Source of the DNA: Sphingomonas sp.
GTDB taxonomy: Bacteria; Pseudomonadota; Alphaproteobacteria; Sphingomonadales; Sphingomonadaceae
Direction of reading: 5' to 3'
NCBI GenBank assembly: GCA_021732445.1
Contig: JAKFUZ010000003.1
Coordinates: 62,001 to 126,000, forward strand
DNA length: 64,000 nucleotides
The notes under the pieces were generated by a model, which made no database searches, had not been told where the DNA came from, and saw only the letters and a list, made by a program, of their open reading frames with translations. Position numbers and translations under genes: made by a program. Below are positions 1-64,000 of the stretch, piece by piece. The number at the start of each line of letters is the position of its first letter. Positions within the stretch are counted from its first letter, which is position 1.

Positions 1-118
1 GGTGGACATCCTCCACAATGCCGGCGCCGTCGAACGCTGGTGGCACCGCGTGTCGCTGTGGCTGATCGGCCGGTTGCAGACGAGTGCTGAACGCCGGCGG
101 CTTACCCGCGCGGCATGA
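1..118 (+). CDS. 3' end of a gene upstream of the indolepyruvate oxidoreductase beta-like gene
   Basis: An open frame (frame 2) runs in from the left edge and stops with TGA at 116-118. It encodes about 38 residues rich in Arg, Trp and Leu, with no recognisable motif. It overlaps the start of the next gene by ATGA (ATG at 115), so the two are translationally coupled. By context it could be the C-terminus of an indolepyruvate ferredoxin oxidoreductase alpha subunit, the usual partner of the downstream protein. The fragment itself is too short to prove that. Confidence 0.5.
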   Translation, partial: VDILHNAGAVERWWHRVSLWLIGRLQTSAERRRLTRAA

Positions 119-1632
119 TCCGGCCGATCCGCCTGTCGATCAACGCGCTGGGCGGGCAGGGCGGCGGCGTGCTGGCCGACTGGATTGTCGCGCTCGGCGA
201 GGGGGCGGGCTGGACTGTGCAGGCAACCTCGGTGCCAGGCGTTGCGCAGCGCACCGGCGCCACCGTTTATTATCTCGAACTGGCGCCGCCCGCCCCAGCG
301 GCGCGCACCCCGATTCTGGCGCTGATGCCAGTGCCGGGCGATGTCGATGTGGTGATTGCGGCTGAACTGATGGAGGCTGGCCGTGCCATCGCGCGCGGGC
401 TGGTCACGCCCGACCGGACCACGCTGATTGCGTCAAGCCACCGCATTTTCGCCATTTCGGAAAAGTCGGCGATGGGCAATGGCATTACCAGCTCGGCAGC
501 CGTGCTGGAGGCGTGCCGGACCAGTGCCCGAAAGCTCGTGCTCGCCGATTTGCAGCACCTGGCAGACGCGCATGGCAGCGTCATCAGCGCAGCGTTGTTC
601 GGCGCCCTGGCAGGCTCGGCCGCGCTTCCCTTCGGCCGGGCGGCGTTTGAAGCGGCGATTGCCGGTGGCGGGGTTGGCGTTGCTCCAAGCCTGCGCGCCT
701 TTGCGGCCGCCTTTGATGTGGCGGACCGGCCAAGCGCCCAGGCGCCCGAGCCCGGGATGACATCGCCGGCGACCGTGCGCGCGCCGCCCGCCACGCTGCC
801 GGCGTTGCGCGCCCGCGTTGCCCGGCTGCCGGCGGCCGTTCAGGCAACGGCGATGCTCGGCATCGAGCGGCTCACCGACTATCAGGATGCCGCTTATGCC
901 AGCGCCTATCTTGACCGGCTGGCCGCAATCGCCAGCGCAGAGGGGCAACTCGGGGCGGACGCGCAATCACCGCTCGCCCATGCCGCCGCGCGGCACCTGG
1001 CCTTGTGGATGGCGTATGAAGATGTCATCCGCGTGGCTGATCTCAAGACGCGCGGCGCGCGCCATGCACGCGTCCGTCAGGAGGTGCAGGCAGGCGCAGC
1101 ACCACTGCTCTCCGTGCGGGAATTCATGCACCCCCGCTTTGAGGAATTGTGCGACCTGCTGCCCGCAGCGCTCGGCCGGCGACTGATCGGCTCGGCCCGC
1201 GCGCGCCGCTGGGCGGCGCCTGTGCTTGAGCGCGACCGGATTATCACGACAACGCGGCTCGGCGGCTTTTTGCTGCTGTTCGGTCTTGCCCGGCTGCGGC
1301 GCTTCCGGCGCGGCACCTATCGGTTCGCCGTGGAGCAGGCGCGGATCGATGCCTGGCTGGAAACCGCCATCAACGCCGCGCGGCGCGATGGCATGCTGGG
1401 CGTTGAAGTCATCGCCTGCCAGCGCCTCGTCAAAGGCTATGGCGACACGCACGCGCGTGGCTGGCGCAGCTTTGCGGCCATCATGAACTGGCTGGCGGCC
1501 AATGAGCAGCGGGCGGATGCGGGACATGCGGTGGCCATGTTGCGCGCGGCCGCGCTCAGCGACGATGATGGCCGGGCGCTGGCCAAGGCGTTCGCGGTGC
1601 TGGACGGTGTCACGCACGACAAGGCCGCCTGA
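115..1632 (+). CDS. indolepyruvate ferredoxin oxidoreductase beta-like subunit
   Basis: The protein has 505 aa. The N-terminal ~190 residues resemble the gamma/beta catalytic domain of 2-oxoacid:ferredoxin oxidoreductases, with the Gly-rich stretch ALGGQGGGVLADWI near residues 11-24 and a PGVAQRTGAT segment near 41-50. The rest is a long C-terminal extension like that found on large beta-type subunits (DUF6537-like). The family oxidatively decarboxylates aryl pyruvates such as indolepyruvate to aryl-acetyl-CoA, using ferredoxin and CoA. The ATGA overlap with the gene upstream suggests an alpha/beta operon. Nothing in the sequence fixes the substrate. The gene converges on the cupin gene, with only 27 bp between them. 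Confidence 0.75.
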   Translation: MIRPIRLSINALGGQGGGVLADWIVALGEGAGWTVQATSVPGVAQRTGATVYYLELAPPAPAARTPILALMPVPGDVDVVIAAELMEAGRAIARGLVTPDRTTLIASSHRIFAISEKSAMGNGITSSAAVLEACRTSARKLVLADLQHLADAHGSVISAALFGALAGSAALPFGRAAFEAAIAGGGVGVAPSLRAFAAAFDVADRPSAQAPEPGMTSPATVRAPPATLPALRARVARLPAAVQATAMLGIERLTDYQDAAYASAYLDRLAAIASAEGQLGADAQSPLAHAAARHLALWMAYEDVIRVADLKTRGARHARVRQEVQAGAAPLLSVREFMHPRFEELCDLLPAALGRRLIGSARARRWAAPVLERDRIITTTRLGGFLLLFGLARLRRFRRGTYRFAVEQARIDAWLETAINAARRDGMLGVEVIACQRLVKGYGDTHARGWRSFAAIMNWLAANEQRADAGHAVAMLRAAALSDDDGRALAKAFAVLDGVTHDKAA

Positions 1633-1642
1633 ACAGGTCGCC

Positions 1643-1660
1643 AGCGCGCTGCCGCGCGCT
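1643..1660. terminator. short GC hairpin between convergent genes
   Basis: A 6-bp stem (AGCGCG at 1643-1648, CGCGCT at 1655-1660) lies in the 27-bp gap between two convergent stop codons. There is no T-run, so it would be a weak terminator in either direction. Confidence 0.25.
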
Positions 1661-2715
1661 CAATAGTTGATGGCGGGCGACATTGCTGGGTAGAAAACGC
1701 CGATCAGCATCATCCCGTCGGCGCTCGTGCACTCGACCGAATGCGATTGCTTGCGCGGCAGGAATATCGTGTCGCCGGGCCCGATCAGCGCCTTGGTGGT
1801 GTCTGTCCACATGACGCCCTCGCCTGACAGGACGGTCAGCGTTTCCTCATAGAGGTGGCGGTGATGCGCGGCGCGCGACCTTGGGATGTGGCCGATGAAC
1901 TGCGTGACTTCTGTCCCTTGTGTCTCGCCATCGACCAGCACCTGATAATAGCGGTCCGCCATTGCCGCGCGCTTGTCAGGATCAACCGGCACGACGCGGG
2001 CCGGGACCGATTCGTCGAAGCTGGCAGGCATCTCGGCGAGGAATTCCGGCTGAGGGCCAAGCGGGCACACGGTTAGGTTAAGCGACATTGGCGCGGCGGC
2101 GGTGATCCGAAACGCCTCGCCCGCCCGCACATAGGCACCGCTTTCGGCAGGCAGCACAAAATGGCGCGCGCCAATCTCGATGGTGCCGTGCCCGGCCAGC
2201 ACATAGAGAACCGTATCGGCGGCGGCAAAGCGCAAAACTGGACCCGCCCCCACATCGTGCGTTGCCGCAAACTGGCTGAGCCGCCGGGCGCCGTCGTCCG
2301 GCCCTATCACCTGGTGGAGGGCCAAATTCCCCTCGCGGATCGTGGCGATGCCGCCGGGCCGGATGACGAAACAATTATTGTCGAGCGCTGAACGCCGCGC
2401 GCCGTGCGCATCCGCGGCCGCCGCAACCGTCACCGCGCTGGCCGCGTCTTCCTCCATCGCTGTGCCATAGCTTGCCGACAGGCTGTTGTGCGATCCGTCG
2501 CAATAGGGTGGGCCGAGCGTGCGCTTGCAGGCGCATAGCAGTTCCTCATCCGTTTCCTGAGCGCGGAACAGCAACGGCATGAACCGGGTGCCGATATGCG
2601 ATCCGTCGCAAAAGGGCTGCGTCTTGCTCAGCCCGCAACTGCACCACAGATATTTCTGCCCCTCGACGAGCGCGACAAGGCAGGGCTTGGTGGCGGCTAT
2701 TGCGGGTTCGTCCAT
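1660..2715 (-). CDS. fusion of tandem CDGSH iron-sulfur motifs with a bicupin
   Basis: The protein has 351 aa. The N-terminus carries two consecutive CDGSH cluster motifs: CSCGLSKTQPFCDGSH (ligands C25, C27, C36, H40) and CACKRTLGPPYCDGSH (C61, C63, C72, H76). Each should bind a [2Fe-2S] cluster with three Cys and one His. After a linker near residues 80-110 come two cupin-like beta-barrel segments. The last contains HHRHLYEE and a GPGDTIFLP...H pattern typical of metal-binding cupins. The gene lies 19 bp after the TonB receptor on the same strand, so the two are probably one operon. The domains suggest an iron-dependent redox or ring-modifying role for an imported compound. No specific reaction can be assigned. 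Confidence 0.8.
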   Translation of the reverse strand: MDEPAIAATKPCLVALVEGQKYLWCSCGLSKTQPFCDGSHIGTRFMPLLFRAQETDEELLCACKRTLGPPYCDGSHNSLSASYGTAMEEDAASAVTVAAAADAHGARRSALDNNCFVIRPGGIATIREGNLALHQVIGPDDGARRLSQFAATHDVGAGPVLRFAAADTVLYVLAGHGTIEIGARHFVLPAESGAYVRAGEAFRITAAAPMSLNLTVCPLGPQPEFLAEMPASFDESVPARVVPVDPDKRAAMADRYYQVLVDGETQGTEVTQFIGHIPRSRAAHHRHLYEETLTVLSGEGVMWTDTTKALIGPGDTIFLPRKQSHSVECTSADGMMLIGVFYPAMSPAINY

Positions 2716-2734
2716 GGCTGCTCCGGGCGCCTCG

Positions 2735-5056
2735 TCAGAATTTGCGGCTGCCGGAAATTCCGAGCGTGCGCGGCCGCACTGTAATCAACGCAAGCGGATC
2801 CTGCGATGATGAAATCGCGTCGATCTGTGGGCGCGCATCAAACAGGTTGCGCGCGAACAGCTCGACCCGCCACGGGCCATTTTCCACGCCGACCCGAAGG
2901 TTCGTCAGCGAATAATCGCCCAGCAGCACATTGAACCGGTCGCGGGTGCGGCCAAGGGTAGTGTGAGACGACCCGCGATAATTCGCATCGGCATGAATAA
3001 CATAGTTGAAATTGCCCGACAGCGGCCGGTTGACGTCCAGATTAATGCTGCCGCTGAACCGGGGGACGTTGGGAACATTGTCGCCGCGAAGCCCAAGTGC
3101 CGGATCGCGCGGCACCCCTCCTGGCTGATCGGAGGTCAGGAAGGCGCGCTGGTATGACCCGGCAAGGTCAAGTGTCACGCCGGTTGCCAGCACCGCGTTG
3201 ACATCGGCCTCGACGCCGTTCACCGCGGCCCCGCCAGCGTTGGTGGTGAAGGGAAACGCGCCCGTTGAATCGACCGCGCGCACCTGAATGTCAGACCAGT
3301 CGATATGGTAGATGGCCGCATCAACCGTCACCCTGCCGCCGGCCAGCGTCAGCTTGGTGCCCAGCTCGTAATTGACCAGCGAATCCGAGCGATAGCCACG
3401 CGGAATGCCGGAGGCGAACGGCAAATCAGCCTGGTTCAGCCCGCCGACCCGAAACCCCGAAGCCGCTGTTGCATAAACCAGCACGTCGCGATTGGGTTTC
3501 CAGCTGATATTGCCCTTCCACGTTACCTTGCTGTCGCTGTCGCTGTTGGTGAGCACGCCGGGCGGATTGGGGCCGAAGCCGCCAAAGGGGTGTGTCGTTT
3601 CCTGCCGCGAGTCGAGCGTGGAGCGAAAATAACGCGCGCCGCCCGTCACTGCCAATGCCGGTGTAAAGGCGTAGGTCGCCTCGCCAAACACCGCATATTG
3701 GTTCAGCCTGTTATTGTCGAAGCGGCCGAAAAATGTGTTGCCGTCGGGGTTTGACAGCGCATCATCGGCATTCAGCCGGCTAAAGACGCCGCGCGGCTGG
3801 CCCAGATTGTTGGAACGCACTACCTGCACGTCGAAATTTGACAATTCCCGGCTGTAGAACCCGCCAATGACCAGGTTGAACGGCCCGCTGAATTTTGAGG
3901 CATAGCGGATTTCGTTCGACCAGATGCGGCGCGACTGAGGCTGGATGGTGATGCCCGGTATCGGCACGCCGAAGAAGAACAGGATGGGTGAGGAGTCGAA
4001 ATTGAACAGGATGTCGCGGTCAAAATAATTGGTCGTTGCGGTGATGTTGCCGGCCGAAAAATTATACTCGCCGGTCAGGCTGTAGATTTGCGTGGTGTCG
4101 TCATAAGGGCTGATGGTGAGGTCGGTGTTGATAAGGTCGCCGCCGGGCACTGCCGGGAAGCCTGCCGTCGAAAAGCTCGGCGTGCCGGGCGGGGTGTAGC
4201 GTGACGACCCGTCAGAATGCTGTTTTTGATAGGTGGCCGACGCGGTCAGCGTGAAATTGTCGGTCGGTGTATAACGCAGCAGCGCGCGGCCGCCGCCCGT
4301 TTCATCGGTATTGACATTGTCGAGCCGGCCCGAAGGGATGCGTACCTGATCGACATAGCCGCTGTCATTCACAAACCAGCCGACCAGGCGGAGCGCAAGC
4401 TTGTCGTCGACAATGGGCAAGTTGATCGCGCCATTGATGTTGTAGTTCGCCCCACCCTTGTTGGTGCCGGAAACCTCGCCGGCGACATAGCCGCCGAATT
4501 TGTGCGTGTCGGGCTTGTTGGTGATGATGCGGATGGTGCCGCTTTCAGAGCTTGCGCCATAAAGCGTGCCCTGCGGCCCTTTCAGCACCTCGATGCGCGA
4601 AATGTCGTACAGCTTCAGGTCAACGTTGCGGCCGCCGCCGTCATTGCGGTTGTCAGCGCTGATGACGGCTTCGTCATAATAAGCGCCAACGGTTGCAGCC
4701 CCGGTCGAATTGATGCCGCGAATGACGTATTTCTTGTCGCCCGGCCCCAGGTCTTGATAGGCAAGGCCGGGCACGCGGGTGGCATATTCGGCGAACTGGG
4801 TGATGCCGGATTTGGTAAGCGTCTCGCCAGTCAGCGCCTGCACGGTAATCGGCACGCTGCGGATCGACTCGTCGCCCCGCTTGGAGGCGCTCACGATGAT
4901 GTCAGGCACGGTCGCCTCGGGCGTGGCGGAGTCGGATTGCGCCGTGTCGGGCGCGGCCGATTGTGCCTGTTGCGCGGCCGCCGGCAGGGCCGTGGACGCG
5001 AGCAGAAGGCCAAGCGTGGTAGCCGAAAGCCGGTGACCCAAATGCCGCTTCATCAT
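2735..5056 (-). CDS. TonB-dependent outer-membrane receptor
   Basis: The protein has 773 aa when started at the ATG at 5056, which follows a GGGGGA ribosome site. An in-frame start 63 bp upstream would put 21 extra residues ahead of the signal peptide. A signal peptide ends near ALPAAAQQ. A TonB-box/plug region follows (DIIVSASKRGDESIRSVPI, then a plug domain with the AEYATRVPGL segment). A long 22-strand-type barrel ends in FSGSRKF-like Gly/Phe residues typical of BamA-dependent insertion. The family imports scarce ligands across the outer membrane using TonB energy. The gene is divergent from a kynurenine-like catabolic operon and cotranscribed with a CDGSH/cupin protein, so an aromatic or indolic ligand is more likely than a siderophore. 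That is inference. Confidence 0.88.
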   Translation of the reverse strand: MMKRHLGHRLSATTLGLLLASTALPAAAQQAQSAAPDTAQSDSATPEATVPDIIVSASKRGDESIRSVPITVQALTGETLTKSGITQFAEYATRVPGLAYQDLGPGDKKYVIRGINSTGAATVGAYYDEAVISADNRNDGGGRNVDLKLYDISRIEVLKGPQGTLYGASSESGTIRIITNKPDTHKFGGYVAGEVSGTNKGGANYNINGAINLPIVDDKLALRLVGWFVNDSGYVDQVRIPSGRLDNVNTDETGGGRALLRYTPTDNFTLTASATYQKQHSDGSSRYTPPGTPSFSTAGFPAVPGGDLINTDLTISPYDDTTQIYSLTGEYNFSAGNITATTNYFDRDILFNFDSSPILFFFGVPIPGITIQPQSRRIWSNEIRYASKFSGPFNLVIGGFYSRELSNFDVQVVRSNNLGQPRGVFSRLNADDALSNPDGNTFFGRFDNNRLNQYAVFGEATYAFTPALAVTGGARYFRSTLDSRQETTHPFGGFGPNPPGVLTNSDSDSKVTWKGNISWKPNRDVLVYATAASGFRVGGLNQADLPFASGIPRGYRSDSLVNYELGTKLTLAGGRVTVDAAIYHIDWSDIQVRAVDSTGAFPFTTNAGGAAVNGVEADVNAVLATGVTLDLAGSYQRAFLTSDQPGGVPRDPALGLRGDNVPNVPRFSGSINLDVNRPLSGNFNYVIHADANYRGSSHTTLGRTRDRFNVLLGDYSLTNLRVGVENGPWRVELFARNLFDARPQIDAISSSQDPLALITVRPRTLGISGSRKF

Positions 5057-5359
5057 GTCATTCCCCCATGTTGCCGCACCCCGACATTTCCGGGGCATCC
5101 CGGAACAAAAGGCGTGCACGATCGGGCGGGCGACACAGGCGCCGGGGCAATGGCCAACAGAGCCGGTTGCCCGCCGGAGGAAAGTCTGCCTGATCGAAAT
5201 TTATTTTCAACCTAAAACATATTGGGCGGCGCTCCGGCCGTTTTTCATATCGACAAAGCGCCGGGCATGTTGCACTTGTGTCACACATTCACGTGAATCT
5301 GTAACCAAATCGGGGCAGAGCCCTGGCGATGGACAGGCGTGTTGACGGGGAGGAACCGG
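5057..5359. other. 303-bp divergent intergenic region
   Basis: This region separates the receptor and PLP-enzyme operons and has no convincing ORF. It contains an AT-rich patch at about 5198-5222, a perfect 12-bp palindrome at 5287-5298 and a ribosome site (GGGGAGG) just before 5360. The AT-rich patch offers a TTGAAA-like -35 on the minus strand but no clear -10. Control of both operons from one operator is plausible. Confidence 0.6.
5287..5298. promoter_or_regulatory. perfect palindrome, candidate operator
   Basis: ATTCACGTGAAT is a perfect 12-bp dyad located 62 bp before the PLP-enzyme start and 230 bp from the receptor start. Its position suits a repressor or activator site controlling the divergent operons. 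No matching regulator gene is visible nearby. Confidence 0.4.
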
Positions 5360-6511
5360 ATGACCGACATCGCGCCAGACTGGACGGCGCTTCGCGCGCG
5401 CTTTCCGCTGCTCGCCGACCATGGTTTCATCAACAGTTGCTCTTATGGGCTGATGTCGACCGATGTCGAAGCGGCCTGGCTGCGCTACATTGCCGACCGC
5501 AACCGGCATGGCAGCCGTTGGGAGGCATGGGTTGGCCAATATGAAGCGTTGCGGGCAGATTTTGCCGCGCTGCTGGGTGCCAGCCCGGCCGAACTGGCGA
5601 TAACGGCGTCGGCGTCGGCGGGTATCAATTCGGTTGCCAGCGCGCTGCGGTTTGACCAGGGCCGCGACGGCATCGTCATTACCGATCTGGAATTTCCAAC
5701 CAACGCGCAAATCTGGTTCGCGCAGGCAGCGCGCGGCGCGCGGGTCGCCCAGGTCGGCGCAACCGGCAATGCCTCAATGCTCGAACGGCTGGACGAGGCG
5801 ATTGACGCGCGCACGCGGATCGTTGCCATCACGCATGTCTGCTACCGTAATGGCGAGCGGCTTGACGTGGCCGCCATTGCCCGCATGGCCAAGGCCAAGG
5901 GCGCGCTGGTGCTCGTCGATGGATTTCAGGCCATTGGCACGATGCCCATCGACATGCGCGACATCGATTGCGATTTCTACGTCGGCGGCACGCTGAAATA
6001 TCTGCTCGGCACAGCGGGCATTGCCTTTCTCTATGCGCGCGCCGCCACCACCGCCGGGCTGCAACCCACCGCCACCGGCTGGTTCGCGCAGGAAAACACG
6101 CATGCGATGGATCATACCGCGCACCGCCCCGCACCCGACGCGCGCCGCTTTGAGGCCGGCACGCCGCCGGTGCCCAACATTTATGCCGCCGCCGCCGGGC
6201 TAAACATCGTCGCGAAGGTGGGCCTGCACAACATTGCCCAGCGCATTTCACGCCTTACCGCGCGGATTGCCGAGCAGGCGCATTGGCTTGGCATTCCCAT
6301 GGCGACCCCTGACGACCCGGCGCGGCGCGGCGCCATGGTTGCGCTGCGCAGCCACGACGCCCAGGCCATGGTGACGGCGCTGCACGCGGCTGATATCGTC
6401 ACCTCGTCGCGCGACGGAAATTTGCGGCTGTCGCCGCATTTTTATAATGAAGAGAGCGATATTGATAAGGCATTTGAGGTCATTTCCCGGCACCGCGCGC
6501 TTATGCTTTAG
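5360..6511 (+). CDS. class-V aminotransferase-fold PLP enzyme (kynureninase-like)
   Basis: The protein has 383 aa from the ATG at 5360, preceded by GGGGAGG at a 6-bp spacing. A GTG 21 bp upstream lacks this. The PLP-binding pattern is clear: LVDGFQAIGTMPID (the Asp-x-x-Gln that stacks on the cofactor), then YVGGTLKYLLG, with the Schiff-base Lys in GTLKY. The length and order fit fold-type I class V enzymes (cysteine desulfurase, isopenicillin epimerase, kynureninase). It is followed by a cyclase-family hydrolase and a PrnB/IDO-superfamily protein, so cleavage of a kynurenine-like beta-gamma bond is the favoured guess. A Cys-persulfide or epimerase role cannot be excluded from sequence. Confidence 0.75.
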   Translation: MTDIAPDWTALRARFPLLADHGFINSCSYGLMSTDVEAAWLRYIADRNRHGSRWEAWVGQYEALRADFAALLGASPAELAITASASAGINSVASALRFDQGRDGIVITDLEFPTNAQIWFAQAARGARVAQVGATGNASMLERLDEAIDARTRIVAITHVCYRNGERLDVAAIARMAKAKGALVLVDGFQAIGTMPIDMRDIDCDFYVGGTLKYLLGTAGIAFLYARAATTAGLQPTATGWFAQENTHAMDHTAHRPAPDARRFEAGTPPVPNIYAAAAGLNIVAKVGLHNIAQRISRLTARIAEQAHWLGIPMATPDDPARRGAMVALRSHDAQAMVTALHAADIVTSSRDGNLRLSPHFYNEESDIDKAFEVISRHRALML

Positions 6512-7463
6512 GCGCGGTAGCGCCGTCGGGCTGGCCAGCGCGCTGCTGCTCGGCGCCTGTGGTGCCCAAACCGCGCCCGACCGGCCGACGGATTTGTGGG
6601 CAGCCTACCAACATCATTTCGCGGCGGCAAAATATATTGATCTGACGCATGGTTTTGCCCCGTCTGACCCGCGCGGCACCGGCTTTGGGGCGGTTGCGGT
6701 GGCGCCCGCCCGGGCGGCCATTGACCTGCCGCGCTTCATGAAAAAGGGCGAGGCGTTCAGCTATGCAGGCCAGGGCGCGGCGATCACCGCCTATACGCTG
6801 CCGACCGACCAGGTCGGCACCCAGTTCGATCCCCCTGCGCATGGCAACCCCTTGGGTGCGACGATCAGCGATGTGCCGCCGACGCTCGCGGTCCGCCCCT
6901 TGGTGGTGATCGACCTTGCGGCCAAGACAGCCGCCGACCCCGGTTATGTCGCGCGCCCAAGCGACGTTGCGGGGTGGGAGGCCAAACATGGCCGTATCCC
7001 GGCCGGCGCGGTCGTCATGTTCCGCACTGACTGGTCAAAACGGTGGGGCGATGCGGCGCGCTTTACCGCGCGCCCCTTTCCCGGAATCGCGCTGGAAACC
7101 CTGAAACTTCTGCATCTGGAGCGCCGCATCGCGTTCCACGGGCATGAGCCGCTTGATACCGACGCAACACCGGATCTGGTCGCCGAGCGCTGGCTGCTCC
7201 GCCATGATTTTGCGCAAGCCGAAGGAATAGCCAATCTCGATCAGGTGCCCGAAGCAGGCGCGCTGGTGACAATCGGCTTTGCCAAACCGCTTGGCGGGTC
7301 GGGCGGGCTGGCCCGCTACATTGCCATTGCGCCGGCGGATTGGCCGCATGGCACAACGATTGCGCAGGCGCCAGGCGCACCGCTGCCGCGCCAGCGCGCG
7401 CCGCTGGTGCGCGGGCCGGACAATGTGCTGCGCCCGCAAACACCCCTGGGGGTCGCCCCGTGA
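6447..7463 (+). CDS. cyclase-family hydrolase (kynurenine formamidase-like), probably exported lipoprotein
   Basis: The ORF of 338 aa overlaps the end of the PLP-enzyme gene by 65 bp. The N-terminus has a basic start, a hydrophobic run and a possible lipobox, LLLGACG, around residues 34-40. The start codon is uncertain (ATG 6447, or TTG 6462 or 6474). The body is the metal-dependent cyclase fold (PF04199) shared by KynB formamidases and isatin hydrolases. The signature appears as DQVGTQFDPPAH instead of the usual HxGTHxDxPxH, so two His positions are D and Q while the Asp and last His remain. The downstream stop is coupled to the next gene by GTGA. The position in the operon suggests hydrolysis of an N-acyl or lactam product of the PrnB-like enzyme. 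Confidence 0.75.
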   Translation: MKRAILIRHLRSFPGTARLCFRRGSAVGLASALLLGACGAQTAPDRPTDLWAAYQHHFAAAKYIDLTHGFAPSDPRGTGFGAVAVAPARAAIDLPRFMKKGEAFSYAGQGAAITAYTLPTDQVGTQFDPPAHGNPLGATISDVPPTLAVRPLVVIDLAAKTAADPGYVARPSDVAGWEAKHGRIPAGAVVMFRTDWSKRWGDAARFTARPFPGIALETLKLLHLERRIAFHGHEPLDTDATPDLVAERWLLRHDFAQAEGIANLDQVPEAGALVTIGFAKPLGGSGGLARYIAIAPADWPHGTTIAQAPGAPLPRQRAPLVRGPDNVLRPQTPLGVAP

Positions 7464-8632
7464 GCCCGGCCGCCGGCAACTTCGACGCCTGGATCAGAGG
7501 CGCCTTCGTCGCGCACAATAGCGCGCTGGAGCAGCTTTACTTCGCGCAGGCAGACCGGGCCAACGTCGCCGGGACGGGCGACCACATAAAGGCGGCGCTC
7601 CGCGATGAGGGGCAGCGCCACATTCACGCCTTATGGGCGGAAGGGAACACCGGCGAGGGGTTTGAAAGCGCGTTTGACGTGCTGGGCAATGTGGGGCTGT
7701 ATCTTGCCGCATTGCGGCGGCATGAACTGACAAATCCCGCGCGGGAAGCCCGCTCGCCCTTTGCCGAAGCCTCGTCGCTGGCGCTGCATGTCGGTGCGTC
7801 TATCGGCATGGCTCCGCGCTTTGCGACCGCGCATCTGGCGACCCATAACCGGGCGGTGCTCGGCGTTCGCAAGAGCTTTACGGCGCTTGCCGATGAGGCG
7901 CTGTTCATCGACGAAAATGCGCGCGCCATCCTGTGCTTTCAGCGCGCCGCCGACGCGCTCGTCAGGGTGCTGCCGCTGGGCGTTACCAATCCTGTGGCCG
8001 ATGTGCAGTTTGCCGCAGCGGCCGATGCGCTGCGCTGCGTCCTCGCCATAACGACACGGTTGTTCGAGACGCTGGACGTCGCGCGCTTTTTCTTCAGCGT
8101 TCGGCCTTATTACAAGCCCTACCGGGTTGGCCGGCACGAATATCGCGGTGCCAATGCCGGCGACTTTGCCGGCATCAACGAGCTTGACCTGCTGCTTGGC
8201 CTGACGCGAGCCAACGACCCGAGCTATGCCGAGCTGCTCGTCGACAAAATGCTGTTCATGCTGCCGGCCGAGCAGGCACGGCTGCGTGACTGTATGGCGC
8301 ACAAGAGCCTGCTCGACGAGTTTCTGGCGCTGGTGGATGCCGGAGCCGATCCGGCTGTATATCGCGGCAATGCCAGGTTGTTTCTGGAGGTCGTCGCGCT
8401 GTTTGGGCAGACTGCCGCGGCCCACCACGACCAGCTCGTCAAGCGGTTCATAGCGACGCCGGCCGAGGCGTTGCCCGAAGCGCATCTGGCCGGGCTGACC
8501 GCGAGCGGCCCGCCGCTCGACGTGTTGCTAAGATCGCTGGCAGCGCTGCGCGACCAGCGCACGGCGCATAGCGGCGGCGCGGCACGCAACCGCGCGAACG
8601 ATCTGGCCCGCCTCGCCAGCGCCATCGGGTGA
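7460..8632 (+). CDS. PrnB-family protein (indoleamine dioxygenase superfamily)
   Basis: The protein has 390 aa from a GTG at 7460 that overlaps the previous TGA as GTGA and follows a TGGGGG ribosome site. The frame stays open further upstream, but that part only shadows the cyclase gene. The sequence resembles monodechloroaminopyrrolnitrin synthase PrnB and related DUF1864 proteins: all-helical, with YYKPYRVGRHEYRGANAGDF near the middle and a C-terminal helix with adjacent His residues H322/H323, which are candidates for the axial haem ligand. PrnB belongs to the IDO/TDO haem superfamily and rearranges 7-chlorotryptophan. No halogenase or other prn gene is present here, so pyrrolnitrin synthesis is unlikely. 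Oxidative opening of an indole fits the neighbours better. Confidence 0.7.
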   Translation: MSPAAGNFDAWIRGAFVAHNSALEQLYFAQADRANVAGTGDHIKAALRDEGQRHIHALWAEGNTGEGFESAFDVLGNVGLYLAALRRHELTNPAREARSPFAEASSLALHVGASIGMAPRFATAHLATHNRAVLGVRKSFTALADEALFIDENARAILCFQRAADALVRVLPLGVTNPVADVQFAAAADALRCVLAITTRLFETLDVARFFFSVRPYYKPYRVGRHEYRGANAGDFAGINELDLLLGLTRANDPSYAELLVDKMLFMLPAEQARLRDCMAHKSLLDEFLALVDAGADPAVYRGNARLFLEVVALFGQTAAAHHDQLVKRFIATPAEALPEAHLAGLTASGPPLDVLLRSLAALRDQRTAHSGGAARNRANDLARLASAIG

Positions 8633-8895
8633 CACCGCTCCCCCCGGCGGCGGGCAGGCGGCACGGGCAGGGCGCCTTCGTGCCGATGGTTGGGCACAGG
8701 CTGGCGGCGGATGTGCGGCTCAACAGCGGTGGCTGCCGGCTGGAGTCCCCCTCCCGCAACATTGCCTTGCGACCATTGCCACCCCAGGGCGAAGCCGGAG
8801 GGCGGCCATGGCGACAAAGGCCGTTACGCAATACCGGTCAGCACGGCAGGCCGGGTGCGGGCCAGCGGGTGGCCCGGCCCCGGCTGCGCGGCAGG
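8633..8895. other. 263-bp convergent intergenic region
   Basis: This GC-rich spacer lies between convergent genes. No supported ORF was found. A short stem (GGGCC at 8859-8863, GGCCC at 8871-8875) could help stop transcription but has no T-run. Confidence 0.4.
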
Positions 8896-11312
<2,417 letters not shown>

Positions 11313-12395
11313 CTATCCGCTGGCCTGCGCCCGCGCCAAAAAATCAAGCTGCGCCGGCTCGCCTGCAGGCGTGTCGAAACCGGCAAGCGTCACCCCAACC
11401 AGCCTGATGCCCTTTTCCAACGGCAACAGGCTGCGGAACAGCGCCAGCGCCTGGCCCTCAAGCGAGGGATAGTCGCTGACCGGTTGCGCCAGCGTGCGGC
11501 TGCGCGTCACGATCTGGAAATCGGCATATTTCACCTTGACGACCACGGTGCGCCCACGGCCACCGCTTGCCTCGCACCACTGCCAGACATCTTGCGCCAG
11601 GCGCATCAGCCGCGGCTCAATGTCGAGGGGGTCGCGCAAGTCCGTGCCGAATGTGGTCTCGGCGCCTGAGGATTTTCTTGGACGATCCGGCCGCACCTCA
11701 CGTGCATCCTCGCCGCGCGCAATGGCGTGGTACCAGGTGCCCGCCTTGCCGAAATGGGCCTGTAATTCGGCCAGCGACCGAGCCCGCAAATCGGCGCCGG
11801 TTACAATGCCCAGACGGTTCATCTTTTCCGCCGTTTTCGGCCCAACCCCGTGGAACCGCTTGACGGGCAGCGCGGCCACATAGGCTTCGCCGCTGCGGGG
11901 CGCGATGACGCACTGGCCGTTGGGCTTGTTCTCGTCCGATGCGAGTTTGGCGAGGAATTTGTTGTACGAAATGCCGGCCGAAGCCGTCAGCCCGGTTTCC
12001 GCCAAAATCCGCGCCCGGATTTCGCGCGCGGTGTCGGTCGCCGAGGGCAGGCCGCGCGCATTGTCGGTCACGTCCAGATAGGCCTCATCGAGCGACAGCG
12101 GCTCAACCAGCGAGGTATAATCGAGAAAAATCGCGCGAATTTGACGCGAGACCTGCTTGTACACCTCAAAGCGGGGCGGCACGAAAATCAACTCGGGGCA
12201 TTTCCTGAGCGCGGTGATGGAAGGCATGGCCGAGCGCACGCCAAATCGCCGCGCCTCATAACTGGCAGCTGCCACCACGCCGCGGCCGCTGCCATGGCCC
12301 ACCGCAACCGGCTGCCCGCGCAGCTCAGGCGCGTCGCGCTGCTCCACCGACGCAAAAAACGCGTCCATGTCGATATGGATGATCTTGCGCGTCAC
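11313..12395 (-). CDS. dinB: DNA polymerase IV (Y family)
   Basis: The protein has 360 aa, close to the family's usual ~350. The catalytic palm starts with IIHIDMDAFFASVEQRD (metal-binding Asp residues near 9) and continues with SLDEAYLDVT, which supplies the second acidic pair. A helix-hairpin-helix segment (VKRFHGVGPKTAEKM) and a little-finger domain follow. The enzyme performs error-prone translesion synthesis. No LexA-type box is evident in the 45-bp gap upstream. The usual C-terminal beta-clamp binding peptide is not obvious in the tail, which ends in LARAQASG. Confidence 0.95.
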   Translation of the reverse strand: MTRKIIHIDMDAFFASVEQRDAPELRGQPVAVGHGSGRGVVAAASYEARRFGVRSAMPSITALRKCPELIFVPPRFEVYKQVSRQIRAIFLDYTSLVEPLSLDEAYLDVTDNARGLPSATDTAREIRARILAETGLTASAGISYNKFLAKLASDENKPNGQCVIAPRSGEAYVAALPVKRFHGVGPKTAEKMNRLGIVTGADLRARSLAELQAHFGKAGTWYHAIARGEDAREVRPDRPRKSSGAETTFGTDLRDPLDIEPRLMRLAQDVWQWCEASGGRGRTVVVKVKYADFQIVTRSRTLAQPVSDYPSLEGQALALFRSLLPLEKGIRLVGVTLAGFDTPAGEPAQLDFLARAQASG

Positions 12396-12440
12396 GGCCG
12401 CAGAACATGACGGGAACGGGCGCGAAGTTCAAGCGCCGCA

Positions 12441-14186
12441 TCACCGTTTCTGGCTGGTGATCCACGCATTGATCTGCGCATCGAGCACGTCAAGCGGCAC
12501 GGCGCCCTGGCCGAGCACCGCATCATGAAATCCGCGCAGGTCGAACCGGGCGCCGAGCGCCTGTTCCGCCCGCGCCCGCAATTCACGGATTTTCAGCTCG
12601 CCGATCTTGTAGCCAAGCGCCTGGCCCGGCCAACTGATATAACGGTTCACCTCGGCATCGATATTTGCGTCCGTCAGCGCCGTATTGTCCTTCATGAAAG
12701 CGACCGCCTGCGCCTTGGTCCAGCCCTTGGCGTGGATGCCGGTGTCGACGACGAGTCGGCACGCGCGCCACATTTCATAGGATAAGCGGCCCATCTGCTT
12801 TTCGGGCGTGTCGTAAATGCCCATCTCGATGCCGAGCCGCTCGGTATATAGCGCCCAGCCTTCGACAAAGGCGGTAAACCCGACCGCATATTTGCGAAAT
12901 TCGGGTAGCGGCAATTCTTGTTGCAGCGCGATTTGGAGGTGGTGGCCGGGCACCGCCTCATGCGCGGTAAGCGCGGGCAGTTCCCACAGCGGTCGCTGGT
13001 TGAGCTTCGAGGTGTTGACGAAGTAATTGCCGGCAATCCCGGCTGGCGGCGACCCGCCACTATAATATGCCGTTGTCGTACCCTCGGCGGTTTCGGCCGG
13101 AATAGGCTTTATGCCATAGGGCAGGCGCGGCAGCCGGCCGAAATATTTGGGCAGCAGCCCGTCATGCCGCTTGGCCTCAAGGGCAGATACCTGGAGCAGC
13201 TCCTCGGCTGATTTGGGGTAATATTTGGGATTGGTGCGCAGCTCGGCAATAAACGCCTCACGGCTCGCAAAGCCGGCCTGTTTGGCGACATCTGCCATTT
13301 CGGTGCGGATGCGCGCGACTTCGGACAGGCCGATCTTGTGAATTTCGTCGGGCGTCTTGTCGGTCGTCGTCATCTGGCGGACGCGAAACGCGTACCAGGC
13401 GGCCCCATCCGGCAGCGCCGATGCGCCCACCGTCTTGCGGCATTTGGGGGCATAATCCTGCACATAATAATCGTAGAATTTGCGATATTCAGGGTTAAGC
13501 ACGTCGGTTATCAGCGCTTTGGCGCGCGCCTGCAGGGCCGCCCAGTCGGCCGCGTTCACATCGACCGGCCGGGTGCCGAGAAACGGCGCGTAGAAGCGCG
13601 ACTGTTCCGGGCTCTCGGCAATGACGCCGATAATCGTCTTTTCATAGCCGGCCAGCGCGTCGCAAGGCTGGACATATCCTTGCGCGACCGCATCGCGCGT
13701 GATTTTGAGCGCCGCGCCGTTCTGTCGGGGATATTGGGCAAGGCGGGCGAGATAGCTCTCATAATCGACACGCGCGCGGAACGGCAGGTTGCTGGCCAGT
13801 TCGGCAAAGCCCTGGTGCCAGCCATAATAAGTGGTGAACAGCATTTGCCGCTCGCCAAAGCTGTTGCCCTCTACCTGCCCGCCAAGCACGCGGGCCAGCA
13901 CGCCCTTGTTCACCTGTTCAGCGGGGCTCAGCGCGGTGTCTGGAATGGCGCGCAACCGCTCCAGAAACCGCTTGGCGGCCGCCGCCTCGCGATCCGCCTC
14001 GGCAAGGCTCAGGTCGGAGATTTGCGCGTCATAGCGCCGCTCGCCAAGCGAGGTTGCCTGTTCGGGGTTGACCGACAGGTACCAGGCCCAGTGATCGGCG
14101 ATGACGGTGGCAAGATCGTCAGTGGGGCTGGCGCTGGCTGGCGTTGTGGCGACAACCAGCAAGGCGGCGGCAATCAGGCATTTCAT
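12441..14186 (-). CDS. DUF885 family secreted metallopeptidase-like protein
   Basis: The protein has 581 aa from the ATG at 14186, placed by GGGAGAAG four bases upstream. The longer frame would put 36 Arg-rich residues before a clear Sec signal (MKCLIAAALLVVATTPASA). The DUF885 hallmark LTAHEAVPGHHLQ is present; it resembles a gluzincin HExxH variant with a further His pair, suggesting zinc-peptidase chemistry in the periplasm. A second conserved block, FVEGWALYTERL, sits ~40 residues later, as in the family. No specific substrate is known. The gene is followed by dinB on the same strand. The TlpA-like gene lies upstream, with 38 bp between its stop and this start. Confidence 0.85.
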   Translation of the reverse strand: MKCLIAAALLVVATTPASASPTDDLATVIADHWAWYLSVNPEQATSLGERRYDAQISDLSLAEADREAAAAKRFLERLRAIPDTALSPAEQVNKGVLARVLGGQVEGNSFGERQMLFTTYYGWHQGFAELASNLPFRARVDYESYLARLAQYPRQNGAALKITRDAVAQGYVQPCDALAGYEKTIIGVIAESPEQSRFYAPFLGTRPVDVNAADWAALQARAKALITDVLNPEYRKFYDYYVQDYAPKCRKTVGASALPDGAAWYAFRVRQMTTTDKTPDEIHKIGLSEVARIRTEMADVAKQAGFASREAFIAELRTNPKYYPKSAEELLQVSALEAKRHDGLLPKYFGRLPRLPYGIKPIPAETAEGTTTAYYSGGSPPAGIAGNYFVNTSKLNQRPLWELPALTAHEAVPGHHLQIALQQELPLPEFRKYAVGFTAFVEGWALYTERLGIEMGIYDTPEKQMGRLSYEMWRACRLVVDTGIHAKGWTKAQAVAFMKDNTALTDANIDAEVNRYISWPGQALGYKIGELKIRELRARAEQALGARFDLRGFHDAVLGQGAVPLDVLDAQINAWITSQKR

Positions 14187-14224
14187 GCTCTTCTCCCTGT
14201 AGATGGCAGTCGCTGCGGGCCGGG

Positions 14225-14830
14225 TCAGCGGGCCTCGCGCAAAATGTCGGCGGCTTCGGCGCCCGACCAATCGACGCCGCCGGTCACGCGCCATAATTCT
14301 TTGCCCTTGGCATCGAACAATATCGTCGTTGGCAAATTGGCCTGATAGGCAATGCTGACTGCCGCCTGAGCGTCAACATAGGGTTCGAGATGCTTGAAGC
14401 CGGCCCTGGCGAAGAACGGCGCGACCGCCTTTTTCCCCTCAAGATCCTGGCTGACGGCCAACACGGTCACCCGGTCTCCCAGCCTCGCGGCAACCGCATC
14501 GAGGGTGGGCATTTCCGCAACGCACGGCGCGCACCACGTCGCCCACAGGTTGAGCAGCACCGGCTTTCCGGCAAAACTGGCGAGCGTTACCTTTTTGCCA
14601 TCCGGTGCGGTGAACGCGGCGTCAAGCGCTGCCTCGCCCTTGTGGCTGCGATCAACCTGATTGATGTCGGCAGGCGTCGCGGAGGCGGTGTTGCCCGGCT
14701 CGGGCATTTCATCCACCAGCGGCGCCAATTTGTGGGTCGCGGCTTGCTCCGCTGGGGGGGATTGCCTATCGCAGGCCGCAAGCGCCGCCGCGCCCAGCAG
14801 GAGACTTCCGATAGCCGAGCGCCGTGACAT
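14225..14830 (-). CDS. TlpA/ResA-like thioredoxin-fold lipoprotein
   Basis: The protein has 201 aa. A hydrophobic signal ends in [12 protein letters not shown], a good lipobox with the lipidated Cys in LAAC, so it should be membrane-anchored and periplasmic. The thioredoxin active site is [15 protein letters not shown] (CAPC). A later cis-Pro region is LPTTILFD. TlpA/ResA proteins reduce disulfides in the periplasm, often for cytochrome c or oxidase assembly. The start at 14830 lies inside a CATG that also contains the argH start on the other strand. The frame stays open upstream, but that extension would lie wholly inside argH. Confidence 0.88.
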
Positions 14831-16232
14831 GGTCGGGTCAACCTCAAACACAATGTGGGGCGGGCGCTTTGCCGAAGGGCCAGCCGCCGTCATGCGCGAG
14901 ATAAACGCGTCCATCCCGTTCGACAAGCGGCTGTGGCGCGAAGACATTGCGGCGAGCAAGGCGCATGTTGCGATGCTGGGCGCAACCGGCATCGTTTCGG
15001 CCGGTGACGCGCAGGCGATTACAGACGGGCTCGATGCGGTGGCGGCCGATTATGCCGCCCACGGCGTGGCCGACGATATGGCGCTCGAAGACATCCACAT
15101 GCAAACCGAGGCGCGGCTTGCCGACAAAATTGGCCCGGTGGCCGGGCGGCTGCACACCGCGCGCTCGCGCAACGACCAGGTCGCGACCGATTTTCGGCTG
15201 TGGGTGCGCGCCGCGATCGACGAGGCGGACGGCGCGCTCACCGCATTGCAGCGCGTGCTGCTCGACCGCGCCGATGAACATGCCGCCAGCGTCATGCCCG
15301 GCTTCACGCATCTGCAAAGCGCGCAACCCGTAACGCTTGGCCACCATCTGATGGCCTATTACGAAATGATCGCGCGCGACCGCAGCCGCTTTGCCGATGC
15401 ACGCGCGCGGGCAAACCAGTGCCCGCTTGGAAGCGCAGCGCTTGCCGGCACGGGCTTTCCCATTGACCGGGGCATGACGGCAGGCGCGCTTGGCTTTGAT
15501 GCCCCCACGGCCAATTCGCTGGATGCGGTGTCGGACCGCGACTTTGCGCTGGATTATCTAATGTCGGCCACGCAGTGCGCGCTCCATTTGTCGCGGCTGG
15601 CAGAGGAGATTATCCTGTGGGCCTCGCAGCCCTTTGGCTTTGTGGCGCTGTCGGACCAATGGTCATCCGGCTCGTCGATCATGCCGCAAAAGCGCAACCC
15701 CGATGCAGCAGAACTGGTCCGCGGCCATTGCGGGCGGATTGCCGGGTGCATGACGGCGCTCGTCATGACGATGAAGGGCCTGCCGCTTGCCTATTCCAAA
15801 GACATGCAGGACGACAAGCCGCCGCTGTTCGAGGCGCATGATCTGCTTGCGCTGTCGATCGCCGCGATGACCGGCATGGTTGCAAGCGCCACCTTCAACA
15901 CGGCGCGAATGCGCGCGGCCGCCGAAGCGGGCTTTGCCACTGCAACCGACCTGGCCGACTGGCTGGTGCGCGAAGCCGGCATTCCCTTTCGCGAGGCGCA
16001 TCATATCACCGGCAGCGCGGTGAAACGGGCCGAACAACTGGGCGTTGCGCTCGACCAGGTGCCAATCGGCGATTTGTGCGCAATAGACTCGCGGATCAAC
16101 GCCGGCGTGTATAGCGTGCTCAGCGTCGATGCGTCGGTGGCCAGCCGCACCAGCCTTGGCGGCACAGCGCCCCCAAGGGTCCGGGCAGCAATTGCGGCGG
16201 CGCGGGCGGCACAGGAAGGAGGCGGGCAATGA
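14829..16232 (+). CDS. argH: argininosuccinate lyase
   Basis: The protein has 467 aa from the ATG at 14829; another ATG at 14853 gives MWGGRFAEG and is also possible. The fumarase/aspartase superfamily signature [11 protein letters not shown] is present, along with [17 protein letters not shown] (substrate-binding Arg/Asn) and the catalytic-His region TGFTHLQ/PGFTHLQ. The enzyme cleaves argininosuccinate to arginine and fumarate in the last step of arginine synthesis. The gene starts in the same CATG as the divergent TlpA-like gene, leaving no room for a promoter between them. The 3' end overlaps the next gene by ATGA. Confidence 0.96.
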
Positions 16233-16468
16233 AGCGTGCGGTAGTGGTGGTGGCAACCCTTTTGCTTGCAGGCTGCGGCGCGAACAAGCAATTGACGCCG
16301 GCAGCCGGCGCGTCGTTGCCGCAAAAGCCCTATGGCGCAACTGCTACGCCCACCCCGGCGCAACTCGTCACCGCCTCCACCCAGGCCCGGCCAACCCGGT
16401 CTGACGAACTGCTTACCAAATCGGAAGCGCGCCGCAGCGACGATTTCGACCTGCCGCCCCCCAACTGA
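16229..16468 (+). CDS. small LptM-like lipoprotein
   Basis: The protein has 79 aa. The signal [20 protein letters not shown] has a strong lipobox (LAGC). The mature part is short and Ala/Thr/Pro-rich and ends [12 protein letters not shown]. Small lipoproteins at this place, between argH and lysA/dapF, resemble LptM, which helps assemble the LptD/LptE pore in enterics. That role is only inferred here from size, lipobox and position. It is coupled to argH by ATGA and lies 6 bp before lysA. Confidence 0.75.
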
Positions 16469-16474
16469 CGGCCG

Positions 16475-17737
16475 ATGGACCATTTTGCCTATCGTGGCGG
16501 TGTTCTCCACGCCGAAGATGTGCCGCTGACGCGCATCGCCGAGGCGGTCGGGACACCGGTCTATGTTTATTCCAGCGCCACGCTGACCCGCCACGCCGAA
16601 GTTTTTCGCAACGGGTTGCGCGGGGCCGGGCGCGTGCACCTGGCCTATGCCATCAAGGCGAACCCCAATCTTGCCGTGCTGCGTGTGCTGGCCAAGGCGG
16701 GCTATGGTGCCGATGTCGTGTCGGGCGGCGAGCTGATGCGAGCGCTGGCGGCGGGTATCCCGGCGGGGGACATCGTGTTTTCCGGCGTTGGCAAAACGCG
16801 CAGCGAGCTGGAGCAGGCGCTGGCGGCCGGGCTTGGCCAGTTCAATCTTGAGCTTGAGGAAGAAGGCCAGGTGCTCGCCGCCATTGCCCATGCGCAAGGG
16901 CTGACCGCCAATGCCACGCTGCGCGTCAACCCCGATGTCGATGCCGGCACGCACGCCAAAATATCAACCGGCAGGGCCGAGAACAAATTTGGCGTGGCGG
17001 TTGATCAGGCGCCGGCGATTTTCGACCGGCTGGCGGCTCTGCCCGGCCTCAACCTGCGCGGTATTGCGACGCATATCGGCAGCCAGTTGGGGGATCTGGC
17101 ACCGCTTGAGGCGGCGTATCGGCGGATGGGTGTGCTGCTCGCTGAGCTGCGCGCGCGCGGCCACCGGATCGACCGGGTCGATCTGGGCGGCGGGCTGGGC
17201 GTGCCCTACCGCCCGACAGACGTGATGCCTAGTCCGGCCGAATTTGGCGCGATGGTCGCCCGCGTCACCGGCGGTTGGGATGTCGAGCTGATGTTTGAGC
17301 CCGGCCGCGTCATCGCGGGCAATGCCGGCGTGCTGCTCACCCGCGTCATCTGGGTGAAGCCCGGCACCGTCCACCCTTATGTCATTGTCGATGCCGCAAT
17401 GAACGATCTTGCCCGCCCGGCGCTGTATGATGCCTATCACGAGTTTGTCTCGGTTTCCCCCAGCGGCGCCAAGATGGTCACCAACATTGCCGGGCCAGTG
17501 TGCGAGAGCGGCGATACCTTCGCCATCGGCCGCGAGATTGACGCGGTGGCATCGGGCGACCTTGCGGTGTTTCGCACAGCCGGCGCCTATGGCGCGACGA
17601 TGGCGAGCACCTATAACAGTCGCGCGCTGGTGCCCGAAGTGCTCGTTGACGGCGACCGGTTTGCAGTGGTTGCCGACCGGATTGAGCCTGCCACCATCCT
17701 CGCCGCTGAGCATTTGCCGGAATGGCTGGCCAGATGA
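16475..17737 (+). CDS. lysA: diaminopimelate decarboxylase
   Basis: The protein has 420 aa. It is a fold-type III PLP enzyme with the cofactor Lys in YAIKANPNLAVL near residue 54, a HIGSQ segment, the phosphate-binding GGGLG, EPGR for substrate carboxylate and CESGDTF near the dimer active site. It decarboxylates meso-diaminopimelate to lysine. It begins 6 bp after the small lipoprotein gene and overlaps the next gene's ATG by ATGA, so argH to zntB-like reads as one operon. Confidence 0.97.
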   Translation: MDHFAYRGGVLHAEDVPLTRIAEAVGTPVYVYSSATLTRHAEVFRNGLRGAGRVHLAYAIKANPNLAVLRVLAKAGYGADVVSGGELMRALAAGIPAGDIVFSGVGKTRSELEQALAAGLGQFNLELEEEGQVLAAIAHAQGLTANATLRVNPDVDAGTHAKISTGRAENKFGVAVDQAPAIFDRLAALPGLNLRGIATHIGSQLGDLAPLEAAYRRMGVLLAELRARGHRIDRVDLGGGLGVPYRPTDVMPSPAEFGAMVARVTGGWDVELMFEPGRVIAGNAGVLLTRVIWVKPGTVHPYVIVDAAMNDLARPALYDAYHEFVSVSPSGAKMVTNIAGPVCESGDTFAIGREIDAVASGDLAVFRTAGAYGATMASTYNSRALVPEVLVDGDRFAVVADRIEPATILAAEHLPEWLAR

Positions 17738-18504
17738 CGCTCCACAGCCTGCCGGTGTTCGTCAAGCTGGCCGGGCGCCCGGTGATCTTGCTGGGCGATG
17801 GCGAGGCGGCGGCACCCAAGCGGCGCCTGCTGGAGCGTGCCGGGGCGGTTATCGTGGACGAGGCGGCCGAGGCGGTGCTGGCGATTGTCGCGATTGACGA
17901 TGAGGCGCAGGCAGTGGCGGCGGTTGGCCGGTTGAAAGCGCGCGGTATTCTGGTCAACGCGGTCGACCGCCCCGCTTTGTGCGATTTCACCCTCCCGGCC
18001 ATTGTCGATCGCGACCCCGTGCTGCTGGCGATTGGCACGGGCGGCGCCTCGGCCGGGCTGGCAGCGGCGCTTCGCCAGCGGCTTGAAGCGCTGCTGCCGG
18101 CGACGCTGGGGCGGCTCGCCACCGGATTGGGTGCGGCGCGGGCCACGCTGCGCAACCGTTTTCCCGATATGAGCGACCGGCGCCGGGCAATTGGCGAGGC
18201 GCTGGGTGCGGGGGGAGCGCTCGATCTGCTCGGCGAGCAGGATGCGGGCGCGCTTGAGCGCTGGCTTGCGGTAGCCGCGCCGCCTCCTGCGCGGCTTGTC
18301 ACGATCACGCTGACGTCGCCCGACCCCGATGAGCTGACGCTGCGCCAGGCCCGGCTGCTGGCATTGGCTGATCGCGTGTTTGCCGGGGACGACGTTCCGG
18401 CACCCATTCTGGCGCGCGCGCGTGCCGATGCCGAGCGGCTGGCCGCGCCGCCCGCTTCGTCCGCGGCGGTAGGCCTTACCCTTTTGCTGGAGATGGCGCG
18501 ATGA
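17734..18504 (+). CDS. precorrin-2 dehydrogenase/sirohydrochlorin ferrochelatase-like protein
   Basis: The protein has 256 aa from the ATG at 17734, which overlaps the lysA stop. It resembles the N-terminal half of siroheme synthase CysG (Met8p type): LPVFVKLAGRPVILLGDGEAAAPKRRLL is a Rossmann NAD site, then NAVDRPALCDFTLPAIVDR and IGTGGASAGLAAALRQRLE. The uroporphyrinogen methyltransferase half is absent, so it would act only in the last two steps to siroheme. An internal ~60-residue tail is less conserved. It overlaps the transporter gene downstream by ATGA. Confidence 0.82.
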   Translation: MTLHSLPVFVKLAGRPVILLGDGEAAAPKRRLLERAGAVIVDEAAEAVLAIVAIDDEAQAVAAVGRLKARGILVNAVDRPALCDFTLPAIVDRDPVLLAIGTGGASAGLAAALRQRLEALLPATLGRLATGLGAARATLRNRFPDMSDRRRAIGEALGAGGALDLLGEQDAGALERWLAVAAPPPARLVTITLTSPDPDELTLRQARLLALADRVFAGDDVPAPILARARADAERLAAPPASSAAVGLTLLLEMAR

Positions 18505-19451
18505 CCGGCTTTGCTTACCGCGTGAAAGGCACGGACATTACGCGGACCGAGGCAACCGCGGCGCTATGCGCCGATTGCGAGCTGATCTGGGTGCATCTGG
18601 CCACGAACGACGCCGAGGCACAGGCCTGGCTCCTTCACCAAGCGCAGCTTCCTGACTATGTTGTCGACGCGCTGACCGCCACTGAAACGCGCCCGCGCTG
18701 TGACCAGATCGGCACCGGCGCCTATCTCAACCTGCGCGGCCCGTCCGACGAGCCGATGTCGATGTCCGACCCGCTGGTATCGGTCAGGATCTGGGCACAG
18801 GCGGGACGGGTCTATTCGGTCACGCGCCGCAATCTGAGCGCGGTCAAGCTGGTGTCGGACGCGGTAGATGCCGGCGCAATCCATGATCCAGGCGACCTTA
18901 TCGCCGAATTTGCCAGCGCGATAACTGCCGAGCTTGACCCCGATGTGGCCGATCTTGGCGATGCGCTTGATGATTGCGAGGAGGGGCTTGACGCGGAAAA
19001 AATCTTCGAGCTGCGCCGCGAGGTCACGATGATCCGTGTAAAATCGATTGGCTATCGCCGGTTTCTGGCGCCGCAGCGGGCCGCTATCGAAAAACTTGCG
19101 GCGCTGCCCGTGCCCTGGCTGCAACCGGATGACCGTGCGCATCTCGTCGCCGCGGCCGACCGGGCTGCGCGCATGACCGAAGAGCTGGAATCGATCCGCG
19201 AACGCTCCGCGCTGATGCACGAAGCGCTGACCGACTTGCGCGCCGAGCAGATCGATCAGCGCAGCCTTGTCATCGCGGTGGTCGCGATGGTGTTTCTGCC
19301 GCTGACCTTCTTGACCGGCTTGCTGGGAATGAATGTGAGGGGTATCCCCTATGCCGATGCCCCATGGGCGTTTTACGGCGTTGTTTGGATGTGCGTGGCG
19401 ATTGCCGGGCTGATCTCGCTCTATTTTGTCAGGCGGCGCTGGTTCCGCTGA
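18501..19451 (+). CDS. CorA/ZntB-family divalent cation transporter
   Basis: The protein has 316 aa. The long cytoplasmic N-domain begins MTGFAYRVKG and includes LTATETRPRCDQIG, as in ZntB-like members. Two C-terminal membrane helices flank the selectivity loop: the first ends in the GMN motif (LTGLLGMNVRGIPYA) and the second ends LISLYFVRRRWFR. The GMN-x-x-GIP form suits ZntB, a zinc exporter/importer, as well as CorA magnesium channels, so the metal is uncertain. The 3' end overlaps the convergent response-regulator gene by 23 bp. Confidence 0.87.
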   Translation: MTGFAYRVKGTDITRTEATAALCADCELIWVHLATNDAEAQAWLLHQAQLPDYVVDALTATETRPRCDQIGTGAYLNLRGPSDEPMSMSDPLVSVRIWAQAGRVYSVTRRNLSAVKLVSDAVDAGAIHDPGDLIAEFASAITAELDPDVADLGDALDDCEEGLDAEKIFELRREVTMIRVKSIGYRRFLAPQRAAIEKLAALPVPWLQPDDRAHLVAAADRAARMTEELESIRERSALMHEALTDLRAEQIDQRSLVIAVVAMVFLPLTFLTGLLGMNVRGIPYADAPWAFYGVVWMCVAIAGLISLYFVRRRWFR

Positions 19452-20034
19452 CGGCGCCCTGGCAAGCGCCGGGTTTTTTCAGCAACGCCAGCAGCCGCAG
19501 CCGATCAGCGTCGGTTTCGGCCAACTGTGCCCGCACCTCTCCCAGTTCCATTGCGCGCGTGGCAAGGCGCGCGTCGAGCGCAGCGGCGCTTTTCTTCAGG
19601 CTGACCATCCGCCGCGCCACGATGATCGCGCGCTCGATGCGGGCCGCCAGCATCTCCACGGCAAACGGCTTGGTTACAAAATCATCGGCGCCGCCGCGCA
19701 GTGCCTCGACGGCCGCAGCCGCATCACTGCGCGCGGTCATGACGATGACCGGCAAATCCGCAAGGTCGGGCGTGCCGCGAACGTCTGCCAGCACCTCAAG
19801 GCCGGACATGCCGGGCATGACCATGTCGAGCAATACAAGGTCAAAACCGCCCCCGGCGATCAGGTCCAGCGCTTCGGGCCCGTTGCTGCACAGCACCGGC
19901 AGATAGCCATGATGGGCCAGGCGGCGCGCCATAACCGCGAGCGCTGTGCGGCTGTCATCAACCACCAAAATCGTTCGGCTGGGCGCATGGCTCGCCGCCG
20001 CGCCGGGCACGCTCTCGATCGGCAGCATTTCCAT
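19429..20034 (-). CDS. single-domain response regulator with coiled-coil tail
   Basis: The protein has 201 aa from the ATG at 20034 (AGGAGGG upstream). The receiver domain shows the acidic pair TILVVDDSRTALA, the phospho-Asp in DLVLLDMVMPGMSG, the Thr switch in VIVMTARS and the Lys in FVTKPF. The region after the receiver, from about residue 135, is a heptad-like helix (ARATMELGEVRAQLAETDADR-type) with no DNA-binding fold. It is therefore likely to act by protein-protein contact or as a PatA/CheY-like output. No histidine kinase lies beside it. Its link to the nearby flagellar genes is only positional. Confidence 0.85.
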   Translation of the reverse strand: MEMLPIESVPGAAASHAPSRTILVVDDSRTALAVMARRLAHHGYLPVLCSNGPEALDLIAGGGFDLVLLDMVMPGMSGLEVLADVRGTPDLADLPVIVMTARSDAAAAVEALRGGADDFVTKPFAVEMLAARIERAIIVARRMVSLKKSAAALDARLATRAMELGEVRAQLAETDADRLRLLALLKKPGACQGAVSGTSAA

Positions 20035-20153
20035 CGCGCCCTCCTGTGGCCGTTCGGCAGGCATCGTAGCGCAGCGCTGCTGTGCAAAGGGTTAACGCCT
20101 GCCCAACCATGCAGGTCTTGCGCCGCCGCACATTGCCGGGCACGCACGGGGCC

Positions 20154-21725
20154 ATGAGCGAGCGCTACGATGTCATCGTGATTGGCGGCGGGCATAATGG
20201 CCTGGTCTGCGCGTGGTATCTGGCGCGGCAGCGGCGCCGGGTGCTGGTGCTTGAGCGGCGGCATGTGGTGGGCGGCGCCGCCGTGACGGAAGAGTTCGCG
20301 CCGGGCTTTCGCAATTCCACCGCCAGCTACACCGTCGGGCTGCTGGACCCGGCGATTATCGCCGATATGGGGCTTGGCGGCCATGGACTGCGGCTGGTAG
20401 CGCGGCCGTACAGCAACTTTTTGCCGCTGGAAGACGGGCGGTCGCTGCTGATGGGTGGCGGCCAATCGCGTGCCGCCATCGCGGCTTTTTCACCCGCCGA
20501 CGCCGCGGCATTGCCCGGCTATGAGCAGCGGCTGGGCGCCGTTGCCGGGGTGCTGCGCCGCCTTGCTGGCACGGCGCCGCCCGCGCTGGGGCGTGGGCCA
20601 GCCGACTTGCTGCGCGCGGCCGAGCAAGCGCTTGCCCTGCTGAAGCTTGCGCCGCAGGCCAGGCGCGACACGCTCGACCTGTTCACCCGATCGGCCCGCG
20701 AGCTGCTCGATGGTTTTTTTGAAAGCGACGCCGTGAAGGCGGTGTTCGGCTTTGATGCAATCGTCGGGCATTATGCCAGTCCCGACACGCCGGGCAGCGC
20801 CTATGTGCTGCTCCACCATGTGTTTGGCGAGCTGAACGGGCAGGCCGGCGACTGGGGCCATGCGATTGGCGGCATGGGCGCCGTCACCCAAAGCATGGCG
20901 CGCGCCTGCGTGGCCGCTGGTGTCGACATTCGCACCGACGCAGCGGTCGCGCGGGTGATGGCACATAACGGCCGGGCCGACGGGGTTGAGCTGGCCGACG
21001 GCACGCGCATTGGCGCGCGCGCCATCGCCGCCAATGTTCACCCCAAGACGCTGCTGCTCGACATGCTCGATCCCGGCCTGCTCGCCCCCGACATTCGCCA
21101 GCGGATGCAGGCCCATGCCAATGGATCGGCGACGTTTCGCATGAATGTGGCGCTCAGCGCACTGCCGCGTTTTGCGGCTTGGCCTGAGGCGGGCGATCAT
21201 CTCAAGAGCGGCATCATCCTGGCGCCCAGCCTTGACTATATGGACCGCGCCCATGCCGAGGCGCGTGCCCATGGGTGGTCGCGCCGGCCCATTGTGGAAA
21301 TGCTGATCCCGAGCCTCGTCGATGACAGTCTGGCCCCGCCCGGTGCCCATGTCGCGAGCCTGTTTGCCCAGCATTTCGATCCGCACGTGGCGGGCGGCTG
21401 GGAGGCAAACCGGGCCGCTGCCGCTGATGCGGTCATTGGCACCGTCGAGCATTTCGCGCCGGGCTTTCGGGCGAGCATTGTTGGGCAGCTGGCGCTCTCT
21501 CCGGCCGATCTGGAAAGCCGCTTCGGGCTGGTCGGCGGCGACATTTTCCATGGCCGCATGTCGCTTGACCAGCTTTGGGCAGCCAGGCCGATGCTTGGCC
21601 TTGGCAGCTACCGGATGCCGGTAAAAGGGCTTTGGCTGTGCGGGTCGGGCGCCCACCCAGGCGGCGGCGTCAGTGGCAGGCCGGGCCGCAACGCGGCGCG
21701 GGCCATGCTGCGCGCGCGCGTTTAG
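20154..21725 (+). CDS. PYROXD2-type FAD-dependent oxidoreductase
   Basis: The protein has 523 aa from the ATG at 20154, chosen because MSERYDVIVIGGGHNGLVCAW begins the FAD Rossmann motif directly. The longer frame adds an unconserved Cys-rich leader. The sequence follows the phytoene-desaturase/PYROXD2 pattern: the dinucleotide-binding GGGHNG, then VGGAAVTEEFAPGF and a C-terminal GSGAHPGGGVSG that closes around FAD. The substrate is unknown. A carotenoid role is not supported by neighbours. Its stop codon overlaps the convergent fliS stop by 4 bp. Confidence 0.83.
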   Translation: MSERYDVIVIGGGHNGLVCAWYLARQRRRVLVLERRHVVGGAAVTEEFAPGFRNSTASYTVGLLDPAIIADMGLGGHGLRLVARPYSNFLPLEDGRSLLMGGGQSRAAIAAFSPADAAALPGYEQRLGAVAGVLRRLAGTAPPALGRGPADLLRAAEQALALLKLAPQARRDTLDLFTRSARELLDGFFESDAVKAVFGFDAIVGHYASPDTPGSAYVLLHHVFGELNGQAGDWGHAIGGMGAVTQSMARACVAAGVDIRTDAAVARVMAHNGRADGVELADGTRIGARAIAANVHPKTLLLDMLDPGLLAPDIRQRMQAHANGSATFRMNVALSALPRFAAWPEAGDHLKSGIILAPSLDYMDRAHAEARAHGWSRRPIVEMLIPSLVDDSLAPPGAHVASLFAQHFDPHVAGGWEANRAAAADAVIGTVEHFAPGFRASIVGQLALSPADLESRFGLVGGDIFHGRMSLDQLWAARPMLGLGSYRMPVKGLWLCGSGAHPGGGVSGRPGRNAARAMLRARV

Positions 21726-22132
21726 GAGCTGGTAGCGGCGCTCTTCACGGTGCGCCAGGCCGCGGCAATTTCGCCAAGGCTGTGCGCTACATTGAGAAAT
21801 GGCTTGGGGTCGGTGCCAAGACTTGCCTCGACAATGGTCTTGCGTGCTCCCCGATAAAGCCGTGCAAGCGTAATCGAAATATCGCCGCCGCGCTCGAAAT
21901 CCAGCCCGGCCTCCAGCGCGAACAATATGGCCAGCGCCCGCGTCGTCTTTTCGCTTTTGATGGCGTAATTGCCGTTGTCGATCGCAATGGCGACGATGCT
22001 GAGCGAGCGGACCAGCTCTTCGTAGAGCAGTTGCACCAACTGGTGCGGGTCGGCGGCCGACGTGCGCCCGGCGACATCAATCTGCCGATATGTTGCCTCG
22101 GGGTTGCGACCCAGGCTCGTTGCATATTGCAT
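21722..22132 (-). CDS. fliS: flagellar export chaperone FliS
   Basis: The protein has 136 aa, all helical, with the family pattern DPHQLVQLLYEELVRSL near residues 28-44. FliS binds unfolded flagellin and prevents premature polymerisation. It follows fliD, as in many flagellar loci. Last gene of the long leftward fli operon; it ends on TTAG shared with the PYROXD2 stop. Confidence 0.9.
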   Translation of the reverse strand: MQYATSLGRNPEATYRQIDVAGRTSAADPHQLVQLLYEELVRSLSIVAIAIDNGNYAIKSEKTTRALAILFALEAGLDFERGGDISITLARLYRGARKTIVEASLGTDPKPFLNVAHSLGEIAAAWRTVKSAATSS

Positions 22133-22135
22133 GGG

Positions 22136-23572
22136 TTAGTTCGTCGGCCGGGGCGCAAAGAAGGACGTAAGCTGCGATTGCGTGGACTTGTAGGCCGCGA
22201 GTTGGGAATCAACGCCGGCAAATTGCTGCGTCAGACGATTGCGGACGACGTCGCGGTCGGCGCTTGCCTTGTCCTGTTGTTCGGCAATCAACCCTTGCGA
22301 CCGGGTGTAACGGGTGATGCTCGCGCCAAGCCCGGTATCGGCATTCACGGCTGTGTCGGCGATTGCCTTGAACGCAGCCGCCAGTCCGGCGCCGGTGGCG
22401 CCGGCGCCATCGGCAAACAACGCCTCGACTTCGTTGGGAAACCGCGACAGCGCGGCGTCCAGCCGGTCAGCCCGCACCGACAATGTGCCGTCACGATTGG
22501 TTGCAACGCCAATATCGGCCAGTGTGCGCGGCGCGCCGGTGGCGGCAGGCGTTGCCAGATTGGTCAGCGTCAGCCGGCCAAGCGCCGTCTGAAAATTGCG
22601 CGCCGCAGGGTCGCCGAACAAGTCGCCGCCGGTGGCACTCGTCAGGTTCTTGGTGCCGTTGGCAAGTGTGTTGAAGGCCGAGACGAAATCATTCACCGCC
22701 TGGCGCAGCGCCGTCGTCGGCGCGCTGCTGCCGATGGCAACGCTGGTGCCGGGTGCTGCACTTACGAGGTCGAACCGTACCCCGTCGATCAGGTCGCTGA
22801 TCTGGTTGGTGCTGCGCGATACCGCAACGCCGTCCACCGCGACAACGGCATCCTGCGCGGCGCTGCCGACAATCACGCCAGGGGTGCCGACCCCAATGTC
22901 GAGCGCGGACAGGCCGGGGGCCGCCGGGTCTTCGGTGGCGGTGAGCGTAAACGCCTGGCTGGCGCCGGTCTGGCTGCGCAGCGTGAGCCGCGCGCCGCCG
23001 GCGTCGGTGAGGATGCTTGCGGTGACACCGGCATTGGCGGCGTTGATGGTGGCCGCGATATTGTCGAGGCTCGACGTTGCCGGGTCGATCGTGATGGCGA
23101 CAGGCGTGCCGCTGCCCGGCGTGAAGCTGGTCAACCCCTGATTGCTGACGACGGCGGTGCCAAAAGTAAGCGTCAGCGTGCCGGCGCCGACCGGCGCCGT
23201 GCGGTTGGCGACGGGTGCGGTTGTCGCCGTTTGGCCGCGGGCGAGCTTTTGCACTTCGATTGTCGCGTTCAATCCGGCCAGACTTGCGCCGCCGATCCGC
23301 GATGCGGTTACCACGGCGGTGTTCGAGCTGGTCGGGCTGGTCGCGGTGCCGCCGCCGGTTGCGAGCGTACGCAGGCCATCGGCGAAGGAGGTGATGTTCG
23401 AGCGGAGCTGACCGGCACCTGAAATCTGGGCCGTGAGCCGCTGGTTCTGGCGCCCAAGCTGCTGGTTCTTGCTGGCAAATTGCGCGTCGACCAGCTGCGT
23501 TACCAAGGCGGTAAGGTCAATGCCCGATCCGGTGCCCAACGCCCTGAGGATCGACGATGCAGAGGTTGCCAT
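22136..23572 (-). CDS. fliD: flagellar filament cap FliD (HAP2)
   Basis: The protein has 478 aa from the ATG at 23572 (AAGGGA upstream). The N-terminal GTGSGIDLTALVTQLVDAQF is characteristic of FliD. The long central portion is Thr/Ala-rich beta structure, and the C-terminal helices match the distal D0 region. The cap at the growing filament tip lets flagellin monomers insert. It lies 51 bp after flhB and 3 bp before fliS. Confidence 0.93.
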   Translation of the reverse strand: MATSASSILRALGTGSGIDLTALVTQLVDAQFASKNQQLGRQNQRLTAQISGAGQLRSNITSFADGLRTLATGGGTATSPTSSNTAVVTASRIGGASLAGLNATIEVQKLARGQTATTAPVANRTAPVGAGTLTLTFGTAVVSNQGLTSFTPGSGTPVAITIDPATSSLDNIAATINAANAGVTASILTDAGGARLTLRSQTGASQAFTLTATEDPAAPGLSALDIGVGTPGVIVGSAAQDAVVAVDGVAVSRSTNQISDLIDGVRFDLVSAAPGTSVAIGSSAPTTALRQAVNDFVSAFNTLANGTKNLTSATGGDLFGDPAARNFQTALGRLTLTNLATPAATGAPRTLADIGVATNRDGTLSVRADRLDAALSRFPNEVEALFADGAGATGAGLAAAFKAIADTAVNADTGLGASITRYTRSQGLIAEQQDKASADRDVVRNRLTQQFAGVDSQLAAYKSTQSQLTSFFAPRPTN

Positions 23573-23623
23573 GGAAATTCCCTTCAGCGCTACCCCAAAG
23601 AAGCGACCAAAGCGGCACAAAGT

Positions 23624-24760
23624 TTAGGGAGAATTGCCGATTTTGCTGCCATGTTCGTCAAACTGCGCGGTCATCGGCACGTCCACCGGCGGCGGGCTGC
23701 CCCCGGCCGCCTGATTGAGGCCAAAGACGAAGGCAAGCACGCTGGCAATCGCCACGTACAGGTCGTCGCGCACCTCCTGGCCTTCGCGCGTCGTATAATA
23801 GACCGCACGGGCGAGCATCGGATATTCAAGCGTCGGCACCCGCGCTTCGCTCGCCAGTTCGCGGATCGCCTGCGCAATGACGCCGCGCCCCTTGGCGACC
23901 ACGACCGGCACCTGGTCTTTGCCGCGATCATAGCGCAGCGCGACCGCAAAATGCGTGGGGTTGGTAAGCACGACATGCGCGGTCGCCACAGCCTTGCGCC
24001 GGTCGCGCTTGGCGATTTCGCGCCCGCGGTCGCGGATTGCGGCCTTGTTTTGCGGGTTGCCTTCGGTTTCCTTGTGCTCGTCCTTTACTTCCTGCTTGGT
24101 CATGCGCAGCTTTTGAAGGAGCTGGATGAGCTGGACCGGAACGTCGATGCCGGCGATAATCACCAGCCCGGCCGCCATGGCAAACAACACCCCCATCATC
24201 ATCGCGCCAAGCGACCCGACAATGTTGTTGAGGTCCGCAGTAGACAGCCCGATTGACTGCTCCGCAACGTTGCGGAGCATGTAATAGGCAATGGTGCCGA
24301 GCAGCACGACCTTCAAGATCGACTTGGCAAGCTCCACCCAGCCTTGTGGCCCAAAAATGCGTTTGAGCCCCGACGCCGGGTTGATGCGCGAAGCCTTGGG
24401 CGCAAGCAGCCCGCCGTTGAACGTCATCGCGCCAAGGCCCGCCTGGCTGAAAATCGCCGCCAGCACGGAAATGACCAGCAGCGCGCCAATCGCCGGCACC
24501 AGCCGCCAGCCCGCCGCGGCAAGCGGTCGCAGCGGATCGAAATCATCGACATCGGCCGGGCCGAACTGCAGGCTCGCGATCATCAGGTCGCGGCACGCCG
24601 CCATCAGCGATGGGCCAAACAGCGCCATCCAGCCGCATCCCGCCAGCACGACAAGCGCGGTGGCAAACTCGCGGGAGCGCAGTACCTGACCATCATCAAA
24701 CGCCTTTTGCTTGCGTTTGGCTGATGGTGCTTCGGTCTTTTCACCATATTGGTCTGCCAT
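23624..24760 (-). CDS. flhB: flagellar export switch protein FlhB
   Basis: The protein has 378 aa. Four membrane helices are followed by a cytoplasmic domain with the autocleavage site in VVLTNPTHFAVALRYD (the NPTH motif). Cleavage after Asn switches substrate specificity from rod/hook to filament subunits. The polar N-terminus reads EKTEAPSAKRKQKAFDDGQV. The start overlaps the fliR end by one base (24760). Confidence 0.96.
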   Translation of the reverse strand: MADQYGEKTEAPSAKRKQKAFDDGQVLRSREFATALVVLAGCGWMALFGPSLMAACRDLMIASLQFGPADVDDFDPLRPLAAAGWRLVPAIGALLVISVLAAIFSQAGLGAMTFNGGLLAPKASRINPASGLKRIFGPQGWVELAKSILKVVLLGTIAYYMLRNVAEQSIGLSTADLNNIVGSLGAMMMGVLFAMAAGLVIIAGIDVPVQLIQLLQKLRMTKQEVKDEHKETEGNPQNKAAIRDRGREIAKRDRRKAVATAHVVLTNPTHFAVALRYDRGKDQVPVVVAKGRGVIAQAIRELASEARVPTLEYPMLARAVYYTTREGQEVRDDLYVAIASVLAFVFGLNQAAGGSPPPVDVPMTAQFDEHGSKIGNSP

Positions 24761-25533
24761 CAGCCAAGCACCAGCGACTGGGTTGCGGCAAGGCCTTCAT
24801 TGACAATGACGATCATGTAATCGCCCATCGCAGGAAAGGCGACGGCCAGCGCCACAACGCCCACCGCAAGGCTGAGCGGCAGGCCAACCGCAAACAGGTT
24901 TAGCGCCGGCGCCGAGCGCGAAAGCATGCCGACGACAAGATTCAGGCACAGCAGCAGGAAGCCAACCGGCAGCGCCAGCAAAAATCCCGCCGCCAGCGCA
25001 TAACCGCCAAACAGGGAAATGTCGCGCAGCCGCTCTGGCGCTACCCAGCCGGCGCCCGGCGGCATCACGTCATAGCTTTTGACGATCAGCTCGACGAGCA
25101 TGAGGTGCCCGTTGAGCGACAGGAACAACAGCGTCATCAAGGTGAGCATGAACTGGCCAAGCGCCGTGCTCGACCGGTTGTTTTGCGGGTCAATCGCGGC
25201 GGCAAAGCCGATGCCCATCGAGTTGCCGATGATTTCCCCGGCCACCAGCGGGGCGGCAAACGCAATTTGCAGGACAAAGCCGATCGCCAGGCCAACCAGC
25301 GCTTCTGACGCAACCGCCAGAAACGTCGCCAGCGCAAAGAGCTGCGGCGGGGCAACCACCGGGTGCGCGCCCAGCACCAGGACCGCGATGCCGCCTGAAA
25401 GGGCGATCCGCACCTGAAGCGGCACCGACACCGCGCCGAACACCGGCGCTGCAACAAAAGTCGCGCCGACCCGCACCATCACGAATAGCAGCGCCCAGAG
25501 CTGTGGCTCAATCGAGAGGCCGAAGCCAAGCAT
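24760..25533 (-). CDS. fliR: flagellar export gate protein FliR
   Basis: The protein has 257 aa with about six hydrophobic segments. It fits the FliR/SpaR family in length and position, just before flhB. Together with FliP and FliQ it forms the export-gate core. The start is ATG at 25533, 7 bp from the fliQ end. Confidence 0.95.
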   Translation of the reverse strand: MLGFGLSIEPQLWALLFVMVRVGATFVAAPVFGAVSVPLQVRIALSGGIAVLVLGAHPVVAPPQLFALATFLAVASEALVGLAIGFVLQIAFAAPLVAGEIIGNSMGIGFAAAIDPQNNRSSTALGQFMLTLMTLLFLSLNGHLMLVELIVKSYDVMPPGAGWVAPERLRDISLFGGYALAAGFLLALPVGFLLLCLNLVVGMLSRSAPALNLFAVGLPLSLAVGVVALAVAFPAMGDYMIVIVNEGLAATQSLVLG

Positions 25534-25540
25534 GGCGCCG

Positions 25541-25810
25541 CTATTTCACCAGATCGGGAATGCGCTCGAAAATGCTGATCGTGAAGTCGCTCAAAAGCCC
25601 CAGGATCATGCCGCCGAAAATGACGAGCGACACCGCAACCACCACCAGCTTTGGCACAAAGGTAAGCGTCTGCTCGTTGATCGAGGTTGCCGCCTGCACC
25701 ATGCCAAGAATAAGCCCGGCAAGCAGCGCGGGGATGAGAATGGGGGCGGCCGCCAGCGCCATGACCCACAAGGCCTGGTTGGCGATGGTGAGGAAATATT
25801 CGGCATCCAT
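25541..25810 (-). CDS. fliQ: flagellar export gate protein FliQ
   Basis: The protein has 89 aa with two hydrophobic helices (ALWVMALAAAPILIPALLAGL and VVVAVSLVIFGGMILGL). It is the usual small FliQ/SpaQ subunit of the FliPQR complex. Confidence 0.95.
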   Translation of the reverse strand: MDAEYFLTIANQALWVMALAAAPILIPALLAGLILGMVQAATSINEQTLTFVPKLVVVAVSLVIFGGMILGLLSDFTISIFERIPDLVK

Positions 25811-25813
25811 TGG

Positions 25814-26698
25814 CTATCTCACAAAGGAATTGGCAAGCGAGCCCATCGTCAGCGCCCAGCCATCGACGAGCACGAACAACAGCAGCTTGAAAGGCAGCGC
25901 AACGATGGTGGGGGACACCAGCGTCATGCCCAGCGACATCAGCACCGAGGCGACGATCAAGTCGATCACGAGGAACGGCAGAAACACCAAAAAGCCGATC
26001 TGGAACGCGGTTTTCAGCTCACTCGTTACAAAACTTGGCAACAATACCGAATAGGGCACGTCGGCGGGCTTGGCATAAGGGCCGGACTTGGCAATTTGCG
26101 CGAACAGCGAGATGTCCTTCATCCGCGTCTGCTTGAGCATGAAGGCGTGGAGCGGCCGGGCCGCTGTCTCAATCGTCTGCGTCGCACCGATCTTTCCGGC
26201 GGCATAGGGCTGAATGGCGTTGACATTCATGTCATTGAGCACCGGCGCCATCACGAAAAAGCTCAGGAACAGCGACAGGCCGATCAGCACCTGGTTCGGC
26301 GGCGTCTGTTGCAGCCCAAGCGCCTGGCGCAGCAGCGACAGCACGATGAGGATACGGGTAAAGCTGGTCATCATCAGCACGATGCCGGGCAATATCGACA
26401 ACAGCCCCATGATGATGAGGATCTGAAGCGAAAGCGCCAGCGGCGCATCGCCGCCGCCAAGCTCGCCAAGCGCCCGGTCAACCGCATCGCCAGCCCCCGG
26501 CACGGCAGGGGCAGCAGGGGCGGCCTGTGCAAAGGCGGGTGCCGCCATCATTACCGCAAGCACGATGGCGAGCAGGCCAAGCACGAACCAGGCCGCCCGT
26601 GACTGGCGGGCCGGCGCATCGCCGCTATGGAACAGGCTGGGGTCAGCGCCGGGTCGCAGCCTGCGGACGCGCGCCGGGCGGGCTTTGGCCTGGCTCAT
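25814..26698 (-). CDS. fliP: flagellar export gate protein FliP
   Basis: The protein has 294 aa. The conserved core LSLQILIIMGLLSILPGIVL, then MMTSFTRILIVLSLLRQALG, and the C-terminal VDGWALTMGSLANSF match FliP. A signal-like segment (FVLGLLAIVLAVMMAAPAFAQA) precedes the core, as expected for processed FliPs. About 35 Arg/Ala-rich residues come before that, making the N-terminus longer than usual; a later start is possible. Coupled to fliO by ATGA. Confidence 0.95.
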   Translation of the reverse strand: MSQAKARPARVRRLRPGADPSLFHSGDAPARQSRAAWFVLGLLAIVLAVMMAAPAFAQAAPAAPAVPGAGDAVDRALGELGGGDAPLALSLQILIIMGLLSILPGIVLMMTSFTRILIVLSLLRQALGLQQTPPNQVLIGLSLFLSFFVMAPVLNDMNVNAIQPYAAGKIGATQTIETAARPLHAFMLKQTRMKDISLFAQIAKSGPYAKPADVPYSVLLPSFVTSELKTAFQIGFLVFLPFLVIDLIVASVLMSLGMTLVSPTIVALPFKLLLFVLVDGWALTMGSLANSFVR

Positions 26699-26949
26699 TG
26701 CCCGGCCTTGTCGATCAGCGTCACACCGCCGCGCGCGACCGACACGAGCAGGCGCTTGCCGTCAAATTCGAGCACCGCGAGTTTCAGCCCGGGCGCGACC
26801 ATCATCGTTTCACGCACGCTGAGCAGCCGGTCGCCGGCATTGCCGGGCATCCGCTGTTCAAGCCGGCGCCAGAGATAGAGACAGCCGACCATCAGCCCGC
26901 AAACCAGCGGCAGCAGGATGACGAGTTTGAGGATGTAAGACCACATCAT
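26695..26949 (-). CDS. fliO: flagellar protein FliO
   Basis: The protein has 84 aa with one N-terminal membrane helix (YILKLVILLPLVCGLMVGCLYLW) and a short beta-rich cytoplasmic part ending LLVSVARGGVTLIDKAGQ. It is a small but ordinary FliO, which stabilises FliP during gate assembly. It overlaps the fliP start by 4 bp. Either of two adjacent ATGs may be the start. Confidence 0.85.
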   Translation of the reverse strand: MMWSYILKLVILLPLVCGLMVGCLYLWRRLEQRMPGNAGDRLLSVRETMMVAPGLKLAVLEFDGKRLLVSVARGGVTLIDKAGQ

Positions 26950-27246
26950 CTAGCGGATCGCCCGCTTGTCTGGCGAGATCAGCTCGGTCATGCGCACGCC
27001 GAAACGCTCGCCCACCGTCACCACTTCACCACGACCGATAAGAGTGCCGTTGACGAAGACGTCGAGCAGCTCGTTGGCGTGCCGGTCAAGCTCGATCACG
27101 CTTGCTTCGCCAAGCGCGAGCAGTTCGCGCAAGGTGAGCGAGGTCGACCCGATTTCCACCGTCAGCTTGACGTCGACGTCTTGCAGCAGGCGGAAATTGG
27201 CGGCGACGGGGCCGTCCACCGGGAATCCGCCGGTCATGTCGTTCAT
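26950..27246 (-). CDS. fliN: flagellar C-ring protein FliN
   Basis: The protein has 98 aa. It consists almost entirely of the SpoA/FliN C-terminal domain: VDVKLTVEIGSTSLTLRELLALGEASVIELDR and the VNGTLIGRGEVVTVGERFGVRM end. FliN completes the cytoplasmic switch with FliM and FliG. Overlaps the fliM stop by 4 bp. Confidence 0.95.
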   Translation of the reverse strand: MNDMTGGFPVDGPVAANFRLLQDVDVKLTVEIGSTSLTLRELLALGEASVIELDRHANELLDVFVNGTLIGRGEVVTVGERFGVRMTELISPDKRAIR

Positions 27247-28199
27247 CGATAGTCCTCTTCGTCTTTGCGGATGATGTTGGTCAGGCGGATCGCCGCCCGC
27301 CCGTTGGACGTGCCCACCGTGCCTGTGCCCAGCCGGTCAGTGCCGACCATGACCGGCACATCGGTGCCAAAGCTCACGGGAATGACGTCACCGATTTTCA
27401 GCTCCATCAGCGTGGCCAGCGGAATCTGCGGCTCGGCAAGCACCGAGCGAACCGGAAACGTCACGCCCATCACCGCGCGCGCCAGGCCATTGGCCCAGGC
27501 CGAGTCGGGTTCGGCGGTTTTGCTGTGCACCTTGCCCATCAGCGACGGTGCAAATGGCTTCAGCACGAGAACGGGGTAGCAAATGTCCAGAAAGGCAGGC
27601 TTGGCGGTGCCAGCGGCAATACCGAGCCGGGTGACGACCACCGCGTCGTCGCCGTCAATGTCGCCCAGCAGCGCCGGACTTGCCTCCGCACGGCCGGGGC
27701 GAAACTCAAATCGCGCCAACGGCTCCCAGGCGCTTTTCAGTGGCGCAGCCAGCATTTCGCCCATACGGGCCGCCATCGCCTCGGCGGCCGGCGAAAATTC
27801 GGTGGGCAGCGGGTGCGGTGCGTCGCCGGTGCCGCCAAAAAACTGGTCGAGCAGCTCAAGCAGGAACTTGCCGTCAATCACCAGCAGCGCGCTGCCGCTG
27901 GTAGGCGCCATCACCATCGGCAACCATGCGGTCAGCGTTTCGGGGCGTTCCGCGCGGTAATCGGCAAAGCGCTGCACGACGAGCGGCTCGGCCCACACCC
28001 GCACTTCGCGGCGCAGCAGCGGCTCGAACACCCCGCGCATCGTGCGGGCGAGCAGCGCAGACAGATGCTGCACGGTGTGCAAATCGCCAAACGGGTTGAG
28101 CTTGGCCGCGCCCAGCACAGCCGCATGCGCCGCCACCCCGCCGGACCTGTCCCGCGTGCGCCGATCGTCTGCGACTGTGTCTGAACCCTCGTTAACCAT
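27243..28199 (-). CDS. fliM: flagellar switch protein FliM with atypical N-terminus
   Basis: The protein has 318 aa. The middle domain has the FliG-binding loop LDQFFGGTGDAPHP (GGxG), and the C-terminus is a FliN-like SpoA domain. The N-terminus (MVNEGSDTVADDRRTRDRSG) lacks the usual LSQxEIDALL peptide that binds phosphorylated CheY. The remaining body suggests a working C-ring component with altered control input. Located between fliL and fliN. Confidence 0.92.
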   Translation of the reverse strand: MVNEGSDTVADDRRTRDRSGGVAAHAAVLGAAKLNPFGDLHTVQHLSALLARTMRGVFEPLLRREVRVWAEPLVVQRFADYRAERPETLTAWLPMVMAPTSGSALLVIDGKFLLELLDQFFGGTGDAPHPLPTEFSPAAEAMAARMGEMLAAPLKSAWEPLARFEFRPGRAEASPALLGDIDGDDAVVVTRLGIAAGTAKPAFLDICYPVLVLKPFAPSLMGKVHSKTAEPDSAWANGLARAVMGVTFPVRSVLAEPQIPLATLMELKIGDVIPVSFGTDVPVMVGTDRLGTGTVGTSNGRAAIRLTNIIRKDEEDYR

Positions 28200-28205
28200 G
28201 CACGG

Positions 28206-28823
28206 TCACTGAACAACAAAATTGGTAAAGTAGATGTTACCAATGCCGCCGAATCCCTCTTTTTGTTTCAAAACATCGTTAATGGCGTGCACCAGATGGA
28301 TTTGGAGCTGGCGCTTGCCCTCCACCGAGAACATCTGCTCTTCGGTTGCATCGCCCAGCGCGAGGAGCACCGCCGAGCGCACGGCGATTTCATGCGTCTT
28401 CAGGTTTTCGATGATCCGGTCGTCATAGGGCGTCGACACCGCAATGCCGACCTGGATGAAGTGGACGCTGTCGCGCAGGTTGGCGGTGAATTCCTTTTCC
28501 ATCGCGTAATAATTGGACGCATATTTGTCGCCGCCTGCGCCCATCGGCGCGGCGTGGGCGGAGCCGCCACCGCCGCCATGCTCGTCGCCACCCCCTGCGC
28601 CGCCGCGTTTTTCTTCGCTTTTGGGCACCAGGCGCGGGCGCTCATAAACCACTTCATGAGCGTTTTTTGCGCCGCCGAGCAACCCAGACTGCATGGCGTA
28701 AAGCCCGCCCGCCACGCCGCCGCCGACGAGCACCAGCCCGCCGCCTGCCAGCATCAAAATCTTCATCATGCCGCCCTTCTTCTTGGGCTGCTTTTCAGTA
28801 TCCTTGTCGTCGTTCTTCGCCAT
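28206..28823 (-). CDS. fliL: flagellar basal-body protein FliL
   Basis: The protein has 205 aa: a Lys-rich cytoplasmic N-end (MAKNDDKDTEKQPKKK), a single membrane helix (MMKILMLAGGGLVLVGGGV), a Gly/His-rich linker (DEHGGGGGSAHAAPMG) and a periplasmic domain (YYAMEKEFTANLRDS...FTNFVVQ). FliL sits beside the stators and supports torque at high load. The ATG at 28823 follows AGGAGAATAG, a good ribosome site. Confidence 0.93.
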   Translation of the reverse strand: MAKNDDKDTEKQPKKKGGMMKILMLAGGGLVLVGGGVAGGLYAMQSGLLGGAKNAHEVVYERPRLVPKSEEKRGGAGGGDEHGGGGGSAHAAPMGAGGDKYASNYYAMEKEFTANLRDSVHFIQVGIAVSTPYDDRIIENLKTHEIAVRSAVLLALGDATEEQMFSVEGKRQLQIHLVHAINDVLKQKEGFGGIGNIYFTNFVVQ

Positions 28824-28841
28824 GATCTATTCTCCTGTTGG

Positions 28842-30374
28842 TCATGCAAGTCGTTGATCGGAAACGGATTGAGCTGGGCTGTGCGGCCTCGGCGGCGTGG
28901 CCTGCGGGGCAGCAGGCTGCGCGGCTGGCGGCCGCTGACCGCCCTGCTCACCGCTGCCGGCGCCAACCGTTGTCTCGCCCAGCGCCAGCCCGCGTTCTGC
29001 GGCGATATCGGCCAGGCGCGGTTGCGCTTCGGCCAGTGCCGCGCGCGTTGCGGCCGCTTCTGCGGCAAAATGCACATGCAGCGTCGCGCCGTCGCGGCGG
29101 ACGGCAATGTCGATCTTGCCCAGCGCATCGGGCACCAGCCGGATGCGGGTACTCGTCGCATCAGCGGCATCGCGCAGCGCCTCGATCCGGTCGGCGAGTC
29201 CCTGCGCCAGATCGTGACGGCGTAGGTCAAGCGGCGCGGCAGCCTCTTCCGCAAGCGGGGCGGCGGCCGCAACCGATGCGGTTAGCGGCAGGGGTGCGAG
29301 CGGCGTGCTGTCGTCGCCAAGCGGTGCGGCACGGCGCTGGCTGGCGCTGGCTGCGGCAATCGCGCTGGCAAAAGCGCGGCCGGCGGGCTGGGCGACACCG
29401 ATTGCCGCAGCGCTGGACGTCGCCTGTGTGGCAAGCGCGGCCGGCGCGGTAACGGGTACGAGCGCCGGTGCGGTGCCGGCCTGAACAGTCGTGGTTCCCA
29501 CAGCGACCGGCCCGGGCGCGAGTGTGAGCGACAACGGTTTATCGGGCGCCACCGAACCGGCCTGCCCGGCAGCGGGACTGGCGGCGACCAGCCGGGTGAT
29601 GGCGGCCGCATCGGTGGGGCTGATGTCACCGGGGCTGGGCGCAGGCGCGGCGACGGGGAGGGCGAGGGGCGCATCGGTGGCGGGTACCGTGTCCGGCTCT
29701 ACATTTGACCCGGCGCCAGCGATTGCGGCCGTTGCCGGCACCGTCAGCGCGCCTGCACCGACCGTGCCCGCTGGCAATGCGCCCTCGCCGATTGCAATTT
29801 CATTGGCCGGGACGGGCGCTGGCTGCGCCACAAAAATCAGCGGAATATCGGGAAGGAGCGACTCAAGCGCGGTCACGTCAGCGTTCTGACCGTCATTGTC
29901 TGCGGGATCACCGTCATGCCCGGCCGCAGTGGATGCGGGCGCTGCTCTGGCCGGGCCGCGCGGCGCGCTATCGGGTGCGACCGGGCTGTCGGCGGCGTCG
30001 GGCGTGTCGCTCGCACTGCGCGCTGCGACGGTAGCGCGGGCCTGCGTCGATGATGCCGTCGCTCGGCGGCTGGCTGGGGCGGTGGGGGTAGTGGCCGCCG
30101 GATCGCGGCCCTCAGGTCGGCGCTCCAAGAGTTTTGGAGCCTGACCGGATGCCGCGCCAGCTGGCGCCGGCCGGGGCAAATCCTTGCCGCCGGCGGCAGC
30201 GTCTTGCCGCGCGCGCCGCGCCGCGGCAGGGTTGGCGCCCGGCGCCGGGCGCGTCGCTGCGCCATCGAGCGCGGCCGAGAATCGCTCAGCCTCGGGCGCC
30301 CGCGCGCGCACCGGCGACGCCGCCGGTGTCACCGGTGGCGCAGCACCAAGACTGGAAGCCAATGATTGAACCAT
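28842..30374 (-). CDS. fliK: flagellar hook-length control protein FliK
   Basis: The protein has 510 aa from the ATG at 30374; a TTG at 30398 with an AGGGG six bases upstream is also possible. The N-terminal ~380 residues are very rich in Ala, Pro and Thr, the low-complexity ruler region typical of FliK. The C-terminus (LDLRRHDLAQGLADRIEALR onward) resembles the conserved Flg_hook domain that contacts FlhB and triggers the export switch. It follows a triple tandem sigma-54-like promoter array. The upstream gene fliJ ends within that array. Confidence 0.9.
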   Translation of the reverse strand: MVQSLASSLGAAPPVTPAASPVRARAPEAERFSAALDGAATRPAPGANPAAARRARQDAAAGGKDLPRPAPAGAASGQAPKLLERRPEGRDPAATTPTAPASRRATASSTQARATVAARSASDTPDAADSPVAPDSAPRGPARAAPASTAAGHDGDPADNDGQNADVTALESLLPDIPLIFVAQPAPVPANEIAIGEGALPAGTVGAGALTVPATAAIAGAGSNVEPDTVPATDAPLALPVAAPAPSPGDISPTDAAAITRLVAASPAAGQAGSVAPDKPLSLTLAPGPVAVGTTTVQAGTAPALVPVTAPAALATQATSSAAAIGVAQPAGRAFASAIAAASASQRRAAPLGDDSTPLAPLPLTASVAAAAPLAEEAAAPLDLRRHDLAQGLADRIEALRDAADATSTRIRLVPDALGKIDIAVRRDGATLHVHFAAEAAATRAALAEAQPRLADIAAERGLALGETTVGAGSGEQGGQRPPAAQPAAPQATPPRPHSPAQSVSDQRLA

Positions 30375-30414
30375 GTGCGATAAAACCCCGTCGGGCAAAC
30401 GCGCCCCTAGGGCA

Positions 30415-30477
30415 CAAGCAAAGATCGTGCCGAAGCTGGCAAAGATCGCGCCGAACCTAGCAAGGATCTTGCCGAAC
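30415..30477 (-). repeat. three tandem 21-bp repeats, each a sigma-54-like GG-N10-GC element, upstream of fliK
   Basis: Three head-to-tail 21-bp units (30415-30435, 30436-30456, 30457-30477) share 17 of 21 bases with their neighbours. On the minus strand each reads TTCGGC...TTGC with exactly ten bases between GG and GC. The GG/GC pairs are 30431-30430/30419-30418, 30452-30451/30440-30439 and 30473-30472/30461-30460. Predicted starts are about 30406, 30427 and 30448. The nearest unit, CGGCACGATCTTTGCTT, is the closest to consensus. The third unit overlaps the end of fliJ. Confidence 0.65.
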
Positions 30478-30879
30478 CCGGCGGAATGGCGGCGCCTTTT
30501 CCAGCGCGCGAACTTCTTTCAGGGCCTCGGCCGCGTCGTCGCGGGCGATGAGCTTTTCAATGGCGGACTGATCGCGCCGTGCCTCGATTGACCGGGCGCT
30601 GGCGCGCTCGGCCTCGTCGGTTGCCGCGCGCACCCGTGCATCGGCCGCCATCGCCGACAGCGCCAGACGGTCACGATAATGTGCCGCCGCCAGAAAGGAA
30701 TATGCCTGATCGGTCGACGCCCGCGGCGCCACATTGGCGGCGAGCTGGGTGATACGCTCCTTGAGCGCGGCCTCGCTGGTCACCTTGTCATGCGCGCGCG
30801 CCTCATCGGCGCGCACCAGCCCAAGCTGCAAGGTGCGCACCCTGAGGATGCGGTCAAGCGGCACGCCACGCTTAGCCAT
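30457..30879 (-). CDS. fliJ: flagellar export chaperone FliJ
   Basis: The protein has 140 aa from the ATG at 30879; a GTG at 30888 is also possible. It is a Lys/Arg/Glu/Ala helical protein with long coiled-coil potential, lying directly between fliI and fliK as usual. FliJ binds FliI and helps couple substrate delivery to proton-driven export. The last codons run into the third repeat of the fliK promoter array. Confidence 0.85.
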   Translation of the reverse strand: MAKRGVPLDRILRVRTLQLGLVRADEARAHDKVTSEAALKERITQLAANVAPRASTDQAYSFLAAAHYRDRLALSAMAADARVRAATDEAERASARSIEARRDQSAIEKLIARDDAAEALKEVRALEKAPPFRRVRQDPC

Positions 30880-30896
30880 TGGCGGCACCCCGTGCC

Positions 30897-32225
30897 TCAG
30901 CCATCGCCAAACACCCCGATCAGTTCGTTGGTGGCATCGTCGAGCGACACCGTGTCATCGGGGTCCTGTCGGATATAGTCGAGGATGGCGGGGTGATGGG
31001 CAATCGCGGAATCGATCGCGGGGTCCGCGCCGCCGCGATAGGCGCCCATCAGCACCAGATCGCGATTTTCCTCATAGGTCGCCAGATGGCCGCGCAAGAT
31101 TCGGGCTGCGGCCTGGTGCGGCTTGGGGGTGATGTCGGTCATCACCCGGCTGACAGAGGGGCCAATGTCGATGGCCGGATAAATGCCGCGCTCCGCCATG
31201 GCGCGCGACAGCACGATATGCCCGTCAAGAATGGAGCGGGCGCTGTCGACGACCGGGTCGTTGCCATCGTCACCGTCCGCGAGCACCGTGTAAATCGCGG
31301 TGATCGACCCGCCCGACGACACACAGGTGCCTGCACGCTCGATGAGATTGGGCAGCATCGCAATGGCCGATGGCGGATACCCCCGCGCGGATGCCGGCTC
31401 GCCAAGCGCCAGCCCAATCTCGCGCCCGGCATGGGCGACGCGGGTCAGCGAATCCATGATGAGCAGCACGTTCTTGCCCTCGGCGCGAAATGCCTCGGCA
31501 ATCGACGTGGCGCGCAGGGCGCCGCGAATGCGCAGCACCGGCGAATGATTGGCCGGCACGGCCACCACGACCGAGCGCGCCCGCGCCGCGCCGGCCACCT
31601 TGGTTTCAAGAAAATCGGCAACCTCGCGGCTGCGCTCGCCGATCAGGCCAATGACGATCACATCGGCCTGTGCGGCCCGCACGATCATGCCCAGCAACAC
31701 CGATTTGCCGACACCTGATCCTGCCATGATGCCAATCCGCTGGCCCTGCCCGATGGTCAACAGCCCGTTGATCGCGCGGACGCCGACATCCATCGGGTGA
31801 AGCACCCGGCCGCGATCAAGCGGGCTTTGCAGCTTGCCGCCGATTGGCCAGTGCCTTGCGCCGCGTATCGGGCCAAGCCCGTCGATCGGCTTGCCCGCGC
31901 CGTCAACCACCCGGCCAAGCAGCGCGGCGCCGACCTCCGCCTCGCCCGGCGCGCCAAGCGGCCGCACCGGTGCCTGGGGCAACAGGGGTGCCGCGCCGCC
32001 CAGATTCATCATCAGCGTGCGGCCATTGCGAAAGCCGATCACTTCGGCCTCGACCCGCCCCTTGCCGCTGCCAACGGCACATAATGTGCCGACCGGAAGC
32101 TGGAGGCCGGTTGCCTCCATCAGCAGCCCGTCGAACGACGCCAGCCGGCCGGACACCCGCGGGCGCGGGGCAAAATCACTGGCGGCAATGCCGTCCAGAT
32201 ACGCCTCGATGAACGTCGCCAGCAT
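30897..32225 (-). CDS. fliI: flagellum-specific export ATPase FliI
   Basis: The protein has 442 aa. The Walker A motif lies in IGIMAGSGVGKSVLLG and the Walker B region in VLLIMDSLTRVAHAGREIGL. The family signature around ARGYPPSAIAMLPNLIERAG follows. It is homologous to F1-ATPase beta subunits and energises substrate delivery to the export gate. Coupled to fliH through TGATG at 32225. Confidence 0.97.
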   Translation of the reverse strand: MLATFIEAYLDGIAASDFAPRPRVSGRLASFDGLLMEATGLQLPVGTLCAVGSGKGRVEAEVIGFRNGRTLMMNLGGAAPLLPQAPVRPLGAPGEAEVGAALLGRVVDGAGKPIDGLGPIRGARHWPIGGKLQSPLDRGRVLHPMDVGVRAINGLLTIGQGQRIGIMAGSGVGKSVLLGMIVRAAQADVIVIGLIGERSREVADFLETKVAGAARARSVVVAVPANHSPVLRIRGALRATSIAEAFRAEGKNVLLIMDSLTRVAHAGREIGLALGEPASARGYPPSAIAMLPNLIERAGTCVSSGGSITAIYTVLADGDDGNDPVVDSARSILDGHIVLSRAMAERGIYPAIDIGPSVSRVMTDITPKPHQAAARILRGHLATYEENRDLVLMGAYRGGADPAIDSAIAHHPAILDYIRQDPDDTVSLDDATNELIGVFGDG

Positions 32226-32965
32226 CAGTCAGGCACCGCCACCTGATCTATCGCGTGCGCTAACTGGTCGAGCCACAATTCCGGGCTTTCCTCCACAATG
32301 GTCGACGCCGCTTCGAGCACAAAGCTGCCCCGGTCGATCATTGCGTCGCCAACCGGGTGCAAGGCCGGCGGGAGTTTGCCGGCCAGCAGCGGCACATCAT
32401 CGGGGTTGACCCGCAAGATGGTTGCTTCGGTGCTGTCGGCCAGCAAATCGACCGCAGCCGCGATGCGTCCGGCGAGCAACTCCGCCGACACGCCAGCATC
32501 GTCTACCAGCCGCCTTACGATGGACAAGATGGTCTGGCGCAGCTTGTGCGCCACCGCTTGCCGGTCCAGCCGGCCGGCATCACCAATCGCGGCAGCGAGC
32601 GCGCCAAGCAGGGCCTGGTCGCGCGCTGCATTGTCGCGTGCCTCGGCGCGGGCGTGAGCAACGCCTTCGGCAAAGCCGGCCGCGCGCGCGGTTTCCACCG
32701 GATCAATGAAGGATGAGGCATTTTCGTTGAGCTCGGCGCTCAGCGGATCCCAGCCCTGGGTCGGGTCGCTGGTTCGATCTGCGGGAGAAAAATGCTTTGG
32801 CGGGTTGGCATCCGGCGAGAAGGATTTGGGCTTCTTGCCTTGCGCCTTGTCGCGCAAATCAGCCGCGACAAAGCCCTTGGGCGCGCCACTGCTGCTGAGT
32901 GCCTGTTGCAGCGCGCCGGCGGCTGAATCATGGCGCGCAGAGAAGCCGGGGGCGAAATCAGACAT
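32225..32965 (-). CDS. fliH: flagellar assembly protein FliH
   Basis: The protein has 246 aa. It has a disordered N-terminus with Ser/Ala/Pro and a helical C-terminus (AIGDAGRLDRQAVAHKLRQ, then EATILRVNPDDVPLLAG), as in FliH/YscL proteins that dock FliI to the C-ring. The start overlaps the fliG stop by 8 bp. Confidence 0.9.
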   Translation of the reverse strand: MSDFAPGFSARHDSAAGALQQALSSSGAPKGFVAADLRDKAQGKKPKSFSPDANPPKHFSPADRTSDPTQGWDPLSAELNENASSFIDPVETARAAGFAEGVAHARAEARDNAARDQALLGALAAAIGDAGRLDRQAVAHKLRQTILSIVRRLVDDAGVSAELLAGRIAAAVDLLADSTEATILRVNPDDVPLLAGKLPPALHPVGDAMIDRGSFVLEAASTIVEESPELWLDQLAHAIDQVAVPD

Positions 32966-33965
32966 AGTCGTCGTCGCCGCCGCCCATCATGATGGTGCCT
33001 TCCTTGGCCAGCGTCCGGGCGATCTGGATGACCGCCTTTTGCGCTTCCAGCACTTCGGACAGGCGCATTGGCCCGCGCGATTCCATTTCGTCGCGAATGC
33101 CGTCTGCGGCGCGTGCCGACATGCAGCCGAGGAACCGGCCACGGGCATTTTCGTCCACGCCCTTCAGTGCGCGAATGAGGATATCGCCATCAATATTGCG
33201 GATAAGCGTGCCAAGGCTCTTGTCGTCGAGGTCGAGCAGATTGTCGAACACGAACATCGCTTCTTCGATGGCGCGGGCAACCTCGCGGTCGATCTTGGCA
33301 AGTTTGGGCATGACGCGTGCTTCGGTGGCCTTGCGTGCGCTCTGCATTATTTTGGCCGCCTCACGCGTGCCGCCGAGCATGACGCCGGCCGGCTGCGAGC
33401 CGGTACCGATGCGGCTGGACAGCACTGTCTTCAGAGTCTCGACCGCCTCGGGCGTGATCGGCCCGAGCCGGGCAATACGGTGCAGCACATCGGGCTGAAC
33501 CGCATCGGGCAGCAGTTCGAGCACCTGCGCGCCGACGCTCGATTCGAGATTGGCGATCAGCACGGCGCAAATCTGCGGATGCTCTTTTTCAATCAGGGTC
33601 GCAATTTCGCCGGCATCGAGCCAGTCGAGAAGGTCAATCGCGCAGGCATCGGCCGGCGGCGTGATCCGCGCGAGAACGCTCTCTGCCTTTTCGCGGCCCA
33701 GTGCGCGCGTCATCATCCCCTCGATGCGCGGGCGCGGATCAAAGCCGATGGCGGTGCGGTCGCGCGCCTTGTCGACAAAATCGTCGAGCACGGTTTCAAC
33801 CTCGGGCTCACTCACATCGGCAACGGCGAACATGGCCTTGCCAAGCTGGCGCACTTCCTCAGGCTCCAGCCGCTGCAAAATGGCGGCGGCCTCATCGTCG
33901 CCGACCAGCATCATCAGCACGGCCGCGCGCTCAACGCCGGTATAGGTGCGGGGAGGTTGTTCCAT
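32958..33965 (-). CDS. fliG: flagellar motor switch protein FliG
   Basis: The protein has 335 aa, the usual length. The three domains are visible: LEPEEVRQLGKAMFAV (FliF-binding N-domain), LIEKEHPQICAVLIAN (middle domain, EHPQ motif) and the C-terminal torque helix with charged residues (RGRFLGCMSARAADGIRDEM). It transmits force from the stator to the rotor. Overlaps fliF by one base. Confidence 0.97.
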   Translation of the reverse strand: MEQPPRTYTGVERAAVLMMLVGDDEAAAILQRLEPEEVRQLGKAMFAVADVSEPEVETVLDDFVDKARDRTAIGFDPRPRIEGMMTRALGREKAESVLARITPPADACAIDLLDWLDAGEIATLIEKEHPQICAVLIANLESSVGAQVLELLPDAVQPDVLHRIARLGPITPEAVETLKTVLSSRIGTGSQPAGVMLGGTREAAKIMQSARKATEARVMPKLAKIDREVARAIEEAMFVFDNLLDLDDKSLGTLIRNIDGDILIRALKGVDENARGRFLGCMSARAADGIRDEMESRGPMRLSEVLEAQKAVIQIARTLAKEGTIMMGGGDDDYV

Positions 33966-35686
33966 CAGCTACCGTCCGCCTTGATCATGTCCCGAACGGC
34001 GAGCGCTGCCCGGGTGGGGTTATCTCTGGTGAAGCCGCGCACCATGCCGATGCGTTGGTCATAGCCGCGCGCCTGATCGAGCATTTCGATGCTCACGGGC
34101 GGGCGCACAGGCTCACCGGCTTCGTCGAACACCGGCGCCCCGGCCGTGACGGCCTCGATGGCCGCCCGAACCGCGTCCGTTTCATCTTCGCGCTTTTTCA
34201 GGATCGCCTTGACCAGCGGGCGCACGCCCATGAACAGCACGAGCAGGGCGATGACGATGGCCGTGCCGTTGCGCGCCACGACCGGCAGCCAGTCGGCATC
34301 ATACCATGGGCGCTTGATCTCAGCGGCCGGTGGCCCGGCAAATTGGCGCGCAATCACCGTTACCTGGTCGTTGCGCGCGGTATCATAACCAACCGTTGCC
34401 TGAACCAGCGCGGTGATTTGCTGGATTTCGGCTGCACTGCGCGGCTTGCCCTTGCCGTTATCGCGCAGCAGCACGGCAACCGACAGGCGCCGGATGCTAC
34501 CGGGAACGCCGCGCGTCACCGAGATTTCCTTGCCCAGCTCAAAGCTGCGGGCATAGGTTTCAGCGCGCTTGGCGGCGTCTGGCGATGTCGCTGGCGCAGC
34601 AGTGGCGGCGGGCGTCGGTACGCCGGGCGTCGATGCGCCGCTGCCGGGCGCCGGGGTCGGCGTGGGCGTGGGTTTTGGAGCCGGCGTGACCGTGCTGGCA
34701 GGCGTCGGCGTGTTCGACAAGGCGCCCGGAATGCCGCCCGGCTGCGCTGCGGGGTCATCGGAGGCCGCGGTCCAATTGCCCTGTTCGGCCCGCAGCACAC
34801 CTTGCGGGTCAAGCCGCTCATGGGTCGCCTGGGTTTCGTCAAGATCGACATCGGCCTGCACTTCGGCGGTGAAATTGCCGGCGCCGACCAGCGGCGTCAG
34901 CAACTGCGCAAGCTGCGCGCGATATTTGTCCTCGATGCGACGCTGGAAGTCGATCCGCGCCTGGCCAGCGGCGGCGACGCTGTCTTGCCCGGTATTGTTG
35001 GTCAGCAGCGCGCCCATCTGGTCGACAATCGTCACGGCATCGGGCTTCAGCCCCGGCACCGACGAGGCGACGAGATTGACGATCGAGCTGACCTGCGAAT
35101 CCGACAGGCTGCGGCCGGGTTGCAATTTGAGGATGACCGAAGCCGAGGGCGATGCGTTGTCGCGCACGAACACGGTCGATTCCGGCATCGCCAGATGCAC
35201 CCGCGCTTCACCGACCGCGTCGATTTCCTCAATCGATTTGGCAAGCTCGCTCTCGCGCGCCTGCCGCAGCCGCTCGCCCTCCACCGCACGGCTTACGCCC
35301 ATCGGCAACTGGTCGAGAATGGCATAGCCGCCCGGCGCCGCCTTGGGCAGGCCCTGCCCGGCAAGCAGAATGCGCGCGCGCGAATAGTCATCGGCGTCGA
35401 CCGTCAGCGCGCCGGTGCCGTCATCGACCCGGCTGCCGATATTGGCGGCTTGCAGCGCCTGGGTGACCGACGCCTTGTCAGCATCGGGCAACCCGGAAAA
35501 CAGGATCTTTTGCTCAGGCGTTGCCAGCAGCGACCACGCAAGGGCGGTGCCGGCAACCAGCCCGACAAGCAGGATCATCGGCAGGCTCCGCCGGACGATC
35601 GGAAGCGCGAACATGCTCTGCAATTGCCGCAGCGGGTTGGCGAAGCGCTCAGGCAGGGCTGGCGTGGTGGTGAGGGCGTTGCTCAT
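33965..35686 (-). CDS. fliF: flagellar MS-ring protein FliF
   Basis: The protein has 573 aa, with two membrane helices: SLPMILLVGLVAGTALAWSL near residue 34 and ATVIALLVLFMGVRPLVKAIL-like near the end. The ring-building motifs lie between them. A Pro/Ala/Thr-rich insertion (about residues 310-350, TPTPAPGSG) lies in the periplasmic part. It nucleates the basal body and recruits FliG through its C-terminal tail. It sits 3 bp after the fliE stop. Confidence 0.96.
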   Translation of the reverse strand: MSNALTTTPALPERFANPLRQLQSMFALPIVRRSLPMILLVGLVAGTALAWSLLATPEQKILFSGLPDADKASVTQALQAANIGSRVDDGTGALTVDADDYSRARILLAGQGLPKAAPGGYAILDQLPMGVSRAVEGERLRQARESELAKSIEEIDAVGEARVHLAMPESTVFVRDNASPSASVILKLQPGRSLSDSQVSSIVNLVASSVPGLKPDAVTIVDQMGALLTNNTGQDSVAAAGQARIDFQRRIEDKYRAQLAQLLTPLVGAGNFTAEVQADVDLDETQATHERLDPQGVLRAEQGNWTAASDDPAAQPGGIPGALSNTPTPASTVTPAPKPTPTPTPAPGSGASTPGVPTPAATAAPATSPDAAKRAETYARSFELGKEISVTRGVPGSIRRLSVAVLLRDNGKGKPRSAAEIQQITALVQATVGYDTARNDQVTVIARQFAGPPAAEIKRPWYDADWLPVVARNGTAIVIALLVLFMGVRPLVKAILKKREDETDAVRAAIEAVTAGAPVFDEAGEPVRPPVSIEMLDQARGYDQRIGMVRGFTRDNPTRAALAVRDMIKADGS

Positions 35687-35689
35687 GGA

Positions 35690-36088
35690 TTATACCGGCA
35701 TGCTCATAATGTCCCGATAGGCGGACAGAAGCTTGTTACGAACCTGCAGCGTGGCCTCAAAACTCACCGAAGCTTCCTGCCGCGCCAGCATCACCTTGGC
35801 GATGTCAATCTCCTCACCGCGTTCATAAGCCTCGGAAACCTTGCCAGCGCGTGCCTGCGTTTCGTTAACGCCCCGCAACGCATCTTTTAGCGTGTCGGCA
35901 AAGCTGGGCGCGCCGCTGGCCGCCGCCGGATCGCCGACATTGCCGATGGCCGCCGGGTTGCCCGCATTTGCTGCCGCATTGGCACGCTGCAACGCCTGGT
36001 TGCGCTCAAGAATCTGCGACCGGAGCGCGAGCACCCGGTCAACGCCTGCCGGGCCGCCGGCCCCGCCGATGCTGCCAATGCCGCTCAT
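35690..36088 (-). CDS. fliE: flagellar hook-basal body complex protein FliE
   Basis: The protein has 132 aa, somewhat longer than the ~105 usual for FliE because of an Asn/Ala-rich N-terminal half. The C-terminus has the conserved VMLARQEASVSFEATLQVRNKLLSAYRDI, which mediates rod-junction packing. FliE links the MS ring to the rod. It overlaps the sigma-54 activator stop by ATGA. Confidence 0.92.
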   Translation of the reverse strand: MSGIGSIGGAGGPAGVDRVLALRSQILERNQALQRANAAANAGNPAAIGNVGDPAAASGAPSFADTLKDALRGVNETQARAGKVSEAYERGEEIDIAKVMLARQEASVSFEATLQVRNKLLSAYRDIMSMPV

Positions 36089-37374
36089 GCCGACAGACTC
36101 CGCGTGATATCTTCACCCTGCTCGCGCGCCTTGGCGAGCCGGTAGCGCAGGGTGCGCTCGGAAATGCCCAGCCGGCGCGCGGTTTCCACCCGGCTGCCGC
36201 CGCATGCGGCAAGTGTTTCGCGGATCGCCTGGAACTCTGACATTTGCACGATGTTGCCAAGTGTTGCGGGGGGCGGTTCCTGCGCGGGAGCAAAGGGCAC
36301 CAGCGTAGCGGTGATGCGGGCCGCCTGCGCCGCTACAGGCCGGTCGAACAGGATGTGGCTTGCCGTAATCGTGTCACCGGCGGCAAACAGCAGCGCGCGC
36401 TGCACGACATTTTCCAGCTCGCGGACATTGCCCGGCCAGTCATGCGCCATCAGCACGTCGAGTGCGGCCGTATCAGGCCAGGGGATCGTCGCCCGGCCGA
36501 TCGCATGACGCAGGATGAGCGTCGCGGTGAGGGCGGGAATGTCGAGCCGGCGCTCAGCAAGGGGCTTGGTCGCCAGCGGGAACACGCTGAGCCGGTAATA
36601 AAGGTCGGCGCGGAAGCGGCCATCGGCCACCTCGCCCTGCAAATCCCGGTTGGCACATGCAATGACGCGCACGTCAATCGGCTCCGGCACCGAGGCGCCG
36701 AGCGGCACCACCTCGCGCTCCTGCAGGGCGCGCAGCAGCTTGGCTTGCAGGTTGATCGGCATTTCAGCGATTTCGTCGAGCAGCAAGGTGCCGCCATTCG
36801 CCGCGCGGAAAAACCCTTCACCGCCCGATGAAGCACCGGTGAAGCTGCCCTTCTGATGGCCAAACAGCAGTGCCTCCAGCATTGTTTCGGGCAATGCGGC
36901 GCAGTTGATGGCAATGAACGGCCCGTTCTTGCGAGTCGAGGCAAGGTGGATCGCGCGGGCGAGCACCTCCTTGCCGGTGCCGGTGGGCCCGTTGATGAGC
37001 ACGGTGATGTCAGCGGCGGCGACCCGGTGGGCGAGCGCATATAGTGCGAGGCTCTCAGGATCGGCAGCGGTCGGCGCATCGGGGCCGGCGACAAGCGCCC
37101 TGGCAAAGCCGGTGCCGATTGCGGCGTCATCATTGCCAAACGCTATCCGCGCGGGGTTGCCGTCGCGTGCGGGAATGACATGGCGGCCCTCACCCCCCAA
37201 TATGATGGTGCGTGCAGGCGCTGGTGGCGCCTCGCCCTCGGTAATCAAGAACAGGTCGCCCGCCGCCGGCTTGCCCTCATCGAGCGAACCGACGACAAAC
37301 CCTTGGGCGCGCAGCGACGAGATCAGCGAATATTTGGCTCGCAGTACCGACGCCGATGGATAGATGGACCGCAT
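36085..37374 (-). CDS. sigma-54-dependent flagellar transcription activator (FlrC/FlbD-like)
   Basis: The protein has 429 aa from the ATG at 37374 (AAGGGGAG upstream). It is a bacterial enhancer-binding protein: a AAA+ domain with Walker A GPTGTGKEVLARAIHLAS, sigma-54 contact loop GSFTGAS (a variant of GAFTGA), Walker B GTLLLDEIAEMP and a DRFRADLYYRLSVFPL-type sensor. The C-terminal helix-turn-helix (ETARRLGISERTLRYRLAKA) binds DNA. The N-terminal ~95 residues carry no receiver-domain Asp signature, so activity may be set by another protein or by export status. First gene of the operon fliE to fliS; a likely activator of the sigma-54 promoters annotated here. Confidence 0.88.
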   Translation of the reverse strand: MRSIYPSASVLRAKYSLISSLRAQGFVVGSLDEGKPAAGDLFLITEGEAPPAPARTIILGGEGRHVIPARDGNPARIAFGNDDAAIGTGFARALVAGPDAPTAADPESLALYALAHRVAAADITVLINGPTGTGKEVLARAIHLASTRKNGPFIAINCAALPETMLEALLFGHQKGSFTGASSGGEGFFRAANGGTLLLDEIAEMPINLQAKLLRALQEREVVPLGASVPEPIDVRVIACANRDLQGEVADGRFRADLYYRLSVFPLATKPLAERRLDIPALTATLILRHAIGRATIPWPDTAALDVLMAHDWPGNVRELENVVQRALLFAAGDTITASHILFDRPVAAQAARITATLVPFAPAQEPPPATLGNIVQMSEFQAIRETLAACGGSRVETARRLGISERTLRYRLAKAREQGEDITRSLSA

Positions 37375-37489
37375 CAAACTCCCCTTTATGGCAAACAGAG
37401 TTGCACCAACTGTGGTAAATCAGTGGTTAACTACGCTGCCGGGGCGGCAAGTTTTTTCCGGCAAAGGCCGGGGGAGACCCTCAAATGCG

Positions 37490-37512
37490 CATGTAACCCA
37501 TTCATTTACATG
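37490..37512. promoter_or_regulatory. CATGTAA-N9-TTACATG dyad upstream of flagellin
   Basis: A perfect 7-bp inverted repeat (37490-37496 and 37506-37512) sits just before the flagellin promoter. Its spacing suits a dimeric transcription factor binding on one face of the DNA. Confidence 0.4.
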
Positions 37513-37528
37513 ATGAATTTTATTGTGC

Positions 37529-37555
37529 TTAAGCCCGGCGAGGGCTTGCCGTTTT
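37529..37555 (+). promoter_or_regulatory. sigma-28-like promoter of flagellin
   Basis: TTAAGCCC-N11-GCCGTTTT: the -10 (GCCGTTTT) and the 11-bp spacing match the sigma-28 consensus and the flgM promoter in this window; the -35 is poor. A 6-bp hairpin (AAGCCC/GGGCTT, 37531-37547) overlaps it. The start is predicted near 37562. Confidence 0.4.
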
Positions 37556-37621
37556 CTTGGTTGACGGCTCGACACTCCCAAGGGGGGCGACGGGGATCGT
37601 CGACTAGATGGAGATCGGACC

Positions 37622-38431
37622 ATGACTGTAATCGGAACCAATGTCGCCGCGCTGCGGGCGACCAATGCCAACAACGCTGCCAGCAGCGCGCTGACCGCGA
37701 GCATCGAACGCCTGTCAACCGGCAAGCGCATCAACTCCGCGAAGGACGACGCCGCCGGCCTCGCCATCGCATCGTCCTTCACCTCGCAGATCCGTGGCCA
37801 GAGCCAGGCGATCCGCAACGCGAACGACGGCATTGCCCTTGCACAGACCGCCGACGGCGCGCTGGGCGAAGTAACCAACATCCTTCAGCGCGTTCGTGAG
37901 CTGGCAGTTCAGTCGGCTTCGGGCACCTACAGCGACGATGACCGCACCAACCTGCAGGCAGAAGTTACCGAGCTGCAGGGTCAGTTGTCGGACATTCAGG
38001 CAAAGACCAACTTCAACGGTGTTTCGCTGGTCGATACGGCAGCCGCTACCGTCGACATTCAGACGGGCTCGAACAATGGCGATACGGTAACGCTCAACGT
38101 CGGCAACATCGACCTGACGGCTACCCTGGCGATCGACATTTCGACGGCCGGTGGCGCGTCGTCGGCGCTTGATGACCTCGACACGGATCTTGCCGCAGTC
38201 AACACGCAGCGTGCAACGCTGGGTGCAGGCCAGAGCCGCCTTCAGTCGGTTGTCAACAACCTGACCAACAACGTGGCCAACCTGACCGACGCCCGCAGCC
38301 GGATCGAAGATGTCGACTTCTCGACCGAAACGACCAACCTGGCTCGTGCCCAGATTTTGTCACAGGCTTCGAATGCGCTGATTTCTCAGGCGAACCAGTC
38401 GCAGCAGGGCGTGCTCCAGCTGCTTCGGTAA
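37622..38431 (+). CDS. fliC: flagellin
   Basis: The protein has 269 aa, short for flagellin because the variable D2/D3 domains are almost absent. The N-terminal D0/D1 region ([40 protein letters not shown]) and the C-terminal D0 ([20 protein letters not shown]) are well kept. It is secreted by the flagellar export machine and polymerises into the filament. Only one flagellin gene is present in the window. A strong terminator follows. Confidence 0.97.
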
Positions 38432-38442
38432 GCAACGAGTTC

Positions 38443-38479
38443 GGCGCCGGCACCGCCCCCCCTACAGGGTGCTGGCGCC
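38443..38479 (+). terminator. hairpin just after flagellin
   Basis: GGCGCCGGCACC (38443-38454) pairs with GGTGCTGGCGCC (38468-38479) with one mismatch. No T-run follows, so it may stabilise the transcript end or act as a pause ahead of the strong terminator. Confidence 0.4.
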
Positions 38480-38518
38480 GCCCAACCGCCCGGTCGCAAG
38501 AGCGGACGGCCAATGAAG

Positions 38519-38552
38519 AACCCCGGTGGAGTGATGCCACCGGGGTTTTTCA
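38519..38552. terminator. strong rho-independent terminator between fliC and fliA
   Basis: An 11-bp perfect stem AACCCCGGTGG/CCACCGGGGTT (38519-38529, 38537-38547) with a 7-base loop is followed by TTT and flanked on the other side by A residues. It can end the flagellin transcript and, in reverse, the fliA transcript. Confidence 0.85.
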
Positions 38553-38581
38553 TATCTGTCGGCGATGGAGATGGCCGAAGT

Positions 38582-39337
38582 TCAGCCCGCAATGCGCGCG
38601 AGCGCTTTTTTCAGCCGGTCGTGCGCCGACTTTTTTATCTGGCAGATGCGGGCGGGACCAACGCCGAGCACCAGCCCGATTTCTTCAAGGTTGAGTTCTT
38701 CCACATAATATAGCTGGATGACCTGTGCCTCGCGCTCCGGCAGCGTGGCGATGGCAGCAACCAGCGCGCGCTTCATGTCGGCATCGGCAAGCTGGTCAAA
38801 CGCGCTTGGCTCCTCGCTGGCGAACCACGGCATCTCGTCGGAATATACGTCGTCGATCGGTTCGAAGCGCAGCGGCTCGGCGGTCGCATAGTCGTTGCGC
38901 AGCTTTTCAAGCGACACGCCAAGCTTTTCGGCGACTTGTGCGTCGTCTGGCGGGCGGCCCGCGTCGCGCGCAAGCGCCGCGACCGTATCCTGATAATGCC
39001 GCCGGCGCCGCATCGCGCCGCGCGTAAGCGTCGCCTGTCGGCGCAGTTCGTCGATCATCGCGCCGCGCACGCGGGTCAGCAGATATTGCTCGAAGGTTAC
39101 CTGCCCGCGATCTTCAAACGCCGCTTGCGCCTCAAGCAGCGCCACAAGGCCGATCTGGATGAGGTCTTCCACATCGACCGCGGTGCTCATGCTGCCATGA
39201 ACATGCCACGCCACCCGGCGAACGAGCGGCAAATGCTTGCGCGCCAGGGCCTCGCCTTCGCCCGGCCGGCTGCCATCGCGCCGATAGGTGACGGGTTGTC
39301 CGCCGGCAAAGGCGCTGAACGGGGGTTGCGCGGTCAT
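38582..39337 (-). CDS. fliA: flagellar sigma factor 28 (FliA)
   Basis: The protein has 251 aa. Region 2 contains VDVEDLIQIGLVALLEAQAAF and the -10 binding helix. Region 4 is LPEREAQVIQLYYVEELNLEEIG followed by a helix-turn-helix (VGPARICQIKKSAHDRL). It directs late flagellar genes and is inhibited by FlgM. Coupled to flhA by ATGA. Confidence 0.94.
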   Translation of the reverse strand: MTAQPPFSAFAGGQPVTYRRDGSRPGEGEALARKHLPLVRRVAWHVHGSMSTAVDVEDLIQIGLVALLEAQAAFEDRGQVTFEQYLLTRVRGAMIDELRRQATLTRGAMRRRRHYQDTVAALARDAGRPPDDAQVAEKLGVSLEKLRNDYATAEPLRFEPIDDVYSDEMPWFASEEPSAFDQLADADMKRALVAAIATLPEREAQVIQLYYVEELNLEEIGLVLGVGPARICQIKKSAHDRLKKALARIAG

Positions 39338-41433
39338 GCCGGAATGGCCCCCGGCGCGCCGATGACGGCGATGACCTCAACCGACTTGTCCTCGGGCACC
39401 TCGAAAAAGCTCATGACCGGCGTGTCGGGCAGGCACGACCGGACCAGCTTGCGGATCGCCAGCCGGATCGCAGGTTGCACGACCAGCGCAAACGGCTTGG
39501 CTTCGTCGATCAGCGGTTGCGCGGCGCGTTGCAGCGCCTCGACGATGCGGCGGCCTAAATCGGGTTCGATGGTGTGGCGGCGCGACGGATCAGACCGGAC
39601 TGCCTGCCCGAGCAGGCCCTCAAGCTGGCCCTCCAGCGTCATCACGCGCAGCGGCTCGCGCACGCCGCACAGTTTCTGGATGATGAGCGCGCCAAGTTCC
39701 GGGCGGATCGCCTCGATGATTTCCTCGGCGTCGAGCGTTTTCTGCGCGGCGACCGCAATAGCGGCGGCGATGCGGCGAAACTCCTTCAACGGAATTCCTT
39801 CCGCCAGCAGCCCGCGCAGCACCTGGGTTAGCGTCGTCAGCGGCACCGGCGTTGGGCACAGTGCCGCGACAAGATTGGCCGCGCGGTCCTTAAGCCCGTC
39901 AAGCAACGCCTGCACCTCATCGGGGCCAAGCAAATCTGAGGCGTTCTGGCTGAGCATATGATTGAGGTGCGTAGCAACGACCGTGCCAGGATCGACCACA
40001 AGATAGCCGGCACCGGTTGCCGCATCCTGATCGGCCGGCGATATCCAGGTGGCGGAAAGGCCAAAGGTCGGGTCTTTGGTCGGCCGGCCATTGAGCGTGC
40101 CGATCGCCTGCCCGGTATCGAGCGCCAGCATTTCATCGGGCTGGACAAGATCTTCGCCCATCACCACGCCGCCAACGACGATGCGATAGGCATAAGGGGC
40201 AAGGTTGATGTCGTCGCGCACGCGCACCTGCGGCACCACAAAGCCCATTTCCTTCGAGAGCTGGCGGCGCACGCCGGTAATGCGCCCCATCAATGGCGCG
40301 CCGCGCTTTTCATCGACCAGCGGCACCAGTCCATAGCCGATGTCGAGATTAACCTGGATGGTGTCGGCGACGTCTTCCCAGTTGATCTGGGCCGGGTCAG
40401 CCGGCGCCTCCACTGGCTTTTCCTCAATCACCGGGCGCAGCGCGAACTGGCGCATCCGCCACGCCATATAGCCGGCGAGCGCGGCCGCGGGCAGGATGAT
40501 GAAATGCGGCATGCCCGGCATGATGCCCAGCAGCGCGAGAATCGCGGCAACCGGAGTCCAGGTTTTGGCCGAGCCGAACTGGCTGCCGATCTGCCCGGCA
40601 AGGTCGTGCGTTGACGTGACGCGGGTGACGATGGTCGCCGCTGCAATCGACAGCATCAGCGACGGCACCTGCGCGACCAGCGCATCGCCGATCGCCAGCA
40701 ACACATAAGTATGCGCGGCATCCGCCAGGCTAAGGCCATGGCTGACCGGGCCAAGGATCAGCCCGCCAATGATGTTGGCGGCCAAAATGAGCAGGCCGGC
40801 GACCGCATCGCCCTTCACAAATTTCGACGAGCCGTCCATTGAACCGTAGAAATCGGCCTCGGTCGATACTTCGATGCGCCGCGCCTTGGCTTCTTCGGCC
40901 GTCAGCAGCCCGGCGTTCAGATCAGCGTCGATGGCAATTTGCTTGCCTGGCAACGCATCCAGCGTGAAGCGCGCCGACACTTCGGAAACCCGGCCGGCAC
41001 CCTTGGTTACCACAATCAGGTTGATGATGACGAGAATGGCGAACACGAACAGGCCGACGACGTAATCGCCGCCAATGAGGAACGTGCCGAACGCCTCGAT
41101 GACGTGCCCGGCCGCGCCCTCACCTTCATGCCCGTGCACCAGCACGACCCGGGTTGAGGCAACGTTCAACGACAGGCGGAACAGGGTCGCAAACAGCAAG
41201 ACACTTGGAAATGCCGAAAAATCGAGCGGCTTTTGCGCGTTCAGCGCGACCATCAGTACCGCCAGGCTGATGGTGATGTTCATGATGAAGAAAATGTCGA
41301 GCATGGCCGCCGGAATCGGCACCACCATCAACAGCACCAGTACCAGGATGGCGACGGGCAGGGCGCCACCCCGGGCGAGTGCAGCCACCGTCAATTTGGG
41401 TACCGGCAATTTGGGCACAGGCGACGCGGCCAT
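39334..41433 (-). CDS. flhA: flagellar export gate protein FlhA
   Basis: The protein has 699 aa. The N-terminal half has several membrane helices and the FHIPEP-family segment (FVKGDAVAGLLILAANIIGG). The cytoplasmic C-domain includes LSATWISPADQDAATGAGYLVVDP and KTLDAEEIIEAIRPELGALI. It is the main export platform for substrates and chaperones. It begins 3 bp after the transglycosylase stop. Confidence 0.97.
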   Translation of the reverse strand: MAASPVPKLPVPKLTVAALARGGALPVAILVLVLLMVVPIPAAMLDIFFIMNITISLAVLMVALNAQKPLDFSAFPSVLLFATLFRLSLNVASTRVVLVHGHEGEGAAGHVIEAFGTFLIGGDYVVGLFVFAILVIINLIVVTKGAGRVSEVSARFTLDALPGKQIAIDADLNAGLLTAEEAKARRIEVSTEADFYGSMDGSSKFVKGDAVAGLLILAANIIGGLILGPVSHGLSLADAAHTYVLLAIGDALVAQVPSLMLSIAAATIVTRVTSTHDLAGQIGSQFGSAKTWTPVAAILALLGIMPGMPHFIILPAAALAGYMAWRMRQFALRPVIEEKPVEAPADPAQINWEDVADTIQVNLDIGYGLVPLVDEKRGAPLMGRITGVRRQLSKEMGFVVPQVRVRDDINLAPYAYRIVVGGVVMGEDLVQPDEMLALDTGQAIGTLNGRPTKDPTFGLSATWISPADQDAATGAGYLVVDPGTVVATHLNHMLSQNASDLLGPDEVQALLDGLKDRAANLVAALCPTPVPLTTLTQVLRGLLAEGIPLKEFRRIAAAIAVAAQKTLDAEEIIEAIRPELGALIIQKLCGVREPLRVMTLEGQLEGLLGQAVRSDPSRRHTIEPDLGRRIVEALQRAAQPLIDEAKPFALVVQPAIRLAIRKLVRSCLPDTPVMSFFEVPEDKSVEVIAVIGAPGAIPA

Positions 41434-41436
41434 CGA

Positions 41437-42372
41437 TTAACCGCCCAGACTTGCGAGCAGGAGATAGGCGATCCGTGCCGTATCGGGCGTTGGCCGCAGC
41501 AATTGTTCCGCTCGCGCGCCAGCCGCGCCAAAGCGGCTGAGCGACGCCACGCCGGTGTTCAGTTGATCGAGCGTGCCTTGCTCGGCACCAAGCCCGGTCA
41601 GCGCAGCCCTCGCCCAGCGGGTTGCCGCGCCCAGCCCTTCGCCATTGCCGGGGATGATTTCGGTTTCGGCAAAATCTTGCCGCCCGGCATTGCCGCCCAG
41701 CGCAGCAGACGCAAGCCCGGCCGCGCCCCCTGCCGCGCCTCCAGCCGCCGCCGCGCCGGAATCGAGCTTGGCGGCAAAGCGCTGGTAGATTTCGGCAACC
41801 GTGCGCGGCTGGCCTGTCGCTGCATAAAAAACGTTGCGATTGGCGCGGGCCGCCGCCGGAAACAGCGCAGCCCCAACCTTGTCGGGGCTTTCTGACAGCG
41901 TCTTCAGAAAATTCTGCGCGCCGCCAAGGCCAAGAAAATGCGCCACATACAGGTCGGTGCCGGTGGCCGCGCGGCCAAGCGAGCCCTCAAGCGATGCCTT
42001 GTTGTCGGCGGCGTGCTCGGCCGCCATCAGTGCTGCAATCGAGGGATTGTTCCGCAAGCCAAGGATCGACTGCCGCGTTGCCGGGTCACTCACCGTCAGC
42101 CGGCCACCCGCGCCGGGCTGAATGGCGTCGGCGGCCCAGCCAAGCCCATGCTCGGCACCATGCTGCTTCACGACCGAAAGCCAGCTCTGGTCGATGAATT
42201 GATAAAGCCCGGCGGCGCTCGACGTGCCCGCTTTAGCCGTCGCGTTCAGCCCGCTTTCAACCTGCGCCTGCCCCAGCAGATAGTCAAAGTCGATGCCGGT
42301 CTTGCGGCTGGCAACGGCAATCGCCGATTCGACGGCGGTTGGTGCGGCGGGGGCGATTGGTGTTACGGTCAT
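41437..42372 (-). CDS. flagellar lytic transglycosylase (SltF-like)
   Basis: The protein has 311 aa from the ATG at 42372. A start at the upstream TTG (42414) would be excluded if the sigma-54 promoter at 42411-42424 is correct. The SLT fold includes the catalytic Glu in GQAQVESGLNATAK, then GLYQFIDQSW and the AHFLGLGGAQNFL helix. No signal peptide is evident, so export may go through the flagellar system. It probably opens peptidoglycan for the rod, since FlgJ here lacks a muramidase domain. Confidence 0.85.
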   Translation of the reverse strand: MTVTPIAPAAPTAVESAIAVASRKTGIDFDYLLGQAQVESGLNATAKAGTSSAAGLYQFIDQSWLSVVKQHGAEHGLGWAADAIQPGAGGRLTVSDPATRQSILGLRNNPSIAALMAAEHAADNKASLEGSLGRAATGTDLYVAHFLGLGGAQNFLKTLSESPDKVGAALFPAAARANRNVFYAATGQPRTVAEIYQRFAAKLDSGAAAAGGAAGGAAGLASAALGGNAGRQDFAETEIIPGNGEGLGAATRWARAALTGLGAEQGTLDQLNTGVASLSRFGAAGARAEQLLRPTPDTARIAYLLLASLGG

Positions 42373-42410
42373 TGGTCGTTGCTTGCGCTCCCTGTTCGGG
42401 ATGACGACCA

Positions 42411-42424
42411 GCAAAGATCATGCC
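42411..42424 (-). promoter_or_regulatory. sigma-54 promoter of transglycosylase-flhA-fliA operon
   Basis: The minus strand reads TTTGGCATGATCTTTGCTGG: GG at 42424-42423 and GC at 42412-42411 with ten bases between, in TGGCAT...TTGC context. The start is predicted near 42399, giving a 27-nt leader to the ATG at 42372. Confidence 0.65.
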
Positions 42425-42452
42425 AAATTAACCATATTTGCCGGCGCCCGGG

Positions 42453-42770
42453 TCAGCAATAGGCCGCAATCGCGCCGCCGGGCCGGTAGGCGGTGGTGCC
42501 TTCACCTGTCAGCTGATGGAGCCGGCGGCGGACATTGGCGGCCATAAGGTTCACGTAAATCCGTGCAGTTTCGTTGAGTGTCTGCGCCTCTTCAGCCAGC
42601 GCACGCAATTCGCCGGGGGCCGCGCCGCCGCCGAGCCCGGCAAGCGCCTCGATATGTTGCAGCTTGGCCGCCGTCGCCCGTTCCAGCCCGGCAACGTCAT
42701 TGCTTTTGAGTGCGGCAATCTCGGCATGAAGTGCCTCAATTACGCGAATAAGCGCCTCACGCCGGTCCAT
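42453..42770 (-). CDS. flgN: flagellar export chaperone FlgN-like
   Basis: The protein has 105 aa, helical throughout (ALIRVIEALHAEIAALKSND, then LQHIEALAG), without membrane segments. Its place directly after flgM supports FlgN, which chaperones FlgK and FlgL. Overlaps flgM by 14 bp. The identity rests on context more than on sequence. Confidence 0.7.
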   Translation of the reverse strand: MDRREALIRVIEALHAEIAALKSNDVAGLERATAAKLQHIEALAGLGGGAAPGELRALAEEAQTLNETARIYVNLMAANVRRRLHQLTGEGTTAYRPGGAIAAYC

Positions 42771-43056
42771 GCGGTCTCCAGTTCAGCCGAATCGCGATCA
42801 GGCGGTCGGCAATAGTCTCGGCGACAATGGGGTATTGATTGGTCTCGATGGCCCGCCGGATGCGCGACACGCGGTCAAGATCAACGGGCGGGGTCGCGGC
42901 GAAGCGCTGCACGGCAGCGCCAAGCGCAGATGCCGGCACCCCTTCCGTCTGCGCGACGGGGGCTACTCGTGGTGTTGCCTCGCTGGCGGTGATATCGGCA
43001 ACCACCACGGGTCGCGGAATCGACGCTAGGGGCTTTGCACCGACGGGATCCACCAT
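42757..43056 (-). CDS. flgM: anti-sigma-28 factor FlgM
   Basis: The protein has 99 aa with a disordered Pro/Ala/Val-rich N-half. The C-terminal VDLDRVSRIRRAIETNQYPI, then VAETIADRLIAI, matches the sigma-28 binding helices of FlgM. It holds FliA until the hook is complete and is then exported. A sigma-28-like promoter lies upstream, giving feedback. Confidence 0.88.
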   Translation of the reverse strand: MVDPVGAKPLASIPRPVVVADITASEATPRVAPVAQTEGVPASALGAAVQRFAATPPVDLDRVSRIRRAIETNQYPIVAETIADRLIAIRLNWRPHGPA

Positions 43057-43089
43057 GTCTCCACCCTCGAATTCTAGCCTACAATGGTA

Positions 43090-43116
43090 GAAACGGCGGG
43101 GCGGCGAAAACCTTTA
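43090..43116 (-). promoter_or_regulatory. sigma-28 promoter of flgM
   Basis: On the minus strand TAAAGGTT (43116-43109), an 11-bp spacer and GCCGTTTC (43097-43090) fit the TAAAGTTT-N11-GCCGATAA consensus at 12 of 16 positions. The start is predicted near 43083, with flgM beginning at 43056. Confidence 0.55.
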
Positions 43117-43123
43117 GAAAAAA

Positions 43124-43672
43124 TTATTCCCCCCAGCCGGGCAATGTTGCAACGCCCGCGCTGACGGCAACGGCCTGCACCGGCTTCTTGGCGCCATTGA
43201 CGTCCACGAGGAAGCGGCCACCGACCGGCGCGTCGGACATCGCCACGCCGTCACGCGTCACGGAAAAACCGGGGGCCGATGCCTCGATGGTCACGGGGTC
43301 GCCGCGCTTGATGACAGGCTCGGGCTTGCGTGCCGGCGGGGCGGCGGCAATCAGCGGCGTTGTTGGCGCGGCAACCGGCGCTGGCATCACCATGGGAACA
43401 TAAATGCGCCATTCCGGGCCGGTGCACGTTATCGTCACCGCGTCGTGCGCCTCAGTGCGCCACGACAGCGCAAGCGTCGGGCACGCGGCAAGTTTCAGCC
43501 GGGTGTCGACCACGCTGCGCGCGCCGCCTTCGGCGCCAATTGGCCGCCCCGCAAAGGCGGCGACGGCGCGGTCAAGCGCGGCGGTATCCTGAAACTTCGG
43601 GCTCACCTGCGCGGCCGCCGGGGCAGCGCACACAGCGGCAACGCCAAGGGCAGACCAGATCAAAGGGCGCAT
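43124..43672 (-). CDS. flgA: flagellar P-ring chaperone FlgA
   Basis: The protein has 182 aa from the ATG at 43672 (GGGAGAA seven bases upstream). A Sec signal (MRPLIWSALGVAAVCAAPAAA) leads into a SAF-type beta domain (VIKRGDPVTIEASAPGFSVTRDGVAMSDAPVGG). It helps FlgI assemble in the periplasm. It lies 66 bp after the motB-like gene, with no sigma-54 box found in that gap. Confidence 0.85.
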   Translation of the reverse strand: MRPLIWSALGVAAVCAAPAAAQVSPKFQDTAALDRAVAAFAGRPIGAEGGARSVVDTRLKLAACPTLALSWRTEAHDAVTITCTGPEWRIYVPMVMPAPVAAPTTPLIAAAPPARKPEPVIKRGDPVTIEASAPGFSVTRDGVAMSDAPVGGRFLVDVNGAKKPVQAVAVSAGVATLPGWGE

Positions 43673-43738
43673 CACATCATTCTCCCAACAATATTCCCTG
43701 AGCGATCGCGGCAAAGCGGCTGGCGCCGGGGCGGCAGC

Positions 43739-44281
43739 TCATTGCCGGGCACCGCTGAACGCAATTGTAATCACGACATCACGATGGCCGGCGTGAACCG
43801 GGTTTACACCGCTGGTAATGGTCAGCCGGCCGCCCGGCACGTTGCCTGACCGCGCCAGCGCGACCGCAACCGCGCGCGCGCGATCGGCCGCCAGCAGCGC
43901 ACCGCTTCCCGTCGCCGGATCGACATCGGCCTGCGTGCCATCGACTGAGCCGGTAATCGTGAGCGTCACGCGCGGGTCACGCAACGCATCGCGCGCCCAG
44001 GCAATCAGCGCCTCGGGTGGTGCTGGCAACTCGCTTGCTCCTTTAGCAAAGCCGCTGACCGCGCTTGCGCCGACCGGCATTGGCGCTGCCGCCGGGCTGT
44101 CAGGCGGCATGGCGGCCGCACCAAAGCCTGCGCGCAAGCCATTGGCCAGCGACTTGCGATCCACCGCCTGCGTTGCCTGCACGAGCACAAAAAAGCCAAC
44201 GAGCAACAAGGCCAGATCCGCAAGCGTGATGAGCCATATCGGCCGACCGGGCGCGCTGTCGGGGAAAAAATCGTCGGTCAT
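43739..44281 (-). CDS. MotB-like protein of a second stator-like pair
   Basis: The protein has 180 aa, shorter than true MotB (~300). It has one N-terminal membrane helix with an Asp in the proton-channel position (LADLALLLVGFFVLVQATQA) and a C-terminal OmpA-like fold (LTITGSVDGTQADV...ADRARAVAVALARSG). The peptidoglycan-binding signature is divergent. Coupled to the motA-like gene by a 4-bp overlap. The pair differs from the conventional motAB at 54067-55833. Confidence 0.75.
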   Translation of the reverse strand: MTDDFFPDSAPGRPIWLITLADLALLLVGFFVLVQATQAVDRKSLANGLRAGFGAAAMPPDSPAAAPMPVGASAVSGFAKGASELPAPPEALIAWARDALRDPRVTLTITGSVDGTQADVDPATGSGALLAADRARAVAVALARSGNVPGGRLTITSGVNPVHAGHRDVVITIAFSGARQ

Positions 44282-44949
44282 GCGGCAGCCGCGTCGCGCC
44301 GGCGCGGTGCCTCGCGCGTCGCGAGCGCGACCAGCGGGGCGACCAGCCGTGTGCGCTCAAACGCTTCGGCGCGCGCGCGGCGGCGCAACCGGGTGGCGAC
44401 CGGCAACGCGACGAGATTGGCGATCAGCGCGCCGTACAATGTTGCCAGCAGCGCAATCGCCATTGCGGCGCCGATGGCCGAAGGGTCGGTTACCGAGGCA
44501 AACATCTTCACCAGCCCCACGAGCGTGCCGACCATGCCCATCGCCGGCGCCACGTCAGCCATGCCGGCCCACATATCAACGACGGCCAGGTGCCGCTCGA
44601 TCCGCGCGCGCCGCCGGTGCTCGACCAGCGCGCCCACCGCCTGTGCTGACTGCCCGTCGACAATCGCAGCGATGGCCGCCGCCATATCGGGGTCGGCGAT
44701 CACCGATTTGTCGAGCGCAAGCACGCCGTGGCGCTGCGCAATGCGAGCCAAGGCGGCGATCTGCTCCAGCAGCGGGTCGGCCGAAAAGCTGGGCCGGATG
44801 AGCTGGAACGGCGCCACACAGGCCCGGCCAAAATCACGCGCCTCGGTCCGCAGCGCGCAGGCAAGCACGGTGCCGCCGGCCACCAGGCCAATCGCAACAG
44901 GATCTAGAAACGGCGCAAGGGCCGGGGCGAGGTCAGCGGCGACTATCAT
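44278..44949 (-). CDS. MotA/ExbB-like protein of a second stator-like pair
   Basis: The protein has 223 aa from the ATG at 44949; the longer frame is a Cys/Arg-rich shadow across the promoter region. Membrane helices are AIGLVAGGTVLACAL, then GMVGTLVGLVKMFASV and GAAMAIALLATLYGALIANLVA, the MotA/TolQ/ExbB pattern. The cytoplasmic loop is short compared with MotA. It forms an operon with the motB-like gene. No ribosome site precedes the start, and the predicted sigma-54 start is only one base upstream, so translation may be leaderless. Confidence 0.75.
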   Translation of the reverse strand: MIVAADLAPALAPFLDPVAIGLVAGGTVLACALRTEARDFGRACVAPFQLIRPSFSADPLLEQIAALARIAQRHGVLALDKSVIADPDMAAAIAAIVDGQSAQAVGALVEHRRRARIERHLAVVDMWAGMADVAPAMGMVGTLVGLVKMFASVTDPSAIGAAMAIALLATLYGALIANLVALPVATRLRRRARAEAFERTRLVAPLVALATREAPRRRDAAAA

Positions 44950-44959
44950 GGCACGCACG

Positions 44960-44976
44960 AAGCAAGGGCCGGGCCA
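44960..44976 (-). promoter_or_regulatory. sigma-54-like promoter of the motA-like gene
   Basis: The minus strand reads CTGGCCCGGCCCTTGCTT: GG at 44975-44974 and GC at 44963-44962 with ten bases between. The TGGCCC...TTGC form resembles Caulobacter sigma-54 promoters. The start is predicted at about 44950, next to the ATG. Confidence 0.5.
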
Positions 44977-45122
44977 GTTTTGCGCGCAGCCCGCTCGACT
45001 GCCGTCTCCGGCCGTTCGGGCATGATGCGGCGCGGCGCGGGTTTGCCGCTGCCCGGCAAAGGCTTGCCGCACCCCTTGCCGAAGCTTGCGCGAGCGGGGC
45101 TGCGCCATGCCATCGAAGAACT

Positions 45123-45139
45123 TGGCACGCGGATTGCTT
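45123..45139 (+). promoter_or_regulatory. sigma-54 promoter of the flgB operon
   Basis: TGGCACGCGGATTGCTT has GG at 45124-45125 and GC at 45136-45137, ten bases apart, and is nearly perfect to TGGCACG-N4-TTGCT. The start is predicted near 45149, 27 nt before the GTG at 45176. Together with the opposite promoter at 44960 it makes this a divergent sigma-54 region. Confidence 0.75.
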
Positions 45140-45175
45140 GTCAACCACGCAACACATAAGCGGAGTTCGGCCACA

Positions 45176-45529
45176 GTGCCAGAGAACAGTCTTTTTGGGG
45201 TCCATGCAGCGGCGCTTGAAGTGCGTCAGCGGCGCCTCGGGCTGTTGGCCTCGAACATCGCGAACGCTTCAACCCCGGGCTACAAGGCCAAGGACATTGA
45301 TTTTCGCGCCGCGTTGAGCGCCGCCGACGCGCCGCAGGGATTGACCAACGAGGCGTTTCAAAGCGTCACGCGGTTCCGCGTGCCGCTCCAGCCCACGCTG
45401 GATGGCAACACGGTGGAGCTGGCGACGGAGCAGACCGCCTTTGCCGAAAATGCGGTCGCCTACCAGACCACTCTGTCGTTCCTCAACGGCCGGATCAACC
45501 AGCTCAACCGCGCGCTGAGGGGCGAATAA
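45176..45529 (+). CDS. flgB: flagellar rod protein FlgB
   Basis: The protein has 117 aa from the GTG at 45176 (GCGGAG upstream and downstream of the sigma-54 start). It contains the rod signature LGLLASNIANASTPGYKAKDIDF. The usual family length is ~130. The upstream frame lies across the promoter and is not coding. First gene of the flgB to flgL operon. Confidence 0.9.
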   Translation: MPENSLFGVHAAALEVRQRRLGLLASNIANASTPGYKAKDIDFRAALSAADAPQGLTNEAFQSVTRFRVPLQPTLDGNTVELATEQTAFAENAVAYQTTLSFLNGRINQLNRALRGE

Positions 45530-45531
45530 TC

Positions 45532-45942
45532 ATGGCCGATCGCCCGCTGAACATCTTTCAGGTCGCTGGCCACGCGATGAGCGCCCAGCTCGTGCGGCTA
45601 AACACAACCGCCAGCAACCTTGCCAATGCCGGTGTCGTCAGCGGCAGTGCCGATACGGCCTATCGCACCAAAAAACCGGTGTTCCGGACGGAATTCGACT
45701 CAGCAACGGGACTTTCTTCGGTCAATGTTGAAAGTATTGTTACCGCTGGAAACCCGCCCACTAAAACCTACGATCCGACCAACGCGCTCGCCGACAAAGA
45801 TGGTAATGTCTATGAGGCTGCCGTGGACGAGACGCGCGAGCTTGTCGACATGCTGGAGACTTCCCGCAATTTTCAAAACAATGTCGAAGTATTGCAAACG
45901 GCAAAATCACTGATCCTCGATACCCTCAAGTTGGGACAATAA
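45532..45942 (+). CDS. flgC: flagellar rod protein FlgC
   Basis: The protein has 136 aa with the shared N-terminal motif SAQLVRLNTTASNLANAGV and the C-terminal helix VDMLETSRNFQNNVEVLQT typical of rod proteins. It builds the proximal rod with FlgB. It sits 2 bp after flgB. Confidence 0.93.
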   Translation: MADRPLNIFQVAGHAMSAQLVRLNTTASNLANAGVVSGSADTAYRTKKPVFRTEFDSATGLSSVNVESIVTAGNPPTKTYDPTNALADKDGNVYEAAVDETRELVDMLETSRNFQNNVEVLQTAKSLILDTLKLGQ

Positions 45943-45945
45943 AAG

Positions 45946-46629
45946 ATGGCAAGTTCATTCGATACCACGCTCGCCAATCTCGGCATTAACCGCACCACGG
46001 CGCGCACGGTGGTGCGCACGGCAAACCAGGCCGACACGCTGACGCAGAATGATTTCCTGAAGCTGCTGACCGCACAGTTGCGCAATCAGGACCCGACCAG
46101 CCCGGTCGATGCCACGCAGCAACTGACGCAGCTTGCCCAATTTTCAAGCGTCGCCGGCATCAGCGAAATCAACACGACGCTCAAGGCCATTCAGGACAAG
46201 CTGGCCGGCACCTCGACCAGCGACGCGCTGAGTTATGTCGGCCGGACCGTGCTGGTGCCGGGCGACACCGCCTTCCCGCGGGAGGGCGGGGGCCTGGCCG
46301 GCGCCGTCGAACTGTCGGGCGACGCGGCCAATGTGACCGTCTCCATCCAGGGGCCAAATGGCCAGATCCTGCGGTCGCTCACGCTCGGGCCTCAGAATCA
46401 GGGCACCGTGACCTTTGACTGGGACGGTGTGACCGACACGGGCACCCCCGCCGGGCCCGGCCCGTTCCGGGTGGTTGCGTCGGCAAGCAAAGCCGGTGGC
46501 AGCGTGCCCAGTACGACGCTCGTCTGGTCGCCGGTCACCTCGGTATCGGCGCCAAGCAGTGGCGCCCCGGTGCTCAGCCTGCCCGGCATCGGGCAGATCC
46601 CAATCAGTCAGGTTCGCCAGATCGGCTAA
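45946..46629 (+). CDS. flgD: flagellar hook cap FlgD
   Basis: The protein has 227 aa. It has the conserved N-terminal region TLTQNDFLKLLTAQLRNQDP, followed by Ser/Ala-rich sequence and a C-terminal FlgD Tudor/Ig-like domain (WDGVTDTGTPAGPGPFRVVA). It caps the growing hook. It sits 3 bp after flgC. Confidence 0.94.
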   Translation: MASSFDTTLANLGINRTTARTVVRTANQADTLTQNDFLKLLTAQLRNQDPTSPVDATQQLTQLAQFSSVAGISEINTTLKAIQDKLAGTSTSDALSYVGRTVLVPGDTAFPREGGGLAGAVELSGDAANVTVSIQGPNGQILRSLTLGPQNQGTVTFDWDGVTDTGTPAGPGPFRVVASASKAGGSVPSTTLVWSPVTSVSAPSSGAPVLSLPGIGQIPISQVRQIG

Positions 46630-46664
46630 TTATTTCTCGATGAACCCCCAAAGGAGATACCCCT

Positions 46665-47927
46665 ATGTCGTTTTACACTTCGCTCAGCGGCCTGCAGGCG
46701 GCCCAAACCGACCTTTCGGTGATTTCGCATAACCTCGCGAACGTCTCGACCAATGGTTTCAAGAAAAGCCGCAGCGAATTTGCCGATGTCATTTCGTCAA
46801 ACGTGCAGCAGAGCCCGTCTTCGCAGATTGGCTCGGGCGTGACCGTAAAGGGCAATCGCCAGCAGTTCACCTCAGGCAATATTGTGCAGTCTGGGTCGGC
46901 GCTCGATGTTGCGATCTCGCGCGACGGCTTTTTCGTGGTCAAGCCAAATCCAGGCGCTGCCAGTGTGAATTTCACTCGCAACGGCGCGTTTCTCGTCGAT
47001 GCCGACCGCTATATTGTCGATGGTCAGGGCGGCCAGCTCCAGGGCTATCCGGCTGACGGCAGCGGCGCCATTGTCCGCACCGCGCTGTCGGGCGCGGTCA
47101 GCCTGCGCCTGCCAGCGACCAGCGGCACGCCGACAGCAACCAGCACAGTTACCAAATCGGTTAATCTTCCGGCCGGCGCCGCGCTGCCGGCCAATGCCAC
47201 ATTCGACCGGTTTGACCCGGCCAGCTACAATGCGTCGACCCAGACGACGATCTATGACTCGGAGGGCAATCCGCAAACACTGACCAGCTATTTCCGTCGC
47301 GACACGGTGGGCGCAGCCGGTGCGAGCAGCAACTGGTCCGTATTCAACTTTGTCGGTGATACGCCGCTGACGGCTGGCGGGAACGCGGCCATCACGGCCA
47401 CATTTGACGGCACCGGCGCGCTCACCGCACCGGCAGGGCCGACCAGCTTTGACGCGTTCACGCCGGTCGGCACCGCGGTTCAGCAACAATTCGCGCTCGA
47501 TTTCGGCACGGCGACAACACAGACGGCAGGCGCGTTCAACGTGCTCGGCACCAGCCAGGACGGCACGGCTGCCGGCCAGTTGCAAGGCGTTACGATTGAC
47601 CCGGAAGGCCTGGTGCGCGCGAGCTTTTCCAACGGCGACACGCAAACGCTTGGCCAGGTGGTGCTCGCCAATTTCGCCAATCCGACGGGATTGCGCCAGA
47701 TCGGCAACAGCAGCTGGCAGGCGACTGGCCTGTCGGGTTCGCCGGTGCTGGGTGCGGCAAACGCCGATGGGTTTGGCGAGTTGCTGCCCGGCGCCATCGA
47801 ACGGTCGAATGTCGACATTACCGAAGAACTGGTCAGCCTCATCGCGGCGCAGCGCAATTTCCAGGCGAACGCCCGGGCGCTGGATACGGCAAGCCAGATT
47901 TCGCAGACCATCTTCAACATTCAGTAA
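46665..47927 (+). CDS. flgE: flagellar hook protein FlgE
   Basis: The protein has 420 aa, starting MSFYTSLSGLQAAQTDLSVI after an AAAGGAGA ribosome site. It has the hook/rod N-terminal motif (ISHNLANVSTNGFKKSR) and the C-terminal helix (VSLIAAQRNFQANARALDTA). It forms the universal joint. Lies 35 bp after flgD. Confidence 0.95.
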   Translation: MSFYTSLSGLQAAQTDLSVISHNLANVSTNGFKKSRSEFADVISSNVQQSPSSQIGSGVTVKGNRQQFTSGNIVQSGSALDVAISRDGFFVVKPNPGAASVNFTRNGAFLVDADRYIVDGQGGQLQGYPADGSGAIVRTALSGAVSLRLPATSGTPTATSTVTKSVNLPAGAALPANATFDRFDPASYNASTQTTIYDSEGNPQTLTSYFRRDTVGAAGASSNWSVFNFVGDTPLTAGGNAAITATFDGTGALTAPAGPTSFDAFTPVGTAVQQQFALDFGTATTQTAGAFNVLGTSQDGTAAGQLQGVTIDPEGLVRASFSNGDTQTLGQVVLANFANPTGLRQIGNSSWQATGLSGSPVLGAANADGFGELLPGAIERSNVDITEELVSLIAAQRNFQANARALDTASQISQTIFNIQ

Positions 47928-47952
47928 CCATCTGGGCCGCAGGAATCGTTGA

Positions 47953-48699
47953 ATGGACAAGTTGATCTACACGGCAGCGTCGGGCCTTAAGGGGCATCTG
48001 GCAGCGCAGGCAGCGATTGCGAACAACATCGCCAATGCGTCGACCATCGGCTTTCGGGCCGACCGCGTGTCGTTCGAGCAGCTTGTCGTCAGCGGGCCGG
48101 GGCTGGCCTCGCGCCAGCCTTCGTCCGAACAGGTCGCCGATTCAGATCGGCGCGCCGGCGTGATTTTCCAGACCGGACGCGCGCTCGATGTGGCGGTCAC
48201 TGACAATTCGTTCCTCACGGTGCAGGCAAAAGACGGCACTGAAGGGTATACCCGGCGGGGCGATCTGCGGATTGCGCCGACTGGCGTGCTGGAAACCGGC
48301 GACGGTTTCCCGGTGATCGGGTCGGGGGGCCCGATCACCGTGCCGCCAGCGCAAAAGGTTACCATCGGGCCCGACGGCACGATCTCGTTTCTGCCGGTCA
48401 ACGCCCAGCCCGGCGCACCGACTCAGGTGCTCGACAAGCTAAAGCTGGCCAATCCGCAAGGGTCGGACACGGTGAAGGGTGTCGATAATCTCTATCATGT
48501 CCGCGACGGCGGTGTGCTGCCGGCCGATCTTTCGGCCAGGCTCGAAACGGGGGCGCTTGAGGGCTCCAATGTCAATCTTTCCGAAGCGCTGGTCGATCTG
48601 ATCGCGAACCAGCGCAGTTACGAGGTCCAGGCCAATCTCATAAAATCGGCCAAGGAAATCGACGAAAACGCGGCGGCGCTGCTGCGTCTGCCAGCTTGA
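47953..48699 (+). CDS. flgF: flagellar proximal rod protein FlgF
   Basis: The protein has 248 aa with NIANASTIGFRADRVSFEQL near the start, a GYTRRGDLRIAPTG segment and the C-terminal NLSEALVDLIANQRSYEVQ helix. It is part of the rod. It starts 25 bp after flgE. Confidence 0.93.
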   Translation: MDKLIYTAASGLKGHLAAQAAIANNIANASTIGFRADRVSFEQLVVSGPGLASRQPSSEQVADSDRRAGVIFQTGRALDVAVTDNSFLTVQAKDGTEGYTRRGDLRIAPTGVLETGDGFPVIGSGGPITVPPAQKVTIGPDGTISFLPVNAQPGAPTQVLDKLKLANPQGSDTVKGVDNLYHVRDGGVLPADLSARLETGALEGSNVNLSEALVDLIANQRSYEVQANLIKSAKEIDENAAALLRLPA

Positions 48700-48711
48700 G
48701 GGAGCTGATCC

Positions 48712-49500
48712 ATGGGTAGTGCTGCCTTACATATCGCGCGGACGGGGATTGACGCGCAAGACAAGCGCATGCGGGTCATCGCCAACAACCTCGCCAATGT
48801 GAACACCACCGGCTACAAGCGCGACCGTGCCGCGTTTGAAACGCTTGCGTATCAAACCGTTACCGCACCGGGTGCACCGAGCACATCGCAGTCCAACTAT
48901 GCCACCGGGCTGAACCTTGGCACTGGCGTGCGTATTCAGGGCACCGAGCGGATCGACACGCAGGGCACGCTGGCAACCACGGGCAATTCGCTCGACGTTG
49001 CGCTGGATGGCGACGGCTATTTTCAGGTGACGCTGCCGAGCGGCCAGCTTGCCTATACACGCGCCGGCAATTTTTCGCGCTCGGCCCAGGGGTTACTCGT
49101 CACGTCCGCCGGGTATCAGGTGCAGCCCGGGGTTACCATTCCCGAAGGCGCCACGTCGATTACCATCGGTTCGGACGGGACCGTTTCGGCAACGATTGCC
49201 GGGCAGACCGAGTCGAGCCAGCTCGGCCAGATCCAGGTTGCCATTTTTCCCAACAGCGCGGGCCTGCAATCCACCGGCGACAATTTTCTGATCGAAACTG
49301 CCGCCAGCGGTGCCGCCAATCTTGGCATTCCAGGGCAGGACGGCCGGGGCAATGTGCGCCAGGGCATTCTCGAAGGTTCCAACGTCAACGTGGTTGAAGA
49401 GCTGGTTGACATGATTGAAACACAACGAGCCTATGAGGTTAATTCCAAAGTGATTCAGGCAACCGATGAAATGCTGCAATATGCCAACCAGAACATCTGA
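48712..49500 (+). CDS. flgG: flagellar distal rod protein FlgG
   Basis: The protein has 262 aa, ordinary for FlgG, with NNLANVNTTGYKRDRAAFE, a GQLAYTRAGNFSRSAQGLL segment and the C-terminal NVVEELVDMIETQRAYEVNS. It makes the distal rod that passes through the P and L rings. Confidence 0.96.
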   Translation: MGSAALHIARTGIDAQDKRMRVIANNLANVNTTGYKRDRAAFETLAYQTVTAPGAPSTSQSNYATGLNLGTGVRIQGTERIDTQGTLATTGNSLDVALDGDGYFQVTLPSGQLAYTRAGNFSRSAQGLLVTSAGYQVQPGVTIPEGATSITIGSDGTVSATIAGQTESSQLGQIQVAIFPNSAGLQSTGDNFLIETAASGAANLGIPGQDGRGNVRQGILEGSNVNVVEELVDMIETQRAYEVNSKVIQATDEMLQYANQNI

Positions 49501-49510
49501 CCGGGCCGCC

Positions 49511-50194
49511 ATGACGCGGATCACATCGGCTGTCGCATTGGGTGCGGTCGCGCTGCTTGGCTGGGCGTCGGTGCCTGCGCATGCCGGCATATTCGGCAAG
49601 AAAAAGCCAACTACGGACTATACAGCAACGCTGCCACCGCCACCGCCGCCGCCGCCACCGGCGAATGGCGCGATTTATCAGGCCGCCAGCGGTTACGCGC
49701 CGCTGTACGAAGGATGGCGCGCGCGGCGTGTTGGCGACCCGCTGACCATTGTGCTCACCGAACGAACGCTTGCAACCAAATCGGCAACTTCCACGCTCGA
49801 CAGCCAGGGCAATCTCGGCATCACGCCGCCCTCGTCCGGGCCGTTGTCATTCAACCCCAACGCGGCGACTGCAAGCGGCGTGCGCGGCTTTACCGGATCA
49901 GGATCGGCGGACCAGTCGAACAGCCTGTCGGGTGAGGTCAGCGTCACCGTCGCAGAGGTATATCCCAATGGCACGCTCTTGGTGCAGGGCGGCAAGCGCG
50001 TAACGCTCAACCGCGGCGATGAATTTGTCCAGATCAGAGGCATTGTCCGCCCGGCGGACATTGACGCGGACAACCGCGTGACCTCAACCCGCGTGGCCGA
50101 TGCGCAGATCGGCTATACCGGCAAGGGCGACGTTGCGCGCGCCAGCCGCCAGGGCTGGCTCAGCCGGTTCTTCTCCGTCGTCAGCCCGTTTTGA
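49511..50194 (+). CDS. flgH: flagellar L-ring protein FlgH without lipobox
   Basis: The protein has 227 aa from the ATG at 49511. The signal peptide MTRITSAVALGAVALLGWAS...AHAG ends in an AHA-G type cleavage site with no Cys, so no lipidation is expected, unlike classical FlgH. A run of nine prolines (LPPPPPPPPPAN) follows the signal region. The FlgH core (GDPLTIVLTERTLATKSA, then GTLLVQGGKRVTLNRGDEFV) is intact. It forms the outer-membrane ring of the basal body. Confidence 0.92.
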   Translation: MTRITSAVALGAVALLGWASVPAHAGIFGKKKPTTDYTATLPPPPPPPPPANGAIYQAASGYAPLYEGWRARRVGDPLTIVLTERTLATKSATSTLDSQGNLGITPPSSGPLSFNPNAATASGVRGFTGSGSADQSNSLSGEVSVTVAEVYPNGTLLVQGGKRVTLNRGDEFVQIRGIVRPADIDADNRVTSTRVADAQIGYTGKGDVARASRQGWLSRFFSVVSPF

Positions 50195-50205
50195 TTGGAC
50201 ACGCC

Positions 50206-51300
50206 ATGCTTCGCTACCTGCTCGCCCTGCTGATGACCTGCCTGGTCGCAAGCCCCGCGCTTGCTGACCGGGTGAAGGATCTTGGCACGTTTCAGGGCAT
50301 CCGGTCGAACCAGTTGACGGGCTATGGCATTGTGGTTGGCCTGCCGGGCACGGGCGATGACAATCTGGAATATACCATCCAGTCGCTGCGCAGCATCACC
50401 TCGCGCTTTGGCCTGCAATTGCCCGCCGGCATCAACCCGAGCCTGAAAAATTCGGCGGCCGTGCTGATTACGGCCGACCTGCCGCCCTTTGCCAAGCCCG
50501 GCCAGCGGATCGACGTGACGGTGTCGACGCTGGGCAAGGCCAAGTCGCTGCGCGGTGGCAGCCTCATCCTGACGCCGCTCATCGGTGCGGACGGTGCAAT
50601 TTATGCGATGGCGCAAGGTTCGCTTGCGGTTGGCGGGCTGGGCGCTGAAGGCGCCGATGGTTCAAAGATTGTGGTCAATATTCCGTCGTCTGGCCGCATC
50701 CCGGAAGGGGCAACGGTCGAGCGCGCCGTAGATACCGGGTTTGCCAGCAGCCCGCAGCTTACTTTCAATCTTGCCCGTGCCGATTTCACCACCGCGCAAA
50801 ACATCGCCGCCGTCATCAACGCCCGGCTTGGGCCGGGCCGCGCGCAAGCGGTTGACGGGGTGTCGATTGCAGTCTCGGCGCCTGAAGGAGCAGACAGCCG
50901 CGCGACATTAATGAGCCAGATCGAGAATTTGACCGTCACTTCGGCCGAACCCTCGGCCCGGGTGGTCGTCAACGCTCGCACGGGGACGGTCGTCATCAAC
51001 TCGGCGGTGCGGCTGGGAACGGCCGCCGTCACGCAGGGCAAGCTGACCGTGCGCGTTGACGAATCGCAAAGAGTAAGCCAGCCGGCGCCGCTCAGCCAGG
51101 GCCAGACCGCGCTGGAACAGCAAAGCAATGTGGCTGTTACCGAAGAAGCAAAGCCGATTTTCCTGCTGGAACCCGGCCCGAAACTGGCCGATGTCGTCAA
51201 GGCAATGAACGCCATTGGCGCGTCGCCGGCAGATCTTGTCGCGATATTGGAAGCGCTGAAAGAAGCCGGCGCGCTGAAGGCGGACCTCATCATCCTATGA
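50206..51300 (+). CDS. flgI: flagellar P-ring protein FlgI
   Basis: The protein has 364 aa from the ATG at 50206. A Sec signal MLRYLLALLMTCLVASPALA precedes DRVKDLGTFQGIRSNQLTGY, the FlgI hallmark. It assembles around the rod in the periplasm with FlgA. It overlaps flgJ by 4 bp (ATGA). Confidence 0.95.
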   Translation: MLRYLLALLMTCLVASPALADRVKDLGTFQGIRSNQLTGYGIVVGLPGTGDDNLEYTIQSLRSITSRFGLQLPAGINPSLKNSAAVLITADLPPFAKPGQRIDVTVSTLGKAKSLRGGSLILTPLIGADGAIYAMAQGSLAVGGLGAEGADGSKIVVNIPSSGRIPEGATVERAVDTGFASSPQLTFNLARADFTTAQNIAAVINARLGPGRAQAVDGVSIAVSAPEGADSRATLMSQIENLTVTSAEPSARVVVNARTGTVVINSAVRLGTAAVTQGKLTVRVDESQRVSQPAPLSQGQTALEQQSNVAVTEEAKPIFLLEPGPKLADVVKAMNAIGASPADLVAILEALKEAGALKADLIIL

Positions 51301-51698
51301 CCGCAAGCGGCCCTTTCTCCGGGCAGGCAACCAGCCTGCCGGCCGGAACGCTGGCGGCGGCCGATGTGTCGAAAGACACAAGCCGGCTGGCGACGCGTGC
51401 CAATCTGGAAGCGGCCGGAGACAAGTTTGAAGCGGTGTTTACCCAAATGATGTTGAAGTCGATGCGCAGCGTGCATCTGGCCGACGACATCTTTTCCAGC
51501 CAGGCAATCGACACCTTTCGCGACATGCAGGATCAAAAGACCGCGCAGGTCATGGCCGAACATCACCCGCTGGGGCTAGGCAAGGCAGTGGTCGACTTTC
51601 TGGCCAGGGCGCAACCCGGGCTGGCCGCGCCGCCCGCCGCCGCGCCGCTCGCGGCCCCGCCGCCCGCCGCCGCCACTCAGCCGGAAGACGCCAAATGA
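51297..51698 (+). CDS. flgJ: rod-binding protein FlgJ (no muramidase domain)
   Basis: The protein has 133 aa. Only the N-terminal FlgJ rod-binding region is present: ANLEAAGDKFEAVFTQMMLK and MEQ-type helix IDTFRDMQDQKTAQVMAEH. The C-terminal peptidoglycan hydrolase half of enteric FlgJ is absent, so a separate transglycosylase (41437-42372) probably supplies that activity. The C-tail is Ala/Pro-rich (PPAAAPLAAPPP). Confidence 0.88.
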   Translation: MTASGPFSGQATSLPAGTLAAADVSKDTSRLATRANLEAAGDKFEAVFTQMMLKSMRSVHLADDIFSSQAIDTFRDMQDQKTAQVMAEHHPLGLGKAVVDFLARAQPGLAAPPAAAPLAAPPPAAATQPEDAK

Positions 51699-53035
51699 GC
51701 GACATTCTCTCGATAGGCGCAAGCGGCGTGCGCGCGTTCCAGACCGCGCTCACCACCACGTCGGACAATATCGCCAACGCCTCGTCCGCCGGCTATTCGC
51801 GCCGCACCACCAACCTGGCAGAAGTCAGCGCGGTCAGCGGGCGTTCGGCCCGGGCGCTGAGTGGCAATGGCGTTGCCGTCAGGTCAATCGGCCGCCAGTC
51901 GGACGAGCTGCGCACAGCCGATGTGCGCGCCGCCGGTGCTGATCTTGCCCGGACCGAGGGCAGCGTTGCCGTGCTCGGCCAGATTGAATCCGCGCTGACC
52001 GGGAACCGCTTGTCGAGCCAGCTCACCAGCTTTTTCAACGCGGCGAACACGATCGCCGCAAATCCGACCGCCACCGCGCCGCGCGCGGCGTTTCTGGAAC
52101 AGGCGACGGCCGTTGCCATTGCGTTTGCCGGCACCGGCCGGGCGCTTGACCAGGTCAATGTCAACATCGACGCAACGGCCGATGATGCGGTTGCGCGGTT
52201 GCAAACGCTGGGCACAGCGCTTGCCAAGGTGAATTACGGGCTTGGCGGCAGCGCGCCGGGCAGCAGTTCGCAGGCCCAACTGCTCGACCAGCGCGACCAG
52301 CTTCTCGAACAGCTCAGCGCCCTCAGCGACATTGGCGTCACCACCGATGCAGCAGGCCGAGCGACGGTGAAGCTGGGCGGCAGCACCGGGCCACTGTTCG
52401 TCGATGGCCAGAATATCAGCCAGGTCACCTATTTGCGGGCGCCAACCGGCGCTGTTTCGTTTGCGGTGTATCGCAACCAGACATCATCCAGTTTCACCCC
52501 GAATGGCGGGGCGCTTGCCGGCATTGTCGACGGCGCCCAGCGGGTCGCCAGCGCCCTCCAGACGATTGACCAGATCGCAACCGATTTTGTCGCGGCGGTA
52601 AACACGGTGCAAGGGCAGGGGCGGACGCTGGATGGCAACCCCGGCGCGCCGTTGTTTGCGCCCGCTGCGGTGCCGACCGAATTCACCCTGTCGCTGGCCG
52701 ATCCGCGCGGCGTGGCGGCCGCCGCCGTTGGGGGTGGCCCGCGCGACAACAGCAATTTGCAGGCGCTGGCGGCTGTGCGCCTGTCTGCCGATTTTGAGGG
52801 CAAGGTCGTCGCCACCGCGGCCGACAATGCCGCAGCGCTTGCCGCGCGCCGGACGATCTCCACCGCACAAACAACAATACGCGACGGCGCGGTCGTCGCG
52901 CGCGATGCCGTGTCGGGCGTCAATCTCGACAATGAAGCGGTTGACCTGCTGCGCTTTCAACAGGCCTATCAAGCATCGAGTCGTGTCATTCAGGTAGCGC
53001 GCGAGACGCTGCAAACCATTCTCGACATCCGGTAA
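51695..53035 (+). CDS. flgK: hook-filament junction protein FlgK
   Basis: The protein has 446 aa. It has the N-terminal motif TALTTTSDNIANASSAGYSR and the C-terminal SGVNLDNEAVDLLRFQQAYQ shared by HAP1. It joins hook to filament. Overlaps flgJ by 4 bp. Confidence 0.95.
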   Translation: MSDILSIGASGVRAFQTALTTTSDNIANASSAGYSRRTTNLAEVSAVSGRSARALSGNGVAVRSIGRQSDELRTADVRAAGADLARTEGSVAVLGQIESALTGNRLSSQLTSFFNAANTIAANPTATAPRAAFLEQATAVAIAFAGTGRALDQVNVNIDATADDAVARLQTLGTALAKVNYGLGGSAPGSSSQAQLLDQRDQLLEQLSALSDIGVTTDAAGRATVKLGGSTGPLFVDGQNISQVTYLRAPTGAVSFAVYRNQTSSSFTPNGGALAGIVDGAQRVASALQTIDQIATDFVAAVNTVQGQGRTLDGNPGAPLFAPAAVPTEFTLSLADPRGVAAAAVGGGPRDNSNLQALAAVRLSADFEGKVVATAADNAAALAARRTISTAQTTIRDGAVVARDAVSGVNLDNEAVDLLRFQQAYQASSRVIQVARETLQTILDIR

Positions 53036-53047
53036 GGCTCTCAGCGC

Positions 53048-53959
53048 ATGACCATCAGCACCAGCCTGTTCTATGATCGCACGGCGAGCCGCATCAACAC
53101 GCTCTCCACGCAAACGCAGACGCTGCAAACGCAGGTGTCAACCGGATCGCGGTTCGCCGGACCAGCCGATAATCCGGTCGCCTATCAGCGGCTGCAACGC
53201 ATTGCGGTGGCCACCGCCAATGACACGAACACGACCGCCAACATAACGCTGGCCAAGACGCTGCTGTCGCAAACCGACACCGCGCTCGGGGCAGTCTCGA
53301 CGCAAATCCAGCGCGCGCAGGAACTGGCAATTCAGGCCAATAACGGCACATTGTCGCCGGCAGACCGCAAGGTTGTTGCCAGCCAGTTGCGCAGCATTGT
53401 CGATGATCTGGTGACGATTGCAAACAGCACCGATGCGCGGGGTGGCCCGCTATTTGGCGCGGCAACCGGCGATACCGGCGTGACGACGGGCCCGGGCGGC
53501 GTGGTCAGTTTCACGGGCACCGGCACGCCCGCTGCGATCCCCATTGGCGACGCCGGCCAAATCCAGCCGACCGAGACGGCAGAACGCGTCTTCGGCGGCA
53601 TTACCGGCGCGAACGGGGCGACCAACCTGTTTGCCGCGATCAGCAATTTGGCCGATGCGCTGGACACGAACAGCAATGTAAACGCCGCCGCCGGTGCGAC
53701 GATTGACGGGCTGAAGGGCGGGCTTGACCAGATTAACGGCCTGCGCGGCTCGGTTGGGGCGCGGGGTGCACGGCTTGAGCTGGAAACCAGCCGGCTGGAA
53801 GATACCGGCATTGCCCGCGAAGCCGATCGTTCTGCCCTTGAAGATACCGACCTTACCGCCGCCATCGCCAATCTGCAAAAGGCATCGACTATTCTGGAGG
53901 CCACGCAGGCGAGCTTCACGCGGCTGAGCCAGCTCTCGCTGTTCGATTATATTCGTTGA
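53048..53959 (+). CDS. flgL: hook-filament junction protein FlgL
   Basis: The protein has 303 aa with flagellin-like ends: QTLQTQVSTGSRFAGPADNP near the start and ATQASFTRLSQLSLFDYIR at the end. It completes the junction below the filament. Last gene of the flgB operon; starts 12 bp after flgK. Confidence 0.93.
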   Translation: MTISTSLFYDRTASRINTLSTQTQTLQTQVSTGSRFAGPADNPVAYQRLQRIAVATANDTNTTANITLAKTLLSQTDTALGAVSTQIQRAQELAIQANNGTLSPADRKVVASQLRSIVDDLVTIANSTDARGGPLFGAATGDTGVTTGPGGVVSFTGTGTPAAIPIGDAGQIQPTETAERVFGGITGANGATNLFAAISNLADALDTNSNVNAAAGATIDGLKGGLDQINGLRGSVGARGARLELETSRLEDTGIAREADRSALEDTDLTAAIANLQKASTILEATQASFTRLSQLSLFDYIR

Positions 53960-54066
53960 TGCGCGCTTTGGTAACCTGTTGGCGACAATAATAGATCAAT
54001 GATCTCATCAAGCGGTCGTTATCGTTAATGACGGCGGACTGATTTCGACGGGGAAAGACCAGCAAC
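53960..54066 (+). promoter_or_regulatory. motAB leader with palindrome
   Basis: 107 bp between flgL and motA. It contains a perfect 13-bp dyad AGATCA-A-TGATCT (53993-54005) and a GGGGAAAG ribosome site before the ATG at 54067. No convincing sigma-28 box was seen. Confidence 0.35.
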
Positions 54067-54930
54067 ATGTTTCCAGTGATCGGCCTTGTCGTTCTGCTCG
54101 TCATGGTATTCGGCGGATTTGCGCTGACGGGCGGGGCGCTCGGGCCCGTGATGGAGGCGATTCCGCACGAAATGCTCATCATCGGCGGCGCCGCGCTGGG
54201 CTCGCTCATCATCGGCAATTCCGGCAAGGAACTAAAGGCGATGGGCGGGGGGCTGATGAAAGTCCTGAAGGGCCCGAAATACAAGAAGCAGGATTATCTC
54301 GACACCATTTTTCTGGTGTCAAAGCTGATGAAGATGCTGCGTACCGAAGGGCCAATCGCGCTTGAGCCGCATGTCGAAGACCCGAAATCGAGTGCCATCT
54401 TCACGGAATATCCCCGCCTGCTCGCCGATCACGCGCTGATTTCGCTCATCGCCGACACATTGCGGCTGGTCGTCGTCTCGTCAGGCACGCTCGACGTCCA
54501 CGCGGTGGAAGACGTGATGGACAACACCATCAAAACCCACCACCACGAAGTTCAGGGCCCGCAAACGACCTTGCAGACGCTGGCGGACGCGCTGCCGGCG
54601 CTTGGCATCGTCGCGGCGGTGCTTGGCGTTGTCAAGACGATGGGGTCGATCGACAAGCCGCCATCAGTGCTGGGCGCGCTGATCGGGTCGGCGCTTGTCG
54701 GCACGTTCATGGGCGTGTTGCTGGCTTATGGCATCGTCGCGCCACTCGCCACGCGGCTTCAGCAGATCATTGATGCCGACGCCGCGATCTACCACACCGT
54801 CAAGCAGATCATCATCGCCTCGCTTCACGGGCACCCCCAGCCGCTGGTCATCGAAGCGGCGCGCTCGGGGATTGCGCACAACAACCAACCTGGCTTTGCC
54901 GAGGTGTTTGACGGTCTGCGGGGCCGGTAA
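54067..54930 (+). CDS. motA: conventional flagellar motor stator protein MotA
   Basis: The protein has 287 aa with four membrane helices: two near the N-terminus (MFPVIGLVVLLVMVFGGFAL; MLIIGGAALGSLIIG) and two after a large cytoplasmic loop (LPALGIVAAVLGVVKTMGSI; ALIGSALVGTFMGVLLAYGI). It forms the proton channel with MotB. The stop abuts the motB ATG with no gap (54930/54931). Confidence 0.95.
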   Translation: MFPVIGLVVLLVMVFGGFALTGGALGPVMEAIPHEMLIIGGAALGSLIIGNSGKELKAMGGGLMKVLKGPKYKKQDYLDTIFLVSKLMKMLRTEGPIALEPHVEDPKSSAIFTEYPRLLADHALISLIADTLRLVVVSSGTLDVHAVEDVMDNTIKTHHHEVQGPQTTLQTLADALPALGIVAAVLGVVKTMGSIDKPPSVLGALIGSALVGTFMGVLLAYGIVAPLATRLQQIIDADAAIYHTVKQIIIASLHGHPQPLVIEAARSGIAHNNQPGFAEVFDGLRGR

Positions 54931-55833
54931 ATGGCCGGTCGCGCGCCGCACGGCAACAATCAGCCGCCCAAAATCATCGTCAAGAAGGTCTATATTGAAG
55001 GCCATGGCGGCCACCATGGCGGCGCCTGGAAAGTGGCCTATGCCGATTTCGTGACGGCGATGATGGCGTTCTTCCTGCTGATGTGGCTGCTGGGTGCGAC
55101 AACCGAGAAGCAGCGCAAGGCGCTCGCTGATTATTTCGCCCCGAACCTGGTGAATTTCCGCGCCTCTTCGGCCGGCTCGACGGGCCTGTTTGGCGGCGAA
55201 TCGATCACCGACCAGGACAACTACCCCCATAAGGCGCAGCAGACGGGCACCCGCTCGCTGACCGTGCCGGTAGAGGCCAAGGGCGGCGCACAGGTCGGCA
55301 CCGGCGAAAAGGGGTCGCTCAAGAACAAGCGGATCGAGGCCGAGGACCGCAAGAATTTTGACAAGATCGCCCAGCAGATAAAGCAGCAAATCGGCCAGAA
55401 TGCAAAGCTGGCCAGGCTGGCAACGCATGTCCGCTTTGTGCCCACGCGCGATGGCCTGCGCATCGATCTGGTCGACAATGCCGATTATTCAATGTTTGCG
55501 CTCGGCACCACGAGTTTCGAGGCAGAGGCCGAGAAGCTGATTGGTCTCATTGCCGAATCGATCAAGCCGCTGCCCAACACGCTGATGATCCGCGGCCATA
55601 CCGACAGCCTTGCGTTTCAGAACCCGGCCGGCATGAACAACTGGCTGCTCTCCAGCAGCCGGGCGGAGGCGACGCGCCGGCGCCTGGCAGCAGGCGGGCT
55701 TGAAGACGCGCGCTTTGAACGGATCGAAGGCGTGGCCGACCGTGAACCCTATGTCGCTGACAATGCGGCCGATCCGCGCAATCGCCGCGTCGCCATCACC
55801 CTGCTGTACCGCAAGGGCGCGTTCGGCCAATAG
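54931..55833 (+). CDS. motB: conventional flagellar motor stator protein MotB
   Basis: The protein has 300 aa. The single helix VAYADFVTAMMAFFLLMWLL contains the proton-carrying Asp. The periplasmic OmpA-like domain shows LMIRGHTDSLAFQNPAGMNN and WLLSSSRAEATRRRL, the peptidoglycan-binding pattern. It anchors the stator to the cell wall. Contrast the divergent pair at 43739-44949. Confidence 0.95.
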   Translation: MAGRAPHGNNQPPKIIVKKVYIEGHGGHHGGAWKVAYADFVTAMMAFFLLMWLLGATTEKQRKALADYFAPNLVNFRASSAGSTGLFGGESITDQDNYPHKAQQTGTRSLTVPVEAKGGAQVGTGEKGSLKNKRIEAEDRKNFDKIAQQIKQQIGQNAKLARLATHVRFVPTRDGLRIDLVDNADYSMFALGTTSFEAEAEKLIGLIAESIKPLPNTLMIRGHTDSLAFQNPAGMNNWLLSSSRAEATRRRLAAGGLEDARFERIEGVADREPYVADNAADPRNRRVAITLLYRKGAFGQ

Positions 55834-55896
55834 CCCGTGGCGTAACCGCTCGCGCCCCGCTCACGGCACTGCCGCGCGCGCCAGGGGATTTTCGCG

Positions 55897-56070
55897 ATGA
55901 CGCTTGCCGTGATGCGCAGGCTGCGCGCCTATCATCATGGTCTGGGTGTGCTGTTTGCGCCGGCCGTCCTGTTTCTTGCCGTTGGCGGCGCGCTCCAGAC
56001 CGATAATTCTCATGAACGACGGGCAGACGCGCTGGGCACGGTGCTGCCGATATTGCTGCTCGCCGCCTGA
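55897..56070 (+). CDS. very small PepSY-associated membrane-type protein, likely truncated
   Basis: An ORF of 57 aa at 55897 follows AGGGGA at an eight-base spacing. It reads RRLRAYHHGLGVLFAPAVLF, then LAVGGALQTDNSHE, which resembles the N-terminal helix of PepSY-associated proteins (HRWLGLLFAPxLLFFxLTGALQxFxLHE). Those are usually over 90 residues; here a stop follows a second short hydrophobic segment. It may be a degenerate remnant or a genuine small membrane protein. Confidence 0.45.
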   Translation: MTLAVMRRLRAYHHGLGVLFAPAVLFLAVGGALQTDNSHERRADALGTVLPILLLAA

Positions 56071-56080
56071 AAGCGGCCGC

Positions 56081-57364
56081 TCAGCCAGCGTAGCGGGCGG
56101 ACCTTGCTTTGTCGTGCCCAGTCCGGCCAGCGCGCCGGGCCGCCATCATCGTCTCGGCCGACAGCGCCAGCGGGATCGATGCAAACATCGCCGGGCGGAG
56201 AAAATGCCCGAGCGTGAGCGGCGGAAAGGCTGCACCCAGCGGCGCTGGAGCCAGCACAAGATCAACCGGCAGGCACAGCGCATAACCCGTCACCAGCGCC
56301 CACTTCGCTCCCGGCCCGCTGTCCCACCGCTCCATCATCACAAAAAAAAGCGCAAACCACTGCGCATAGCCACCCGCCTCGACGCTGATCAGCGCAAGCG
56401 CTGCGCCCAGCCCGGCGAGTCGATATGGTGGAACGCAGCCGGGTCGCCGCCACGCAGCGCCAAGTGCCGCCATGATGCCGAATTGTACGAGATGGACCGC
56501 CCAGGGCAGCGCTATGACGAGCACGCCCGCGAGCCGGGCACCGAGCAATGCCTGCAACTGCGGATCGCCCGACACGAGCAGCGCGTGCAGCGGGCCATAG
56601 CTCGACGTGTACCAAAGGTCGATCAGCCGGTCAGCCCCGGCGCCACCATAGGCGATCAGATCATGCACAATCTCCCCCGGCGTGCCGCGCCCGAGCAGCG
56701 CAAAGCTGGCCAGATACACCGCGAGCGCGGCGATGAGCGCGCGCTCTGCCCGGCGCCATTTGCCGGCGGCAATCTGGGCGATCACTGACGCAACGAGATA
56801 GACCTTGAAGTTGAGTGCTGCGCCAATCCACGCAGCGCGCGCCCAGCTTGAGCGCAGCAGGGGCCCCGCGCCAAGCACCACGCAAGGCACGCAGGCGAGC
56901 ATCAAATTGCCGCGGTCAAGCGCATAGACAAGCGGCAGGCCCGCCGACAGCGCCACCGCCCGCGGCACCGCGGTTGCCCGGTCAATCTTCAAGAATGCGC
57001 GGGCGATGAGCACCACGTCGAGCACATATAAAAGGTGGATCGCCGCAATGCCCAGCCCGTCGCACGCCCGCGCCTCTTCGCCGCCCAGCGCCGGGTAGCA
57101 GCCCGGGTCTCCCAGCATGCGGACCAGTAAGAAGGACAGCGGCGGATAGATGCTCCCCCAGCTATCGTACATGCCGGGATCCCGCGCCCAAAAGGCGGTG
57201 TTGAACCAGTCCATTAGTCGGTCGCCTGAAAAATAAAACATCGGCGGCGGCAAGTGATGGGCGTTTACGCCGGTTACGAATACCCAGATGAGCGCCAAGA
57301 CAATGGCGCGCGCGAACCACGGCTCCAGCCACTCATTGGCGGCGCTCCGCCGGGCCGGCGCCAT
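56081..57364 (-). CDS. polytopic membrane protein (GT87/DUF2029-like)
   Basis: The protein has 427 aa with about ten hydrophobic helices and an early loop DPGMYDSWGSIYPPLSFLLV that resembles the DUF2029/GT87 mannosyltransferase-type fold. It ends the leftward surface-polysaccharide operon and is coupled to gtrA by ATGA at 57364. A glycosyltransferase using a polyprenyl-linked sugar is a reasonable guess; no catalytic motif can be confirmed. Confidence 0.6.
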   Translation of the reverse strand: MAPARRSAANEWLEPWFARAIVLALIWVFVTGVNAHHLPPPMFYFSGDRLMDWFNTAFWARDPGMYDSWGSIYPPLSFLLVRMLGDPGCYPALGGEEARACDGLGIAAIHLLYVLDVVLIARAFLKIDRATAVPRAVALSAGLPLVYALDRGNLMLACVPCVVLGAGPLLRSSWARAAWIGAALNFKVYLVASVIAQIAAGKWRRAERALIAALAVYLASFALLGRGTPGEIVHDLIAYGGAGADRLIDLWYTSSYGPLHALLVSGDPQLQALLGARLAGVLVIALPWAVHLVQFGIMAALGAAWRRPGCVPPYRLAGLGAALALISVEAGGYAQWFALFFVMMERWDSGPGAKWALVTGYALCLPVDLVLAPAPLGAAFPPLTLGHFLRPAMFASIPLALSAETMMAARRAGRTGHDKARSARYAG

Positions 57365-57762
57365 CACCGCGGGAAAACCAGCCGCTTGAGCGCGACATAG
57401 TTGAGCATCGACACGATAATCACGGTCGCCAGCCCGCCAAGATAGGGGGACGAGGTGAGCCGCATCATGCCGGCAAGCATGACGGCGCTCAGCAGGTAAT
57501 TCGCCAGATAGGATAGCGCAAAACGCGCGCCCGCCGGCGCTGCACCCACAAACACATAGCGCCGATATGTCACGTAATTGAATGCAGTGCCCAGCGCATA
57601 AGCCAGCACCTGGGCTGCAAAAATATTGAGGCCAAGCGCCACCAGCCCCGCATAGCAGCCAAAGCCAAAGCCTGTATTCACCAGCCCTATCTGATAATAG
57701 CGCCCCAGCATGCCAAACGACGTGGCCTGGCGCGGCGGCTTGATGACCTCATGGCGCGCCAT
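57364..57762 (-). CDS. GtrA-family membrane protein
   Basis: The protein has 132 aa from the ATG at 57762; the longer frame adds a Trp/Arg-rich shadow of the wzz-like gene. Four short helices are visible (VNTGFGFGCYAGLVALGL; VLAYALGTAFNYVTYRRYVF; ANYLLSAVMLAGMM; LATVIIVSMLNYVALKRLVF). GtrA proteins flip undecaprenyl-linked glucose or similar sugars across the inner membrane. Coupled to the downstream membrane-protein gene by ATGA. Confidence 0.85.
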   Translation of the reverse strand: MARHEVIKPPRQATSFGMLGRYYQIGLVNTGFGFGCYAGLVALGLNIFAAQVLAYALGTAFNYVTYRRYVFVGAAPAGARFALSYLANYLLSAVMLAGMMRLTSSPYLGGLATVIIVSMLNYVALKRLVFPR

Positions 57763-57814
57763 CAGCGGCGCACTTTTGGCCGCGCGGCAAGGCCGCTGGC
57801 GGGGTTGCGGACAA

Positions 57815-58417
57815 TCATGAAGGGCGCCGCGTACCGACCGGGGGGCTCGCGCGATAAATTTCCACCACCAGGGCGAGCAGCACAAGCAGCGCCCCCACCG
57901 CAAGCGGCGGCCAGCGCAGCGACACGCCAGCGTCGGCGTGAGGCGGCTCCACGGGCATCCATTCGGGCCGCGCAGGCTCAGCGCCCATCGCGGCGACCTG
58001 GGTTGCAACGAGGGTAAGTGCGGCCGCGCGGGTTGCGGCATGGGCTTCAACCAGCACCAGGCCGTCGCGCGCGCTGCGGATAATGACCTGGCGTTCGTGC
58101 AGCGCTGGCGAAATATGCGCCATCCGCGCGGCGCGCGTGCGGACCGGCGCGCTTCGGGCAGTTGCCAGGGCGATGGCCGCCGCGGTCTTAGCGCGTGCCC
58201 TGAGCGCGTCGGTACATGGCTGGCCGGGCGGGCCTGCCGACCCGCTGTCGGCTGGCGTGACCCGTACCATCAGGGCAGAGGCATGGTATTGGCACGGGAA
58301 AACGGCCAGGCCGCCGCAAACGGCAAGCGCGCCAAGCACGAACCCCCAGCGCGAACGCCAGCGGCGCGCGCTCGCCAGTGCGGCAAGCCATGCAATCGCG
58401 CTGCCCGGTGGGTTCAT
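57815..58417 (-). CDS. short Wzz-like polysaccharide co-polymerase family protein
   Basis: The protein has 200 aa from the ATG at 58417 (ATGA coupling with the phosphatase gene). An N-terminal helix (SRWGFVLGALAVCGGLAVF) and a C-terminal helix (LAVGALLVLLALVVEIYRA) flank a periplasmic part, the topology of Wzz. A Wzz coiled coil is not clear and the protein is shorter than most (~330). It may set chain length or be a related accessory. Confidence 0.55.
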   Translation of the reverse strand: MNPPGSAIAWLAALASARRWRSRWGFVLGALAVCGGLAVFPCQYHASALMVRVTPADSGSAGPPGQPCTDALRARAKTAAAIALATARSAPVRTRAARMAHISPALHERQVIIRSARDGLVLVEAHAATRAAALTLVATQVAAMGAEPARPEWMPVEPPHADAGVSLRWPPLAVGALLVLLALVVEIYRASPPVGTRRPS

Positions 58418-59076
58418 GCGGCAACCCCGTCGACACGGTCGCCGGCACCTTGCAGCAACGCGTCGACCACATCTCCAAAGCGGCTGTGGCAATCCGGCGC
58501 GTCGGGCGCGTCATACCCATAGCGCACGCCGATAAAGGCGACGCCGGCGGCGGCAGCACAGGCCATGTCGAGCACGCTGTCGCCGACAAACCGGGTCGCT
58601 GCGGGCACTGCCCCCAGCTGCCGCATGGCCGCCAGCAGCAAATCGGGCGCGGGCTTGGGCGGCAGTTCGGCTCGCCCGCCAATGATCGCGGTGAAAAGCG
58701 GCGCCAGGCCCAGCTCATCAAGCACCTTGTCGCACAGATTCTGTGGTTTGTTCGAGCAGATGCCAAGCCGAAACCCGTGCTTGTGCAGCAGGTGCAACCC
58801 GGTGCGTACCTCAGGATAGAGGCAGCCTGGCGGGGTCGGCATCGCGGCATAGCGCGCGCGAAACTCCGCAATCGCACAGGCTGCGTCGCCGCAATGCGGG
58901 CCGAGCAGCGCCGCCACCATTTGCCGCCCGCCGATGCTGAGGTGCGGCACGACCTGGCACGAGGTCAGCGCCGCCGGCGCACCTCGCGCCGCCAGCATCG
59001 CGTTCAAGATTTCGGCGCACACCGCAGCGCTGTCGACCAGCGTGCCGTCCAGGTCGAAAATGGCGGCGCGCATCAT
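58414..59076 (-). CDS. HAD-family phosphatase (phosphoglycolate phosphatase-like)
   Basis: The protein has 220 aa. HAD motif I FDLDGTLVDS is at the N-terminus, motif II CSNKPQ is mid-protein and motif IV is VGDSVLDMACA. The cap region is helical. The substrate is unknown; in this operon it could dephosphorylate a sugar-phosphate intermediate. The start overlaps the ThDP-enzyme stop within ATGATG. Confidence 0.82.
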   Translation of the reverse strand: MMRAAIFDLDGTLVDSAAVCAEILNAMLAARGAPAALTSCQVVPHLSIGGRQMVAALLGPHCGDAACAIAEFRARYAAMPTPPGCLYPEVRTGLHLLHKHGFRLGICSNKPQNLCDKVLDELGLAPLFTAIIGGRAELPPKPAPDLLLAAMRQLGAVPAATRFVGDSVLDMACAAAAGVAFIGVRYGYDAPDAPDCHSRFGDVVDALLQGAGDRVDGVAA

Positions 59077-60938
59077 GCTGCCTCGGCGCTGCTGCGCGGC
59101 CCCATATCGAGCGCGGCGGCAAGCACGTCGCGCGAAAGGAACGGCGCCATGTCGTGCAGGGCGGGCGACACCATCGTGCCGTCATCGAGCCGGCGCGACG
59201 CCAGCTTGGGCGCAAAACCCTGATGCTTGTCGATGATGACTTCGCACAGCGACGGGCCGTCGCCGCCAATCGCAGCACCAATCGCGTCGTGGAGCGTGGC
59301 GTGGCTTTCCACCCGGCTTGTGGCCAAGCCGAATGCGGCGGCAACCTTCACGAAATCGGGAAAGCTCAGGCCGCTGTCAGGCCCGCACCCGACGATATTG
59401 TCGGCAAAATAATTTTGCTGCGTCTGGCGGATGGAATGATAGCCATCGTTATTCAGGACGAAAATCTTGATGGGCAGCCGCTCGCCGGCAATCGTTTGCA
59501 GCTCCTGCAAATTCATCATGATGCTGCCGTCACCCGCCAGACAGATGATCCGCCGCGCAACGCCGGCATGGACTGCGCCGATGGCTGCCGGCAAATCATA
59601 CCCCATCGAGGCACAGCCGGAATTGGTATAAAGTCGCTGACCGGGCTTCAGATTTGCCGCCTGAAAGGTGGTGACACAGGCCGTGCCATCGCCGCACACC
59701 ACCACATCGCATTCGTCCAGCGCTTCAAACAGCGCCTGCGTGAAGCAATAAGGGTTAACAGGGGCGGGCGTTGCCCAATAATCGTCGAGCACGACCGGGA
59801 ATTGCGCGGCGCGTTCGCGGCAGCGCGCGACAAAGGCGGCGCGTGTGTTTTCCTTGCCGACCGCCAGTGGAACGGCGGCGGCGGCCGCAAAAAAATCGCG
59901 AAGATTGGCATGGATCGGGCGGTGGAGGGCAAGCGTCGGCTTGGCGAGTTCCGCGCGGTCAATGTCGACCATCGCAATCTGCGCACCGGCTGCAAACGCA
60001 CCCCAGTTATAGCTGATTTGCCGGATGTTGAGCCGCGAGCCGAGCACCAGCAGATAGTCCGCCGTCTGCACCGCGAAATTCCCTGCGCGGTCACCAACCG
60101 TGCCGGGGCGCCCGGCATAAAGCGGGTGCGCATTGGCCAGCGCGTCATGCGCGTTCCAGCCGGTGACAACGGGTGCGCCAATCCGCTCGACAAACGCCAG
60201 AAACTGCGCGTGCGTGCCAGACAGCCTTACGCCGGCGCCCACCAGTACCAGCGGTCGCTCGGCCGCGCGAAGCTCGCCCAGCATCGCGGCGACTTCCGCG
60301 TCCAGCGCCGGCCCGGCAAGCGCCCCTGTTTCAGCGGCCGTGTTTGCCGATTCGCCGTCCTGGTCGCAGGCGTTGGGATCAAACGCGAGCAGCGCAGCCA
60401 CATCGACCATGGCGCCCTGCACATCAATCGGCACGTCCACCCATACCGGGCCGGGCCGCCCGCGCCGCGCCAGCCACAGCGCCTTGCCGACAGTCCGCAG
60501 CACATCCTCCGGGCGTTGCAGCACGACCGCATATTTGGTGATGCCGCGCACCATTGCCACGATGTCGATTTCCTGATCGCCAAGCTGGCGCAACGGCACC
60601 GCAAAATTCGGCGCAAACGTCTCGCGCTTTACCTGGCCCGACACGATGATCATCGGGATGGAATCGACATAGGCGCCATACACCCCGTTCAGCGCGTTGA
60701 CGCCGCCGGGGCCTGTGGTGACGTTGACCGCGGCCATCCGGCCCGACAGCCTGGCATAGCTTTCAGCGGCGATGGCGCAGGCCTGTTCATGGTGGTTGAA
60801 GTGCCGGCTCAGCCCATCCACCCGCCCGAACGCGTCGTTAAGGTGCATGGCGCCGCCGCCTGTCAGCATGAACATATCCGTCACGCCGCCGGCAACCAGC
60901 ATGTGGGCGATCACATCGGCAACGCGCATTCGGGCCAA
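59073..60938 (-). CDS. ThDP-dependent acetolactate synthase-like enzyme (YerE type candidate)
   Basis: The protein has 621 aa, starting at TTG 60938 after GGGAGGGG; an ATG at 60929 is another option. The N-terminal ThDP domain has the catalytic Glu in NHHEQACAIAAESYAR (E51). The C-terminal cofactor motif is LAGDGSIMMNLQELQT with LNNDGYHS. The family fold matches acetohydroxyacid synthase. It sits behind CDP-glucose dehydratase and the E1 3-dehydrase, the arrangement that in Yersinia includes YerE, which adds a two-carbon unit from pyruvate to a CDP-3,6-dideoxy-4-ketosugar. That specific reaction is inferred. No FAD test is possible from sequence alone. Confidence 0.75.
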   Translation of the reverse strand: MARMRVADVIAHMLVAGGVTDMFMLTGGGAMHLNDAFGRVDGLSRHFNHHEQACAIAAESYARLSGRMAAVNVTTGPGGVNALNGVYGAYVDSIPMIIVSGQVKRETFAPNFAVPLRQLGDQEIDIVAMVRGITKYAVVLQRPEDVLRTVGKALWLARRGRPGPVWVDVPIDVQGAMVDVAALLAFDPNACDQDGESANTAAETGALAGPALDAEVAAMLGELRAAERPLVLVGAGVRLSGTHAQFLAFVERIGAPVVTGWNAHDALANAHPLYAGRPGTVGDRAGNFAVQTADYLLVLGSRLNIRQISYNWGAFAAGAQIAMVDIDRAELAKPTLALHRPIHANLRDFFAAAAAVPLAVGKENTRAAFVARCRERAAQFPVVLDDYWATPAPVNPYCFTQALFEALDECDVVVCGDGTACVTTFQAANLKPGQRLYTNSGCASMGYDLPAAIGAVHAGVARRIICLAGDGSIMMNLQELQTIAGERLPIKIFVLNNDGYHSIRQTQQNYFADNIVGCGPDSGLSFPDFVKVAAAFGLATSRVESHATLHDAIGAAIGGDGPSLCEVIIDKHQGFAPKLASRRLDDGTMVSPALHDMAPFLSRDVLAAALDMGPRSSAEAA

Positions 60939-60969
60939 TTGCCCCTCCCGTCGATTGGGGAAAATCAGG

Positions 60970-61776
60970 TCAGGCGATGCCGCGAAGCGGTGGTTTGATG
61001 CGCTGGCGGGCTTCCATCATCATGATGCGCGCATCGTCTTCGCTGCCGATCGTCTGATAATAATCGCGCTTGTTCTTCAGCCACAGCAGTTCGAATTCGA
61101 TGGCAAGCGCAAGCCCTGCCATCACCCGGCCGTCGTCAAGGCAGGCGGCATCGAAAATGATCTTGCGGGTTTCAAAGCGGGTGAGCTTGGTTTGCCGCAC
61201 CCGTGCAAGCGACTCGACTGCCTCCGGGCTCACGCCGCCGCCAACCACCAGATCAACGCCGCGCTGTGCGGCCACTTCGGCGACCCGCACCACCGCGTCA
61301 GTCGTCTCAGGCGTGTTCACCGCCCTTCGGTCAAGCGCCAGCGACCCGGCGAAGTCGACGCGGCCAAACACCATGCCAACCGCTTCCCGCCCGGCGATTT
61401 CGCCCATCGCGACCAGGTTGTTGAAGGTGGTGATCGTCTCGACATTGAACAAAAAGCCAATGTCGGCGCGTTCGTCTGCGGTAAACACCTTGTCGCGTGC
61501 TGCGACGAATTTGGAAAGGGCATAGGGCGTCTCGACCATCGGTGCGATGACATAGTCCACGCCGAACTGCCGGCATTCGATGAGATCGCGAATGGCCTCG
61601 CACCCGCCGATCTTTACGCCAACCCCAACACCGGCGCGGCGCGCAATCTCAAGCAGGCGAAGCAATTCGTCGGTACGGGTTCCTTCGGCCTCGAACTCGG
61701 CCTTGACGGCAACGAAGCCACCAATGTCGGCACCTTCGCGCAAAATGTCGCGCATCCGCTTTTCATAGCTGTTCAC
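60970..61776 (-). CDS. HpcH/HpaI-type aldolase (aldolase/citrate lyase family)
   Basis: The protein has 268 aa from a GTG at 61776 that follows a GGGGGAT ribosome site. It is a TIM-barrel aldolase: KIGGCEAIRDLIECRQFGVD, then VIAPMVETPYAL, NVETITTFNNLVAMGEIAG and a metal-binding VFGRVDFAGSL (Glu/Asp pair). The family cleaves or condenses pyruvate or acetyl-like units with aldehydes using Mg2+ or Mn2+. Its presence beside a ThDP enzyme suggests supply or removal of a carbon unit in a higher-carbon sugar pathway. The true substrate is unknown. Confidence 0.75.
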   Translation of the reverse strand: MNSYEKRMRDILREGADIGGFVAVKAEFEAEGTRTDELLRLLEIARRAGVGVGVKIGGCEAIRDLIECRQFGVDYVIAPMVETPYALSKFVAARDKVFTADERADIGFLFNVETITTFNNLVAMGEIAGREAVGMVFGRVDFAGSLALDRRAVNTPETTDAVVRVAEVAAQRGVDLVVGGGVSPEAVESLARVRQTKLTRFETRKIIFDAACLDDGRVMAGLALAIEFELLWLKNKRDYYQTIGSEDDARIMMMEARQRIKPPLRGIA

Positions 61777-61808
61777 CGTGGCGATCCCCCGTTGCCTTTT
61801 TCCGCCGA

Positions 61809-63194
61809 TTAGGTGGGGCCAGTGATATGCCGTTGATGGTTAACAAAGTCCTTAAGCCGCTCGACCGAATAGCCGATATGATCGGGCGTGAGGCCAGGGT
61901 ACAGGCCAATCCAGAATGTGCTGTCGGTCACGATATTGGCATTGGCCAGATCACCGACCACTCGATACTCCCGGCCGCGCATATAGGGCTGGCGGATGAG
62001 GTTGCCGCCGAACAGCAGCCGCGTGCCGATGCGGTGCGCATCAAGATGCCGGACCAGCGCGTCACGGCCAAAGGGCGCGCCGGGCCGCAAGGTAATGGGA
62101 TAGCCAAACCAGGAAGGCGCGCTGTCGGGGGTTGCCTCGGGCAGAATAAACACATCTTCGAGCGGGCGAAGCAAGTCCGTCAGCAGCGCAAAATTCGCCC
62201 GGCGCGCGGCGATAAAATCGTCCAGCCGGTCCATCTGCGCCAGCCCGACGGCGGCCTGCATGTCGGTTATCTTCAGATTATAGCCGGCATGGCTGTACGT
62301 ATATTTATGGTCATAGCCCATTGGCAGGTCGCCGAGCTTGCGGCCAAAACGCTTGCCGCAGGTATTGTCCTTGCCAGGCGCGCACCAGCAGTCGCGGCCC
62401 CAGTCGCGCATCGACTCGATGACGCGCTTCAACATCGGCTTGTCGGTGAAGACCGCGCCGCCTTCGCCCATGGTGATGTGGTGCGCGGGGTAAAAGCTGA
62501 GCGTGCCGATATGCCCAAAGGTGCCAACGCCCTTGCCGGCATAGGTCGCGCCCAGCGCGTCGCAGCAATCCTCGACCACCCACAGATTATGCTTTTCGGC
62601 AACGCGCATCACTTCGGCGAGATCAAACGGGTTGCCCAGCGTGTGCGCAAGCATGATCGCGCGGGTTTTCGACGATATCGCTGCCTCGATCATTTCGGGT
62701 TTGATATTGTAGGTGGGGATGTCGACATCGACAAACACCGGCACCAGGCCATATTGCAGCGCCGGGTTGACCGTGGTGGGAAAGCCCGTTGCCACGGTGA
62801 TGACCTCATCCCCCGCCTTCAGCGCATCGCCGCGCAGATAATGCGAGGTGAGTGACGACAGCGCGAGCAGATTGGCCGATGAGCCCGAATTTACCGACAG
62901 GACATGGCGCACGCCAAGCCGTGCCGCCAGGCGCGCCTCGAACGCCTCGTTGAAGCGGCCGGTCGTCAGCCAGAAATCAAGCGCGGATTCGACCAGCAAC
63001 TGCATTTCCGGCGCGCCATAAACCTTGCCCGATACCGGCACCGGGCTGTTGCCGGGCACGAACGGCTTTGGGGCATGGAAGGCGCGTGCATAATCGGCGA
63101 CCATGTCGAGAATGGCCGCACGGGCAGCGGCTTCGTCGCCGGTCGCAATCGCCGCGCTGAAATCAGGATCGTCACGGGCGGGTGCGGCGCTCAT
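61809..63194 (-). CDS. rfbH: CDP-6-deoxy-4-keto-glucose 3-dehydrase (E1, RfbH/DdhC)
   Basis: The protein has 461 aa. It resembles PLP/PMP aspartate aminotransferase-fold sugar enzymes, but the usual PLP-Lys is replaced by His in [15 protein letters not shown], the hallmark of E1. The [2Fe-2S] ligands are C-X57-C-X-C-X7-C, counted from the second Cys of EDCCDA to [13 protein letters not shown]1 removes the 3-OH of CDP-6-deoxy-4-ketoglucose. Its reductase partner (E3/DdhD) is not in the window. Overlaps the upstream dehydratase by ATGA. Confidence 0.93.
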
Positions 63195-64000
63195 GCGCTG
63201 GCGCCTTCACCATCGCCGCGGCGGGCGCGATACGCGGCCAGTTGCCGCGCGCACATCGCCTGGGGAGAATCGCCGTCTGCCACTGCCTTGTGCCACTCAA
63301 CCACCATCGCCAACGCCTCCCCCAAGCCAAGTGCCGGTCGCCAGCCAAGCTGCAGCCGGGCCCGCGCGCTATCCAGCGTCAGCATCACCGCCTCATGCGG
63401 CTGAACGCCTGCCGGATGCTCCCAGCCTTCAGCACCCCAGAGGCTTAACATTGTGTCAACAATCCAGCCAACCGGCTGCGTATCGCCTTCCCCGGGGCCA
63501 AAGTTCCAGGCGGTTGCGGCATTTTTGTCGCCCTCCAGCAGCCGTTCTGCGACCATCAGATAGCCGCTCAGCGCATCGAGCACATGCTGCCACGGGCGCA
63601 CCGAATTGGGCGCGCGAATGACCGGCCGGGTGCCAGCCGCCGCTGCCCGCACAATATCGGGCACCAGCCGGTCCACCGCCCAGTCGCCCCCACCGATAAC
63701 ATTGCCTGCGCGCACCGACGCGATGCCCGGCGCGTCTCCGCCTGAAAAAAACGACCGTCGATAGGCCGCAATGACCAGTTCGGCCGCGCCCTTTGAACTG
63801 CTGTAAGGATCATGGCCGCCCATCGGGTCATTTTCACGATAGGGCCACACCCATTCGCGGTTTTCATAGCATTTGTCAGACGTGACACACACCACGCCGC
63901 TGATGCCGGGCACCCGCCGGCACGCCTCAAGCAGGTTTACCGTGCCCATCACATTGGTTGCATAGGTTTCAACCGGGTCGTCATAGGAGGCGCGCACCAG
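63191..64000 (-). CDS. rfbG: CDP-glucose 4,6-dehydratase, partial (5' end beyond window)
   Basis: About 270 residues of the C-terminal part are visible; the frame stays open to the right edge (reading CTG GTG CGC GCC). It has the short-chain dehydrogenase YSSSK active-site pair, [16 protein letters not shown] and [16 protein letters not shown], all typical of RfbG/DdhB. It makes CDP-6-deoxy-4-ketoglucose for the downstream E1 enzyme. Confidence 0.92.

Follow-up and report, generated by a model that had tools for sequence, protein, structure and literature searches.

Gene context of an SO4414-type haem oxygenase in Sphingomonas suggests a possible tryptophan route through isatin

Which indole chemistry, if any, is encoded where a class-V pyridoxal phosphate (PLP) enzyme, a cyclase-family protein and a PrnB-family protein share an operon? 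The original prediction for this locus, which lies in a 64,000-nucleotide stretch of Sphingomonas sp. DNA (the window), was an oxidative indole-opening pathway parallel to that of kynurenine, with a PrnB-type dioxygenase, a formamidase-like and a kynureninase-like enzyme. The open reading frames place the three genes head-to-tail as described (Table 1). Their coordinates also bear out the 65-nt overlap of the PLP and cyclase-family genes, provided that ATG 6447 is the start (TTG 6462 and TTG 6474 are further in-frame candidates), and the GTGA coupling of the cyclase-family gene to the haem gene at 7460-7463. The ATG at 5360 is internal to a longer, GTG-started frame from 5339. All Pfam scores of the trio (Aminotran_5/KYNU_C, Cyclase and PrnB) exceed their cut-offs, and the family matches are therefore not due to chance.

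Table 1 The three genes and their neighbours on the same contig; positions are those of the window, or of locus L003 where so marked
Feature	Position	Strand	Evidence or remark
Isatin hydrolase (predicted)	L003 7089-7979, upstream of window		HTGTHFDAPIH, GLAS, WYW
IorA	L003 7995-10118, just upstream of window		overlaps IorB frame by 4 nt
IorB-type subunit, 2-oxoacid:ferredoxin oxidoreductase	115-1632	+	PRK08312 659.3 bits (cut-off 348)
CDGSH/cupin protein ([2Fe-2S]-type CDGSH motif twice)	1660-2715	-	zf-CDGSH (two stretches), Cupin_2
TonB-dependent receptor, between the cluster halves	2735-5119	-	Plug and beta-barrel
Class-V PLP enzyme, kynureninase/SufS-like	5360-6511	+	Aminotran_5 157.5 bits, KYNU_C 39.3 bits
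Exported-looking cyclase-family protein without metal motif	6447-7463	+	PF04199 95.5 bits
SO4414-type haem-dependent aromatic oxygenase (predicted)	7460-8632	+	PF08933 (PrnB) 504.5 bits; GTG start

By sequence and predicted structure, the haem protein is a member of the clade of Shewanella oneidensis SO4414 (PDB 1zee, 2nwb) and not of the PrnB type. It matches SO4414 at an E-value of ~4e-130 with 51-52% identity over nearly the full length, and its model aligns with Z scores of 43.8-46.8, the highest being to 2nwb. PrnB (Z 28.1; 50 bits, 15-17% identity) and IDO (Z 25.7-26.5; ~15% identity) are distant, with 318-331 residues aligned. Thus, the predicted model bears out membership in the haem-dependent aromatic oxygenase superfamily (IDO/TDO/PrnB) through the shared fold, whereas the label 'PrnB-type' has to be dropped, the protein being about as far from PrnB as from IDO in identity. 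His323 aligns with the axial His of IDO1 and is invariant in 89/89 loci that carry the haem gene, one of which is a duplicate (L104 and L075 mark a single site). The IDO1 residue is chain position 349, or human H346 after an offset of 3 derived from the G262A site, which we take to be the axial haem ligand. A haem role is thereby predicted for the window protein, and the title of 2nwb names ferric haem for its homologue. Structures of SO4414 have been released since 2005, the haem-bound one since 2006 (PDB release dates); in the open-access literature we found no function assigned to it.

PrnB chemistry in secondary metabolism, that is aminophenylpyrrole formation, would agree with the Pfam name and the fold, and one PF04820 (Trp_halogenase family) protein is encoded on another contig, C11. 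PrnB also shares with the haem protein a probable tryptophan-type substrate. Against it stand the distance from PrnB, the catabolic-looking surroundings and the window itself, in which no PF04820 or Ring_hydroxyl_A match was found. We regard this explanation as highly improbable and reject pyrrolnitrin-type biosynthesis. The claim that a halogenase is lacking accordingly stands for the window but not for the genome.

The middle gene, earlier read as formamidase-like, is unlikely to encode the formamidase because its metal motif is lost, its N-terminus resembles a leader and its type is rare. Although the protein matches isatin hydrolase at 2e-22, it carries QVGTQFDPPAH where KynB and isatin hydrolase have HxG[T/A]HxDxPxH (HxGTHxDxPxH in the latter's signature). 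The N-terminus looks like that of a lipoprotein, with a lipobox-like LLGAC (read by eye), and only 4/89 loci hold a cyclase of this metal-motif-less type. The product may be an accessory, putatively exported protein.

Genes upstream of the window on the same contig point to isatin over N-formylkynurenine. The predicted isatin hydrolase fits the full signature HxGTHxDxPxH, GLQC/GLAS and WxW, proposed for this enzyme in the available part of PMC6117287. The adjacent putative IorA scores 287.2 against a curated cut-off of 650.9, and IorB exceeds its subfamily cut-off. Also upstream of the window, a protein matching PRK08255 over nearly its full length (1008.1 bits, just under the cut-off of 1078) is probably a near relative of the salicylyl-CoA 5-hydroxylase/2-aminobenzoyl-CoA monooxygenase type; the 2-aminobenzoyl-CoA reading is one that we presume from the family literature. 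RidA and an amino-acid permease lie upstream as well. This upstream gene set counts toward a route through isatin, with the PRK08255 match just below its cut-off.

On this basis we tentatively propose, at a little under an even chance, that the genes here serve the aerobic breakdown of tryptophan to anthraniloyl-CoA via isatin, a scheme each chemical step of which we infer from the observed gene families, gene order, co-occurrence and motif signatures. The SO4414-type enzyme would introduce both atoms of O2 into L-tryptophan without cleaving C2-C3, yielding dioxindolylalanine, an isomer of N-formylkynurenine. The PLP enzyme, acting like kynureninase, would cleave the side chain of this oxidised product in a retro-aldol reaction to yield alanine and isatin, and the upstream hydrolase would open the latter to isatinate. 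IorAB would then decarboxylate this 2-oxoacid onto CoA to give anthraniloyl-CoA without an ATP-dependent ligase, and the CoA-ester monooxygenase-type protein and beta-oxidation-type genes would carry it onward. Among other observations, two count toward this scheme: no benzoate-CoA-ligase-type protein scores over its cut-off in this genome, and oxindole-forming or ring-retaining members of the fold, MarE and IDO, are described in the accessible parts of PMC11904535 and PMC12921851. MarE, a 2-oxindole-forming haem monooxygenase, shares the superfamily and the formation of an oxindole rather than ring cleavage; it differs, as far as the available text of PMC11904535 goes, in its TDO-like sequence, biosynthetic role and beta-methyl-Trp substrate. 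Counting against the scheme, a 2025 preprint (PMC12633357, available in part) disputes isatin as an intermediate of iad auxin breakdown, with the formamidase-annotated IadI acting on C8H7NO2. The gene context of the 89 loci narrows the question to two isomers, N-formylkynurenine or dioxindolylalanine.

The window PLP enzyme scores 93.0 bits against the kynureninase model TIGR01814 (equivalog cut-off 246.4) and 144.4 bits against SufS (subfamily cut-off 475.1), and is about equally like both; this counts against the isatin route, and a firm kynureninase assignment is not supported. Lys213, Asp187, Trp241, Arg351 and Arg356 are invariant in the 16-row alignment A2, which includes one canonical kynureninase; this set is partly common to class V and not specific to kynureninases. 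The His of the kynureninase DxxH motif is Gln in the window protein, and the Tyr preceding the lysine is Leu. A model built on the same alignment, and so on its kynureninase row as well, gives desulfurases, C-DES and kynureninase tied Z values; the ranking therefore decides nothing. Likewise, kynureninase as the best PDB match of profile A2 (282.5 bits) was discarded as biased by that row, and profiles A3 and A4, built without it, were used instead. A missing C-terminal-loop Cys was rejected as a mark separating the whole family from desulfurases, since Cys occurs within stretch 341-356 in 6/16 aligned proteins; the window protein has none. Relatives of the window enzyme were not found in a scan of viral contigs.

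To see which genes accompany the haem gene, we compared 80 loci, the best 80 of 353 relatives and hence biased to close ones, with 19 random regions from seven genomes carrying the haem gene. Since longest-ORF calling missed real genes in this GC-rich DNA, conservation-weighted ORFs were combined with tblastn (1e-8, 30% of query length, 30% identity, the last not applied to PLP seeds). A class-V PLP gene lies near the haem gene in 30/80 loci (best 80 of 353) and 5/8 further loci, as against 0/19 random regions, and is thereby the commonest of the partners sought. At least one of isatin hydrolase, IorA/IorAB and the CoA monooxygenase occurs in 15/80 (same best 80 of 353), 2/8 and 0/19, respectively. 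SDR and ECH queries each matched two random regions and were therefore left out as evidence. Among the best 80 of 353, PLP and isatin-route genes occur together in only four (L040, L063, L077 and L079) and neither is seen in the stretch examined in 39, which counts against the isatin route; 15 of these 39 stretches are short (at most 17 kb) and hence truncated, and 25 of all 80 are no longer than that. Among the loci compared, L031 alone has the three genes contiguous again, its PLP gene being of a different subtype; the PLP-haem pair recurs more widely.

These counts weigh against the possibility that the genes are accidental neighbours, or that the PLP protein works in sulfur chemistry, as a desulfurase or C-S lyase, without an indole role. 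Its higher SufS than kynureninase score, both below cut-off, the tied Z values and the Cys found in six aligned relatives though not in the window protein would suit such an enzyme. That same lack of Cys in the window protein, the contrast of 30/80 (best 80 of 353) with 0/19, and the direct adjacency of three PLP subtypes to the haem gene in different loci argue the other way, and we consider the explanation improbable.

A more serious rival, still unlikely in our judgement, is that the SO4414-type enzyme forms N-formylkynurenine, some hydrolase frees formate, and the PLP enzyme or a canonical kynureninase encoded elsewhere then yields anthranilate plus alanine; the isatin genes would serve another substrate such as indoleacetate. 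The logic would be that of TDO-KynB-KynU, with a haem oxygenase, a cyclase-fold hydrolase and a class-V PLP lyase, and the IDO-type fold agrees with it. No TDO turned up in this genome, whereas contig C4 encodes a kynureninase above cut-off, its gene overlapping one for an alpha/beta hydrolase. Five loci, four from Marinicaulis, have an S-formylglutathione-hydrolase-like gene (named by eye) upstream of the haem gene, which suits formyl chemistry. Neighbours of the PLP2 type resemble kynureninase most (148.6 bits against 91.2 for SufS). The hydrolase gene in the five loci counts against the isatin route, as do the kynureninase on C4 and those above cut-off in 5/13 haem-gene genomes, which suit a kynurenine route.

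The accompanying genes differ from those of TDO-KynB-KynU: IorAB and a CoA-ester monooxygenase come next here, the canonical cyclases bear the isatin-hydrolase signature, and TDO is rare in these genomes. TDO (one query), KynB and AFMID-type queries at 1e-4 found no match of their own kind in the 89 loci, the weak KynB matches being three isatin hydrolases only. All 11 canonical cyclases carry the complete signature, a count partly selected by the isatin-hydrolase query. In L040, a Steroidobacter metagenome-assembled genome, the haem, PLP and isatin hydrolase genes are consecutive, with a GTGA overlap of the first two, and in L081 the isatin hydrolase match stops 11 nt before that of the haem gene. 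At genome level, kynureninase above cut-off is lacking from 8/13 haem-gene genomes, and KynB above cut-off occurs in 0/13 with and 5/13 without the haem gene. Among the matches listed for 298 same-family genomes (three samples taken as one set, their handles agreeing), TDO is found in 1/8 with the haem gene against 172/290 without it (p 0.011) and isatin hydrolase in 5/8 against 28/290 (p 0.0005), p-values that ignore shared ancestry. The original prediction is supported in part: an oxidative indole route parallel to that of kynurenine gains from these results, as the fold, the recurrent PLP gene and the absence or rarity of TDO agree with it, whereas the upstream genes suggest isatin in place of N-formylkynurenine.

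A different indole, whether indoleacetate, indolepyruvate or indole itself, might be the substrate of the haem enzyme on an auxin route or one for aromatic amino acids; isatin would then derive from it, and the PLP gene would be an unrelated neighbour. In four Parvularculaceae/Alphaproteobacteria loci, the haem gene stands with an aminotransferase and a fused IorAB and no PLP gene was seen, which also counts against the isatin route from tryptophan. Genes like iorAB occur in iad auxin loci as well, and the Bradyrhizobium route shares the isatin/isatinate level (PMC9613470, available part). That route differs in opening with a Rieske enzyme on indoleacetate, as the same excerpt has it; the sole Ring_hydroxyl_A match of our genome is on contig C29, and therefore no Rieske iad-type enzyme lies near the locus. 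Also against this reading, loss of the substrate carboxylate strongly weakens binding to PrnB (PMC11791213, in the part available), and PLP remains the commonest partner sought (30/80, best 80 of 353). We consider this explanation quite unlikely.

For the isatin route from tryptophan, the broader claim would be an undescribed aerobic pathway in Alpha- and Gammaproteobacteria, to which we give appreciably less than an even chance: an SO4414-type haem dioxygenase and a kynureninase-like PLP lyase yielding isatin and alanine, and isatin hydrolase with IorAB yielding anthraniloyl-CoA, would replace TDO-KynB-KynU with neither ATP use nor formate release. Two steps would be new chemically, a haem-dependent conversion to the dioxindole that leaves the ring uncleaved and a PLP-dependent retro-aldol reaction yielding isatin. 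Titles and abstract openings in the open-access literature returned no tryptophan-to-isatin route by such a pair. If isatin is formed, bacteria would have a second way of taking tryptophan to the level of anthranilate, which would bear on the origin of bacterial isatin and on how one haem fold selects between ring cleavage and ring-retaining oxygenation. It would also matter for annotation, as these genes score as PrnB and desulfurase/kynureninase in the libraries used. SO4414 itself belongs to the clade, and in the relatives L097, L098 and L100 the PLP gene adjoins the haem gene, with no isatin-route gene within the 19.5 kb covered.

Other neighbours are less constant. KatG, downstream of the trio, was rejected as a partner, as the other 88 loci gave no match. 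TonB-type matches of at least 30% identity occur in 9/80 loci (best 80 of 353), a count that does not imply a specific link, and the CDGSH/cupin protein type recurs in 8/80 of the same best 80 of 353 and in 2/8 further loci.

The three reading frames of the operon lie where predicted, with the predicted overlaps, and Pfam matches bear out their families (table). The haem gene is present once in the source genome (2.84 Mb, 38 contigs). The nearest solved relative of its product is SO4414 of Shewanella (4e-130), compared with 2e-12 for PrnB. A model built on an alignment of 13 relatives (mean pLDDT 78.4; loop 216-234 poorly modelled) matched SO4414 with Z 46.8 at 52% identity, PrnB with Z 27-28 at 15-17% and IDO with Z about 26 at 14-16%. 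By profile alignment, H323 of the H322/H323 pair corresponds to the axial histidine of IDO1, and both residues are kept in all 89 loci examined around haem-gene relatives. On the basis of these structural matches, identities and the aligned, conserved axial histidine, the protein belongs to the dioxygenase superfamily, but to the SO4414 clade and not to PrnB proper; the label 'PrnB-type' is not supported.

Features of the locus and its surroundings (upstream genes on the same contig)
Feature	Position	Remarks
Amino-acid permease	≤10.4 kb upstream of window	
Thioesterase-like gene	≤10.4 kb upstream	
Enoyl-CoA hydratase	≤10.4 kb upstream	PRK08258, over cut-off
MarR	≤10.4 kb upstream	
SDR	≤10.4 kb upstream	
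FAD/OYE fusion	≤10.4 kb upstream	782 residues; CoA-monooxygenase type; PRK08255, 1008.1 bits vs cut-off 1078
RidA	≤10.4 kb upstream	
Canonical cyclase	≤10.4 kb upstream	HTGTHFDAPIH, GLAS, WYW
IorA	≤10.4 kb upstream	partner IorB extends into window
CDGSH-cupin protein	window 1660-2715	two CDGSH iron-sulfur motifs plus cupin
PLP gene	window 5360-6511 (+)	class V
Middle gene	window 6447-7463 (+)	cyclase family
Haem gene	window 7460-8632 (+)	
PF04820 (Trp_halogenase family) protein	G000:C11:16030-17412 (source genome)	single; 405.9 bits; far from locus

The description of the PLP protein as kynureninase-like stands in part. It shares the PLP lysine, one Asp, a GW motif and two C-terminal arginines with canonical kynureninase and with a second PLP subtype that adjoins the haem gene in other loci, but scores 93 bits against a kynureninase cut-off of 246.4, and 144.4 against 475.1 for the SufS subfamily. 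A profile without canonical kynureninase scored kynureninase (136.7) much like SufS-type 4w91 (156.3) and other SufS chains (about 138), and structural comparison gave a tie; for the second subtype, kynureninase was clearly best (148.6 versus 91.2 bits). A third subtype occurs in L040, L052 and L073. Residues 341-356 of the window protein lack the Cys found there in 6 of 16 aligned proteins. We conclude that it is a predicted kynureninase/SufS-like lyase.

The middle gene did not hold up as a formamidase. Isatin hydrolases are the nearest solved relatives of its product (2e-22), which carries QVGTQFDPPAH in place of HxG[T/A]HxDxPxH, the motif needed by the cyclase family according to PMC6117287. 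The complete motif is likewise missing from its relatives in L031, L043 and L053, and all four proteins begin, judged by eye, with a signal-peptide-like leader, which resembles that of a lipoprotein in the window protein and contains RR in L043 and L053. In G871, the genome of locus L103, the gene is absent and a few nucleotides part the PLP and haem genes; identity to the window's counterparts is 72% for PLP, 76% for CDGSH and 78% for the CoA monooxygenase. Because of the incomplete motif, the leader and this absence, a formamidase role is unlikely and an exported accessory protein more likely. Beside the exported cyclase type, L031, L043 and L053 encode another class-V PLP protein (FPALxR...FFDNAAGAQ kind).

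The haem gene occurs in 8 of 298 genomes of a same-family sample, in 7 of 398 of a phylum sample (6 over cut-off) and in 1 of 385 of a class sample, the window's own. A genome scan yielded 353 confirmed relatives, and the best 80, on which the locus census rests, belong by title to Sphingomonas, Novosphingobium, Steroidobacteraceae, Marinicaulis and many unclassified Gamma- and Alphaproteobacteria MAGs. Of these best 80 loci, 30 contain a class-V PLP gene. Isatin-route genes are present in 15, namely IorA or IorAB (12), isatin hydrolase (9) or CoA monooxygenase (4). Lrp was seen in 10, CDGSH-cupin in 8, permease in 7 and the middle-gene type in 3. Eight further loci gave PLP in five, isatin-route genes in two and CDGSH-cupin in two; none of 19 random 19.5 kb regions from seven haem-gene genomes contained PLP, isatin-route, CDGSH-cupin, Lrp, permease or middle-gene-type genes. 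PLP and haem matches lie within 150 nt in 19 of the best 80 and 4 of the 8 further loci, and a 4-nt overlap in L040 raises the former to 20. The trio recurs contiguously only in L031, in the order cyclase-type/PLP/haem gene and with another PLP subtype; L043 and L053 have all three kinds, with the cyclase-type gene on the opposite strand about 9 kb off. The trio as such is therefore nearly private, whereas the haem-PLP pair is general.

We propose a route from tryptophan through dioxindolylalanine to isatin plus alanine, then isatinate and anthraniloyl-CoA. Since dioxindolylalanine has the formula of N-formylkynurenine (tryptophan plus O2), a TDO-like haem enzyme could yield it by leaving C2-C3 uncleaved. 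The PLP enzyme would perform retro-aldol cleavage, as kynureninase-type enzymes do, and IorAB would act on isatinate, a 2-oxoacid and hence of its substrate class. Ring-retaining outcomes in the haem superfamily are described for MarE (PMC11904535) and for IDO, which gives a cyclic monooxygenated product. G871 holds thioesterase, hydratase, MarR, SDR, CoA monooxygenase, RidA, CDGSH-cupin, PLP and haem genes together, with its isatin hydrolase elsewhere in the genome. The CDGSH-cupin protein is a possible electron donor of the haem enzyme, which, if true, bears on the inactivity of PrnB with common redox systems.

The main rival is a kynurenine route. Several results point to isatin rather than to formylkynurenine. 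All eleven canonical cyclases found in these loci carry a WxW stretch and either GLQC or GLAS in addition to a complete metal motif, although they came from an isatin-hydrolase query, which biases toward this signature; PMC6117287 assigns it to isatin hydrolase and I(L/I)E to KynB. Across the 89 loci, KynB queries matched just three of the same cyclase genes, weakly, and TDO and AFMID-type queries matched nothing. Among the 8 family-sample genomes that have the haem gene, TDO occurs in 1 and isatin hydrolase in 5; among the 290 without it, the counts are 172 and 28 (Fisher p 0.011 for TDO and 0.0005 for isatin hydrolase). Both p-values ignore shared ancestry, and two of the eight are congeners. 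None of 13 genomes that carry the haem gene has KynB over its cut-off, against 5 of 13 that do not. TDO has no match in the source genome; among the matches listed, all five same-genus genomes have it. An AMP-ligase motif occurs in 2 of the 89 loci, in both at a distance of about 7.5 kb to the haem gene, and no ligase in the source genome reaches the benzoate-CoA ligase cut-off, although 14 matches fall below it.

Other results speak against the isatin route. Neither PLP nor isatin-route genes occur in 39 of the best 80 stretches (15 of them short), and both together in only four. Of 13 genomes that carry the haem gene, 5 have a kynureninase over its cut-off, compared with 11 of 13 others; the source genome has one on contig C4, overlapped by an alpha/beta hydrolase. 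A preprint casts doubt on isatin in the auxin pathway (PMC12633357). In L076, L082, L083 and L089 an aminotransferase, by eye of the aromatic type, and a fused IorAB (about 1,160-1,180 residues where complete) lie convergent to the haem gene. Upstream of the haem gene in L059, L064, L065, L069 and L074, of which four are Marinicaulis and one is another Alphaproteobacteria MAG, lie, by eye, glutathione-dependent formaldehyde dehydrogenase-like, GNAT and S-formylglutathione hydrolase-like genes. Because of these contrary results, the kynurenine route keeps an appreciable, though clearly minor, probability. In L028, L071, L077 and L079, one or two amidohydrolase-type genes (cluster 11, by eye) adjoin the haem gene or lie within about 3.5 kb.
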